Shown here piece by piece: positions 1 to 64,000 of a stretch of DNA of 64,000 nt. Position 1 is the first letter of the stretch; every line of letters starts with the position of its first letter. The stretch comes from Hirsutella rhossiliensis (lineage: Eukaryota > Ascomycota > Sordariomycetes > Hypocreales > Ophiocordycipitaceae). The stretch covers positions 558,001-622,000 of the forward strand of contig NW_025408669.1 of NCBI RefSeq assembly GCF_020360975.1, in the 5' to 3' direction. The notes beneath the pieces were generated by a model, which had not been told where the DNA came from, did no database searches, and saw only the letters and a list, made by a program, of their open reading frames with translations. Made by a program: the position numbers and the translations under genes.

Positions 1-1085
1 GAGCGTTCTTTTAAGACTATAGGAAAAGAAACTTAGTCGTTTTTAATACTTAGAAAGAAGGATAGTATACTAGACTCTATATATTCTTAGAAGTATAGCG
101 GTAGTTTCTTTATATCCTCTAAGTTCCTTATAACTTTACTTATATACTAGTCCCTTATACTACTTAGGAAGAAGGGTAGGAATATAGCTACTTAGCTTTA
201 ATAATAATTTAATACTAAGTTAAAAGTATAGTTAAGCTATACTTTAAGATAATTTAATAGCGATACTTAAAGGTTAAAGTAATTTTAAAGTAAAGGTATA
301 AGGTAATATAAGAAGCCCTATAAATAAATAAAATCTTATACTAAGACTAGTATTTCTTTAAGCTAGATAAGAGGATAAATATAAAAGGCTATATCGATAG
401 GCTAGTATATAGAATCTAAGCTATCGCGGTAAATAAACTTAATTATATATAAGCGATATTATAAGGTAGCGGAGTTTCTTAGTAGTTTAATACTAAAGTT
501 AAATAACTATAAAGGATACTATTTAATTAAGGTTTAATAACTTTTAGCGGAGTCTTTTTTATAAGGATTCCTAGGTATAAATAGATTTACTAATATAACT
601 ATATTATTTTAGGAGATTAAGAAGAATAAGACCTCTAAGAAGTCTTAGAGGTAGTTAACCTTTAAGATAGGCCTAGCGGATAGAAACTACTACTTTAAAG
701 AGATATAGAACTAGCTTATATAGTAAGGAGAGTAAGAAAAGAGCTAACTATGCTAGCTATTATTATAAAGTAACCTAACTTAATCGCTTAAGCTATACGC
801 GGTTTCTTTATAAAACTCCTCTTTAAAAGGACCCCTAACTATTTAATTACACTAATAGGAATCGAGAATAAGCTTAGACCTTTATTACCTTAAGCATTAA
901 CTAAATTAAGCTCCTTATCTAAACTAAGTAGCTTTTCCTTAAGTAACCTTAAGATAGGATCCCTACCTTAGAATCTATAAAGGAGAGAGGCGCCCTTACT
1001 AGTCCCTTTATCTATATAAAAACAATGCTTTTATTTTCCCCCTTAAATATATAGCTAATTAGGCCTATTCCTTACCCGCTACTAA
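1..1085. repeat. Repeat H, left copy, first part (RIP-degraded, unidentified)
   Basis: AT-rich sequence nearly without CA or TG. Bases 1-840 match the reverse complement of about 61740-62568 and bases 841-1085 match the reverse complement of about 59620-59866, so the same repeat is present inverted at the right end of the window. The left copy lacks the Fot1-like insertion seen in the right copy. Read on the plus strand, several hundred bases form one frame broken only by TAA and TAG, as expected of RIPed coding sequence, but I recognise no domain. The repeat continues at 7260 after the composite retroelement. Confidence 0.7.
1081..1085. repeat. Left 5-bp target-site duplication (ACTAA) of the composite element
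   Basis: ACTAA directly precedes the left terminal repeat and is repeated at 7260-7264 directly after the right one. The empty site is visible in the inverted H copy around 59615-59625, where the sequence runs through without an insertion. Confidence 0.92.
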
Positions 1086-1158
1086 TGTCGCGTATACTAT
1101 ATGCGTTAATTGACGCTGTCGCTTGTATCTGACAGGCGGCCATATCTTTTTCGCGAGA
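1086..1158 (+). repeat. Left 73-bp terminal repeat of the TRIM-like element
   Basis: Begins TGTCGCG and is nearly identical to 7187-7259. It differs only at the last eight bases, TCGCGAGA here against TCGTGACA on the right. TCGCGAGA is the end of the Copia A LTR at 6970, so the left repeat seems to have acquired its last bases from Copia A during recombination. Confidence 0.88.
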
Positions 1159-1172
1159 GTTATGAGCCCGGG
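1159..1172 (+). promoter_or_regulatory. Copia-type primer-binding site (half-tRNA initiator Met)
   Basis: GTTATGAGCCCGGG follows the LTR directly. It is complementary to the anticodon arm (GGGCTCATAAC) of eukaryotic initiator tRNA-Met. Drosophila copia is known to prime from such an internally cut initiator tRNA. The same site recurs at 6971-6984, and RIPed versions occur after the other copia LTRs in the window. Confidence 0.75.
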
Positions 1173-1306
1173 AGGAATAGAATTCCTATACCTTCCGGCT
1201 GCTGCAAAAGGCACCTTTCTTGCATCCCTCGTGGCTTCCTTTTACCCCTCTTACTAAAAAAGCCGATTTTTAACCGACTTTTCTGCCCCCCTCTTCTTTC
1301 GCAACG

Positions 1307-1738
1307 ATGACGAAAATCGACTCCTCTGCCGTCCCTACGGTCCGTAGGACGATTCTTGCAGAGCCCCAAGATTGGGATAAGTGGGTAAAGGAGCTACGGG
1401 CTCGTGTGGACAGAACCATCCACAATTTGGTCTTCTCTGACAAGCAGGACCCTCTCGAGCCCCCTCTTCGTCCTAGGGCAACGGAATTTGCAGAGGGAGC
1501 TACCCTCTTCTCCGAGCTAACCTCTGCACAACAGAGAGCTTTTTCTGCTGCCTTAGGCGACTACGAGAGTCACCGAAAGGAATACCTCTACGAAACGAAG
1601 CTACTAACGGCTGCTCGTACGGCGATAACGGAATCCGTTAGTGCCGCAAAGTTAATCACTCTTCGAGAAGAAGAGACTCCTAGGCAGTGGCTTTTAAGCT
1701 CGAGACCTCGACAGCTCCTCGAGGGGCTATATGACTGA
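1307..1738 (+). pseudogene. Copia A gag, N-terminal part
   Basis: A 143-codon frame starting at the first ATG after the leader, with a composition like copia Gag (charged, helical, no membrane segment). It ends at TGA 1736-1738. A second frame, starting at ATG 1731 inside an ATGACTGA overlap, continues with Gag-like sequence. The RIPed second copy (about 45030-45460) has the same arrangement, so this may be an ancestral frameshift or a programmed one rather than damage unique to this copy. Confidence 0.6.
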
Positions 1739-2571
1739 CCGTATTAGGAAGACCTATACGGCCCACCTAGGAGCCTTTTCTGCTAGGAACCTGCTAGCTT
1801 CTTCGTGGCTAGCTAAGTGGGAAGAAATCCTAGGAAGCTAACCAATACTTCCTCACAGAAGCTCTTTCCGGCCAGTGGCTACGGGATATATCTCTGCTAA
1901 TAAAGCCTATTAGTGACGGTTACTCGACTATCTTTCGAGAGGCTAGCCGGGAACTAGACGAAGAGGCTGCCAGAGTACAACAGCAAGCAGTCTTGTTCCT
2001 TCGTGGCCAGCACTCGACCCAGACGGCTCGACCTGCTGCCCCTGCAGCTGCTGCAGCCCCTATTGCTGCGGCTCCCGCTGCTGCTGCTGCTGCGGCTGTT
2101 GCTCCTTCGGCTCCTCCTCCCTCGAGAGCATCAACACCGTCATCAACGGCTGCCCTAGGCCCGGCCCCGGCTCCGCCTCTTGCTCCGGGCCCGGCCCCGG
2201 TCCCGTCAGTCAGACCGGCCCGACTAGTCCCCCAATGGACCTTTCAGTCCGTTAGTCGAAAAATCAGGGAACTAGTCGAAATCGAACCTCGTCAAAATCA
2301 GCAACAAGGGGTAAAAAGGGGGGGTTTTCAAGCAGACCTTCCGGACCGGGACGAGGATTCCTCGAAGAAACAACGTACGAGGAGGAATCGACCTACCTGC
2401 CAAGCGTGCAAAAAGCCCCATCGGCTAGAAGACTGCTGGCAGGTCTTCGAGGAAAACCGACCCAAAGGAGTCAACCCTTCAAAGAGGCTACAAGAAATAG
2501 TACAACAGTCTCTTAAGGAGGACCCCTCGTTGCCGAAGAAGATAGACGAGATTCGGGTTGCTAAGAAATAG
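1731..2571 (+). pseudogene. Copia A gag, C-terminal part with zinc knuckle (frame-broken)
   Basis: Continues Gag in a second frame to about 1831. There two bases are missing relative to the RIPed copy at 45.5 kb, and the frame shifts again; the rest reads in a third frame from about 1840 to TAG 2569-2571. It contains an Ala/Pro-rich linker (about 2030-2210) and a CCHC-like knuckle, C-x2-C-x3-H-x4-C, at about 2398-2436 that would bind RNA. TAG 2569 is the kind of stop that CAG to TAG mutation gives, but the other copy also has TAG here, so it could be a natural gag-pol stop. This Gag cannot be made intact. Confidence 0.7.
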
Positions 2572-5500
2572 CAACTAACGCCGCTACCGCAAATTCGAGG
2601 AAAAATCGTTGGTATAGCAAATCAGGCCTTCGTCTTCCCTACGGATCAACAAGGCCAAGACCAACCGTTAGAACCCTCCGACTATCCCCTACGAAAATCA
2701 GCTATCCTTGACTCTGGTGCTTCCCTCGACATATGCAATACACTCTCACGATTCCGGTCCTTTAAGAAGGCACGAAGGGAATATCTTATTGCCGGGGAAT
2801 CAACCGTACGGATAGAGGGATACGGAAGGGTGAATTTCACGATGAAATTACCTAACGGATCTATACGAATTCTTCGACGAAAAAGGGTAGCTTTTTGCCC
2901 TCGATTTTCAACGAGCCTGATTTCCTTCCGCCTTCTTCGAGAGGAAGGAATCTTCTGGGATACGACGTCTGAGCCCACGAGGCTAGTCTAGAAGAATCAG
3001 ACTATTGGGCTTATCGAGGAAAAATTCGGTCAATTTGTTCTCGAATTCCGACCTATCCTTAGGAAGGAATCTCTCGAGAAGTCAGCTTTCCCTACTAGGA
3101 GGGTAGGATCTAAGGACCCTCTTCCAGCAGCCCAAGGAGACGGCATTCTTTGGCACGCACGACTTGGTCACCCGGGCCCCTTAGCTTTACATAAGCTAGG
3201 ACAACAACAGGGCGTACGAATAAGGGGACCAAAGACCGTCGAATGCGAACACTGCGGCCAAGGAAAGACCAGGAGACGAATTTCCAGACGAACACCTTTA
3301 CGGCCGGACCAGCCGTGTGAGGAAATTTGGGTCGACTGGACCGACGTCTCGAGGGATCAGGAAAGCTTCGTCAGGGTGATGTTTTTCACAGACGCTTTTT
3401 CAGGGATGGTTTTCCCCTATTTCTTACGGACCTACCTAAGCAAGCACAACTGGTCTGCCCTCCGGGACTTCGTTAACTGGATGAAATCCCACTTTGGCTA
3501 CGAGGTAAAGAAGATACGGTCTGACGGAGAGCTATTTACGAAGGATATCTTAAATTGGCTTCGAAAAAGGGGCATTTACCCTCCCGTCAGCACCGAATAC
3601 CCAGGCCCAGAACGGAGGGGCAGAAAGATCAGGGGTGCTGTGATGGAAAGGGCCCGTACAATGAGACTTGCTGCAAGGCTTCCACACGACCTTTGGAGGG
3701 AAGTCGTTGAGACCGCCTGTTACCTTCGGAACCGGACCCCTAGAGGGACTACCCAAGGAACAGACTGGAAATCCCCCCTCGAGCTCTTTACGAAGAAGAG
3801 GGCCTCGCTAGCCCACCTTCGTGCCTACGGCTGCAAGGCATACGCTATGACTGCCGATGCACAGCTAAAAAGGAAGAAGAAAAGAAAGCTTGATCCTAGA
3901 GCCTTTGTTGGTTACCTCGTTGGTTATAATTCTACGAATATCTTCCGGATCTGGATTCCTCTTCTACGAAAGGTTATTTCGACTAGGGATGTGATTTTCG
4001 ACGAATCTAGCTTCTTCGACGGAAAGAGGGATCAACAGCCCCTCTTACTCTCACAACGTCAGCTAATTCAGAAGATCCAAATCCCCCCTTCCCAACAGTC
4101 TCAAGAAGAGGCCCTAGACGAGGAAACGGAAGAAGAAACCGACGTCGAAGCAGTAGAGGATAACGCCGACTTCGAGGAAGAAGAAGAAGAGGAAGCTAGA
4201 TCAGATGATCTAGACGAAGAAGGAGACTATAGGAAAGCGGTAGAGCTGGAATACGCCTGCCTACCTACGCCTCCTCTTACGGAAGAAGAAGATCTAGAAG
4301 CAGCTTTCTTAGTCAGTCTTCCCGTCTCGACCCCTAAGGGGGTGGGAAAGGCACCTCTCTCGAAGGATTACCCGGCTGCCTTTTTATCCCTGCTTCGAGA
4401 AGCAAAGGAAGGTATAGGGCCCGATACGGATACGAAAGAAGACCAGTTTCTCCCCTATTTCGATCGTTATTCCGACTTCTACCCAACGCCAATAGAAGAC
4501 GGTTCCCACGGAGCGTTCACAGCAGGCCGGCTCTTTAAGACACAGCTATCAGCAAGGAAGGTACACAAAAGAGACCTCACGGACCCACCAGCAAACCAGA
4601 AGCAGCTAGAAAAACACCCCTTTAGAGACCAGTTTTTCCAGGCCCAGAAAGACCACCTAGCCTCACACGAAGAGATGGGGTCTTTTGAAGAGGTCCTCAA
4701 GGAAAAGGCAAGAGGAAAACAGGTCCTTGGCTGCAAGTGGGTCTTTATCTATAAGACTGATAAACACGGCTTCCTTCAAAAGTGCAAAGCCCGGCTAGTT
4801 GTCTGTGGGAATCAACAGGAAAAAGGGGATCTTCCTACTAGGGCAACTACCCTAGCAGGGATGTCTTTTCGGACCCTTATGGCTATAGCAGCAGAATTCG
4901 ACCTCGAGCTCGAACAGATGGATGCAGTCAACGCCTTTGTTAACTGTCCACTCGAGGAAGAAGAAGAAGTTATCTACATGCGCCTTCCACCAGGCTTCCA
5001 ACAGCCAGGAAAGGTTCTACGGCTTAGGAAAGCTCTATACGGACTACGAAGATCACCCCTTCTTTGGCAACAGCATTTAACAGGTTCCCTCGAAGCCCTA
5101 GGCTTCACGAAAGTCCCTCAGGAACCGTGTATAATGCAGAAGGGTAAAATCACGGTCTTCTTCTACGTCGACGACATTATCTGGGCCTACCCAAAAGAGG
5201 AAGAAGCTGCTGCTAGGGAGGCTATACGAGGCCTGCAACAAAGGTATAAGATGACCAGGCTAGGGGAGCCAAAGTGGTTCCTAGGGATACGAATCCTTCG
5301 GAATAGGTCCCAACGGACTATCTGGCTTACCCAGGACGCCTATATCGATAAGGTAGCTTATAAATTCCTCCCTAAATCCCTCGATAAGAAGCTTCCCTCT
5401 ACGCCTATGTCAGACGAAGAGCTTTTACCTGATCCGTCCTTTTAAGCCAGGGAGCAAGAGAAACACCAATATCAACAGAAGGTGGGCTCCCTGCTTTTTT

Positions 5501-6219
5501 CAGCTATTTCTACTAGACCGGATATCTCTTTTACGGTCTCCCGGCTAGCTAGGCACAACCAGAATCCTAGCCCTAGGCATCAAGAAGCAGCAGACAGAGC
5601 TATCCTTTATCTCTATTCAACGAGATCACATGGTCTGCGCCTAGGAGGGCAGGGAAGGAAACAAGCTGCCGAAATCTTCCTCTGTTCGAGCGATTCGTCC
5701 TTTGCGGACAATTCCTTAGACAGAAAGAGCTCACAGGGGTATATTATGTCCCTTTTTAGAGGAACTATTGCTTGGAGAGCTTCGAAGCAGGCTACCGTTA
5801 CGACTTCTAGTACGGAGGCAGAGCTACTAGCTCTTTCAGAAGCGTCAAAAGAAGCGATTTTCCTTAGCCGGCTACTAATATCGTTACGACTGCAAATACC
5901 GTCCCCGTTAGCTATAGAATGCGATAACACGCAGACTATACGAATTCTCACGGAGGAAAACAGCAAGCTGTCGACCCGGCTACGGCATATCGATATCCAC
6001 CAGCATTGGTTACGCCAAGAGGTCTAAAGGGGACTTATTTCCGTCCGTTGGGTTCCAACGGCATCGATGAAAGCCGACGGTCTTACGAAGCCCCTGCCGA
6101 AGCAGAAGCTGGCTGTCTTTTTACAGCAAATAGGGCTAGAAGACGTTCGAGAAAAGCTGTCCTTAGAGGCCCGCCTTGAGAGTCTACGAGAGGAGCTAAT
6201 GGCACGTACGAGAAGGTGA
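2572..6219 (+). pseudogene. Copia A pol: protease, integrase, reverse transcriptase, RNase H
   Basis: One frame runs throughout. In order: retropepsin with DSGAS (2713-2727); GAG-pre-integrase zinc motif (HARLGH at about 3150, CEHCGQ at about 3245); integrase core (first Asp about 3331, IRSDGE about 3520, ME in MERAR about 3645); an acidic Glu-rich linker (4100-4240); RT with intact YVDD (5164-5175); RNase H (about 5500-6130). In-frame stops TAG 2989-2991, TAA 5443-5445 and TAA 6025-6027 break it. Each is explained by C to T in a CA context, i.e. light RIP. The product ends at TGA 6217-6219. The catalytic residues are otherwise intact, so it was active recently. Confidence 0.88.
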
Positions 6220-6488
6220 CGTCTGCAGCCGAAGAAAAGGAAGAGGTTTTTCCCTTTAGAGGGCCCCCTATTTTGATTAGGTTTTTCCCTTCTAAGAAGG
6301 CCCCCTTTCTTATAGGACTTTCCCCTCTTTAGGCCCCTTTTCCTTAAGTAGGTCTAAAAGAGCCTAGGGACCCGAAAGGGCCCCTGCTTTCCTCGAGTAA
6401 AGGGAGAAGTGCAGAGCTAAGAACCTCCTCTATACGCTCACCAGCCCGAAGCCGTATTAGCTATGCCCTTAAGGGGCAGGCCATAGCT

Positions 6489-6497
6489 AAGGGGGTG
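6489..6497 (+). promoter_or_regulatory. Polypurine tract of Copia A
   Basis: AAGGGGGTG directly precedes the TGTCACGA start of the Copia A 3' LTR. A near-identical tract, GAGGGGGTG, precedes the right short LTR at 7178-7186, showing that the TRIM and Copia A share their reverse-transcription signals. Confidence 0.75.
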
Positions 6498-6970
6498 TGT
6501 CACGAAGCGTGGCCTGATTTCGCAGTTCTCGGAGATATCCCTTGGCACGAGGGACCTAGGAAGCTGAAAAACAGGTTTTAAGGAAGGAGCTGAAAAGAGG
6601 TGCAGAAAGGAGGGTGGGGGCATGAGGGGAAGCAGAAGTGGCGATGGCTTCCTATGGAGGTGGCGAGAGATAAGACGGATATGCCGGCAACGGCTGGAAA
6701 GGAGGGGAAAAACCGGCAAAAAGCTCGGTAGTCGAAAGGACATTAGTGGCTTCTTTAAGCAGGATCTTCTTTGTTAATTGAGATACTAGAAGGGTATAAA
6801 GAGGGGCGTTGGATAGAGGAAAGAAGGAAAATTAAGGCAATACAACAATCACTCCCCTACTGCAATTGCTGCCCCCGCAAGATTCAAACATCTCTGCCCT
6901 ACCTGTCCGACCCCTTACTTCTAATTTCACCTTCGTGCATTTTCATGCACTTCTCGCATCTCTCGCGAGA
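6498..6970 (+). repeat. Copia A 3' LTR (un-RIPed, 473 bp)
   Basis: Starts TGTCACGA and ends TCGCGAGA, after the polypurine tract and before a second primer-binding site. RIPed copies are found at 44408-44884 and 56570-57046, and a fragment at about 40423-40560. No matching Copia LTR lies at the left end of the internal region; the short TRIM LTR takes its place. The reading frames seen inside it on either strand are chance. Confidence 0.88.
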
Positions 6971-7186
6971 GTTATGAGCCCGGGCGGAGGTTACCTCCGG
7001 AACTTCCGGTGACTGCGCACGCACTTCTGGCTAGCCTGGCGCGCATTACCCGAAGGCCCGTGGTTCGAGTCCCGCCAGCGCAATTAAGCGCGGTTTCAGC
7101 ATGGGGCCTGCCTATAAAAATTCCCGCTGTGGTCTAGGATATCCAGGTATCCCGGGACGAATTGACCCGATATCCCTGAGGGGGTG
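6971..7186 (+). other. TRIM body: second primer-binding site, tRNA-like module, polypurine tract
   Basis: Non-coding sequence between the Copia LTR and the right short LTR. It begins with the primer-binding site GTTATGAGCCCGGG (6971-6984), continues with an imperfect inverted sequence (about 6985-7008), the tRNA-like module at 7014-7082, and ends with a purine tract (7178-7186). There is no open frame of note. A minimal element with only priming signals and terminal repeats must be mobilised in trans, presumably by Copia A, whose signals it shares (inference). Confidence 0.75.
7014..7082 (+). other. tRNA-like module with RNA polymerase III B box
   Basis: GGTTCGAGTCC at 7062-7072 matches the B-box consensus GGTTCGANTCC exactly. 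A looser A-box-like sequence, TGGCTAGCCTGG, lies at 7028-7039. TGCGCAC (7014-7020) can pair partly with CAGCGCA (7076-7082) in the manner of an acceptor stem. The T stem does not pair well and the A-B spacing is short, so this is not a functional tRNA; it may be a degenerate tRNA piece captured by the TRIM. Confidence 0.45.
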
Positions 7187-7259
7187 TGTCGCGTATACTA
7201 TATGCGTTAATTGACGCTGTCGCTTGTATCTGACAGGCGGCCATATCTTTTTCGTGACA
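7187..7259 (+). repeat. Right 73-bp terminal repeat of the TRIM-like element
   Basis: Starts TGTCGCG and ends TCGTGACA with the canonical CA end. It is the same length as 1086-1158 and differs from it only in the last eight bases. It is followed by the target duplication at 7260-7264. Confidence 0.9.
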
Positions 7260-7900
7260 ACTAACGACCCTTTTAAACGTATAAAGGAGTAAAAAGCTTA
7301 TAACTATACCCCTATTAATAGCTTAATAAGAAGCTAGTAAGGAAGAAAGGTAGATAGTATAGCTACTAACTCGCCCTAGGACTCTAAAGTTACTAAGCGC
7401 TTAGTTAATTACCTTAAGGCTAAAGACTTTAGTAACGCTTATAGCGCGCTTTATTACTCCTTAGAAATAAAGTATAGTAATAGCCTTTTTAGCTATAGTC
7501 TTTATAAGGTTTATACTTAGCTTTAAACCCTTTTAAGTTAAAGGAGTTAAAAACCTAGAAATATATTAAAACTACTACTAGGATATTAACGACTATAATT
7601 CTATATATTTATATAAAACTACTAATAACGTAATAATACTTAGTTAATAAGACTTTATAGCTTATTTAATCTAGCTATACCTAAAGCTATAAACTAGTAA
7701 AGACGCTAACTACTTTATTTCCCTAACGCCCTTAAGAATAATAAGCGCGAATACTTAGGAGCGTATATAAGGGGTAGTAGATAATTATTTAAAGAAGGAA
7801 GTCTATAAGTAAAGATAGGAAAGAGCTAAATAAGTAGCTTATAAGTAAAGGGAGGAATAAATAATATAAAGGGAAGGGATTATAGTAAAGGAGAAAAGTT
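7260..7900. repeat. Repeat H, left copy, second part
   Basis: Starts with the right target duplication ACTAA (7260-7264). It matches the reverse complement of about 58984-59620, ending in the shared GAGAAAAGTT at 7891-7900. It is strongly RIPed (no CA or TG over long stretches). Beyond 7900 the two copies diverge; in the right copy the Copia C fragment begins there. Confidence 0.7.
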
Positions 7901-10150
7901 CTATCGATAGTTTATTTACTTACTTATATACTTAGGAAGAGAGCCTTACTTATTATTATTGCGCCTTTTCTATTAGTATCTTAGGTTAGAAAGTTACTAA
8001 AAAGGGGTTTAATAGGTAAGATCGTACCCCTATAAATATTAGCCTATTAAAGGGATAGGACCCCTAGCACTCCTTATTTAACTTACTTCTAAGTATATTT
8101 AAAGGCTTTATAAAGACCTTAATTATCTAATAAGGTATCTTTCTTAATTATAGTTAATTTAAAATTTTATTTTTCCCTTTTAAAGTAAAAGCTACTAGTT
8201 ACGTAACTTTAGTAAAGATAAAAAGGTATAAAGTAAAGAAATCTCTAAGACTTATATTTATAACCTAAGACCCTTAGAGCTATATATAAGACCGACGATT
8301 AAATAATTATATAGTTAATTACTTTATTAATCCTTAGCTATATACTATATATACTTTAGGTATATACCCTCGTCCTTATTAAAGTATATAGGTTAAGGTA
8401 TAAGAGCCCTTTATAGTTATTATAGATAAAGAAGCTACCCTTAAAAACGCCCCCTTTTATATTTTCCCCTTAACGTAATAATAGCTCTATATATTCTATA
8501 TTAATAGTAATATTTAGGCTTGAATCTAGTCCTACTAGAAAGACCTAGTAGATCCTAATAGCCCTAAAAACTCTATTAATATAAAGGTCCCTTAGGAAGT
8601 AAAAGCTATCCTCGCTTAAGAGGCTATTAAATAAGGAGCTACTAACGCCGCTACTACTACTATATTTAGTCTAGATAATAAGGAAGTTAAATTTAGCTAT
8701 AAAGGAGTATTCCTAGCTTAAACGCGCGTTATTTACTTAAAAACTAAAGCGGATTTTTATAAGGTATAGCGGTAGCTTAATAAGACCTTTAGTTAATACT
8801 AAGGGTATATTATAATATATATTTTAAACGAATATATACTATAGCGTAAGTAGTAAGTAAGCTATTATATTAGCTAATATCGTAACTTTAGGTAGTAGGT
8901 AAATAGCTTAGTTAAGACCGCCTATAAGGATATAAAGTCTTATTTAGTTATAAGTACCTTTAACCTCTTATATCTTTATAATACCCTTATATAAATAATT
9001 AAGAATAAAGAGATAATATATATATAAACGGCTACTTAGTAAGAAATATAATAAAGGTATTAGTTCCTTAAGTAAACTTAGCTTAAGGATCTTAGTATAA
9101 AAATTACCTATAAAGTAGTTAACCTACTTACTATATAATATAGGCTTACCCTTACCGCGATACCTTTACTAACGCGGGAGCTATAGCTATTATAGCCTTA
9201 TAGTAAGCGATTTATATACTAACTTAGGCTACCTTATATATATACGATCCTTTAATACTTTTAAGCTAGGTTAACGCTTAAAAAGTATAATATTCTCTCG
9301 CGATAGTAGCTTAAGAAGCTATTAGTAAAGACCCCCCCCTTTTTTAAGTAAATTTAATACTAATTAGTACTATTAGGACCTTAAGGAGCTATTACTATAA
9401 ATCTATAACCCTAACGTTATTACTATTATACGCGGCCGGCCCTATAATAATAAGCTACCTATACTAAGCTCCCTTATAGCGAGGGTATTATAAATAGTAT
9501 TATAGATAGTATTATAGTTATAGCTAGCTATAAGGGCATCCTAGCTACTTAATTTAAGTTAGGCTAGCTTAAGGCGGCTTAATATAAGCGTTCGAAGGCG
9601 CTAAGGGCGCAACGAGATTAATAAACTTAGCTATAGCCCGCGGTCTCTTATAGCGTTATAATAAGGATTATTAGCTCGAGGAAATATAAGGGGAAGGGGA
9701 TTAAAAGGAGGACGTAGTAGGAGGGGCGCGCCGCTAGCTTTATTAAGGCAGCTAGCTTTATTAAGGCAGCCGGCTTCGTTAAGCGTTAAAGGGATTATTA
9801 AGTAGGATATAATTAAAGCGGCGACGTCGCCGCCGCTTATATAGCTATAAAGGCTAAGGAGGAGCTAAGTTAATTAATAGGCCGATTATTATAACTTCGA
9901 GCTTAAGGCCTAGAAATATATTATTTAAGCGAATTAAGAGGTATATATTATATAGCCTTTATTGCCTCTTATATATATATAGGTTATATATATATATAGG
10001 CGGGCGTAGGCGCGGGTATAGGCATTTAAGCGGTATAAGTACTTACTAAGCGCGCGCGGTATAAATAAGTAGGGCGGGCTAGCTTTAATATATATCTTAA
10101 AAATAGGTCGAGTATATAAATAGTAATATACTATTATATAAATAGTAATA
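7901..10150 (+). pseudogene. RIP-degraded unidentified mobile-element coding region
   Basis: From about 8630 to at least 9000 one plus-strand frame continues for well over 100 codons, interrupted only by TAA and TAG, the stops RIP makes from CAA and CAG. A GC-rich section (9560-9900) keeps CG runs such as GCGGCGACGTCGCCGCCGC while lacking CA and TG. I recognise no transposase or RT motif. The end (9970-10150) has short AT repeats before the LINE starts. It could be part of a DNA transposon or of repeat H beyond the matched section. Confidence 0.4.
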
Positions 10151-11336
10151 CTTTATTTTAATACTTATAATAGACCTAGCCCTAGCTCTAGCACCTCTTC
10201 CTTAAGGAACGGGCTTAGGGATTCTTTTAGTAAGCCCTTTAAGCACTTAAGGAAGCCTAAAAAATCGAACCCTTTTATAAGACCCTTATAAAAGGGCTTA
10301 ATAAGGCAGCTATATAGACCCTAGACCGCTAATAGCCTTATAATAGCCCTTATACTAGCCTAAGGCTACTTAGTAGCTTAAGGATACTTAAGGAAACCTT
10401 AAAGTAAGCTTATAAGCTAAGGTTATTATAAAGAAGGCGCCTAAGGCCCTAGCTAAGGCCTTAGCTAAGGCTTTAGTAAAAGCCTTAGTAAAAGCCTTAA
10501 CTAAGGCCCTAGCTAAAAGGAATATAAAAAAGGACTTCTAACTTATCTTAAAGCTAAAAAAGGAATTACTAACGCTAACTATTAACCTTATTACTCTTTA
10601 TAATAAGCTTAATAAAGCTATAAAGGAACTAGCTATATTAGCTCTATTAACTTTAAATAAAAGTAATATAGTTATAATAATAAAGGCCCTATATATAGTA
10701 AATAAGCTTTTAAAGTAGTAAGAGAAGTAGTCCTTATACTTTAAGGAGCTACCTATTAAATCGGCCGACCTTCTTATTAGCTAGACTAAGCTAATAGCCC
10801 GGAGCGTCCCTAACCTCTTAGAGACCCTTATCTTTAATATCTTCGCTATAAAAGCTAAAACCTTTAGCGGGATCGATTCCTAAGGCAGCTTAAGTAGCTA
10901 GGTACCTTAGGCCTAATATAAAAGGTAGGATCTATTATCTTTATAGTCCCTTTAAAGGCTATAAGGGCTAAATACTAAAAAAAAGGCCTTTATATAATAA
11001 GTCTATAGATTTAAGTTAAGGCCTATAAGGAATATATTATATATATATAGTACTATAAGTACCTTTCTTTTAGCTATAACCCTTAGACCTATTAGTAGCT
11101 TATTAAGTATACCTTTTACTTAAAAAAGCACTTAACTAAGGACTATAACTACCTTAGCTATAAGGCTAGCTAAGGCTACTTTTACTTTAAGGTTTAATAT
11201 TATAACTATAAGGGAGAGTACTTTATAACTAATAAGGTATAAGATAAAGTCTATAAAAGAATAACTAATACTTAATAGCCTTAGCTCCCTTATACTTATA
11301 AGGCCCTTAAAGCCCTTTAAGCCCCCTAGGCTTAAC
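10151..11336 (+). pseudogene. LINE ORF1, nucleic-acid-binding protein remnant
   Basis: A Ser/Pro-rich beginning is followed by an Ala-Lys-Ala-Leu repeat region (10438-10518), then zinc-knuckle remnants at 11051-11092. With TAC and TAT read as mutated TGC and TGT, these give the C-x2-C-x4-H-x4-C pattern, followed by a second knuckle-like stretch. RIP has changed every visible knuckle cysteine to Tyr. Confidence 0.65.
10438..10518 (+). repeat. 12-bp tandem repeats in LINE ORF1
   Basis: Units resembling AAGGCCTTAGCT recur about six times, in frame, giving Lys-Ala-Leu-(Ala/Val/Thr) repeats, probably a helical segment of ORF1. Confidence 0.7.
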
Positions 11337-11642
11337 TATAACCTTATTAGTATTATATAGTATAATACTAATAGGTAGGAAATAGCTAACCTATTAATCT
11401 TAAAGTAGGCCCTAGAAATAAGAGTAGACCTTATCTTATTATAAGAGCCTTAACTTTATAAGATTAATAATAGCTATATCTTTATATAGTATCTAGCCTA
11501 TAACGTTATAACCCTTATCCCTTTTACTAACTTTCCTAAGCTTATTAAGAGGCTTAAGGTTATAGCTTATAAGAGGAGGGAAGCTTAAATAAAAGCTAGC
11601 CTTAGCTTTAACCTCTTTTATAATCTTAATATATAGGCTATA
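11337..11642 (+). pseudogene. LINE ORF2, endonuclease portion
   Basis: The frame reads YNTNR, then LILL-EP (the LI-QEPW-like endonuclease motif with Gln changed to a stop), then a stretch typical of Tad endonucleases. TAG and TAA interrupt it. The frame is cut at 11642 by the Gypsy 1 insertion. Confidence 0.65.
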
Positions 11643-11828
11643 TATAAGAGTCTTTAACTATTATAAGTAATAGGCTTAGGCTATAGCCTAAGCTATATAG
11701 TTATATATAGAGGGCCGGATCCTATATATATAAGGGCGGGCTAGCCGCCTATAAAAGAGCTCTATATAGCTTATTAATATTATCCTATAGACGGCACCTA
11801 TATATACGCCTCTACCTACTCTATAATA
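11643..11828 (+). repeat. Gypsy 1 5' LTR
   Basis: Starts TATAAGAGTC (RIPed TGTAAGAGTC) and ends CTATAATA. The matching copy is 26243-26428, with the differences expected of independent RIP. Confidence 0.8.
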
Positions 11829-13927
11829 GTATAAGCTATTAACTAATAGATTTAATAGATATCTCCTTAGAAAGGGTACCGCTTCCTTAAAGGAGTACCC
11901 TGCTACCCCTTAAGCGGATAGGAAGTATTATAGCTATCCTAGAAGTAATTAAAAGCGCGACGGCTAATAAGAAGAATAAGGTTCTCGCTATACTAAGGGA
12001 GCCGTCTATAAGACTAGCGTTAACCCCTATAACCTTAGTAATACCGGTTATAGCGGCGGTACTATTAATATAGAAGCCGCTTCCTTAGCCGACTTAGGAT
12101 AGTAAGCTTAAGTCCTTCTACTTCTTCCTTAGCTAGCTATAGACGAAGTTTATAATAGATAGGAAATAGGGCTTAAACTGCTATTATAATATAGCGTGGT
12201 ATTTACTTCTTTATATACTACTAGAGCCTTAGATATAGCGGATCTCCGGATTCTAAGATAAGGGCGGCCCTAGAGGTAGACGCGACTTATAGGACTTCTT
12301 TTAATACCTTATATATACGTTCGGCAACGTATAAGAGCGGGAGAAAGTATAAGATAGGCTATAGACCCTTAAGTAAAAGGACGGGTAGACCTTTAGCGAA
12401 TTCCTCCCTAACTTTAAAGAGACGCTCTTATAAGCGGCGGGAACTATAGTATAAGAAGATAGCGCGAAGCTTATATAGTTATAGAACTTAATTACGCTAG
12501 CCCTATAAGAGCTACTTATCCCTATAATTATACCTACTAACTATAGTAAGTATATAAGCTAGTTAATAAAGGTAGTATAGGGCTATAAGTAAACGCTATA
12601 TTTCTAAAATCTTTATAAGCGTACGCTATATAATAGTAATAAGATTACTACCCCTTTATAAAAGGAATAGCTAACTATCGATATTAATAAAGATACCTTA
12701 ATATCGGCTACTTATATAGACCGAGCTAAACGTAGTAGGAAGTCGTTATTAAATATCCCTTATACTATCCTGCCCTTTAAGTAGTAGGTAAAGTAGGTAA
12801 TAAGTAAGGAAATCGGGAAAAGAAAGGCTAATAGCTACTACCTACGTTACGGCGTATCTATATACTTTATATTAAAATACCCCTTCCTTTTAGCTAAGCA
12901 GCCTATAGTAGTTTAAGTAGCGAAGATAGAACCGCTCTTTACCTTAAACGATAAAGAAGACTCCGCTCCCTTAGGCTTAAAGGAAAAAGAGTAGCTCTAG
13001 AGTAAAGATAGGCTTTAGAGCCTTAATTACTAATACTAGTAAAGGAGAAGGAGGAATTATCCGCCTATATAAAAGAGGAGCCTACTTTAATATAGGTTAT
13101 AGTTAATAACTCTTTACCTATCGCTGCCCTTATAGATAAGGGCTACTAGTACTACGCTATAGTTAATAAGGCGCTTATATAAGAGATATAAGTATTAGTA
13201 GAAAAGATCGCCTTAAGGTAAGTAAAGGGTGCCTTAAGCATAATAGAGGGTATAGTAATTAAGGGCATTATATAGTTAGCTATAGAGGTCGACGGTTACT
13301 ATAAGCTTATTATAGCTTATATAATCCCTTAACTAGAGTTTCCCTTAATCCTTAGGAAACCCTAGTTATTATATATAGAGTTATACTTAGTTCTATAAAG
13401 CTATAGTTTAGGCTTATATAATAATAGGTCTACTATAATAACGGTTCTATAAGTATAAGACTAAGCGTACGAGCTTTATACTTAGTATAAGAAGTCCTTA
13501 CCTCTATCTTTATAAGAACTATATAATAGTTAGAGTAGGAGGAAGGCTAGGTAGCGGCTAATATAGTAGTCTATATAGTTAGCCTAGTAGATATTAATAA
13601 GGCCCTTTAAGCGAAGAAGCTAAAGTCGCCCTCTAAGCTATAATAGTAGATACCGGAGCGCTTTTATAACCTCCTATTACTATTTAAGTCCTAAGAAGTA
13701 AATAAGCTTAACTTATATAAGCTAAGGGTAGACTATAGGATCGTACTCTATACCGATAAGAAGGGGTAGGAACTACCTATACTATTTAGACCGCTATATA
13801 GTATATTATACGCGGAGCTACTAGTATTAAAGAAGACGCTAAGGGACCTCCTAAATAAAGGTTTTATTTAAGTAAGTAGCTTTAAAGTAAGAGCGCCGGT
13901 CCTATTTATATATAAACTAAGGGGCGG
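11829..13927 (+). pseudogene. Gypsy 1 gag, protease and start of RT
   Basis: Retrotransposon gag-like region at about 12100-12700. The aspartic protease region (about 13100-13400) reads LIDKGY in place of LIDSGC. RT begins near 13690 and stops in KLRGG at the Gypsy 2 insertion (13927). The frame is full of TAA and TAG. Confidence 0.65.
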
Positions 13928-14126
13928 TATAAGGGTATTTACCCTTAGTATAGGTCTAGGTATTAGCCTAGACCTTAGCTAATAAGCGTTATAGGGTAGG
14001 GCAAGCTATATATATAAACGTATATTTAGTAGTAGTAGGCGCGGTATATAGTTAGATCCTATATAGCTTATTATTATAATATAACGGAAGGTATCTATAG
14101 TATAACCCTCTACCTACCCTATAATA
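13928..14126 (+). repeat. Gypsy 2 5' LTR
   Basis: Starts TATAAGGGTATTTACCC (RIPed TG start) and ends with CTATAATA. It contains the uninterrupted GGAAGG site that carries the solo LTR in the 3' copy. Confidence 0.82.
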
Positions 14127-17100
14127 GTATAAGCTATTATTATATTAGACCCGATATTAAAACCTTAGTAGTACTAGCTAAGGTAGTAGTAGTAGTAGCA
14201 GCTACTATAAGAAGAAGCCTAGTACTAATAGCTATAATAATAAGTAGAAGAGCTATACTAGTAATACCTATAAGAAGAGGCCTAGTAGTAACGGGACGAA
14301 TAAGCCCGGTTTATAAAGCTATTCTACTAGATATTATAAGACCTAGACTAATAAGTAACCTTACGCCGGATCCTTAATACCCTCTTAACGCTAGCTCCGA
14401 TAAATACGCCCCCTGCTACTAGGAGGTTAGAGCGTAAGGCGGCCCTTAGTAAACGGAAGCTACTACCTTAGCCTACCTAGGACGGTAAGCTAGAGACCTT
14501 TTACTTCTTCCTTAACCGCTTAATAGCGAAATACTATATTAACGAGAAATAGGGCCTTAATAGCTATAAGGAGACGGCTTAGTTCTCGCTCCTTTATACG
14601 CTACCGAAGCCCTAGATATAGCGAGTAGCGGGCTTCTAAGAGCGGGGTAGTCCTAGGGGGACGAAAGACCCTTAAGTATTCTTTAACTACTTAGTTTACG
14701 CCTTTAGCAACGTATAGGAATAAGAGAAAGCGTAGGATAAGCTATAGACCCTTACTTAGTAAAAAGGGCAGTCCTTTAAGGAGTTCTTACTAGAATTCAA
14801 AGAGACCCTAACCTAAGCGGCGGGTAATACCGCCTAGGATAATAGCGCTAAGCTTACCTAGCTACGGAACTTAATCTCCCCGGCGCTCTAGGAGCTACTT
14901 ATCCCTATTATAATACCCTTTACCTATAAGGGCTATATAAGCCGCCTTATAAAGGTAGCCTAAGGATATAAGTAGACGCTATGCTTCTAAAAGCTATATA
15001 AGCGCTTAGCCTCGAGTAAGACTAACGGGCCGGATAGCTCCTCCCTACTTAACCCGTCTATACCTAGGCCCGCTCTTAAGTCGGTAGTCGATATAGATAG
15101 CGATGTCTAGATAGCGGCTATACGCCCTAAAGGGCGCGGTAATAGTAAGACCCCGGCCGCTTTACTAGCGGCGTAGTCCGGTAAGACGGCTAAGTAGGTG
15201 CCCTATAAGGAAATTAGTAAACGATATAAAGAGGGCCGCTATATACGTTACGGCGTAAGCACGTATATAGTTAAGTCTTACCCCTACCTCTTAGTAAGGA
15301 GGCTAGTAGAGATATAGGTTACCCGCGCCCTATTAGAATCTAACGATAAGGGAGATAAGAGAACCTCCGCTATATATAAAGTAGAGGGAAAAGCTTAGCT
15401 CTAGTATAAATACGGGCCCTAGAGCCTAGTAAGCTAATACTAGCTAAGGAGGACCTAGTAAGGCGTATTAAAAAAGAACCTACTTTAATATTAGTTATTA
15501 TTAACTAGACTTACCTCTTCTTTACCCTTATAGATAAGGGTTATTAGTATTACGCTATAATTAACGAAGCGAAAGCCCTTAAGCTACGCTTACTAGTAAA
15601 AAAGATTCGCTTTAGGCGTATAAGGGGCGCCTCGGCCGCTATAGAGGGCGCGGTTATTAAAGGCGTCGCTTAGGTAGCTACGGAGGTTAACGGCCTCCCA
15701 CGGCTACTAGTAGTATATATAGTCCCCTAGCTTAAGTTTCCCTTAATTCTTAGGAAACTATAGTTAACGTATATAAAGTTATATTTAGTACCGTATAAGG
15801 GGAGGCTATAGTTTAGCCCTATATAGTCCTAGGTCTAGTATAGTAGTAAGGAGGGAGCGCTAGACGCTCTACCTAACTTATAAGACGCCTAGGAAGTCTT
15901 AGCCTCGGTATTTATAGGCACGATATAGTAAATCTATAGGTAGAAGGGGCCGGCTATAGCTATAGCGTCGATCTACGCGGTTAGCTTAGCGGATATTAAG
16001 AAAGCGCTACGACTAAAGCGCCCTTTATTAGAAGAGGAGCTATAGTAGGCTATCCCGCCGCGGTTCTATAACCTACTACCGCTCTTCTAAAAGAGTAAGG
16101 CCGATAAGTTAAACCCCTATAAGCTAGGCGTAGACTACTTAATACCGCTCTATATAAAGGATAACGGTAAAGAGCTTCCCTTACTATTCGGGCCGCTATA
16201 TAGTATATTATAAGAGGAACTACTAGTATTAAAGAAGACCCTTATAGACTTCCTTAATAAGGGATTTATTAAGGCTAGCTCCTTTAAGGCAGTAGCTCTA
16301 GTCCTATTTATATAGAAGCTAAGGGGGGGACTTTGCTTCTATATAGACTACTAAGCGTTAAACGTAATTATACGCTTAGACTAGTACCCCCTTCCGCTTA
16401 TAGGAGAGACCCTCTATAACCTAGTAAAGGTAAAGTAGTTTATAAAGCTCGACGTTATCTAAGCGTTCTATAAGGTATAAATAGCGTATAGGGAGGAGTA
16501 GAAGATAGCGTTTTATATAAGATATAGCTTATTCGAGTAGATAGTTACCCCCTTCGGCCTAGTAAGTGCCCTAGCTACGTTCTAACGTTATATTAACTAG
16601 GTGCTTAAGGGTTTCCTTAATAAGTTCGCGTCCGTATATATAGATAATATTCTTATCTATTTAAGTAAGAGCTATAGAGACTATATATAGAAGGTATAGA
16701 AAGTACTAAACCGCCTAGCGGAGCACGGCCTATACCTAGACCTAGATAAATACGAATTTAGCGTTAAGCGCGTTAAATACCTTAGCTTTATTATTATCTC
16801 GGGCATAAGTATATAAGCGGACCTAGCTAAGATTTAAGCTATCCGCGACTAAGCGACCTTAATATTATAACGAGGCGTATAGAGCTTCTTAGGCTTCGCT
16901 AACTACTACTAGGTCTTTATTAAGGAGTTCTCGCGGATCGTACTATCGCTTAACGAGCTAACTAGGGATAGGGCCCCCTTCTCCTAGGGACCTATATAGG
17001 TAGAGGCGTTCTAAACCCTTAAGGACTTATTTTCGTAGGCCCTAGTACTACTATAGTAGGACTTTAGCAATCCCTTAACTATAAAAGCGGACTATAGCGG

Positions 17101-19180
17101 CTATATACTTAAGGGAACCCTATCTTAAGAAGTAGAAAGGTAGAGGAGGCTAGTAGCGTTCTACTCACGTAAGCTTACCCTAGTAGAGAGGAACTACCTA
17201 CTCTACGATAAGGAGATATTAGTAATTATTAGCTACCTTAAGTAATAGTAAGCGGAGCTCTATAGCTATAAAAGCTTTAAGATCCTTATAGACTATAAGA
17301 ACCTTAAATACTTTATAACCTAATAGTATCTCTTAAAGTAGTAGGCGCGCTAAGCGGAGTATCTCTTACGCTTTTAGTTTTATATTAAGTATAGACTAGG
17401 TAAGGAAGCTATAGTCCTAAACGCCCTTTTATAAAGAGAGTAGGACCGGCCTACTTCTATAGACCTCGATACGCGAGATATATAGATAATCTTAGATAAG
17501 GCGCTCTAGACTTACCTCGGCGCTACTCTATTAAGGGCGGAGGGTAACCCCCTAGGAGCGGCCGGGGTCCCGGCCCCTCCTAAGGGTACGCCCGACGTCC
17601 CTTAGTATATCTTCTAAGATAAGGAGCTCTAACGCCTATAAGACTAGCTAGCGGTATAAGATAGTATATATATAAGCGTACGCCGCGCTATAGAGGCGGG
17701 GGCGCGCTTACTTAACCGCGGCCTTAGTTTAAAAGTCTAAGTAGGCGACTATTATATCGACCCCCGCGGCTACCTTCGCTATAAGGGTAGGCTATAGGTC
17801 CTAGGCGCGCTAGCAATAATAGAGGCTATAGCTAGGGCGGCCCCCTTAAAAGTTAAGGAGCGGGATAGGTTAAGAGGGCGGATCGTATAGATAATCTATA
17901 ACTTAAGCGTAATTAGCTATCCTAGCTACGAGGGCACGCTAGTAGCGATTAGCTAGGACTTTTACTAGCCGCTTATAGTACTATATATCCGCTATTTCCT
18001 TTATAACTATAATATCTACGGCCGCTCGAAGATCTAGCGAGCGCTTAAGAGGGGGCTATTAAAGTTTCTACCGGTCCTTAACCGGTTCTATATATATATA
18101 TAGATAGACTTTATTATAGACCTCCCCTTTATAGTAGGCGGTAACCGTAATCTCTAGGTAATTAAGGACCGTCTAAGTAAGGAAGTAGTACTAAAGCCGA
18201 TACTATTTATAAAAGCAGAGGCCTACGCTAAGCGCTTCCTTTAGTACTACGCCCGCTTTTATTAGTAGCTAGCCTTAATTACTAGTAATAAGGGTATTAA
18301 TTAGACCGGCCGCTTTTAGTAGCACCTCTATAAGCTACTCTAAGTTACTTAGTTACTAAGTATAGCCTACTACCTATAAACTAATAAGGGGCCTAAATAC
18401 CTTAACTAAGAAGTCTAAGCCTACCTTTAAAGGGTAATAGCCTATAACTAAGTAAACTAAGATAAGTAGCTTCCTATAGCTTAAATAGCGCTTAACGGTA
18501 GGTCGAACTTATCTATTAGTATATCCCTCTTCCTTACGCTATATAGGTTTAAACTACCGTTAGCGTAGCCTATTACCGTAGATATAAGTATAGAGCGCTA
18601 CCTAGCTAGCTCCTTAGAAGGTAGGGCGTCCGCCTTTATATAGAAGCGATAATAAGTTTTAGAGTTCTACTAATCTTCGATAGCGTCTACCGCCTAGGAC
18701 TAAGAGCGGTAGGCTAATAAGTCGCGGGATCTTATAAATAGGTTCGCGGTAGGGGATAAGGTCTAGCTAGACCTTTATAACTATAGGTTAATAAGGCTAA
18801 AGAAGAAGCTTAACTAGCTATATACTAAGTATATAGTAAAGAAGGTGCTAAATCTATAAACTATAGAGCTAGAGGGGCTACCCTTTAGTATTTATAGTAC
18901 GATTAATATCGACCTCCTTTATCGCACCGCTATAGACCCCTTACCTAGCTAAGAGATAGCGGATCCTTAACTAGCCGCTATCCTCGTTAAAGGGAAGGAG
19001 GAGTTCTTAATAAAGGAGTTATAAGTAGCCTATTAAAAAAATATAGGCCGTAGTAAGAAGCGCGAAGTCCTCGTTAAGTAGCGCGGCTACTAAGACCTAA
19101 TATAAGAGCCGGCTTTTAAGTTTAAGGGCGTAGTAGCCCTAAATAAGTTTAAGGCCCTTTATAGGCTAGTAAAGGAAAAT
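14127..19180 (+). pseudogene. Gypsy 2 gag-pol: gag, protease, RT, RNase H, integrase, chromodomain
   Basis: gag at about 14400-15000. Protease with LIDKGY (LIDSGC-like) at about 15520. RT at 16320-16700, whose catalytic box reads YIDN at 16637-16648. RNase H with KADYSG (about 17080) and LVERNY (about 17180). Integrase core with IDFIIDLPF at about 18100. A C-terminal segment at about 19060-19120 resembles a chromodomain (REVLVK-x-RGY), placing it among chromoviruses. Many in-frame TAA and TAG result from RIP. Confidence 0.75.
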
Positions 19181-19429
19181 AATAGCCCGGCGAGAGAAGC
19201 TACCCCCTTAGTAGTAAAGTAGCTAGTACCCTAAAACGCAGGGGAGACTACGCCCCGCCTTTAAGGAAGTAGTAAGGCACCGGGCCCGCGGCGGTCGCTA
19301 CGCTAGTATAAGCTATAGGTATACGTTATAGATACCGCGACTATAGATAATAAGCAGGGCGTACTTAAGTTAGCGGTAGTATAAATAAATCGTATTAGCC
19401 TTTATAAGCGCGCTCGAGGGCGTATAGAC

Positions 19430-20360
19430 TAAGCCTAGAGGGCCTTCTTTATTAGTAAGGTCTTAACTACTAGACGGTTATCCTTATCCTCCTCCTTATC
19501 CTCCTCCTCGTCCTCCTCCTTAGTATAAGGCGCGGCCTTAGCCTCGAGGGCGCGGATCCGGCCCTCTAGGCTATCTAGCTAAGCGGCGACGGCGGCGGCG
19601 TTAAGGACGGCGGCGGCGGCGGCGGCGGTGCCGGTAGTAGTAGAGGCGGCGGCGGTAGAGGTAGCGGGGGCAGCTAGGGCGGCGGCGATAGTGCCCCTAA
19701 GAGAGAGAGAGTTAGCGCCGTAGAGAATACGGGAAAGGGAGCTTACGCACTTAGGTATAAGGGCGGCGTGCTCGAGGAACCGTAAGTTACGGTAGGCGGC
19801 GGCGGCGGCGGTTAAGGCGCGCTTAGCCGTATTTTAGTCCTTGCCTAGCTCCGCGGCGCTCTAAGCTACGGTAGCATAGGTAAGGACGGGCGGCGTAACC
19901 TTATATACGCGGCTAGCCTAGGCGTATAAAAAGTAGCTACCCTAAGGGCGGCCGGCCTAGTCGGCGTAGGGGAGGGACTATAAGGTATACCGTATATAGG
20001 GGGAATCGCGGGTAGCGCCCCGGGCTATAGCGCGCTTATACTAATGCGGGGAGTTAGTAATACTTACGAGAATAGGGGCGGAGGGGCTTACGGAGGAGGG
20101 CGGCGAGGACCCGCGCTTATTATTATCGTCGTTATCGTCGGCGTTACCGCGGCGGCCGGTAGCGGAGAGCGTAGTAGGGGCGGCGGCGGCGCGGGTAGTA
20201 AAGTTAACGGCTAAGAAGCTAGGTAGCGGGTAGCGCGGAGCGGCGGTAGGCGCGACTAGGGCGGCGGGGGCAGTAAGCGGGGTAGTAGGCGAGGTAAGGG
20301 CGCGATCGACGAAGTTATCGATCTCGGCGGAGAAGTAAGATAAGGTAAGGGAGGATATAT
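19430..20360 (-). pseudogene. Antisense accessory ORF of Gypsy 2 (Ala-rich, coiled-coil-like)
   Basis: Lies between the chromodomain and the 3' LTR, on the opposite strand. From a probable start codon mutated to ATA near 20358, the minus frame gives EIDNFVDRAL, long Ala/Thr/Pro-rich stretches, then LDSLEGRIRALEAK followed by an acidic Glu/Asp/Lys tail (about 19560-19480). Gypsy 1 has an equivalent frame at about 24040-24975 with the same order. The function is unknown. Confidence 0.6.
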
Positions 20361-20604
20361 TAAATTATTTAAATAACTAGCGGGGGTATAGGTTAGCTTA
20401 TATATAGGCGGTAGCGTATAGCTAAGCGCTAGGAGACTTATAGTTATAGTTACGGCTACTACTACTAATAATAATAATAATAGTATAGATAAGAAGAAAG
20501 AGTAATAAGAGCGTACTAGTAAGTTATTTACCTCCTAGCTATACGCCGAGGTATAGGATTAATATTATAAGGGACCGCCTATAGAGAGAGGGGCGAGGAC
20601 CTTA

Positions 20605-21030
20605 TATAAGGGTATTTACCCTTAGTATAGGTCTAGGTATTAGCCTAGACCTTAGCCGATAAGCGTTATAGGGTAAGGTAAGCTATACGTATAAACGCGT
20701 ATTTAATAGTAGTAAGCGCGGCGTATAGTTAGATCCTATATAGCTTATTATTATAATATAATAGAAGGTGTCACGACCCTGGGCGCCAGCGTAGAGCCGC
20801 CAGCGCAGCACCTCACCAGTGTCACGTGCCCAAGCAGCATCACGTGCCCACGCGCGACCTCGTGTCTATATAAGGGCCCGCTCGGTCGTGTAGTCTAGTC
20901 TTCCTTTCTTGCTCCTTAGCTTTGAGTCTTTGTTCATAGTGCCAATACATCTTTATAGCCGTCAAGGCTCGTATGTGCCTGGCCGTAACAGAAGGCACCT
21001 ATAGTATAACCTTCTACTTACCTTATAATA
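20605..21030 (+). repeat. Gypsy 2 3' LTR, interrupted
   Basis: Matches 13928-14126 after removal of the inserted 20769-20990 and one copy of GAAGG. It ends CTTATAATA-like at 21030. Confidence 0.82.
20769..20990. repeat. Young solo LTR (222 bp), un-RIPed
   Basis: TGTCACGACC at the start and GGCCGTAACA at the end form imperfect inverted ends. GAAGG flanks it on both sides (20764-20768, 20991-20995). CA and TG are frequent, in contrast to the surrounding 3' LTR of Gypsy 2. A TATA-like TCTATATAAG lies at about 20870. The internal region has been lost by LTR-LTR recombination, or this is a very short element. The orientation is not certain. Confidence 0.9.
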
Positions 21031-23960
21031 AGCGGGATATAGTTCTATTACGATTATAGGGCTTTAAACGTAATTATAAAGCTAGACCGCTACCCCTTAC
21101 CTTTAATCTTAGATATACTTTATAACCTTTTAAAGGTAAAGTAGTTTATAAAGCTAGATATAAAATAAGCGTTTTATAAGGTATAGATCTTAGAGGGTAA
21201 TAAGTAAAAGATAGCGTTCTATATACGCTATAGCTTATTTAAGTAGCTTATAACGCCCTTTAGCCTCTTAGGAGCGCCCGCTACCTTTTAGTATTATATT
21301 AATAACGTACTTTAAGATTCCTTAATAAGTTCGCTTCTATATATATAGATAATATCCTTATCTATATAAGCGGCTCTTATAAGGACTATATATAGAAAGT
21401 ATAAAGGGTCCTAGAGCGCCTTTAACTTTATAGGCTCTACCTTAACCTAAATAAGTATAAATTTAGAGTTAAGAGGGTTAAGTACTTAGGCTTTATTATC
21501 TATATAAGTATAGGTATATAGGCGGATCCTATAAAGATCTAGGCGATTTAGGACTAGGCTGCCCTAACTACGTAGATAGGCGTATAGAGCTTCCTTAGGT
21601 TCGCGAACTATTATAAGATATTTATTAAGGGCTTCTCTTATATTATAATACTATTAAATAAGATTACTAGGAAGTAGACCGCCTTTTACTAAGGGCCTAT
21701 ATAAGAAGGAGCGTTCTATACGCTTAATTCTCTTAAGCTTTAGTACTACTTTAATAGGACTTTAACCGGTCTACGTTAGTCGAAGTAGACTATAGCGGCT
21801 AGGTACTTAAAGGAACGCTCTCTTAAGAGGTAGATAGGTAGAAGTAACTAGTAGCGTTCTACTCTTATAAGCTAACCTTAGTAAAGCAGAATTATATTAT
21901 TTATAATAAGGAGATACTAGTAATTATTAGCTACCTTAAGTAATAGTAAGTAGAGCTCTAGAGCTATAAGAGCTTTAAGGTTCTTATAGACTATAGGAAC
22001 CTTAAGTACTTTATAACTTATTAGTACCTCTTAGAGTAGTAAGCTTACTAAGCGGAGTATCTCTTACGCTTTAACTTCTCGATTAAGTACCGCCTTAAGT
22101 AAGACTTTATAGTCCTAGACGCGCTTTCCTAGAAAGATTAAGACCGGCTAACGGGAGTAGATATCGAGGCCTAGGATTTATAGCTTATCTTATAGGAAGT
22201 ACTATAGACTTATATAGGAGCTTCCTTAGTAAAGGAAGGCGCGGTACTAGTAAATAAGCTTTCCTCCGCGCTCTTACCTTAGTCTAGCGAGGAGGGATAG
22301 ACCGGCCTAGGGGCGCGCGTAGCGAGAGTATTTTAAGATAAGGCCCTTTAACGCTTATAAGATAGGATAGCGGCTCTAGACTATACCTACGACGGCGTGC
22401 GCCGCGCTATTAAGTCTAGCGCTTAACGCTTAGATCTAAAGCTAAAGCTAAAGGTATAGGTAGCTAGCTACTATATCGACCTACGGGAGCATCTACGCTA
22501 GCGTAGGAGACTATAGGTACTAGGCGTACTATATACTATAGAAGCTAAAGAGAAGGAGGGACTACTAAAGCTAGATAAATAGAATAAGCTTTAAGGGAGG
22601 CTAGTCTAACTTATCTATAACTCTAGCGTTATAGGTTACCTAAGTAGATAAGGTATAGTAGTAGGCCTTATAAGGGACTTTTACTAGCCCTTCTTATAGT
22701 ACTATATTTATTACTTTTTCTATAACTATAATATTTATAGCTATATAAAGATCTAAAGGGCGTAGCTTAAGGTACTATTAAAGTAACTTTTAATACTAAA
22801 CTAGTTCTATATATATATATAGATAGACTTTATAATAGACCTCCCGCTTATAAAGGGCGGTAACCGCTATATATAGGTAATTAAGGACCGACTTAGTAAA
22901 TTAGTAATATTAAAGCTAATACCGTTTATAGATATAAAAGCTTATATAAAGCGCTTCCTTTAGTACTAGGCCCGCTTATATAGCTAGCTAGCCTTTATTA
23001 TAAGTAATAGAGGGTTAAACTAAACTAGCTACTTTTAATAGTACTTATATTAGCTACTTTAGATTCTATAGCTACTTAGTATAGCTTATTACCTATAAAC
23101 TAATAAGGGACCTAAGAGGGTTAACTAGGAAGTATAGGTATACCTATAAGTAGTTATAGCCTATAACTAAGTAGACTAAGACCGCTAGCTCCCTACTACC
23201 TAGCTTACGCTAAATAGTAAACTATAAACCTCTATTAAAATAGCCCCCCTCTTTATAACGTATAGCTTTAAGCTGCCCTCCTTAATCTTATTTACCGCGG
23301 ATATAGTAGTATAGTAGTATAGTAGTATATTACTAGAAAGCCGCGCTTCCGCGTTTATATAAAAGCTATAAGAAACTATAAAATATAACTAATTTATAAT
23401 AGCCGCTATAATATAAGATTAAAAGCAGTACGCTAATAAGACTAAGGCGTTAGTAAATAGGTTTATAGTAAGAGATAAAGTATAGCTTAACCTTTATAAT
23501 TATAGGTTAGCGCGACTAAAGAAGAAGCTAAACTAATTATATATAAAGTTTATAGTATAAAGGGTCGTTAGCCTATAGGTAGTTAAGCTTAATAGTCTCT
23601 TAATAAGGGTTTATAATAAGGTTAACGTTAACCTCCTTTACTAAGCCTCCTTTAACCCGCTGCCTAAATAAGAACTAGTAGACGCTTAACCGCTTATATT
23701 TAAGGTAGAGGGGGATAACGAATTTAAGGTTAAAAAGATATAGGCTATACGCTAAAAGAATATAGGCTAAGGGAAACGCTAAGAGGTTCTTATTAAGTAG
23801 TATAAGTACCTTAACCCTATATAAAAGCTTATATATAAGTTTACGGGAGCTATAGCCCTCGATAAGTTTAATGCCTTATATAAACTAATAGATAAGAATA
23901 ATAAACTAATAAACTACTAATAGCGGCTTAGGCTAAGACTATAAAATAAGTAAAGTAAAA
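21031..23960 (+). pseudogene. Gypsy 1 pol continued: RT, RNase H, integrase, chromodomain
   Basis: RT resumes after Gypsy 2 with FYYDYRALN-like sequence. The catalytic box reads YIDN at 21342-21353. RNase H with VEVDYSG (about 21780), integrase core with IDFIIDLP (about 22830), and a C-terminal REVLIK segment (about 23780) similar to the chromodomain-like end of Gypsy 2. Stops are TAA and TAG only. Confidence 0.7.
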
Positions 23961-24039
23961 GGGGTAGTTATAATAATATAGGTAATATAAGCGTAATAGT
24001 ATAAGCGGAAATAAAAATAGCGTTTATTATAAGGTAAAG

Positions 24040-24975
24040 CCCTTAAATTACCTAGGCCTATTCCTTATTATTATCGTTACCCTTATTATTATCTTTATTA
24101 TCGTTATCCTCGTTAGCCTCCTCCTTTTTACTAGCGGCGGCGGCGGTCTCTAGGGCGCTAAGGCGGCCCTCTAAGCCTATAAGCTAGTTAGCGGCGGCGG
24201 TAGCTCTAAGGGTAGAGGGGCGGCGGCTAGCGGTAGCGGTAAGGGCAGCGGCGGTAGCGGAGGCAAGCACGGTTAAAGGGACCGCTAATAAGGTAATAGA
24301 GGCGGTATCCCTAGCGCCGGGTATATTAAAGGTAGGAGTAAGGGAGCAAAGGAGTAAGGACCTACTTAAGTATAAGGCCCTATTACTTAAGGGCGTAGAG
24401 GTTATAGTAGGCGGCGGCGGCGGTAATAAGGCGCTTCTTAATAGCCCCCTACGCTTACTTATATAAGCCGGCCTTCTAAGCTAACGCCGTAGTAAGTAGG
24501 ATAGGAGGCGCCGCCTTATAGGCGCGGCTAGCGCGCGCGTACTAGTAGTAGCTACCGCTACGGCAGCGCCTAGCCTAGTTAGAGTAGTTAAGCTCCTACG
24601 ACGTATAACGTATATAGGGCGCTAAGTAGGTAGCGCCGGCCTATACTTAGCGCTTATATTATAGGAGGTTAGCGGATAACGTCTATTACGCTTACTTAAC
24701 TATAGACTTATATAGGTAGCGGAGATAGAGGCGGGGGCTAAGGGGCCGGGCATTATAGGTAGCGGCGGGGACGGCGTCGTTACCCTAAGGGGCGACGTAA
24801 GGGCGAATAGCGTAGTAGAGGCGGCGGCGGCGGCGGCGGTAGGAGCGGTAGTAGCAGCGCGGGTAAAAGCGGTAGTAGTAGCGGAGTCGTTATTAGCCGC
24901 GGCTAGCACGGCGTCGACGAATAACTCTATACGCTCTAAGAAGGAGGAGGTAGGAGAAGGAGAGGTAGATATATC
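24040..24975 (-). pseudogene. Antisense accessory ORF of Gypsy 1
   Basis: The minus frame reads ELFVDAVLAAAN near 24900, an Ala/Thr-rich stretch (24700-24900 is still open), and further on LIGLEGRLSALETAAAA followed by an acidic/Asn-rich tail (24190-24060). Order and motifs match the antisense frame of Gypsy 2, so the two families share an extra gene between integrase and 3' LTR. The product is not recognised. Confidence 0.6.
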
Positions 24976-25070
24976 TATTACGGAAGTTAGTATAATAAAA
25001 TACGGCCTCCTACTTAATAGGGCGCGGAACTTATTAGTTAAAGTTATTATTATTATTAAGGCTATTATTA

Positions 25071-25094
25071 CTACTACTACTACTACTACTATAA
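25071..25094. repeat. ACT/TAC trinucleotide microsatellite
   Basis: About eight ACT units in the 3' untranslated part of Gypsy 1. Confidence 0.75.
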
Positions 25095-25221
25095 GTATAT
25101 ATTAATAGAGCGGCCTATATAGCTAGGAATAAACTAACGCCTTAAGTAGAGTAGAACTTACCTATTAATACTATTACTATAGTTAAAGAAGGGAGAAAAA
25201 GAAGGGAAGGGGAAAGGGAGG

Positions 25222-25918
25222 TATAAGAATATACCTTTATATTCTTATTTTACTATTATAAAGAAATAATAGGTATAGGGAGGCTTTATAGAATAAGCTA
25301 GTAAAAAGAGGCTCTATAATATAGTCTAAGGGAATAACCCTTAAAAGACAAAGACCTCTACTAGATATCTATACCTTCCTCTAGGAAAAGCGGGTTAGGA
25401 TAAGCCTATCCTTATAAATAAGAATATATATAAAATACATATATTAATTATAAGTAGAACGGATACCCTATTGCCTATTTTAGCTTAGCGGTTCCGAAGA
25501 TATCCGCGATATAAGAATAGGTAGGGCATAGAACATTCTAGTTAAATCTACTACTTATACTAGAACCTATAGTCTTACGTTAACTATCACGCTATAATTA
25601 GACCACCTACTAAGTTAGGAAGATATACTATAGATAGAGCTTTTTAAGTACTATAGAATATGCTAGAAAGCTAACTAATTAGTCTACTAGTAGGCGAGCA
25701 ATAGTCTATAAAAGACGAAGGATTTCCCTAGGAGTAGTAGATAGAAAAAGTAAGTTCGTATATATCTTTTATAACGCTATTCTTTTAATATATTATTCGG
25801 CCCCTTATATACTCGTTATAAACTCTAGATAAAATCCTACCCTATACTCCTTCGACCGATCTTTCCGCTTACGTTATTAATTACCCGATTCTATGCTTAT
25901 TGCTTATACCTTCTTATA
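25222..25918 (+). repeat. Copia B solo LTR (697 bp)
   Basis: Matches the Copia B LTRs at 47252-47958 and 52856-53551. Perfect 5-base target duplications GGAGG lie at 25217-25221 and 25919-25923. It starts TATAAGAATATACC (RIPed TG) and ends TTCTTATA (RIPed ACA). It lies between the antisense ORF and the 3' LTR of Gypsy 1. Confidence 0.9.
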
Positions 25919-26242
25919 GGAGGGATACCGCTTTATATACCCTTTAATAAAGGATACTACTTAAGGTAAAAGGGATAGGCAACCTAAGGCTTACGTAGGT
26001 CTAGACCGGCCGCTAGCTACCTAAGGGCGTATATAATAGGTTACGACCTTATTTAAACGGCTAGCTAGCCGATAAATATAAAGCTAGGTTCTAGCTACCT
26101 AGGCTAATAAGCGTAAGGATAATAAGGCTAGTAAGGCTAGCTCGATTAACGGGAAAGGGTAGGGAAGAGCTAGTAGTATAGGCTTAATTATATAAGAGCT
26201 ATTAATAAGGCAGCCCTATACCGTACTTAAGAGAGGGTATTA

Positions 26243-26428
26243 TATAAGAGTCTTTAACTATTATAGGTAATAAGCTTAAGCTATAGCCTAAGCTATATAG
26301 TTATATATAAAGGGCCGGATCTTATATATATAAGGGCGGGCTAGCCGTATATAAAAGAGCTCTATATAGCTTATTAATATTATCTTATAAACGGTACTTA
26401 TATATACGCCTCTACCTACTCTATAATA
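26243..26428 (+). repeat. Gypsy 1 3' LTR
   Basis: Matches 11643-11828. It is followed at once by resumed LINE sequence. Confidence 0.8.
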
Positions 26429-29400
26429 TATAAAGGTAAAAGGTATTAAACTATTTACCTTTATTAACTAATATAATAAAAAAGAAGTTAAAGGGGCCTT
26501 AGCTAGCTAAGGCTAGTAAGGGCCCCTTATAATAAAAAGGCTACTATTAATAGCTTAGCTCTTAAAGTAGCCCTTTCTATTAATAAGGGACTTTAACTTA
26601 TACTACCCTTAGTAGAACCTATCTATAAAACCCTTTAAGGCCTATAAGGTAGAAGCCCTTATTAGCTAGCTCGACCGCTATAAAGCTTCCTTACTAATAG
26701 ACCTTAAGGTAGCTATAAAAGGCACCTATTAAAGAAAAGGCTTAAAAGAGGTATTAGTTATAGACCTTACTTTTTATAGCCCCTTTAAATAGCTAACCTA
26801 GGCTAACTTCTACTTCCTAAAAGCTATAGGCTTAGATTATAAGCTTATAGCCTTTAAAGCTAGCTTAAAGGGCCCTAATAAACCCTTACTAGCTAAGCTT
26901 ACTACTTATAATTATAGGAAAGTAAACTAAAAGGTATTTTTAAAATACTTAGCTAAGAAGGAATATAACCTCCTTAAAGCTATAGAGAGGGCTATAAAAA
27001 GAAACGACTTAAAAGGAATAGCTTCCCTTTTAATAAGAACCCTTATAGAGGCCTTAAACATAGTAATACTAAAAAAGAGGCCTTATAAAAGATCTAAGCC
27101 TTAGTAGACTAATAAGCTAACCTACCTTTAAAAAGCCCTAAGCTTAGCCTAATAAGCTTATAAGCTAGCCTAAGATAAGGAGAGCTAAAGGAGCTTTATA
27201 AAAGCCTAAAATAGCTTTAAGTATACTATTAAAGCTACTAAAAAGTAATACTAAGAGAGTTTCTTAATAAAAGTAATAGGAAAGGATATTTTATAGCCTT
27301 TTTCTATACTAAGGCTAGACCTAACCCTACCCTTCTTAGTATCTTATATATAAAAAAAGGGATAGAGGTAAGAGCTAATACCTTTATAGAAAAATATAAG
27401 GCCTTTTTAACGACCCGTTTCCTAACCTTAGACCCTAGCCCTAGCCCTTACCTTAGCCCCCTTTAAAGCCTAGAAAAAGGAGAGCCTCTAGGCTATATAA
27501 GTAGTAAAGGTATAGATAAGTAAGACTAGTTAGAGCTAAAGGACCCTAAGATTAGGAGGGCTATTTTTAGCTCTTTTAAGAAGAAAGCCCTTAGCCTAGA
27601 CTCCCTTAGCTTCCTCCCTATTTAATATATATATAAGGCTATCCCTATAGTCTTTAATAGGGCCTATATAGCTTTATTTAACTAAGGATACTACCTTAAG
27701 GTATAAAAAGAAGCTATAAGAATTATACTTCCTAAGTAAAATAAGCTAAACTATACTATCCTTAAGGCTTATAGGGTTATAAGTTTACTTTACTACTTAG
27801 GAAAGGTCTTTAAAGAGCTATATACTACCTAGCTAAGCTATTTAGCTAATATAGCTAGGCTTTTAAACCCTATATAGCTAAGGGGACGAAAATAATAGTT
27901 AGCTATAAATATAGCTTTCCTCCTTCTATACTATATTTAAAAGAAGTAAGAGCCTAATAAAAAGGCTATTACTAGTACCCTTTTATTAGATATAAAGAGC
28001 GCCTTTAATTTTATATTAACGGAATAGCTTATAAAGCTCCTAAGGGACTTAAACCTCCCTAAGGCCCTTATAAGCTAAGTAAACTACTTCCTTATTAAAA
28101 GGAAGATCTAGCTAGCCTTTAAGGGGTAAGTCTAGCCCCTTATAGACCTAGTAATAAGGGTGCCTTAAGGGTCTCTTATTAGCCTTATTTTATTACTCTT
28201 ATATATAAGGGGGATATAAGCGACTAAGAGATACTAGCTATCTTATATAAATAACTTTAGTATCTCTATAACGTCGACCTTAACTAAGAAGAACGTTTAG
28301 TAGCTAGAAGTAATAGCTACTAACCTATTTAAATAAGCTAAAGATTAAGGGGTTTACTTTAACCCTTTAAAGATAGAACTTATCTACTTTAATAAGTAAT
28401 AGTAGCTTATTATAGAGGGTATAATTATAGGAGACTTATTTTTTAAGGTAAAGCCCTTAGTATAGTAGCTAGGGGTCTTTTTTAATTCTAGGCTCTTATT
28501 TAAATAATATATTAAAAAGAAGGTAGCCTTTATATAAGCTGCTTTTAAAACACTATCCCGCTTAACCTCTATATAAAAAGGCCTATTATTTAGAGCCTCT
28601 AAATAGCTTTACTAGGCCTATATAACCTCTATAATAGACTATAGGGCCTAGCTTTAATATAGGGGGCCTAAGACCCTTAAGAGCCTTATAAAGCTAATTT
28701 AAAGGCTATAAAACTAAGCTCTCTTAAAGGTCTTAAGGGCCTTTAAAGGATCCCCTATTAGGGCTTTAAAAGCTAAAGCAGCCCTACCGCTACTAAAGGT
28801 ACGATTTAAAAGGGCATGCCTTTCCTACGCCCTTTAGACCCTATACTTCTTACCTAGTTACCTTATAAGGTAGGCTTACGACCTAGTTATATAGGATAAC
28901 CTCGCCGACTTAGGCTTTAATCTAAGGGCCTTAAGCTATATTAAGCTATATATATAGCTCTTCCGCCTCCTTAAAGGCCTAGTAGCTCTTATAGGACTTA
29001 ATTATAACTTAGAAAAAAGGAAAGCTAGCTAGGAGCCCTTATAGGCCCTAGAGCTTAAGGCCTCTATTATAATAATAAAGGTCCTTAAGCCCTTAGCTAA
29101 GAAGTAGTACTAATACTTCTTAGCTAGCCTAGCTAGCCTAAAAGACTTTAGGTTATAGCCCTTAGCCTTCTATACTAACGGCTCTAAGAGGTGCTTTAAG
29201 GGATCCCTTATAAAGACTAACGCTTACTCCTTTTATAAAATAGGCCTAGAAAATAAGCCTATTAAAGTATACTACGAGAACCTAAGGCCCTTAATTAAAG
29301 TAGCTAACATAGAGCTATTTACGATACTAAGAGTCTTAGAGGACCTAGCTAAGAGGCCTCGGCTCTTAAGGCTTAGCCCCCTTAACCCCCTTATAGATAC

Positions 29401-29940
29401 CTATATCTTTATAGATAGCTAAGCTACTATAAGGAAGGTTATAGGTTTCTTAAACCTAGCTATATATATTAAAAGGCTCTTATTTAGCTTAGAAGCCTTT
29501 TATAACGTATAGCTATACTAGTACCCTAGCTACCTAAGGATCTTTAGTAATAAGCTTACTAACTAGCTAGCTAAAAGAGGCTTAGGGGCTCTTACCTAAG
29601 GGACCCCCTTAGTCTTTATTAGCTACTAAGGACTATTAAAAGGAACTCTAGGCTACCGAGGCGACTAAAGGCCCTAGGGCTAAGGGCCTAGGTAAATACT
29701 ATATATCTATTTAAAAGACCCCCCGCCTAGCCCTTAGCCCGGAAAAGGACCTTATAGGGAGGCCTAGGCCGATCCTCTTAGCCTTTTACTAGCTCCTCTT
29801 TAAGGCTAGCTTCTTCTTTTTCTTCTTAAAAAGGACTAATAAGGTAGACCGAGACGACTACCGCTATAGCTAAGGAAGGTATACGGCTAGGCACCTTATC
29901 CTAAGGTGCCTAAACTATTATAAGGAACGGTGTTCCTACT
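26429..29940 (+). pseudogene. LINE ORF2 remainder: endonuclease end, reverse transcriptase, RNase H
   Basis: Resumes after Gypsy 1. The RT has LLLDIKSAFN at about 27981-28010 and the catalytic box at 28244-28255 now reads YINN instead of Y-x-DD. The RNase H start reads FYTNGSK at 29168-29188, with the first catalytic Asp changed to Asn. Both changes are G to A after T, i.e. RIP on the other strand. The tail to about 29940 has no recognised domain. Confidence 0.75.
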
Positions 29941-30490
29941 ATAAATAAAGCAGCTATAATATACTTTCCCGATTATATAAGCTAATAAGTAGTATATTAA
30001 TTATAGACAAAATTCTATATTATAGAGCAAGAATCGCTCGTTATTTTACATGTTATTATATATTAAACGGGTTGCCGGTTATCGTATAATCGGGAATCGA
30101 AGAAATAGAGCTAGCTTAGAATGCTAGCTAAGACCTCTTAAGAACACCAGCACGACCAACCTCCTTCAAACACGAATATTAGTGGAACCAAGACACTTCC
30201 TAATACACTCGAGGTATCACTGAATTCCTTAGTCTCGGGGCTATACGGCAGCCTAAATCTGGTCCCGAAAGGTTCTTCCGTTCAGCTACAATTATCTATA
30301 TAAGACAGCATGTCCGCTGGTAGATAGAGGGAGAATTATTAACTTTAACACCTCTTCTACACACTAATACATTACCAATAAATTCTATTGAAAATCCTAC
30401 CTTATACTCCTTCTTCCCCTCTATCACGTAGTCTTACGTGATTCCTTGATTTCTTAAAATTCCGCTTTTGCTTATATACCTTAAGAACTA
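29941..30490 (+). repeat. LTR-like remnant, largely un-RIPed
   Basis: CA and TG return here (ACACCAGCACGACC-like stretches). The end (about 30400-30490) contains GAAAATCCTACCTTATACTCC, close to the same part of the Copia B LTR, and TATA-like TCTATATAAGACAG lies at about 30294. It is probably the LTR of a related copia family. The left border is not fixed and no convincing target duplication was found. Confidence 0.4.
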
Positions 30491-31000
30491 TAAGAGGGAA
30501 AGAGAGGTCCTTTACTAGACCTCTAAGAGCTAGGAGGGGGCCCTTAGCCTACCTTTTCTCTATAGCTCTAAGGAAGGAAGGGAAGCCCTTCTAACCTTCT
30601 TAGCTAAAATAGAGATAGGGATAGCTAAGTAGCTCGAAAAGGAGTAACCTAGGGGCCCTAGGGCCCTTAGGGGGGAAAATCACCGCGCGGGAGGAACTAG
30701 ACTAACCTTTCCTTTATCTTTGCCTTTATAGCTACCCTTTCCCTAATTAGTTATAAGCCCCCGGGCTCTATAGCTAGCTAGGACTACTAATAGGGGCCTA
30801 GGCCCCTATTAGCCTCGCTATAGCCCTAGAGGCTATATACGAGCAATAATATTAAAAAAAAAGCCTTTGCCTTAGAAATAATACTAGGTAGTAGTATAGA
30901 AAGAGAATAAAATTAAGACTAGAACTAACTATTAGCTGTTTAGGGAACCCCCTTTATATACCAAGAATATGGGCCGCTCCTCGTATAGTAGTAGTATTAA
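30491..31000. other. Spacer with GC-rich palindromes, border of the RIP zone
   Basis: No gene seen. It is mostly without CA/TG but GC-rich, with a perfect 26-bp palindrome at 30787-30812, a near-palindromic GGGCCCTAGGGCCC run at about 30655-30670 and an A-run near 30851. From about 31000 the composition becomes that of normal genes. Confidence 0.55.
30787..30812. repeat. Perfect 26-bp palindrome
   Basis: The half-site CTAATAGGGGCCT is followed directly by its exact complement, with no spacer. Confidence 0.9.
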
Positions 31001-31265
31001 GGGAGGCGGTAAGGAGAGACAAGGCTGACGAGTTCGCCGTGAGAGCCGCCGCAGGATGATGTCGTCCCGTGGCGTTCTCTGGCCGTTCTCTACAAGGTAG
31101 CTTCTTTAGGAAAGTGGTTCGGCGCGGATATTAATGGCCTTGAACTTCCCCCCTCCCGCAGCATCGTATCAACACGGACCTGGTAGATGCAATGTATTAT
31201 GCTGAAATATATTGCTGTGCTCCTTAACGACCAACCAATGCCTACTAAAAACACCTCCGAAATGC

Positions 31266-34200
31266 TCAGCTATCCCAAATCGCTCCATAGGCCGGAACGC
31301 CCCGTGTTTCAAGACCATATACGACCTTTTTTGTAATCTTTTCGTTTGCGATAATAATAACAGCCTCAGCATTGAAGCTCTTGGCGAGATTGTAGCCCAT
31401 CCTGACAAGGTCGGGCCGCCCGCTCTTCTTGGTATTATGGATGATTGCGTTGGGTATCGACCTGTGAACTACGTTTAAAATGTCTTGTCCGAAGAGCGTG
31501 TCGGGCGACGAAGTGGACCAGATGAGCTGGGTAGGGCAACTTGGGTGCGCAATGTGGCCCAACAGAGGACCGATTCCAGATCCAGTGGCGATGACGACGA
31601 TGCGGTTGAAGAGGGTTGCGATTCTCATGACGCCGCAAGTGGGCGTCCCTCGAACCCACAGCTTGGTCGGGGGCTTCTGGATCTGTGACTTGGTCCAGTC
31701 TCCGGCGTTTGACATGATGAGAGAAAAGCCGCGAGAAGTAGCCGTCTTTGCATTTGGAATCGTTGCAAAAGAGTGCCACTCGAACAAAGGTCGGGTGGAG
31801 ATGCGTGTGAAACTTCCGTTGGTCGGCTGCGTGTAGCTGAAATGCAGCCGCATGGCATGCTCGGAAAGAGGAATCGCTTCGACGGATACCCTTCGAAGAA
31901 AGAACCACGAGGAGGCGATGCTCAAGGATGCGACGGTAATGATCCAGAATTGAGGACTCCGAAGAAGCGCAACGCCAAGGTCCTGGTCCAGGGGCTTCGT
32001 CTTCTCAATGGAGAGAAAGGTACGAACCCAGAAGAGAAAGAGCGCGGTCCATCCGAGGAATCGGTGCATATTTTCAAAGACATCGTGGTAATGCCTGCGA
32101 ATCGACGGCCATGCGAAAAATACCATCGTGCTCAAGATAGCGGAGAGGAGCCAGGAAATAACCAAGGTCGCCATCGAATCAGTGGTGTTGTGTCCCTGGA
32201 CAAATGTCGTCGTCGATGCAATTGTAGACGACAGTAGCCACAGTGTTGCGCAGACTCCGGCGCTCGAGTGGACGCCGCCAAGGTGGTAAACCTTGGCGCA
32301 GCTACTTCGAAGCCAAAGCGGAGCTGCTTTGGGCACAGAGCAGAAGACGGTATAGAGAGCGTTGATGACCATATCTTGTCGTATGAGGACGGCCAGAACC
32401 AGATTGGCAGCAGTCAGAGTGCCCAGCCATTCCGGACCGAGGCGCATAAAAACAATGGCAACAAGGGCGCCTACATTCAAGAGACCAGTCAAGCTGAATA
32501 AGAGTCGATAGACGATAAAAATCCTGTATCGGAGACCCCGAAGCGGCCTTGGCAGCTGCTTGCTGGGGAGTTCCTGCGTCAAATCGAACGTGTCCGACAC
32601 ATCCTTCTCAGTCGGGGAGAAAGACGCCAACTTCTCCTCCAAAACAGTTTCTGTATAAGTCGGAGACTGGCTAGTCAAGGTGACGGCGGTGTCGAGTCGC
32701 GGCTCGTCGACTTGGGGCTGGGCAGCCAAGACGCGCAGGGCCTTTTTGTCAATCTTGCCATTGGCCGTGGTTGGAAACTCGTCCATGGGGAAAACAGCAG
32801 TCGGAATAGCGTAGTAGGGTTGCAGTTTGCTTGTGTGCTGGAGAACGGCCTCGACGTTTTGTTGTTGGGGCACCACGAAGCCGTAGAGGTCACCGTCGAT
32901 GAGCAACGTCGTTGCCCGAGAGACGCCTGGTGCAGAAGCTAGCGACGATGCGATGCCATCGAGTTCGACACGAAAGCCCTAGTTTACAAAGTCAGAAGAC
33001 AAGGAGTGGAGCGGAATCAGCGGGAAACTTGCCTTGACCTTGACTTGGTCGTCGCCGCGACCGAGAATCTCAATGGAGCCATCTTGGCGCCATTGACCCA
33101 GGTCACCAGTGCAGTACATGTAGGACCTATAAGCTATCAGTCCTGGCCTGATGATAAGACGGAGAGGTGCGTACCCATCGATGACAAATGGATTGGGGAC
33201 ATAGGACTCCTTGGTCTTGGCCTCGAGTCCGACATAGCCACGGGACACGCCGCGGCCGCCGGCCCACATCATCCCGGGCTGACCGATGGGGACAGGCCTG
33301 CCGTTCCCATCCAGGATATACACCGAGTTGTTCGGGGTCGGCCGGCCGATGGAGACAGGGGTCCCGGGCAGGTGTTTGGACATAGTGTTTACAATTGTCG
33401 TCTCAGTCGGGCCACAGCAGTTCCAGTACGTGGCGTGCGAGGCCCAGAGGTCGGCGAGATCCTGAGAAGTAGGCTCGCCTGCTGTAGCGACAACCTTGAT
33501 GTTGGGGTATTTCGTCGGATGGTATTTGGCCAGAATGGTAGGCGTGCAGATGAGAACATGAAGCTATTTAGGGGTTGATGATTAGCTGCTGTCTAGTGCA
33601 TCCTGGACCTTAGTTGTATTGACTTGCCTGACGAATTGTGGGCTCCCACTGAGACCCGCGGACCATGAGAGTGCCTCCGTTGCACAGGCAAGCAAAGATT
33701 TCCCATGCCGCTGCGTTCAGATTAGCCAAGTCGGCCGTATTCCCTTGAGACAGGCAAGCTTACCCATGTCGAAGCTTATGTTCAGGACCTGCCCCACGCG
33801 CATGCCATCGCTGATGCCCAGGTTTCCAGGGCCTAGACAGACGAGATTGGTAACGTTTCTATGCGTCACGTCGATGCCTTTTGGCTTTCCGGTTGTGCCT
33901 GTATAAAAAGTCAGAAAAGGCACTGGAATGGAATAGCTGTGAACGCAACGAACCAGATGTATAGATAACATAGCACCCTGACTCTGGGGTTGCCAGGTCT
34001 ACCCATTGGTCTGTAGAGTAGCGAGCATCTGCCCGCATGCATTCGTCAATGAGAACTAACGGAACGTGCGGAAAAGTCCGTCGTGTTCGGTGCTCGGTTG
34101 TCGAGAGACAGACTACAATACGCTCTCCACTCTGCTCAACGACCTGCTTGATGCTCGAGTCTGGCACAACACCTCCGTCGAGCGGGACGTACTGGGCTCC

Positions 34201-34515
34201 GCAAGAGAGGATGGCCCAGATGCCAACCACCATCTCAAGTCCCCGCTTCACGACAAGAGGGATCCTCTGTCCAGGTTGGACTCCGAGGTTGCGCAGCCTG
34301 CACGCGAGAGCTTGGGCGTACTTGGACAGCTCATAGTATGTCAGGTCTCGGGGCGAGTTTCCCGAAAGATCGCGAACTGCTTTCGAGTTGGGATGTAGCA
34401 AGGCTTGGTGGTAAAAGGCGGCGGTAAGGGTGGGAAAGGGGCAGGCGACGGCATCGCCAAAGTTAAAGGCGCCCATGCGCGGTGACGCGGCGGCGTCGAC
34501 GATGTGATGGGCCAT
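31266..34515 (-). CDS. NRPS-like adenylation domain fused to a membrane ferric-reductase-like domain
   Basis: Six exons (34515-33954, 33898-33764, 33710-33628, 33563-33175, 33126-33033, 32978-31266) give 991 codons. The A domain has YTSGTTGKPKG (res. 183-193), NCCGPTETT (about 308), YCTGDLG (394-400), the QVKVKGFRVEL motif (about 417-427) and NGKIDKK (494-500). No carrier-protein GGxS motif follows. About six membrane segments (res. 573-782) come next, with His pairs 653/658 and 717-726 that could bind haem. A flavin-reductase-like part has PLFEWHSF (818-825) and NAD-binding IATGSGIGP (884-892), ending YGAIWDS. It probably activates an acid as AMP ester and couples it to membrane electron transfer; substrate unknown. 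ATG 34515 is chosen because the longer frame starts with TTG. Introns 3 and 5 are GC-AG. Confidence 0.88.
32979..33032 (-). other. GC-AG intron 5 of the NRPS-like gene
   Basis: Donor AAG|GCAAGT, acceptor CTAG|GGC, with TTCTGACTT as branch-point-like sequence. It must be removed exactly here, because the join QVKVK|GFRVEL is the conserved A8 motif of adenylating enzymes. Confidence 0.88.
33564..33627 (-). other. GC-AG intron 3 of the NRPS-like gene
   Basis: On the coding strand the donor is CAG|GCAAGT and the acceptor AATAG. It joins PTIRQ to LHVLICTPT in phase 0. No better GT donor is near. Confidence 0.75.
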
Positions 34516-34632
34516 GATGCCTTTGACGTGCAAGTCGCAGACCTGTAGACTCGGTTATGGCAGAGAGGGGTTGAAGTTGCAGTGATGGCCAGCCTGCGTT
34601 CTATCTTTTCGCCACTTGGAGATGAGTTGAGT

Positions 34633-34639
34633 CTTTATA
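34633..34639 (-). promoter_or_regulatory. Probable TATA box of the NRPS-like gene
   Basis: TATAAAG on the coding strand, about 118 bases before the ATG. This would give a 5' leader of roughly 90 bases. CTACAG just before the start (about 34540) could also be a splice acceptor, so an upstream non-coding exon cannot be excluded. Confidence 0.4.
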
Positions 34640-34682
34640 CACTGTTGAGTCCTCCTTAACTCGAACTACATCAAGTCGGATT

Positions 34683-34811
34683 TCAAACAGGCTGTTGCCA
34701 CTGCTGTGAATGCAACACCCCAGAGTGGAGACTTGGACGACATCATGTTGCATCTCAAACAGGCTATTACTCCTTTCGCTGGCGAGGTGAATGCACTACC
34801 CCAGAGTGGAG
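34683..34811. repeat. Imperfect direct repeat upstream of the NRPS-like gene
   Basis: Two copies (34683-34731 and 34755-34811) share TCAAACAGGCT at one end and ACCCCAGAGTGGAGA at the other, with a variable middle. The position, 170-300 bases before the ATG, suits a duplicated regulatory segment, but no known site is recognised. Confidence 0.7.
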
Positions 34812-34859
34812 AGTCGAGATTCCAGCCCTATGGAATTCCTCGGGGGCCGCTGAGGACCC

Positions 34860-35935
34860 CTGTCGAATGATTGGTGACTGGTTATTCTGGAATGGGTTTC
34901 GCCCCGGCACAGCTCACTGTCGTAAGTTTGAAAACCAACGCCAAGAAGTCAGTTGTCCTAAATGCCTCTATGAAATCATGACGAAGCCATAAAGACAAGG
35001 ACCTCTACCGAGCCCGGCCGAGTGAGATGCATGGCCCGTGTCAGGAACGGAAGGTTTTCGAGTCAGCCCATGGCCAATCATCACGTATACTTGGGATGAA
35101 AGTGTAAGTGACCGTCTGATTCCTCGCCCCGGGAGCACCGTCATGGACACCTGTCAAGGTAGACTTGCGTTTCAAGAGGGGCGGTGCCGTAGTGGAGTAT
35201 GCCATCTATGCGGCTGCATTGCTTGCATTGTCCCAATGGAATCAAGGCAATGCACCTGAATCATTGACCCCACCTGACGTTGAATTAATCATGTCCCTTC
35301 AGACGGGCTAGAGACCAGAGTCCCACGTGGCTTGAGTCAGGCGTGCCGCAATCCGCGATATTGCTTGCCGAGGCTGCAGAGCGGAGGGGGCCCCGCCCGG
35401 GTTACTTGCAGGCGACCCATTCTGCCTACAACGGCCCGCCATTGGGTCGAGGAAGACGAGATCGTCGTACATAGGTTTTCCTCCCGGGTTACCGGTTTTT
35501 CCCTATACAACTAGCCGGTAACTTAAGGGCTCTAGAGCTTATATCGTAGGAACTCACGAAGTTGGAACGCTCTTGGCGATCGATAGCGGGTCGGACGCCT
35601 AACAAGAGAAGGTCTAGAAGAGCAGCTCGTGCTAAAATCTACGTATAGACCCGCCGTTCCGAGTTAGTAAGTTTCTAAGCCAGGCTAGCTGGCACAATAG
35701 ACTACAGCTTCCCGTTGCCTAGGGGGTCGCCTTAGGGGGCCAACCTGGGGTTTGGGTTACCACTAAGTTGAGCGCTAAAGGGCCTAGGCAACGGGTACTG
35801 CTAACGGGGGTTCAAATAATAACTGCAAGGCTATCGCGACTATTCCATCACAAATCAAGATACTTTCTAATTACTCCAGTGTCGCAACTGCAGTCAGCAG
35901 TGTGGGGCTCAGTAAAGCTCGCTTGACCGTCATGA
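34860..35935. other. Intergenic region without a recognised gene
   Basis: The short open frames here have no coding support. It contains a 13-bp inverted repeat, CCCGTTGCCTAGG at 35711-35723 and its complement at 35783-35795, 59 bases apart. A patch at about 35500-35560 resembles RIPed sequence. Confidence 0.5.
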
Positions 35936-35941
35936 CACGGC

Positions 35942-35963
35942 GGGGGCGGGGGCGGGGGCGGCG
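35942..35963 (+). repeat. GGGGGC tract
   Basis: Three GGGGG runs separated by single C, followed by GGCGG. It is G-rich enough on one strand for possible G-quadruplex formation. Confidence 0.55.
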
Positions 35964-35999
35964 GCCCCGGCGTCCGACATGTCGGCCTGGCGCGCTCGG

Positions 36000-36014
36000 T
36001 CAGTATTTCCTCCA

Positions 36015-36056
<42 letters not shown>

Positions 36057-36274
36057 GTCGTCGTCGTCGTCATCGTCATCGTCATCATCATGGCACACCT
36101 GGGCCATCTCGACCCCCTTGGCCGCCAGCTCCTGGGCCGCGGGCTAACTCACCTCGCGCGTGATGCCGCCCACCGCAAATTCCTTGGACAGCGCCGCGTC
36201 GCCCAGCACGGCCCGGGTGACGGAGTCGCCCTGGTTGCCTGGGCGCCAAAGACTGCAAGGATCTTCTTGGTCAT
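36000..36274 (-). pseudogene. NmrA-like Rossmann protein, truncated and expanded (pseudogene)
   Basis: From ATG 36274 the frame reads MTKKILAVFGAQ, the start of NmrA-like NAD(P)-binding regulators. One missing base near 36237 shifts the frame, after which GNQGDSVTRAVLGD and GGITREVS follow. Then TAG replaces a Lys codon, then PAAQELAAKGVEMAQ as in the family. Where relatives have an Asp-containing GDLDD-like sequence, 24 Asp codons (36018-36089) follow, then EWRKY and a stop. The remaining ~200 residues of a normal protein are absent. Confidence 0.75.
36018..36089. repeat. ATC/GTC microsatellite (24 Asp codons on the minus strand)
   Basis: Thirteen ATC units, five GTC units, then mixed units, all in the frame of the NmrA-like pseudogene. 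The poly-Ser and poly-Ile frames on the plus strand are artefacts of this repeat. Confidence 0.9.
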
Positions 36275-36339
36275 GTTGCTGTTTGGTTTGATGCAGTGGC
36301 TTGAAGAGGGTGGACGCCTTGGCCTGCTTTTTGTGCAAT

Positions 36340-36930
36340 GACGGACTCTGAGTTATATACGTAAGATGAAGTGTGCTTCTCGTAACTTTAAGTCTAGCAA
36401 GGTGATGTGTTGGACCTCAGCTCAAGTCTTGACGATCCGAATTCTTGTGCTTGCTTGATTCACTCAATGACTTTTTACGAGTTTCGCGAGATAGCGGCAT
36501 ATTGCTAGACAAGGGCCGCTGGCTTACACCGTCGACTTCCGCTGAAGTTCCGTAAAGCCCCTGCCGCTTGTTAAGCAAGGCAGCGCCAGAGCTCGGCTTT
36601 CGGTCAGCCGACCTATCCAATCGTCGCGTGCTTACCACGTCCGATTCAGGCCATGCTGTTGAGTCGTCTTCACATGCATGACGGACCGCGAATCACCAAT
36701 CCTTGGTAATGCCTTCATAAGTGCGCGTGAAACCGCAAGTACAAGAGAAGCTACCTTATGCTCGTCCATCAGCACACATCCACCACACATCAATTATCCG
36801 TGGTTTATCTGCCTTCATCAAACGCCATCAAGTCATCGGCTCCGAGCAGTCAATCGCACAAGTGCAACTCGGCTTTTCTAGACTCCTGGTGGCCCGTCAA
36901 CGACACCATCGTCTCCACTCAAATCACACT
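36340..36930. other. Intergenic region between the NmrA pseudogene and the aminopeptidase
   Basis: Normal base composition. It should hold the 3' untranslated region of the aminopeptidase and, before the loss, the NmrA promoter. No gene or RNA recognised. Confidence 0.5.
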
Positions 36931-39782
36931 TCATTGCAAATAGCCATTGGCCTTGAGCCACGCCGACACGTCCTCGCGATCACGTTCCACCCACGACACC
37001 TTAGACCGGATGGCATCCTTGCTCTGCTCCAGCGACTGGTCGTAGCCCTTGTTGTTCTTGGCGGCGAAAAACTTGTCCACCTGCGAGAGCTGCTCCTGCG
37101 TAGTGAAGCCCGACGTCATGATCATCACCATGCTGCCCAGCATGGGCAGACCGGGAGGTAATCGCTCGTACACGGTCTCCCAATTGCTCGTCATCCAGCC
37201 GAACATGGCCTCGATGCCCCCGGGGTGCGAGCGCAGCCCACTCACGGGCATGTACACATCCTGGTCCTTGACCTCGTCTCCAAAGAGAAGGCCCAGCGTC
37301 CGCTTCGTCAGCTCGGGGTCCTTGGCCCGGCCGAGGGAGAGGAGGCAAGTGTTGCGCTCCTCGCTGTTCGACGACGAGCAGTAGAGGTCGAGGACATTTT
37401 GATACTAGACAGGAAAACCGTCAAGTCAGCAAGCCATCTTCTTTGCGACAGGGGCCGAAAAGTCTCACCTCCTCCTTGTCGCCATACTTGAGGCAGATGC
37501 CGAAGACGCTCTTCCTGATGTTGGGGTGGATGGCCGCCTTGTCTCCGCCCATGAATTTGGAAAACATGTTCCGGGCAGCCGCAATGACGGCTTCGTCGCC
37601 GCAGATGCCCGCCGTCTCAAACATCATGGCCTTGAACTGCTGCTCCACGTGGCCGTCGCCGTCGGAAAACTGCCAGCCCATCTTGTGTGCCTTGGAGCTG
37701 ACCAGGTCCCTGAGAAAGGCCTCGAGGCCATCCCGGGCGGCCTTGTCCTCAAACATCCAGGCGCTCAGGATGGCCGACAGCCGGCCAATGATCTCGTTCC
37801 ACACGACGTATTCTACTTCCGAGTCGAAGCCCTTAAGCAGGCTCAAAACGCCCGATGTCTTCTGGTACCCGGACGTGGCCAGTGCGCCAGCGTCGGCAAT
37901 CATGCCGGCCTTGTCCTCGACCGTCAAAAGCCCGTCCCTGGCGGCCTTGCCCAGCTTCTCGAGGCGAGCGGGCGTGTACGAGGTCCGATAGATGCCAGTG
38001 TGGTTCGCATTCAGCTTGAAGAAGTCGGTGTCGGACACCTTGAAGTCCCTTTCGCGCTCATAGAGCGTCAGAGACTTGTCGACGCCGTCCTTGGTGCGCA
38101 CGTTCAAGAAAACGGGGTAAAGAACCTGGTCCTCCTCCGGCTTGGTGTCGCCCGTCCTGAGGAAGCGGTTCTGCTTCACGTGGATGGTGCCGGCCTTTTC
38201 GTCCTCGGTCACGGTGAGGACCGGGTAGCCAACCTTTTTGGTCCAGGTCGCCATGATGTCCTGCACCGGCTTGCCACTGGCGGCGCTCAGCGACGCCCAC
38301 AAGTCTCCCGTCTGGGTGTTGCCGTAGGCGTGCTTCTTGAGATAGTGTCGCACGCCCTCCAAAAATGTGTCCTCGCCGAGATAGGTGGAGATCATGCGCA
38401 AGACGCACGAGCCCTTGGAGTAGGAAATGGCGTCAAAGATTTGGTTGATCTCGTCGGCTCGATTGACGGGTACCTCGATGGGGTGGCTGCTTCGCAGAGA
38501 GTCGAGCGCCAGGGCCGACTGCAAGTTGTCGATGACGTATGTCTGCCAGACATGCCACTTGGGGTAGAAGGCGTTGCAAGAGTACTGAGACGGAGCAGAT
38601 TAGCCACCGCACCTGAAGTAGCCAAGGCCAAAGAACAAGAACGGCTGCAAGGACTCACCCACGAGACCCATGTTGCGAAGCCTTCATTAAGCCAAAGGCC
38701 CTCCCACCAGTCCATCGTGACCGCGTTGCCAAACCATTGGTGGGAAAGCTCGTGCTGCACCACTTCGGCCACGCGCTCCTTTGCGGTGGCGCTGCTGGAC
38801 TTTTCGTCGAGGAGCAGGCCGACGACTCGGTAGGTGACGAGGCCCCAGTTCTCCATGGCACCCTGGGCAAAGTCCGGGATGGCGACCTGATCCATCTTGG
38901 GAAGGGGGAAATCGATGCCAAAGAGCTTTTCGTAAAACCCGAGGGTCTTAACGGCCAAGTCGAGGGCGTAGCGGCCGTGCTCAATGTTCTGGCCGGGTGG
39001 GGCGTAGACGCGGACGGGGACGCGAAAGTCACGGGACTCGATGTAGTTGAGCTCGCCGACGATGAAGGCGACGAGATAGGTGGACATCAGGGGCGACGTG
39101 TTGAAGTGGACGGCCTTTTTGACAGCGCCAGTCTTGACGGAGCGGACCTCGGACTCGGAGGCAACGTCCATGTTGCTCAGACACGTCAGGTTCTTGTCGG
39201 CGACGAGGGTCACGGTGAACTTTGCCTTGAGTACGGGCTCGTCGAAGCAGGGAAAGGCGCGGCGGGCGTCGGTGGGCTCCATCTGGGAGGTGGCGAGGAT
39301 GCCCGTGGAGCCATCGTCCTTCTTGTAGGTGGAGCGATAGAAGCCGGCCATGACGTTGTTTAGGTGGCCCGTGAACTTGATTCTGAGCTGGGCCTTGGAG
39401 CCCTTTGCGAGGGAGCCATCAAAGTCAAACTTGGATACCTGCGTCGCGTCGTCGCGGGAGATGCGGGGGGCGGAGCTGCGAGGTTAGCATGGTGCTGCGT
39501 AGAGACAAGGACTGGGACATACCTGAGGGCCTTTCCGTTGCAAGAGACAGAGGCGCTGTGGATGTCGAGCTCGAGGGTGTTGAGGGAGATGCAGGACGAG
39601 TCCTGGGCGACGTCGAGGTCGATGACGACGGAGCCGTCAAAGGAGGACGTGTGAAAGTCGGGCTCGAGGGTGACGTGGTAGTGCCGAGGCACGACATTTG
39701 TCGGGAGCAGCTCTCGGCCGTTGTCCGAGGCGCTGGCACCACCGCCACCCGTCACGTCGACTCCGGCGCGGCTTCTGCACAT
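36931..39782 (-). CDS. M1-family zinc aminopeptidase (yeast Ape2/Aap1-like)
   Basis: Exons 39782-39523, 39475-38659, 38584-37469 and 37404-36931 give 888 residues, the normal length for cytosolic puromycin-sensitive-type aminopeptidases. The order is an N-terminal beta domain (LLPTNVVPRHYHVTLEP from about res. 26), the exopeptidase motif GAMENWG (292-298), zinc site HELSHQWFGN (328-337) with the third ligand Glu in NEGFA (351), SYSKG with the probable catalytic Tyr, and the ERAP1-like helical C-terminal domain to ANGYLQ. It removes N-terminal residues from peptides. No signal peptide is seen, so it is probably cytosolic. Introns are 47, 74 and 64 bases with GT-AG ends. Start ATG 39782 fits the family N terminus. 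Confidence 0.95.
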
Positions 39783-39979
39783 GGTCTGTCTGCGGTAGGA
39801 GCAGTGGCGCGAGGCCGGAGGCGACTGTGGCGGGCGACAAGGTCGAGGGCGGGGGAGGGTCGACGAGGCCGAGGACAGCGGCGAGGCGTATCTCCGCTGC
39901 TGCCGAGAGACAGGACTGAGTTGCCTCGAAATGAGTTAGCTTGAAGCGCTTGAAATGACGGCGCTGCTTGCAGGAGAGG

Positions 39980-40115
39980 CGATGATGGAGAGTAGAGGAG
40001 GAGAAGCGATGATGGAGAATAGGGTAGGAGAAGTGGGAGAGGAAGAGGAGGGGAAGTGGAGAGGAAGCGGGGGGGAAGTGGGAGACGAGGAGAGAAGTGG
40101 GGGGGAGGGGGAGAG
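39980..40115 (-). promoter_or_regulatory. Pyrimidine-rich promoter tract of the aminopeptidase gene
   Basis: On the coding strand this is almost pure C and T (CCCCCC, CTTCTC and CCTCTT blocks), 200-330 bases before the ATG. CT tracts before the start of transcription are common in filamentous fungi. Confidence 0.55.
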
Positions 40116-40159
40116 ACGACACGGCTGCGGAGAATCTCGCACGCGATTGAGGGGTCAAT

Positions 40160-40420
40160 TCGGTTAAAGGGAAAGGAGCCCGGCATACGGCGGGCCAACG
40201 ACAAGCATCTCGTCATTGGCTGCAACGGGGGGCGCTGCTGCTGAGGCTGGAGCTGCTGGAGCTGCCGCTGGTAGTGCTGAAGCTCCCGCCGACGGCGGCA
40301 ACGACGAGACGGCGGCGCGTCGAGGCGCCAGCATGCGCACCGCGAGCCCAGATGACATGCTTGCTTGCCTGTTGGTTACTGCCTTGGTCTACAGGGCTGT
40401 TTTAAAGGCTTCTTAATATA
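40160..40420. other. GC-rich edge of the gene island
   Basis: An Ala-rich open frame (40216-40416 plus) begins at TTG and has no supporting motif, so it is not called. Normal composition ends at about 40410, where RIPed sequence starts. Confidence 0.5.
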
Positions 40421-40422
40421 AT

Positions 40423-40612
40423 AATTACTCCCCTACTATAAGTATTATACTTTAAACATTTAAATAACTTTGCCCTACCTATCCGACCCCTTACTACTAA
40501 TTTTGCCTTAAAATATTTTATATATACTTCTTATTTATCTCTTTATAAGAAAGATAGGTAGGGTAAAGTTATTTAAGTCTTTAAAGGGTAATAACTATAG
40601 TAAGGAGTTAAA
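40423..40612. repeat. Inverted repeat built on a Copia A LTR fragment
   Basis: 40426-40492 resembles the end portion of the Copia A LTR (compare 6845-6910). Its imperfect inverted copy lies at 40552-40608, leaving a loop of about 60 bases. This could be a foldback from head-to-head LTR fragments. Confidence 0.6.
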
Positions 40613-41960
40613 TTTTTTTTTTCTATATTTTTCTTTCTTTTATTTAACGCCCTTATTTATATCCTTTTAGTATCTTTATTAATAAAGGAATTCCTCCTTA
40701 GCTAAGTCTTTAATATCTACTTAGAATCTAAGCTTTTTTCTTTTTTCTATTCTTTTCTAGCTATTATTAGTAAACCTATCTTATCTCTTACTCTTTCTTT
40801 TATCTTATACTTATTTATCCTATAATATATCTTTTATTATAACTTACTTTAATAACTAGTTTAGCTAAAATATAGCTTTACTTAAATTAAATTTAAACTA
40901 ACTATATATACTATAATATTTAAGTATATATCCTTATATTATAAGTATAAAAGATATTTAATTTTTTTAGTTTTTAACTTATTTAATAAGTTTAATTAGT
41001 ACTTAATTTTTCCTTAACTCTTAAGTTTTAGAAATCTTTAATAAAACTATAGAAATATCCTTTCTTTTATATACTTATTAAACTAAAGATAATTAGCTAA
41101 GTACTTTAAAGTAAGCTTAGATTCTAGTAGTATATTATAAGGTATATTTAGTTTAAAGTATTAATAAAAGTCTTTTTTATAAAAAGGCTTAAGAGGGCTA
41201 TAAAGAAAAAAAGAAGATTTTAAAAAGAGAGAGATATAAAGGGGCTAAAAGAAAAGAAATATAAAACTTAAGGTAATTTAATAGATTTTAGTAATATATT
41301 AAGATTTAAGATATAATATTAAAATTATAATTAAAAAGGATTTCTTATATACTTAGTAAGATTAAAGAGGTATAGAGTAAAGTAATAAATAAAAACGAAT
41401 ATACTAGATATATATATAATAATAATAGTTAATAAGATTTATATAGTTTTATTTATATAAAGATTAAGTATTTCTCTTAGTTTATTTAATAAACTATTCT
41501 TAATATATCTTTATATATTTATAGTCTTTTTATACTTTTTTTTTAAATATTCTAAGTTAAATAATATTTATCTACTCTTTATCTTAAATAATAATATACT
41601 ATATATATATAATTAATATAAGTAATTAATATAAATAATTAATATAAACTTATTTAAACTTATATTAAGTAAGTAAGCTAAATATATTTATAAATAATAT
41701 AAAGTAACTATTATAAGGCTTAGCTACCTTATAAGTTTTAATAATATATTGAAATAACTTATAAGTAATTAACTAAAGCTTATATATAGTTACTTATAAG
41801 TATTTTAATACTTATTTTAAGATAATATAATTAAATATAAATATATTAATAACTTAATAATTTAGATCCTTATACTTAAGTATTATCTTTCTATAGCTAG
41901 GGTAAGAAGAAAGAACTTAATACTTTATATTAGATTTTAACTTTAATCGCGCTTAGAATA
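40613..41960. other. AT-rich RIPed stretch, no gene
   Basis: Very low GC and almost no CA or TG. ATATA/TTAAT repeats occur, for example the tandem AAGTAATTAATATA-like units near 41615-41650. No element could be identified. Confidence 0.6.
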
Positions 41961-41980
41961 TTATAGCATTTAACCCACTC

Positions 41981-42370
41981 TTAACCTTCTAGAGCATATA
42001 CTAATAAGTTCGAACGGCCGCCACAACTAACTTTCTTCTTGCCAGTGCATCCGCTTGTACATCCCTTTCCCTTATCAAGTTTCTTTGCACCAGCCCTATC
42101 TAAATCAGCCTTAGTGCCGCAAAAACACCTAAAGCCAGACTCTAAGCCAGCATACTTAAAACCAATTGCGTTACACATAAGGAGGCATTTATCAGGGGTC
42201 ATGTCTTTATTATGGTACCCATCCTTATGATAGTGGAAAGTCCGCTTATTATGATTGTCCTTATAGCAGCCGTGGAATTTCCAATTACCAATTCGGCTTA
42301 TGACTTTAGGAGGGGCCTTAGCGGCCACAGTTGCTATAACAATAAAAATGGTTAAAGTCTTGAGTTGCAT
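41981..42370 (-). CDS. Small secreted WSC-domain protein
   Basis: 129 residues. ATG 42370 is preferred to the longer frame, which begins at TTG (42400), because it gives a signal peptide at once: MQLKTLTIFIVIATVAAKA. The remainder is a single WSC domain: HGCY, DKC-x3-C, GLESGFRCFCG, C-x3-C, SCGG and a final LLVYALEG, with eight cysteines that should form four disulphides. WSC domains bind carbohydrate in fungal wall sensors and secreted enzymes. There is no transmembrane segment or catalytic domain, so it acts outside the cell, perhaps as a wall- or glycan-binding protein or effector (inference). CA and TG are present, so it escaped RIP although surrounded by it. Confidence 0.87.
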   Translation of the reverse strand: MQLKTLTIFIVIATVAAKAPPKVISRIGNWKFHGCYKDNHNKRTFHYHKDGYHNKDMTPDKCLLMCNAIGFKYAGLESGFRCFCGTKADLDRAGAKKLDKGKGCTSGCTGKKKVSCGGRSNLLVYALEG

Positions 42371-43290
42371 GATAATGTTAATATAGAAGAATAGTAGCAA
42401 TCCTTTTTAGCTAGTAGGAGGGAGAGAGAATTGAAAACTATAGAAGGAGAATTGCTTAGTTAAAAAAATTATTTTATAGGAGTATAGTATTTATATTAGA
42501 TAAAGCGGTGGGTAATAAATATGTTTTAATTAAATGCTAAGCTTTAAGTTATTCTACTCCTCGGGCTGACTTCTTTATTTGAATGCTGTTTGTGACTGAC
42601 TAGGACAGTTATCGGCGGCCTGCTGCTAAGCAAGTACATTTCAGCCGATATCACATTCCTTAATACATGGCACATGCACTATATGTGCACCTCTAGAACC
42701 CATTCTGCTGAGGTGTCACTCTGCTTTTCCCTAGTCTCAAAAATAACGAATTCGTGTATCATGGTAGTGGCGAGCGATAGTACGCTACATAGCGCTGATC
42801 AGACTAGGGTGGGTTTAGGTGCGAAACGGGTTGCTAGGGAGTATGTTGGTGGGTGTTCCAGGTTTGTGTGAGTCTCCAGGCTTTGTGTGACCTACCAAAT
42901 AGGTCATGCGAGGTGACCCGCTAAGCCTCAAACCTGCGGATATTTAAAAATGATCAATTTGTTTGTAACCCTGGTTCGAATCGGCCAGGGCTTTAAAGCC
43001 CCTGGCAGTATTCAATTAAAACGGGTCCCTAACGTTGCTACCCTTGTCTTCCAGCGAGGACCGCCATCATTCGTCGATTACCGAGCTTTGTGAAGTAAGT
43101 CAGTCACATCCCATGTCAAACATAGGCTATGTGCGTCACTTAGAGCTCCAAATGCTAGAGTATGCATTTTAGTTTTGCCGGCGTGGTGCAGTAGTTAAAT
43201 GTGACATCTCACTATTCTAAGAATGTTTCGCGCGGCCTACTATGCAACTGTCACGGACCAAGGCGTGCGGAAGGGTGTGAGAGTATTCTA
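42371..43290. other. Un-RIPed non-coding island next to the WSC gene
   Basis: Should contain the WSC promoter just after 42370. An inverted repeat, GCCAGGG-CTTTAAAG-CCCCTGGC, lies at 42984-43006. A B-box-like GGTTCGAATC is at 42973-42982 and an A-box-like TGGTGCAGTAGTT at 43184-43196, in the wrong order for one Pol III gene. No open frame is convincing. Confidence 0.5.
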
Positions 43291-44407
43291 ATAGATCACG
43301 CACCAACGGGTGCGTAGATAGAAAAGGGATTATAGAGCTTAAAGGGGCAGGAGGTGCGAGTTATACTAAGGGGCTAATTTAAGCCTAAAGGCCGGCCTTC
43401 GTACTAGTTTAGCTACTAGTTACTATATATTATAAATATAAACTATAGGTTTTTTACTTATAAGAATTCTTAATACTTAATTTTATTTTACTAAACTAGT
43501 ATAAATAGCTTAATTATATTTTTACTAAGCTTTAAGTTTACTTATAATATAGTTATTATAAGCCTAAGATAAGCTTAATAAGATATATTACTTAAAATAG
43601 AAATTTAGTTATCTATTAAATATTAAGACTATTTTAAAGTAATTATATTTTTAATATGCTTATAAGCTTAAACCTATATTTAAAAAAAAGAAAATTATAT
43701 TTTAATTAAAAGTCTTATATTTATATTTAATAAAAGTATATTATAGTTTATATATTATAATAAGTCTATATTCTTTAAGCTTTATATTATAAGCTAGATT
43801 TATATTTAAAATACTAAAATACTATGTTTATTAATATAAATAAGTTAAAATTAAAGTTACTAAATATAATATATTATAGTATATTACTATAACTATTAAT
43901 ATTATTAAAGAAAGTTTATAAAGCTTTAAAAATATTTTAATAATAAGCTTATAATAGTAATACTACTTATTAGGTATAGGTTCTTATATAAATATTAATT
44001 TAAAGGAAATATTTATATTTATATTAAATAAAGTTTAAAAATAATATTTCTAGCTTTAAAACTTAAAAAAGTATTTATAGTTTTTTAATAATTTAAGAAA
44101 ATAACCTTTTTTTAAAAAGGGGTTTAAAATAATTTAATTTAAAACTTACTTAATATTATAATAATAAGTCTTACTATTTATATAAAATTTCTTAAATTCT
44201 TCTTTTTTAATTAATAGCTAGATTTACTTAGTAGTTAATATTTAATCTTATATATCCTTTAAGTCTTATAAAAGTTATAATCTTATATATTATACTTACT
44301 TTTATTATAAAGTAAGTAAAGGTATAAGCTTAGGTATAGTTTATTAAAAGAAGGTTAATAATCTATAAAGGGAAAAAAAAAAGAGAAGTATAAGCCTAGC
44401 TTATATA
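43291..44407. other. AT-rich RIPed stretch, no gene
   Basis: Transition to CA/TG-free sequence at about 43330. No domain or repeat recognised; it may be the other side of the element into which Copia A copy 2 inserted. Confidence 0.5.
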
Positions 44408-44884
44408 TATCGCGAAGTATAGCTTAATTTTATAGTTTTTAGAGATACCCCTTAGTAAGAGGGACTAAGGAAGCTAAAAAACCGGTTTAAAAGAATAAGC
44501 TAAAAGGAGGTAAAAAGAGGAGGGTAAGGGTATAAAGGGAAGTAAAAGTAGCGATAGCTTCCTATAAAGGTAGCGAGAGATAAGATAGATATACCGGTAA
44601 CGGCTAGAAAGGAGGGGAAAAACTAGTAAAAAGCTTAGTAATTAAGAGGATATTAATAGCTTTTTTTAGTAAGATCTTTATTATTAATCGAGATACTAAA
44701 TAAGTATAAAGAAGGGCGTTAGATAAAGAAAAGAAAGAGAATTAAAGTAATATAATAATTACTCTCTTACTATAATTACTACCCTTATAAGAATTAAATA
44801 TCTTTAACCTACCTATCTAACCCCTTACTTTTAATTTTACCTTTATATATTTTATATATACTTCTAATATCTCTCTTTATAAAA
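44408..44884 (+). repeat. Copia A copy 2, 5' LTR
   Basis: Aligns with 6498-6970 after C to T and G to A changes. It is followed by GCTATAAGCC, the RIPed primer-binding site. Confidence 0.82.
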
Positions 44885-47251
44885 GCTATAAGCCTAAGAG
44901 GAATATAATTCCTATACCTTCTAGCTACTATAAAAGGAACCTTTTATATATCTCTTATAGCTTCCTTTTGCCCCTCTTACTAAAAAAGCTAATTTATAAC
45001 TAACCTTTCTACCCCCCCTTCTATAATAATATTAAAAAACGATTCTTCTACCTCCCTTATAGTCTATAAAGTAATTCTTATAAAGCCCTAAGATTAAAAT
45101 AAGTAGGTAAAGGAGCTATAAGCTTATATAGATAGAACTATTTATAATTTATTCTTCTTTAATAAGTAGGACCCTCTTAAGCCCCCTCTTTATCCTAGGG
45201 TAATAGAATTTATAAAGGGAGCTTTCCTATTCTCTAAGCTAACCTCTATATAGTAGAGAGCTTTTTCTTCTACCTTAGGTAGCTACGAGAGTTACTATAA
45301 AGAATACCTTTATAAGACGAAGCTACTAACTACTATATATATAGCGATAACGGAATCTATTAGTACTATAAAGCTAATCTCTCTTTAAGAAGAAGAGACT
45401 CTTAGGTAATAGCTTTTAAAGCTTAAGACCTTAATAGCTCCCTTAGAGGCTATATAACTAACTATATTAAGAAGACCTATATAGTATACCTAGGAGCTTT
45501 TTCTACTAAGAACCTACTAGCTTCTTTATAGCTAGCTAAGTAAGAAGAAATCCTTAAGGAAGCTAACTAATAGTTCCTAATAAAAGCTCTTTCCGGCTAG
45601 TAGCTATAAGATATATCTCTATTAATAAAGCTTATTAGTAATAGTTACTTAACTATCTTTACAGAAGCTAGCTAAAAACTAAATAAAGAAGCTACTAAAG
45701 TATAATAATAAGTAGTCTTATTCCTTTATAGCTAGCACTCGACCTAGATAGCTCGACCTACTACCCCTATAGCTACTATAGCCCCTCTTACTACGGCCCC
45801 CGCTATTATTGCTATAGCTGCCCTTCTAGCTCCTCTTCCCTCGAGAGCCTTAACCTTATCTTTAACAGCTGCCCTAGTCCCGGCCCTAGCTCCGCTTATA
45901 GCTCTAGGCCCGGACCTATTAGTTAGACCGGCCCGACTAGTCCCTTAATAGACCTATTAGTCCGTTAGTTAAAAAATTAAGGAACTAGTTAAAATCGAAC
46001 CTTATTAAAATTAGTAATAAAGGGTAAAAGGGGGGGGGGTTTTAAGTAGACCTTTTAGATTAGGATAAGGATTCGTCGACGAAATAAAAGACTAAATAAA
46101 ACGGCTACTTAGCCTATAAATCTATTAGCTATCGGTTATTATAATACTAATAGGTCTTTAAGGAAAACTAACTTAAAGGATTTAACCCTTTAAAGAAGTT
46201 ATAAGAAATAATATAATAGTCTCTTAAGGAGGACCCTTTATTATAAAAGAAGATAGATAAGATATAGGTTACTAAGAAATAGTAACGAACGCTACTACCC
46301 TTATTTAAGCTATAAGTTTAAGGAAAAATCATTAGTATAGTAAATCCGGTATTTATCTTCCTTATTAATTAATAAGGCTAAGACTAACTATTAGAGCCCT
46401 TTAATTATCCCTTATAAAAATTAGCTATCTTTAACTTTAGTGCTTCCCTTAATATCTATAATACCCTCTCTTAATTTTAGTCCTTTAAGAAAGTATAGAG
46501 GGAATACCTTATTACTAAGGAATAAACTATATAAATAGAGGGATATAGAAGGGTAAATTTTACGATAAAATTACTTAATAGTTTTATATAAATTCTTTAA
46601 TAAAAAAGGGTAGCTTTTTACCCTTAATTTTTAATAAGCTTAATTTTATTTTTACTTTCTTTAAAAGAAAGGAATCTTTTAAGATATAGCGTCTAAGCCT
46701 ATAAAGCTAGTCTAAAAGAATTAGATAATTAGGCTTATTAAGGAGGAATTTAGTTAATTTATTCTTAAATTCTAACTTATACTTAGGAAGAAACTACTTA
46801 AGAAGTTAGCTTTCCTTACTTAAAGGAGGGTAGGTTTAAAAAACCCTCTTTTAGTAGCTTAAGGAAACGGTCTTTTTTAGTATATACGACTTAGTTACCT
46901 AGGCCCCTTAGCTTTAAAGAAGCTAGGTTAATAATAAGGCGTATAAATAAGGAGCTTAAAGACCGTTAAATATAAATATTACGGCTAAGAAAAGACTAAA
47001 AGATAAATTTCTAGACGAACCCTTATATAGCTAGACTAGCTATATAAGGAAATTTAAGTTAACTAAACTAACGTTTTTAAGGACTTAAGAAAGCTTATTA
47101 AGGTAATACTTTTTATAGATACTTTTTTAGGGATAGTTTTCCCTTATTTCTTATAAACTTACCTAAGTAAGTATAACTAGTCTACCTTCTAAGATTTCTT
47201 AGCTAAATAAAATCCTACTTTAGCTATAAAGTAAAGAAGATTTAGTTTAAT
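44885..47251 (+). pseudogene. Copia A copy 2: gag, protease, start of integrase
   Basis: Collinear with 1159 to about 3525 of copy 1 and useful for recognising its 2-base deletion at 1831. The Ala/Pro linker and the protease region (about 46430) can be traced. It ends at TTAAT (47247-47251), the target of Copia B. Confidence 0.8.
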
Positions 47252-47958
47252 TATAAGAATATACCCTTATATTCCTATTTTACTATTATAAAGAAATAAT
47301 AGGTATAGGGAGGCTCTATAAAATAAGCTAGTAAAGAGAGGCTCTATAATATAGTCTAAGGGAATAACCCTTAAAGACAAAGACCTCTACTAAATATCTA
47401 TACCTTCCTTTAGGAAAGGCGGGTCGAGATAAGCCTATCCTAATAAAATAAAATATATATAAAATGCATAAGTTAATTACGAGTAGAACGGATACCCTAT
47501 TGCCTATTTTAGCTAAGCGGTTCCGAAGATATCCGCGATACGAGAATAGGTAGGGCATAGAACATTCTAGTTAAATCTACTACTTATACTAGAACCTATA
47601 GTCTTACGTTAACTATTACGTTATAATTAGACCACCTACTAAGTTAAGAAGACATACGATAGATAGAGCTTTTTAAGTACTATAGAATATACTAGAAAGC
47701 TAATAGAAAGCTAACTAATTAGTCTACTAGTAGGCGAGCAATAGTCTATAAAAGACGAAGGATTTCCCTAGGAGTAGTAGATAGAATAAGCAAGTTTATA
47801 AGTATCCTTTATAACGCTATTCTTTTAATATATTATTTAGCCCCTTATATACTCGTTATAAATTCCGGACGAAATCCTACCCTATACTCCTTCGACCGAT
47901 CTTTCCGCTTACGTTATCGATTACCCGATTCTACGCTTATTACTTATACCTTCTTATA
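47252..47958 (+). repeat. Copia B 5' LTR
   Basis: 707 bp, starts TATAAGAATATACCC and ends TTCTTATA. The minus-strand frame inside it (47328-47558) is chance. Confidence 0.88.
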
Positions 47959-50900
47959 GGTTATAAGCCTATCTTCTCTATAAGTCGGGTAATAACTTCG
48001 AAATTCTAATACTAACTATACGACCTCGAATTATCTAAAATAGGCTCTAGGGATAAGTTTAAATTTACTAAACTTAAGGGTAGTTCTAACTATACCTTTT
48101 AGGCTATTTAAATATAGGCTCTTTTAGTTAAGGAGAAGCTTTCTACTTTTATATAGTAAGAAAATTACTTAAAGATAGAAGAAGCACTTATATTAATTTT
48201 TCTTCGCATTAAAGATAGTCCTTTAACCTAAATAAAGCATATAATAAATACTAAAGAGGTATAGGATAGGTTAAAAAACCTATATAACCCTATTTCCTTT
48301 ACTTCGAATTACCTACTTATAAAGAAGCTTTTTAATACTTTAGTAAGGGATTTCGAATCCCTAGAAGGCTACCTAAATAAGGTAAAAGAGGTATTTAAGG
48401 AGCTAAAAGCATAGAATATTATAATTCTAAAAGTAGTTATTATAGCTTAGATTTTAAATAGCCTTTCGGGCTCGTTTTCTAGCTATATAACTAATATAAT
48501 ATAAGCTCCTTAAAATAACTCGGAGGCTTTTAATCTAGAGTCTCTTTCTAGTAGTCTTATAGACGAATTTAAGAGGACTAAGTCTCTAGAAAATCCCCTT
48601 AAGTAGGCTTTCTTTACTAAGAAGCCCTAGAAAAAGATAAAAATTATATTATAATGCACTTACTATAAGAAGAAAGGGTATTTAGTTAAAGATTACTACT
48701 ATTTTTACCCGGAAAAGGCCCTTAAAAGCTTTTCTAAAAATTCAAAAAATTTAAATAAAGGAATACCTTCTAAGAGGCCTAGAAAACCTTCTATAGAAGG
48801 AAATCCTATTAAATTAGACTCTTACGTCGATAAGAAGACGAAAAATCCCTCTTCTCTATATATATTAGAAGCAGAAAAAGTAGAAATCGATAATTAAATA
48901 GATAAAGAACCGGAAATCGATTTTTCTATTTCTCCTCCTACCCCTAGAGGTTATAAAGGCTCCGAAGGAGAAGCAAAGGTATATATCTCTTCGAATATCC
49001 TTAAAAAAGCCGTATTTAATAATAGGTAAATAGGACCTTTAAATTCCTCTCGAATTAAAGACCTTATATATAAGGTAAAAGAGAAGGAAATCCCTTATAA
49101 AACCTTAGAGAATAGAAACTTCTATAATTTTATATACGATACCGGTACTACTAAGTATATAGTATCGGAAAAGAAATTCCTTATTAATTTTCGAACTATC
49201 TCTACTAAGGTTAATTAGGGAAAGGCATCTTATATAGTTATTAAAGGCTATAGAGATCTTCTTTTTAGATTTCCGAATAATAAAAGGCTATTTATCTTAA
49301 GAAACTGCCTTTTTATACTTAAATTAAGGGTAAATATTATAAGCTAATCGTATTTTAAAAATACTTATGCCTTTATTAATAGCAAGGAAATTTTCCTACT
49401 AAATAACTAGGCTAATATTATATCTAAAGGAAAATAGTAAGATAACCTTTATATCTTCTCTTTAGAAATTCCTTTCTTAAAGAAGAAGACATTCCTATAT
49501 AATATTAATAATATAAGGAATAATATAAAGGACCTTAACTTTTATTTATAGCATTTAAGGCTAGGATATATAAGTCTTAAAGCCTTACTAGAAACCTTTA
49601 AAAGATATAATAAAGATATAACTATCCCTAAGAAGGATATTATAAAAATAAAAGAATATAAGGCTTATATTAAAGTAAAGGTAACTAATAAAAGGAATAA
49701 ATCCCTATTTAATAAGGTATATAATTACCTTAATAGAGTTACTATTAATATTTAGGGCCCTATAAGGACCCCTACTTATAATAAATATACCTCCTTTATA
49801 TCCTTTTTAGATATAGGGATAAGATATTTAGAAATATCTTTTATAAAGTCTAAGGCAGAAGCCCTAGATAAATTCTTAGAATATAAAGCCTTAGTTAAAA
49901 ATAACCGGGATAATATTACTATAAAGGAAGTCTTTTCGGATAACGTAAAAGAATTCCTATATAAAATAAAACCCTACTACTTAAGAAAGGGAATTAAATA
50001 TTATACTAGCCCTCCTAGGACTCTTAAATTAAACGGAGTAATAGAAAGGATTAATAGGACTATTTTAAATAAAGTCCGAGCTATTTTATTTATAGTAAAA
50101 CTACCTAAATATCTATAGGGAGAAGCTATTTTAATAGCAGCCTACTTATATAATAGGACCCCTTACTTACGAATAGGCTTCTAAACTCTTATAGAAAAGA
50201 AGGAAAATAAATCTCTAGCCTTAGAAGACTTAGAGAAAATTAAGACCTTCGGAAGTACTATTTATTATAGAAATAAAGACCCCTTAGATAAGCTAGAAAT
50301 AAGAGCTTATAAGGGTATTATTATAGGCTATACTAAAAATGCTTATAAAATATATAACTTTTCGAAAAGAAAGGTAATAATTTCTAGAGATATTATTATC
50401 CTAGAAAATAAATTTATAGAAAATTAAAAAGAAGAAGACCTTAAGGACTTTAATTTTAATACCTTACCTTCTATAAATAAGGTCCTAGATAATTATTTAT
50501 AAAGGGAACCTATATATAAAGAAGGTAATAACTCTTCTTTAAAAGAAGAGGAAAATAACCCTCCTATAAAGAAGGAAGATAACCCTCCTATAGAGAAGGA
50601 AGATAACCCTCCTATAGAGAAGGAAGATAACCCTCCTATAAAAAAGGGAAATAATCCTCTTTTAGAAAAGGGATTAAATAAGGATCTAAAAATCCGTATT
50701 AATATACCTAAGAAGCTAAATAGATTTTATAAAGACTATATTATATACCCCGAAATAAACACTATATTAAATAGTAAAAGTAAAGAGACTATTTTATCTT
50801 TACTAGAAAATAAGGATCCTATAAAGCCTAAAATATTTAAATAGGCTATAAATAGCTTAGAAGCTATAGAATAGAAAAGAGCTATATTTCTAGAAATAAA

Positions 50901-52846
50901 AGAGCTCTTAAACTAAAATACCTAGGAATTAAAGCCTCTTCCTAGCGATAGGGAGGCCCTAGGCGGCCGTTAGGTCTATAAAATAAAGCGGGATAATAAT
51001 AATAATATTATTAAATATAAAGCCCGCTATATAGTATAAGGATTTAATTAGGTCTACGGCCTAGATTATTTAGAAACCTTTTCTACGATAGTAAGACCCG
51101 AATCTATTAGAATGCTACTTATAATAGCTATTTTTAATAATTATACTCTACTATAATATAATATAAAAATGCCTTTATATATACCGAAATAGATATAGAT
51201 ATTTATATAAAACTCCCTATAGGCTATAAAGAGCTAATACTTAAAGACTAGTTTAATAAAAACTAGTATAAGTATAATATTAGCTACTTATAGTTTCTAG
51301 AGCTATATAAAAAGAAAAGGCTAGTAGCAAAATTAAAGAAAGTATTATACGGCCTTTAATAAAGCCTAAAGCTTTAGTATAACTATCTTAGCTCTATATT
51401 AGCTAAGATAGGATTTTCGGCCCTTCTTATAAATAAAGGGGTATTTATAAATACGCAATATAAAATTATAATAGCAATCTACGTAGATAACCTCCTAATA
51501 ATAGGGCCTAATAAAGGTATAATAAATAGTCTACTTAAAAGAGTAGTAGATTATATAAAGGTTTAGCCTCTAGGCGAACTAAAAGACTTCTTAGGAATAT
51601 ATATAATTATAAACTAGAGTAGAAAGGAGATATTTATATCCTAGGAAAATTATACTCGTAATAAAATACGAGAATATAATAAAGAAGACTTAGGGACTTC
51701 TAATACGCCTACTATAGTAAGAGTAAAGCTTAAAAAGGCTACTATAACGCCTTTATAAAAAGAAATCCTTATTTACTAAAGGGAAATAGGGGCTTTATTA
51801 TATCTAGCTATAATAAGTAGGCTAGACATTTTATATACTATTATTTCCTATGCTAGATTTGCTTCTAAACTAGATAATACGTATTTTAAAGCATTAAATA
51901 CTATCTAGAAATATTTAAATAAATAGCCTAACTTAGGGATAATTTATTACTATAATATCCCTTATACTTATAATTTTATAAAAGGTTATTCCGACGCTAG
52001 CTAGGCGTTTAACCTTATAGATAGAAAATCCGTTTCTAGATACTATTTCTATATTTATAAAAATATTATAATTTAGGCTAGCTAGAAGCAAAAATCTATA
52101 GTCCTATTAACCTATAAAGCTAAGTTTATTGCCCTTAGGGAGGCTAATAAAGAAGCTTTATATCTAAATCGGCTATTTTATTCGATAAATAATAGCTTAT
52201 CTATTAGAATTCCTAATACTATACCTCCTATCTTAACGGATAACGAGGCAGCTATTAAATTAGCTGAAAATCCGGAATTTTATAAAAAGACAAAGTATAT
52301 AGATAATACTTACTTCTAAAGCTAAGAAAGTATTAGGGAAAAGAAGATCCGGATTTTCTATATTAAATCTAAAGATAATATTGCCGATATATTTACTAAG
52401 GAACTAAAAAGAGAAAAGTTCTTTAAGTTCTTAGAGCTTCTTTCCCTTAGGGAATTAAAAGAGCCTTAAAAAGAAAAGCCTATATCCCTTTAATAAAGGT
52501 TTTTTAGCTATCTTTCGCTTTCTTAGCTTTTCCTTTATATATAACTAATAGGTTTTATTTTCCTTTAAAAAGGTTTCTTATTAGTAAAAAACAACTTATA
52601 AAAATAGGGTTTTTCCTTATTAAAGGTTTCCTATAATAACTCTATAAGGCTTTTTCCTTATAAAGGTTTACCTAAAAAGAGAAGAAAAAATTATAACTAT
52701 AACTAGGATTTTTCCTACTAAGGTTTTTCCTAGAAAGGGTTTTAAAATTTTCCCTTATATTCCTATTATATACCTTACTCTTAATAAGGATAATTCTATT
52801 ATAAAAGAAATAACTAGTAAAGAGCACTATTTACTTAGTACTTTTT
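47959..52846 (+). pseudogene. Copia B gag-pol remnant
   Basis: In order: gag with a knuckle remnant (about 48655-48700); protease with YDTGTT (about 49135); pre-integrase LRLGYISLKALLE (about 49558); integrase core with SDNVKEF (about 49935) and GVIERINRT (about 50035); the 24-bp repeats; RT with KYKARYIV (about 51015) and YVDN at 51480-51491; RNase H from about 51780 to 52420. Stops are TAA and TAG only. Related to Copia C at 57-59 kb. Confidence 0.78.
50552..50660 (+). repeat. 24-bp tandem repeat in Copia B
   Basis: About four units encode DNPPIEKE-type octapeptides in the acidic linker between integrase and RT. The number of units could vary between copies. Confidence 0.85.
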
Positions 52847-52855
52847 AAGGGAGGC

Positions 52856-53551
52856 TATAAGAATATACCCTTATATTCCTATTTTACTATTATAAAGAAA
52901 TAATAGGTATAGGGAGGCTCTATAAAATAAGCTAGTAAAAAGAGGCTTTATAATATAGTCTAAGGGAATAACCCTTAAAAATAAAGACCTCTACTAGATA
53001 TCTATACCTTCCTTTAGGAAAGGCGGGTTAAGATAAGCCTATCCTAATAAAATAAAATATATATAAAATATATAAGTTAATTACGAGTAGAACGGATACC
53101 CTATTGCCTATTTTAGCTAAGCGGTTCTAAAGATATCCGCGATACGAGAATAGGTAGGGCATAGAACATTCTAGTTAAATCTACTACTTATACTAGAACC
53201 TATAGTCTTACGTTAACTATTACGTTATATTTAGACCACCTACTAAGTTAGGAAGACATACTATAGATAGAGCCTTTTAAGCACTATAGAATATACTAGA
53301 AAGCTAACTAACTAGTCTACTAGTAGGCGAGCAATAGTCTATAAAAGATAAAGGATTTCCCTAAGAGTAGTAGATAGAATAAGTAAGTTTATAAGCATCC
53401 TTTATAACGCTATTCTTTTAATATATTATTTAGCCCCTTATATACTCGATAAAAATTCCGGACGAAATCCTACCCTATACTCCTTTAACCGATCTTTCCG
53501 CTTAAGTTATTAATTACCCGATTCTACGCTTATTGCTTATACCTTCTTATA
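52856..53551 (+). repeat. Copia B 3' LTR
   Basis: 696 bp, similar to the 5' LTR, with a short deletion of a duplicated CTAATAGAAAG-like stretch. Confidence 0.88.
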
Positions 53552-53556
53552 TTAAT

Positions 53557-56500
53557 AAAGAGCTATTTATAAATAATATCTTAAATTAGCTTTAAAAAAG
53601 TAGTATTTTACCCTTCTTATTAGTACTAAATACCTAGGCCTAAAATAAAAAGGCAGAAAGATTAAGAGGTGCTATAATAAAAAGGGCCTATATAATAAGA
53701 CTTACTATAAGGCTTCTATATAACCTTTAAAAGGAAGTCGTTAAGACCGCTTATTACCTTTAAAACTAAACCCCTAGGGACCTTAAGGACCCTAGGGAAC
53801 TAAACTAAGGAATAGACTAAAAACCCCCCCTTAAGCTCTTTATAAAAAAGAGGGCCTTACTAGCTTAATATTATACCTATAGCTATAAGTTATATACTAT
53901 AACTATTAATATATAAGTAAAAAAGAAAAAGAAAAGAAAGCTTAATCTTAGAGTATTTATTAGTTACTATATTAGCTATAACTTTATAAATATCTTCTAG
54001 ATCTAGATTCCTTTTTTATAAATAGTTATTTTAATTAAGGATATGATTTTAAATAAATCTAGCTTCTTTAATAAAAAGAGGGATTAATAGCCCTTCTTAC
54101 TCTTTTAACGTTAGCTAATATAAAAGATCTAAATCCCCCCTTCTTAATAGTCTTAAGAAGAGGTTATAGATAAGGAAATAGAAAAAGAAACTAATATTAA
54201 AGTAGTTAAGGATAACGCTAACTTTAAAGAAAAAGAAAAAGCTACTTTATTAAGTAATCTAGATAAAGAAGGAGACTATAGGAAAGTAGTAAAGCTAGAA
54301 TACGCCTACCTCCCTATACTTCCTTTTATTTAATAAGAAGATCTAAAGGTAGCTTTTTTTATTAGTCTTTCTATCTTAACTATTAAGGGAGTAAGAAAAG
54401 CACTTTACTTAAAGGATTACCTAGCTACCTTTTTATCCTTACTTTAAGAAGTAAAGGAAGGTATAGGGCCTAATATAGTTATTAAAGAAGACTAATCTCT
54501 CCCTTATTTTAATTATTTTTCCGACTTTTATCTAACGCTTATAAAAGATAGTTCCTATAAAATATTTATTATAGGTCGGCTCTTTAAGCTATAGCTATTA
54601 GTAAGGAAGGTATATAAAAGAAGCCCTTTAAACCTACTAGTAAACTAAAAGTAGCTAGAGAAATACCCTTTTAAAGACTAGTTTTTCTAGGCCTAAAAAG
54701 ACTACCTAGCTTTATATAAAGAAATAAGGTCTTTTAAAAAGGTCCTTAAGGAAAAAGTAAGAGGAAAATAGGTCCTTAGCTATAAGTAGGTCTTTATTTC
54801 TAAGACTAATAAATATAGCTTCCTTTAAAAGTATAAAGCCTAGCTAGTTAGCTATAAGAATTAATAAGAGAAAGGGGATTTACTTACTAAGGTAATAACC
54901 TTAATAAGGATAACTTTTTAGACCTTTATAGCTATAGTAGTAGAACTTAACCTTAAACTTAATTAAATAGATACTATTAACGCTTTAATTAACTGCCCCT
55001 TTAAGGAAGAAGAAGTTATCTATATATACTTTATACTAAGCTTTTAATAGCTAAGAAAGATTTTATAGCTTAGGAAAGCTTTATATAGACTATAAAGATT
55101 ACCCCTTCTTTAATAATAGTATTTAATAGGTTCTCTTAAAGCCTTAGGCTTTAAGAAAGTCCTTTAAGAACCGTATATAATATAAAAGGGTAAAATTATA
55201 GTCTTCTTTTATATTAACGATATTATCTAAGCTTACTTAAAAGAAAAAGAAGTAATTACTAAGGAGGCTATAAAACGCTTATAATAAAAGTATAAGATAA
55301 TAAGGCTAAGGGAGCTAAAGTAGTTCTTAAGGATATAAATCCTTTAAAATAAGTCCTAATAGACTATCTAGCTTACCTAGGATACTTATATAGATAAGGT
55401 CGCTTATAAATCCCTTTAACTCCCTTAATAAGAGGCTTCCCTTTATACTTATATTAAATAAAGAGTTTTTACTTAATCTAGTCTTTTAAGCTAAGGAGTA
55501 AGAGAAATACTAATACTAATAGAAAGTATACTCCTTACTTTTTTTAGCTACTTTTACTAAACCGGATATCTCTTTTATAGTCTATAAGCTAGCTAAGTAT
55601 AACTATAATCCTAGCCTTAAGTACTAATAAGTAGTAGATAGTGCTATCCTTTATCTTTATTTAATAAGATTATATAGTCTATACTTAAGAAGGTAGGAAA
55701 GAAAGAAATTAGCTATTAAAATCTTCTTTTATTTAAGCGATTCGTTCTTTATAGATAGTTCCTTAAATAAAAAGAGCTTATAAGGATATATTATATCCCT
55801 TTTTAAAGGAACTACTACTTAAAGAGCTTTAAATTAAGCTATTATTATAACTTTAAGTATAAAAGTAAAGCTACTAGCTCTTTTAAAAGCGTTAAAAGAA
55901 GCGATTTTCCTTAGCTAGTTACTTATATCTTTATAACTATAAATTCGGATCCTATTATTTATAGAATATAATAATATATAGACTATATAGACTTTAATAA
56001 AGGAAAATAGTAAGCTATTAACCTAGCTATAATATATTAATATCTATTAGTATTAGTTACGCTAAGAGGTTTAAAGGAGACTTATTTCTATTTATTAAGT
56101 TTTAATAGTAATAATAAAAGCTAATAGTCTTATAAAGCCCTTATTAAAGTAAAAGCTAGCTATCTTTTTATAGTAAATTAGGCTAAAAGATATTTAAAAG
56201 AAGCTATCTTTAAAAGCCCGCTTTAAGAGTTTATAAGAGGAGCTAATAGTATATATAAGAAAGGAAATATTTATAGCTAAAGAGAGGAACTAAGACTTAT
56301 TTTAAAGGAGGGCCCTTAGTTTAATTAAGACTTATTCTTCTTAAAGGCCCCTTTTTAGGGACTTATCCTTAAAGAAGACTCCCTTTCTTATAAGACTTAA
56401 TTCCTCCTTAGGCCCCCTTTTCCTAAAAGTAGGTTTAAAAGATCCTAGGGCTAAAACCTAGATTTCTTAAGTAAGAAATAAGTATAAATAAAGACCTCCT

Positions 56501-56569
56501 TTATATACTTACTAGCCTAATTATTTAGCTTTGCCCTTTCTATAAAGGTAGGCTATAACTAAGGGGGTA
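53557..56569 (+). pseudogene. Copia A copy 2: integrase remainder, RT, RNase H
   Basis: Collinear with about 3525-6497 of copy 1. The RT box reads YIND at 55210-55221 where copy 1 has YVDD. It ends in the purine tract AAGGGGGTA. Confidence 0.8.
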
Positions 56570-57046
56570 TATTATAAAGTATAGCTTAATTTTATAGTTC
56601 TTAGAGATATCCCTTAATAAGATAAACTAAGGAAGCTAAAAAACCGGTTTAAAAGAAGGAGCTAAAAGGAGGTATAAAAAGAAAGGTAAGGGTATAAAGG
56701 GAAGTAAAAGTAGCGATAGCTTCTTATAAAGGTAGTAAGAGATAAGATAGATATACTAGTAACGGCTAGAAAGAAAGGGAAAACCTAGTAAAAAGCTTAG
56801 TAGTTAAGAGGAAATTAATAGCTTCTTTAAGTAGGATCCTCTTTATTAATTAAGATACTAAATAAGTATAAAGAGGGGCGTTAAATAAAAGAAAGAAGGA
56901 GAATTAAAGTAATATAATAATTACTTCTTTATTATAATTACTACCCTTATAAGAATTAAATATCTTTACCTTACTTATTTAACCCTTAACTTTTAATTTT
57001 ACCTTTATATATTTTATATATACTTCTTATATTTCTTTTTATAAGA
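56570..57046 (+). repeat. Copia A copy 2, 3' LTR
   Basis: Starts TATTATAAAG (RIPed TGTCACGAAG) and ends TTATAAGA, equivalent to TCGCGAGA in copy 1. Confidence 0.8.
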
Positions 57047-58385
57047 CCTATAGCCTTTTTATCTCTATAGAGGTAGGAAAATTCCTAAGTTTTATATTTA
57101 ACTAGCTAGATTATTTTCTTAATTATAGCTTCTTTTTAAAATACTACTTTAAAGCTATTTAATACTTATTTAAAGGTCTTTAAAATATTTAGATCTTAAT
57201 TTTCTATACTTACTAGAATTAACTTTTTATAATTATAGTTTAGAAATATATTAACGTTATATTATTCGATATAGTTTAAATTAAACCCTTTTAGCTTCTA
57301 AGATAATTCTACTATTACTTTACTAGTAGTAAGAGTAGGATTATTATTTAAATACTCTTTTTTTATAAAAGGTAAGAGACTTTTATCTTTTAGTTTTTTA
57401 ATAGCTTTCTTTATAAATATATAGCTTTCTAGCTTATTATTATTTAAAATAAAATTAAACTTAAAGGTATTATTACTATTAGAAACTTTTAGATTTTCTA
57501 TAAACTTATTTTCTAGTATAGTAATATCCTTAAAGATAGTAATCTTTCTCTTAGAGAATTCCTAGACTTTATATATATTTTCTTAATAGCTTACTATTAT
57601 TCCCTTATAAGCCCTACTATATAGCTTATCTTTAAGGTCTTTATTCTTATAATATATAAGGCTTTTAAAGGTCCTAATTTTATTTAAGGTCTTAAAGGGT
57701 AGTAATACATTATTCCTCTTTCTTATAAGACTTTAAAATCCTATTATAGAATATAGTAATCTATTATATAAATAAGTAGCTACTAAAACAGCTTCTCTTT
57801 ATAGGTATTTAAGAAGCTTAGTAGTAAATAAAAGAGCTTATACCTTTTTTAATATTATATAATTTATTCTTTTTATTCTACTATTAGATTCTAGTATCTT
57901 AAGAAGACTAGAATTAAAGGTAATTCCTTTTTTATAGTAAAGCTTTATTTTATATATAAATTCTTTAGTATTATAAAAAAAGCTTTTTTAATCCTAGTAT
58001 TTTTAGGGTTATTTTCTACCTTATATTTAGATTTTAAGAACCTATTTAAAGCTTCCCCTTTCTTTTAAAGAAGGTATATTTCTAGATATTAGGTTCTTAT
58101 ATCTAGAGAAGAAATATAATAGTAATATTTATTTTAAGTAAGTACTTTAATTAGCCTTTAAATATCTAATACTATTTTTTTCTAAAAAAGAATAAGACTT
58201 ATATAAAGGGTATTTATTAACCCTATTTATTACTTTAGCTTTAATATATATTTTATACTACTATATTTTATTTCCTTCCTTAAAGGTATTTTTATATCCT
58301 TATTATTTCTTTTAAATATTTCTAAAGTAGCCTTACTATTTATATACCCTAAGTATAAGAATTAATATAAAAATCTATATCCTTT

Positions 58386-58481
58386 TATTATAAAGACTCT
58401 TACGCTATATAAGTAAAAGTAAGACGCGCTTTTATAAGTATACTATAATTAATATATAACTAATAACTATGTTTTTTAATA
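58386..58481 (-). repeat. TRIM 2 LTR (3' end on the minus strand)
   Basis: Pairs with 58682-58779 with a few transitions. Preceded by CCTTT. Confidence 0.83.
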
Positions 58482-58681
58482 TACCCCTTTAAGGATTACG
58501 GCTCCGCTAAGATTCCTAGACCTAAGCTTACTATATAAGAGTTAAATACTAAGCACCGCGCCTATTACCTAAGAAAATCTAAGAGAGAGAGGGGTATATA
58601 GCTATTTATAGGTATTACCCTATAACTCGTAGTTACTAAAAGTTATAAGGGTAGTATACTATCTCCTCCTAGGCTTATAAC

Positions 58682-58779
58682 TATTATAAAGACTATTACG
58701 CTATATAAGTAAAAGGAAAACGCGCTTTTATAAGTACGCTATAATTAATATATATAACTAATAACTATATTTTCTAATA
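58682..58779 (-). repeat. TRIM 2 LTR (5' end on the minus strand)
   Basis: Pairs with 58386-58481 and is followed on the plus strand by CCTTT. Confidence 0.83.
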
Positions 58780-59868
58780 CCTTTACTTTTAAAGATATAA
58801 TAAGGGTCGATTAGGTTTTTAATTAAGGTTTTATAGGAATATAATATAATATATTTCTAAGAAATCCTTTAGTAAGGACCTTAGCTTTATTATTTAATAA
58901 AAGGACTTTATTTCCTTTTATTAAAGTATAGGTATTATTAAAATAAGATTAAGATAGTATATTTACTTTTAATTTAAGTATATAAAACTTTTCTCCTTTA
59001 CTATAATCTATTCCCTTTATATAATTTATTCCTCCCTTTACCTATAAGCTACTTATTTAGCTCTTTCTTATCTTTACTTATATACTTCCTTTTTTAGATA
59101 ATTATCTACTACCCCTTATATATACTCCTAAGTATTTACGCTTATTATTTATAAAAGCGTTAAGGAAATAAAGTAGTTAATATTTTTACTAGTTTATAGC
59201 TTTAAGTATAGCTAGATTAAATAAGCTATAAAGTCTTATAGACTAATTATTATTATATTACTAGTAGTCCTATATAAATATATTAAATTATAGTTATTAA
59301 TATCCTAGTAGTAGTTTTAATATATTCTTAGGTTTTTAACTCTTTTAACTTAGGAGGGTTTAAAGCTTAATATAAACCTTATAAGGACTATAGCTAGAAA
59401 GGCTATTACTATACTTTATTTCTAAGGAGTAATAGGGCGCGCTATAGGCGTTACTAAAGTCTTTAGCCTTAGGGTAATTAACTAAGCGCCTAGTAATTTC
59501 GGAGTCTTAAGGTAAGTTAGTAGCCGCGCTATCTACCTTTCTTCCTTACTAGCTTCTTATTAAGTTATTAGTAAAGGTATAGTTATAAGTCTTTTACTTT
59601 ATATATTTAAAGGAGTCGTTAATAATAAGTAAGGAGTAGGCCTAATTAGTTATATATATAAGGGGGAGAATAAAAGCATTGTTTCTATATAAATAAAGGG
59701 ACTAGTAAGGGCTCTTAGCTCTCTCCTTTATAAACTTTAGGGTAGAGATCCTATCTTAAGGTTACTTAAGGAAAGGCTACTTAGTTTAGATAAAGAGCTT
59801 AATTTAGTTAACGCTTAAGGTAATAAAGGTTTAAGCTTATTCTTAATTCCTATTAGCGTAATTAAATA

Positions 59869-61723
59869 AGTTAGCCTACTTAAAGTCTAGTATACCTTAA
59901 TACCGGTACTCTTTATAATACTAAGGTAGGTATATTCTAATAGTAGTTAAAGCTATATTTTAACGTTATAATAGTTAATTATAGTATTTTCTAGCTATTT
60001 AAGCTGCTAGCTACTATATAGAGCTTTAAAATCTATATCTTAATTAGCTATAGTAATAGCAGCCGGCTTAAGGATTCGCTCGAGCCGCTGCCTCGTCTTA
60101 ATAGCTTAATTAATCTATACGAACCGGCTATTAGGATCCTATAAAACCTTTTTTTTATTTTCGAGGCTATAGACAATATAATTAATACTTAAGCTATTAT
60201 ATTCGAAGCTAGGTAGCTATAAGTTACTAATTTTAATTATTAAGGGCGCGGCTAACTTTACTAAAGAGTAGTCGGATTATATAGTTAACTTAACCGCGAT
60301 TTTCTAGCCTTATAATAAAGCGGCGAACTTCTTATAATCGTTTAAGCGTTTTAAGGGCATCGTTATTAGCTAAGGAGCTAATATTCTTCCTTTTTAATAG
60401 CGTTAATAGTATTAATAGCTATAGTAAGATAAAGCGGCTTAATAAGGGCTTTACTATATTAATTAGCTATAAACTAAACCTACGCTAACCTCCCTTAATA
60501 TTCTTTTCGGTTAAGCTAGCCTACCGGGCTTTATAGTAAATATAAAGGAAGGTAGCCTTACTAATTAGCGCTATATTATCGAAAGATACGATTTTCTAAA
60601 GTTAACGTTAGTATATAGCCTTAATAAGCGAGAAAACTAAGATATCGAGTAGTTAGAAGATATATAAGGAGTATAATAGTAGGAAAAGGAGATATATACT
60701 ATTTTAAAAGCATTTATATATAAAATTATTAGTCTAATAACTCTTATAGCTATTAATAATAATAAGAGTATTACCCTACTTATAGTGCTTTATTTAAGGG
60801 ATAAAAACCTACTTTAGCTACTAAATAGCGATAGTATTACTTATCTAGCCCTTTAAGGGGGCAATAAAGTCTTAATCTTATAGAAAATTAAGTTCGTTAA
60901 GGAACTATTAGTATTAAAGGTCTTAACCCTTAAAAATTATAAGGGGAGTTAAGGCCTAGCCTATAGTAGAGACGTATTTAACTATTATAGTCTAATAACG
61001 CGATCCTAGCTGCTTTTTAAGAGTCTCTCGCTTTTCTAAGCTCCCTAGTACTAGACTATTAAAGCCGAGGCCCTCGAGGATGCCCGTTTCGTCTATATTA
61101 AAGCGGGACTCCGGTAGAATTGCCTATATAGCCGGCGGCTTAAGTAATTAAAACTATTCCTTAATACGGGCTATAGAGGCGCCGTTAACGTAAGTAGAAT
61201 TAAGAGATCTACCTTTAATAGTACTAATCTCTAGGTTCCGGGCTAAAAAGCCTGAAATCTATTACTTCCTAAGCGGATAGGTATCGCCGCCGGCCTTAAG
61301 GATATAGCCGGTAAATTCCTTAACCTAATAATACGTTAGAGGTAGCCTAAGGGCAGCCTAGGCAAGAACCTAGTCGGTAAGGTGTTTTTTCTACTCTTAA
61401 CTAAGCCTTTAATATACCTCTTTTACCTCCTTAATAAGTAGAGCCCCTTTAAGATATATATAGAGGGTCCCTCTTAGAATACCTTACTTTCGACTAGTAT
61501 AAAGCTAAGGCATCCTATTTTTAATAGTATTAAGTACTTCTTAGAGCTAGTTTTTAGTATACTTAGAAAGCTAAGGTATTACTAATATAAATAGTATTTA
61601 TATTATAATTATAGGGTAAGAGATATATAAAAAAACGCGGTTATAATATAATATATTTAATAATACGATAGTATTATAAAAAGTGCCGGTATTAAGGTAT
61701 ACTAGACTTTAGGTAAGCTAACT
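59869..61723 (-). mobile_element. Fot1/pogo-like DNA transposon (1855 bp)
   Basis: Inverted terminal repeats of about 43 bases: AGTTAGCCTACTTAAAGTC at 59869 and its near complement ending at 61723. TA flanks it at 59867-59868 and 61724-61725, and the left copy of repeat H shows the uninterrupted site. Length, repeat length and TA target match the Fot1 group of fungal pogo transposons. RIPed and inactive. Confidence 0.9.
60000..61560 (-). pseudogene. Pogo-type transposase remnant
   Basis: The minus frame contains SRFNIDETGILEG; NIDETG (61082-61099) is the conserved motif around the first catalytic Asp of DDE pogo transposases. TAA and TAG stops and frameless stretches abound. Exact ends cannot be set. 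Confidence 0.7.
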
Positions 61724-63250
61724 TAGTTAAGGGTCTTTTTAAGGAAGAGTTTTATAAAGAAACTATATATAGCTTAAGCGATTAAGTTAAGTTACTTTAT
61801 AAAGGTAGCTAGTATAGTTAGCTCTTTTCTTACTTTCCTTACTATATAAGCTAGTTCTATGTTTCTTTAAAGTAGCAGTTTATATCCGCCGGGCCTATTT
61901 AAGAGGTTAACTACTTTTAAGACTTCTTAAAGGTCTTATTTTTCTTAACCTCTTAGGATAATATAGTTATATTAGTAAATCTATTTATACCTAAGAATCC
62001 TTATAAGAAAGACTCCGCTAAAAGTTATTAAACCTTAATTAAATAGTATCCTTTATAGTCGCTTAACCCCGCTATTAAGCTACTAGGAAACTCCGCTACC
62101 TTATAATATCGCTTATATATAATTAAGTTTATTTACTATAATAGCTTAGATTTTATATATTAGCTTGTTAATATAGCCTTTTATACTTATTCTTTTATCT
62201 AGCTTAAAGAAATACTAGTCTTAGTATAAGATTTTATTTATCTATAGGGCTTCTTATATTACCTTATACCTTTACTTTAAAATTACTTTAACCTTTAAGT
62301 ATCGCTATTTAATTATTTTAAGGTATAGCTTAATTATACCTTTAACTTAGTATTAGATTATTATTAAAGCTAAGTAGCTATATTCCTACCCTTCTTACTA
62401 AGCGGTATAAAAGACTAGTATATAGGTAAAGTTATAAGGAACTTAGAGGATATAAAGAAACTACTACTATACTTATAAGAACGTATAAAGTTTAGTATAC
62501 TATCCTTCTTTCTAAGTATTAAAAATAACTAAGTTTCCTTCCCTATAGTCTTAAAAGAACGCTCCTTAATAAAGTCCCCCTTTATTTAGTCCTACTAAAA
62601 AGTTAATAACTCTAGTTATATACCTTTATTTATATATAAAGCGACTAAGGTTAAAGGTAGGAGTAGTAAACTTAATTAAATACTCCTTATTATTTAAGTA
62701 TTTATAATACTTTATATATCTATCTTCTATATCTTTAATAGGTTCCCCTTAGTAGTTAGTATAAACTAATAGTAGGTAAAGTAAGGGGTATACTACGTTC
62801 TTAATACTTCTTATTAAGATCTTAATTATTATACTAAGGCTAAAGCTTATAGCTTATTATTTATTAATAGCTCTATAAAGAAAGTTATATACGTTAATAA
62901 TATACTCTTTTTAATAGGCCTTATTCCTAGTAAATCTATTTATCTTTTTAATACCCCTATATATTATATAAGCGTTTTTAAGGGTAATATCCTACTATTT
63001 AATAACGCCTATTAATATTAAGTACTAATAATCTTTATAAATATACTAAGGATATTAATCTTACTTATAAATATCTTATTAGTATTAGTCTATAAACTTT
63101 TCCTTATCTTTAATATAAAAGCGCTATTTACTACCTTTTACTTTAACTTTACTATAGTAAGTAGGTAAAATAAAGCTCTTACTTTTAAATAATAGTATAC
63201 TAAAGAAAATAATAGTATTCTTAAGAAGGTCTATAGCCTAGCCTAGGATA

Positions 63251-64000
63251 TTATTTAGGTTCGCCGCTATATCTTAAGAAAGGGTAGAGTAAGTAAAAGA
63301 AAAGGAGAAGTTAAGATTAAATAGTTAAGGTAAGTAGTTTTACGTTATAATACTAAGAGGCTAAGAGGGTTATATATATATATATAAGAGTTATATTAGT
63401 AAAAGGGATCGTTATAAGTAAAGAAGTATATAGAGTATATATTTATATATATATATAAAAGGAAGAAGAAGGAAGGAAGAGGGAGGGTATAGTAAGAGAA
63501 ATAAATAGTTATTAAAGCGCGCGGTTATTAATTACTTTAGCTAGCCTTTATAGCGGTAAGGTCTTAGGTATATTTAAGGGTTACGCTTAAATAGCTTCTT
63601 TTACTAGTTATTAATTAGGGAGCTATTTAATTTCTACCCTTTTCTTCCCTTCTTTACTCTTTTTATTCCTCTTTTTCTTTTTTCTTCTTTATCTTCTTTA
63701 TTTCTTTAGACCGCTACCTTTTATCTTCTCTTTTTATAACTACCTCTTCTTCCTTATTATATCTTATAAGACCGCTAAACTTAAAACTAAAAAGCTATTA
63801 AATATCGTTAACCTCTTTTTAACTACTCTTTTATAACCTTACCTTATTACTACTACTTTTCTTACTTAGAATTATCGTACTAAGGTCTTTCCTCTTTATA
63901 TAAAGTACTTTTAAGTAATAACTATCTAACTTATTTAATCTTACTTAGCTTATTTTAACTATCTTCTTTTATAGATCTATAGTTACTTTAAGATATAGGT
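63251..64000. other. RIPed low-complexity stretch
   Basis: AT dinucleotide runs at about 63373-63390 and 63445-63465, purine-rich 63462-63510 and pyrimidine-rich 63640-63740. No gene recognised. Confidence 0.5.

Follow-up and report, generated by a model that had tools for sequence, protein, structure and literature searches.

The element under study in the window (the whole 64,000-nucleotide stretch of Hirsutella rhossiliensis DNA that was analysed) consists of a Copia unit, with a body and a single LTR, that lies inside a TRIM of the T1 family and is joined to it at the shared primer-binding site (PBS) at both ends, as a sequence-only reading of the region had proposed. Composites of this kind recur in the genome and probably originate during reverse transcription, when co-packaged Copia and TRIM cDNAs would swap partners at the second (plus-strand) strand transfer via the shared PBS, the product then integrating. 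This arrangement suggests that tiny, gene-less elements are copied in the same particle as the larger Copia element. Template-switching complexes are already known; the join site, the cross-family partners, the frequency and the mismatched terminal LTRs are new.

Anatomy of the window element

Between positions 1081 and 7264, the order of the parts is ACTAA, T1 LTR, PBS, Copia body, PPT, Copia LTR, PBS, T1 body, PPT, T1 LTR and ACTAA (Table 1). The outer 73-bp LTRs and their duplications were thus found as the sequence-only reading had described them, and so were the 22 identical bases, TCGCGAGAGTTATGAGCCCGGG, which are present across both joins (1151-1172 and 6963-6984). The same reading placed all differences between the two T1 LTRs in their last eight bases; the region is correct but only 2 of the 73 positions actually differ, namely 69 (C/T) and 72 (G/C). 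The Copia-type end that it ascribed to the left LTR is borne out by comparison with other copies, given that Copia LTRs end in CGCGAGA and the LTRs of free T1 elements end, before the PBS, in CGTGACA or the RIP-type form CGTGATA. The empty site was recovered as well: the host repeat occurs a second time in the window, in inverted orientation, and the joined flanks of the window element align through that copy near 59621-59629, with agreement at 440 of 500 positions (88%). An ordinary nested insertion is ruled out for the window by the left inner join, which lacks a second Copia LTR; a case of T1 nested inside Copia, with the duplication TAAGT, is available for comparison (L019).

Table 1. Features of the window element, and composites with both ends read (other loci by contig and kb)
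Feature	Position	Strand	Evidence or duplication
Left target-site duplication ACTAA	1081..1085	+	read directly
Left T1 (TRIM) LTR, 73 bp	1086..1158	+	71/73 positions equal to right LTR
Copia-type last bases of left T1 LTR, TCGCGAGA	1151-1158	+	free T1 ends: CGTGACA/CGTGATA before PBS
PBS 1, GTTATGAGCCCGGG	1159..1172	+	first 13 nt complementary to tRNA-Met(CAT) gene L093
Copia A internal region, gag-pol, reading frame interrupted	1159..6497	+	Pfam Pol_BBD, gag_pre-integrs, rve, SH3_retrovirus, RVT_2, RVT_3 pieces
Copia A PPT, AAGGGGGTG	6489-6497	+	
Copia A LTR, single	6498..6970	+	matches solo and paired Copia LTRs elsewhere in genome
PBS 2	6971..6984	+	
T1 (TRIM) body, PPT directly before right LTR	6971..7186	+	free T1 elements L002, L004, L005, L007, L008, L011, L013, L014, L018, L019
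Right T1 LTR, 73 bp, own-type end CGTGACA	7187..7259	+	sequence comparison
Right target-site duplication ACTAA	7260..7264	+	read directly
Empty site in inverted relative of host repeat	59615..59635	-	alignment of joined flanks
Type A	window		ACTAA
Type A	C10:570 kb		TATAT
Type A	C1:9594 kb		ACTAT
Type A	C4:5805 kb		ATACC
Type A	C10:561 kb		TTAAT
Type A, two additional T1 units	C2:8054 kb		CCTTA
Type A with T2	C13:820 kb		ATAAA
Type B	C1:1487 kb		ATAGT
Type B	C11:1081 kb		CTTAT
Type B	C2:826 kb		ACTAT
Mismatched ends, Copia LTR / T1	C1:5437 kb		ATTAA
Mismatched ends, Copia LTR / T1	C5:6043 kb		AATAC
Mismatched ends, Copia LTR / T2	C15:589 kb		AATCC
Mismatched ends, T1 LTR / T2	C10:1306 kb		AGTAA
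Mismatched ends, T2 LTR / Copia	C13:266 kb		TTAGT
Mismatched ends, third LTR family / T1	C22:196 kb (L015)		CACGG

The Copia A coding region is spread over five frames in succession, bounded by stops and ranging from 139 to 817 aa (a count that leaves aside one further frame of this strand, which overlaps them), and the Pfam domains listed in Table 1 are matched in three of the five, with gag_pre-integrs, rve and RVT_3 scoring below the Pfam cut-off. One frame contains rve (residues 112-199, under the curated cut-off), SH3_retrovirus (268-342) and RVT_2 (573-792); the integrase lies upstream of the reverse transcriptase, as in the Ty1/copia superfamily. Around the hybrid, CA and TG are reduced to 0.02-0.05 of expectation, against 0.66-0.70 within it, a depletion that points to the action of RIP on the flanks and, in turn, to a filamentous fungus. 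The hybrid itself is young, since it is little mutated by RIP and its T1 LTRs agree outside the two end differences. In its exact form, the right join of the window occurs once in the genome; other copies spanning the whole join are 87-92% like the window element there and carry RIP-type changes. No tRNA genes were predicted in the window by ARAGORN and no tRNA family match was found by Rfam in 1000-7400; over the window, Rfam gave just two weak matches, under the gathering score, in a GC-rich repeat.

Families that share the primer-binding site

The genome searched comprises 81.8 Mb in 40 contigs. Both the free TRIMs with the same 73-bp LTR and the normal Copia A copies that the earlier reading had anticipated are present. 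T1 elements are about 370 bp overall, which is within TRIM size, have LTRs of the form TGTCGCGTATAC..CGTGACA and possess the PBS, PPT and target-site duplication of TRIMs; no frame of at least 100 aa was found in the T1 body, which fits a TRIM without coding capacity. Free T1 elements are common, and all 10 distinct ones with both ends read (11 rows, of which L013 and L020 are the same element) have matching 5-bp duplications. The normal Copia A copies have LTRs of about 475 bp (TGTCGCGAAG..CGCGAGA), and three Copia LTRs with the duplications TTTAG, ATTAA and ATAAT (L032, L034 and L043) were read by eye. A second TRIM, T2, encountered at the joins, has LTRs of the form TGTCGGAA..CGCGACA. A B-box-like string is found within the T1 body.

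The PBS GTTATGAGCCCGGG is common to T1, T2 and Copia A. In addition, T1 and most Copia copies have in common the stretch AGGGGGTGTGTCGCG across the PPT and the start of the LTR, and the PPT of T2 is similar to theirs. With these features in common, all three could be packaged, copied and integrated by the proteins of Copia. The complement of the first 13 PBS bases in L093, a tRNA-Met(CAT) gene found in the genome, ends at tRNA position 38, inside the anticodon arm, and this tRNA is presumably the initiator. By complementarity, the three families would thus have a half-tRNA-Met PBS as their candidate primer site; half-tRNA priming is described for Drosophila copia and Ty5 (PMC10886601).

Recurrence of the composites

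Further hybrids with other target duplications, which the sequence-only reading had also expected, were recovered in T1 LTR and two-join searches of the genome. In type A composites the order is TRIM LTR / Copia body-Copia LTR / TRIM body-TRIM LTR, in type B it is Copia LTR / T1 body-T1 LTR / Copia body-Copia LTR, and the composites with mismatched ends contain one body and no internal LTR, their terminal LTRs being derived from different families. All 16 composites with both ends read (seven type A, three type B and six with mismatched terminal LTRs) are enclosed by identical 5-bp duplications, 15 of them called by script and that of L015 by eye in the script output; for types A and B it was mostly the ends and the joins that were read, with the pairing of the ends resting on position and matching duplications. 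The count leaves out L016, a duplicate of L015 with the same flanks, as well as a composite at C1:11404 kb (L088), for which the left end was not found within the sequence stretch examined, and a T2 type B element at C11:871 kb, for which the right end was left out. Chance and misassembly were rejected on the basis of the 16 perfect duplications, together with the lack of any match to the reversed controls of the exact PBS patterns. Separately, pattern matches at C7:1452/1458 kb suggest a Copia-sized unit with an LTR that has a T2-type end.

Mismatched terminal LTRs inside a single duplication imply that the chimera existed before integration. This bears on the explanation offered in the sequence-only reading, namely that a Copia circle with one LTR entered a resident T1 by recombination at the PBS. 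Such an event fits the window locus, where T1 LTRs flanked by ACTAA lie outermost and an empty site is available, and type B would be its reciprocal product; however, it cannot account for the six composites whose terminal LTRs belong to different families, each within one perfect duplication, because a resident element would be expected to keep matching LTRs, and a single crossover cannot place the Copia-type end at both joins without gene conversion. The circle fails as a general mechanism and, for the window locus, it retains a slim chance.

Frequency and position of the joins

Among 445 exact, RIP-tolerant matches at the PBS, 57 are mixed, in that a Copia-type LTR end runs into a TRIM-type body or a TRIM-type end into a Copia body; most of these are known as 30-base matches only, and the number is low in that the left join of the window is scored as Copia/Copia through its Copia-type end, and inflated in that this end is common to at least one other LTR family (L015), some 'Copia-type' donors therefore belonging elsewhere. 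The four classes comprise 269 joins of a Copia end to a Copia body, 38 of a Copia end to a TRIM body, 19 of a TRIM end to a Copia body and 119 of TRIM to TRIM, and the reversed-pattern controls gave 0 matches for each. The 38 joins lead into a T1 body start in 13 cases, a T2 start in 23 and other starts in two, and the TRIM-body pattern also takes the body start AGGAGGGG of another family (1 of the 38 Copia-to-TRIM and 8 of the 100 TRIM-to-TRIM matches listed). The 19 reverse joins have T1-type ends in nine cases and T2-type ends in 10, a split that RIP may blur, since it can make a T2 end resemble that of T1. Pairing by position yields four type A and five type B pairs and leaves unpaired 29 Copia-to-TRIM and 10 TRIM-to-Copia joins, some of which are halves of type A or B elements with the partner join outside the pattern. 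With a looser pattern, the first 100 of 1,019 matches include 79 matched, 13 mixed (13/92 classed) and eight unclassed joins, and the reversed controls of this pattern gave 3 and 7 matches.

The PPT/LTR junction, where about 15 bp are common to Copia and T1, served as the control for join position. No mixed joins were found among the 100 listed of 537 matches (86 Copia and 14 T1), which are the first 100 in map order rather than a random sample and cover Copia and T1 only. The like-for-like sample of Copia/T1 joins at the PBS contains 6 mixed of 78 (Fisher p = 0.006 against 0/100 listed), a control of modest strength; with all mixed PBS joins counted, T2 included, 13/92 stand against 0/100 listed (p = 4e-5). 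Most composites were retrieved by PBS-spanning queries or patterns, with joins at other sites being under-seen; the search with the T1 LTR alone (20 loci read) and the PPT/LTR pattern are free of this bias. The occurrence of mixed joins at the PBS and of none among those listed at the PPT favours second strand transfer over a homology search. It is also an argument against the strongest of the rival explanations, under which unintegrated Copia and TRIM cDNAs recombine in the nucleus at the 14-bp PBS, by strand annealing or crossover, before the recombinant integrates. Recombination of this kind likewise predicts one duplication and mismatched LTRs but would be expected at the PPT/LTR stretch of similar length too, where none of the 100 joins listed is mixed; 14 bp is short for homologous recombination, and we consider this route unlikely.

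LTR ends, donor pieces and relationships of the bodies

In four of the six T1 type A elements, the left T1 LTR ends in CGCGAGA or a RIP derivative (in one, CGTAAGA) and in the other two it ends in CGTGACA or a derivative; the right outer LTR has the T1-type end, CGTGACA or its RIP form, in all six. Accordingly, the U5 ends of the two outer LTRs are unlike in four of the six. The left LTR of the T2 type A element has its own-type end, and in type B the T1 LTR keeps its own end in 3/3. In reverse transcription the U5 of both LTRs derives from one copy. A difference between left and right is therefore lost within a cycle, and each of the four T1 type A elements with unlike ends must have arisen in its last replication cycle. 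The Copia LTRs that precede a TRIM body are close to complete: in 10 of 12 loci the match starts within the first six bases and runs into the PBS, and in the remaining two it starts at base 22 (L030) and base 48 (L033). The donor piece has the structure of plus-strand strong-stop DNA, which is U3-R-U5-PBS, unlike that of packaged RNA, in which only R-U5 precedes the PBS (PMC3187697).

The Copia bodies were compared by transversions over up to 560 bp (241 and 268 bases in two type A elements). Six of the seven type A bodies are nearest, with 0 to 2 differences, to Copia copies in which no hybrid was recognised from the side that was read, which is what 'free' means here; the rows are the best matches to the window rather than a random set, and L033 is labelled free although a hybrid is present at its locus. 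The nearest body to that of the window element is a type B copy (1 of 372), followed by a copy not recognised as hybrid (2 of 546). Three type B elements, at C11:1081 kb (T1), C2:826 kb (T1) and C11:871 kb (T2), have bodies that resemble one another, and part of type B might have a shared origin. In the tree of T1 bodies, one of 19 inner branches is well supported, and single and multiple origins are not separable on it. As duplicates of the same places, L001, L079, L082 and L083 were left out of the Copia comparison and L003, L006, L009, L010 and L081 out of the tree; other duplicate places are still included, for example, L042/L062, L044/L080, L045/L053 and L013/L020.

That the hybrid moves and amplifies as one unit, with its LTRs swapped, is the least probable of the explanations considered: seven type A copies were read at both ends, three of them with matching end types, but copying as a unit would have erased the unlike outer U5 ends of four of the six T1 copies, and the Copia bodies of six of the seven have their nearest match among copies in which no hybrid was recognised. 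Movement as a unit, which the earlier reading had raised, is possibly compatible with the other two T1 type A elements and the T2 one.

A proposed second strand transfer between families

The anatomy, recurrence and duplications of the composites and the position of their joins lead us to the partner swap at the second strand transfer as the probable origin, with co-packaging, strand transfer and overshoot as the steps that we infer. After copying the LTR and the attached tRNA, the plus strand ends 3' in a copy of the PBS, which normally pairs with the complementary site at the 3' terminus of the minus strand to which it belongs. In the elements described here, it would frequently anneal instead to the co-packaged minus strand of another family, in an intermolecular second strand transfer, although in retroviral work this transfer is described as generally intramolecular (PMC5651808). 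A single foreign transfer would produce a two-LTR element with mismatched LTRs, and repeated transfers would build chains of the form LTR-(body-LTR)n with a PBS at every join, provided that plus strands begun further upstream (body-LTR-PBS) also anneal to foreign minus strands. The window element could be read as such a chain, T1 LTR / Copia body-Copia LTR / T1 body-T1 LTR, with two PBS joins. The linear product would be a substrate of the normal integrase, giving the 5-bp duplication.

The Copia-type end in four of the six left T1 LTRs counts against this scheme to the extent that it needs an extra step, either overshoot or microhomology at TTCG. In the case of overshoot, the minus strand would extend some 8-12 bases past the PBS into the Copia U5, and the resulting heteroduplex would be resolved to the Copia strand.

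We lean, by a small margin, towards a broader form of the proposal, in which second strand transfer is promiscuous: any plus strand with a tRNA copy at its end would pair with whichever minus strand its particle contains, and mixed or tandem arrays built as chains would record the partnerships between TRIMs and their helpers. If this is true, tandemly arrayed TRIMs as a whole could be products of the same chain-building reaction. A PBS join would name the partners, making the partnership readable from sequence, and a two-element design would need a shared PBS only.

Relationship to known systems

No report of LTR elements from different families joined at the PBS was found in the titles and abstract openings searched, which are mostly those of journals other than subscription ones. 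To judge by its title, a 2010 study by Du and colleagues is similar in that it reportedly concerns autonomous and non-autonomous soybean elements that swap their LTRs. The closest counterparts are the four template-switching complexes of Sabot and Schulman (2007; PMC1950507), two from Triticeae, one from rice and one from maize, each of a single family, for which a switch between R regions and outer LTRs that are alike were proposed. These complexes resemble the present composites in having an internal third LTR, two bodies and one 5-bp duplication, and in being attributed to switching during reverse transcription; this architecture is found in the 10 type A and B composites and is absent from the six with mismatched ends. 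In contrast to those complexes, different families are joined here at the PBS, the joins number in the dozens and some outer LTRs are unlike (those of the 10 type A and B composites agree by family, those of the six others do not). A switch between R regions was not encountered, the joins read in our mostly PBS-anchored searches lying at the PBS.

Among fungal TRIMs, the Helenus elements, as presented in Kojima (2024; PMC10886601), likewise have a PBS complementary to the anticodon region of a tRNA, most frequently tRNA-iMet, and 5-bp duplications. The LTRs of Helenus carry tRNA-like sequence; for T1, ARAGORN detected no tRNA in the window, and the B-box-like string mentioned above is in the body. 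In that account, mobilisation by Copia is inferred mainly from the shared PBS, whereas the chimeras described here constitute physical evidence of a partnership between Copia and TRIMs. For Cereba and Quinta of einkorn (PMC11302176), identity of the PBS and of the LTR termini was likewise among the criteria used to assign the helper; the passages on that pair contain no PBS-joined chimeras of the kind found here. For HIV-1 recombinants (PMC5651808), it is likewise argued that the second transfer can be intermolecular, an inference from mosaics of related genomes, whereas here it comes from joins between different families. Finally, the LTR-(body-LTR)n arrays of plant tandemly arrayed TRIMs (Gao et al., 2016; PMC4717578) and of Cassandra (PMC7215508) are similar in form to our chains but, as described there, belong to single families, whereas Copia and at least two TRIM families are mixed in this genome; one of the composites (L029) contains three T1 units.

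Further composite architectures

Among the composites in which Copia A and TRIM units are joined at the primer-binding site (PBS) is one at 8.05 Mb on contig C2 (L029), where a Copia unit (body plus one LTR) is followed by three T1 units in tandem and a single target duplication, CCTTA, encloses the whole. In another composite (L015, at 196 kb on C22, and L016), an LTR of a third family (TGTCGAGAAG..CGCGAGA) is followed by the body and LTR of T1, and the target duplication is CACGG. L015 and L016 lie on different contigs and have their flanks in common, which indicates that the region carrying this composite is duplicated in the genome.

Additional families may take part in such joins, as suggested by two sites among the first 100 listed of 1,019 looser PBS matches: at C1:11033288, a T1-type end precedes an unclassed body and, 5.6 kb further (C1:11038868), a Copia-type end is followed by another unclassed body. 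Pattern matches on C7 place a T2 LTR against a Copia body (C7:1452223) and, 5.85 kb past it, a T2-type LTR end ahead of a T2 body (C7:1458071); the latter may be the converted end of a Copia LTR.

The T1 and T2 bodies (window 6985-7186; L036, L037) contain strings resembling a T-arm/B-box, e.g., GGTTCGAGTCC, and hence may be tRNA-derived; ARAGORN found no tRNA genes within the window.

The window also holds a diverged relative of Copia A (44410-57005; 72-76% alike), the body of which is split in two by ~6.3 kb of other sequence. The surrounding AT-rich stretch looks RIP-mutated.

Annotated part of the diverged Copia A relative
Feature	Window position
LTR	44410-44875
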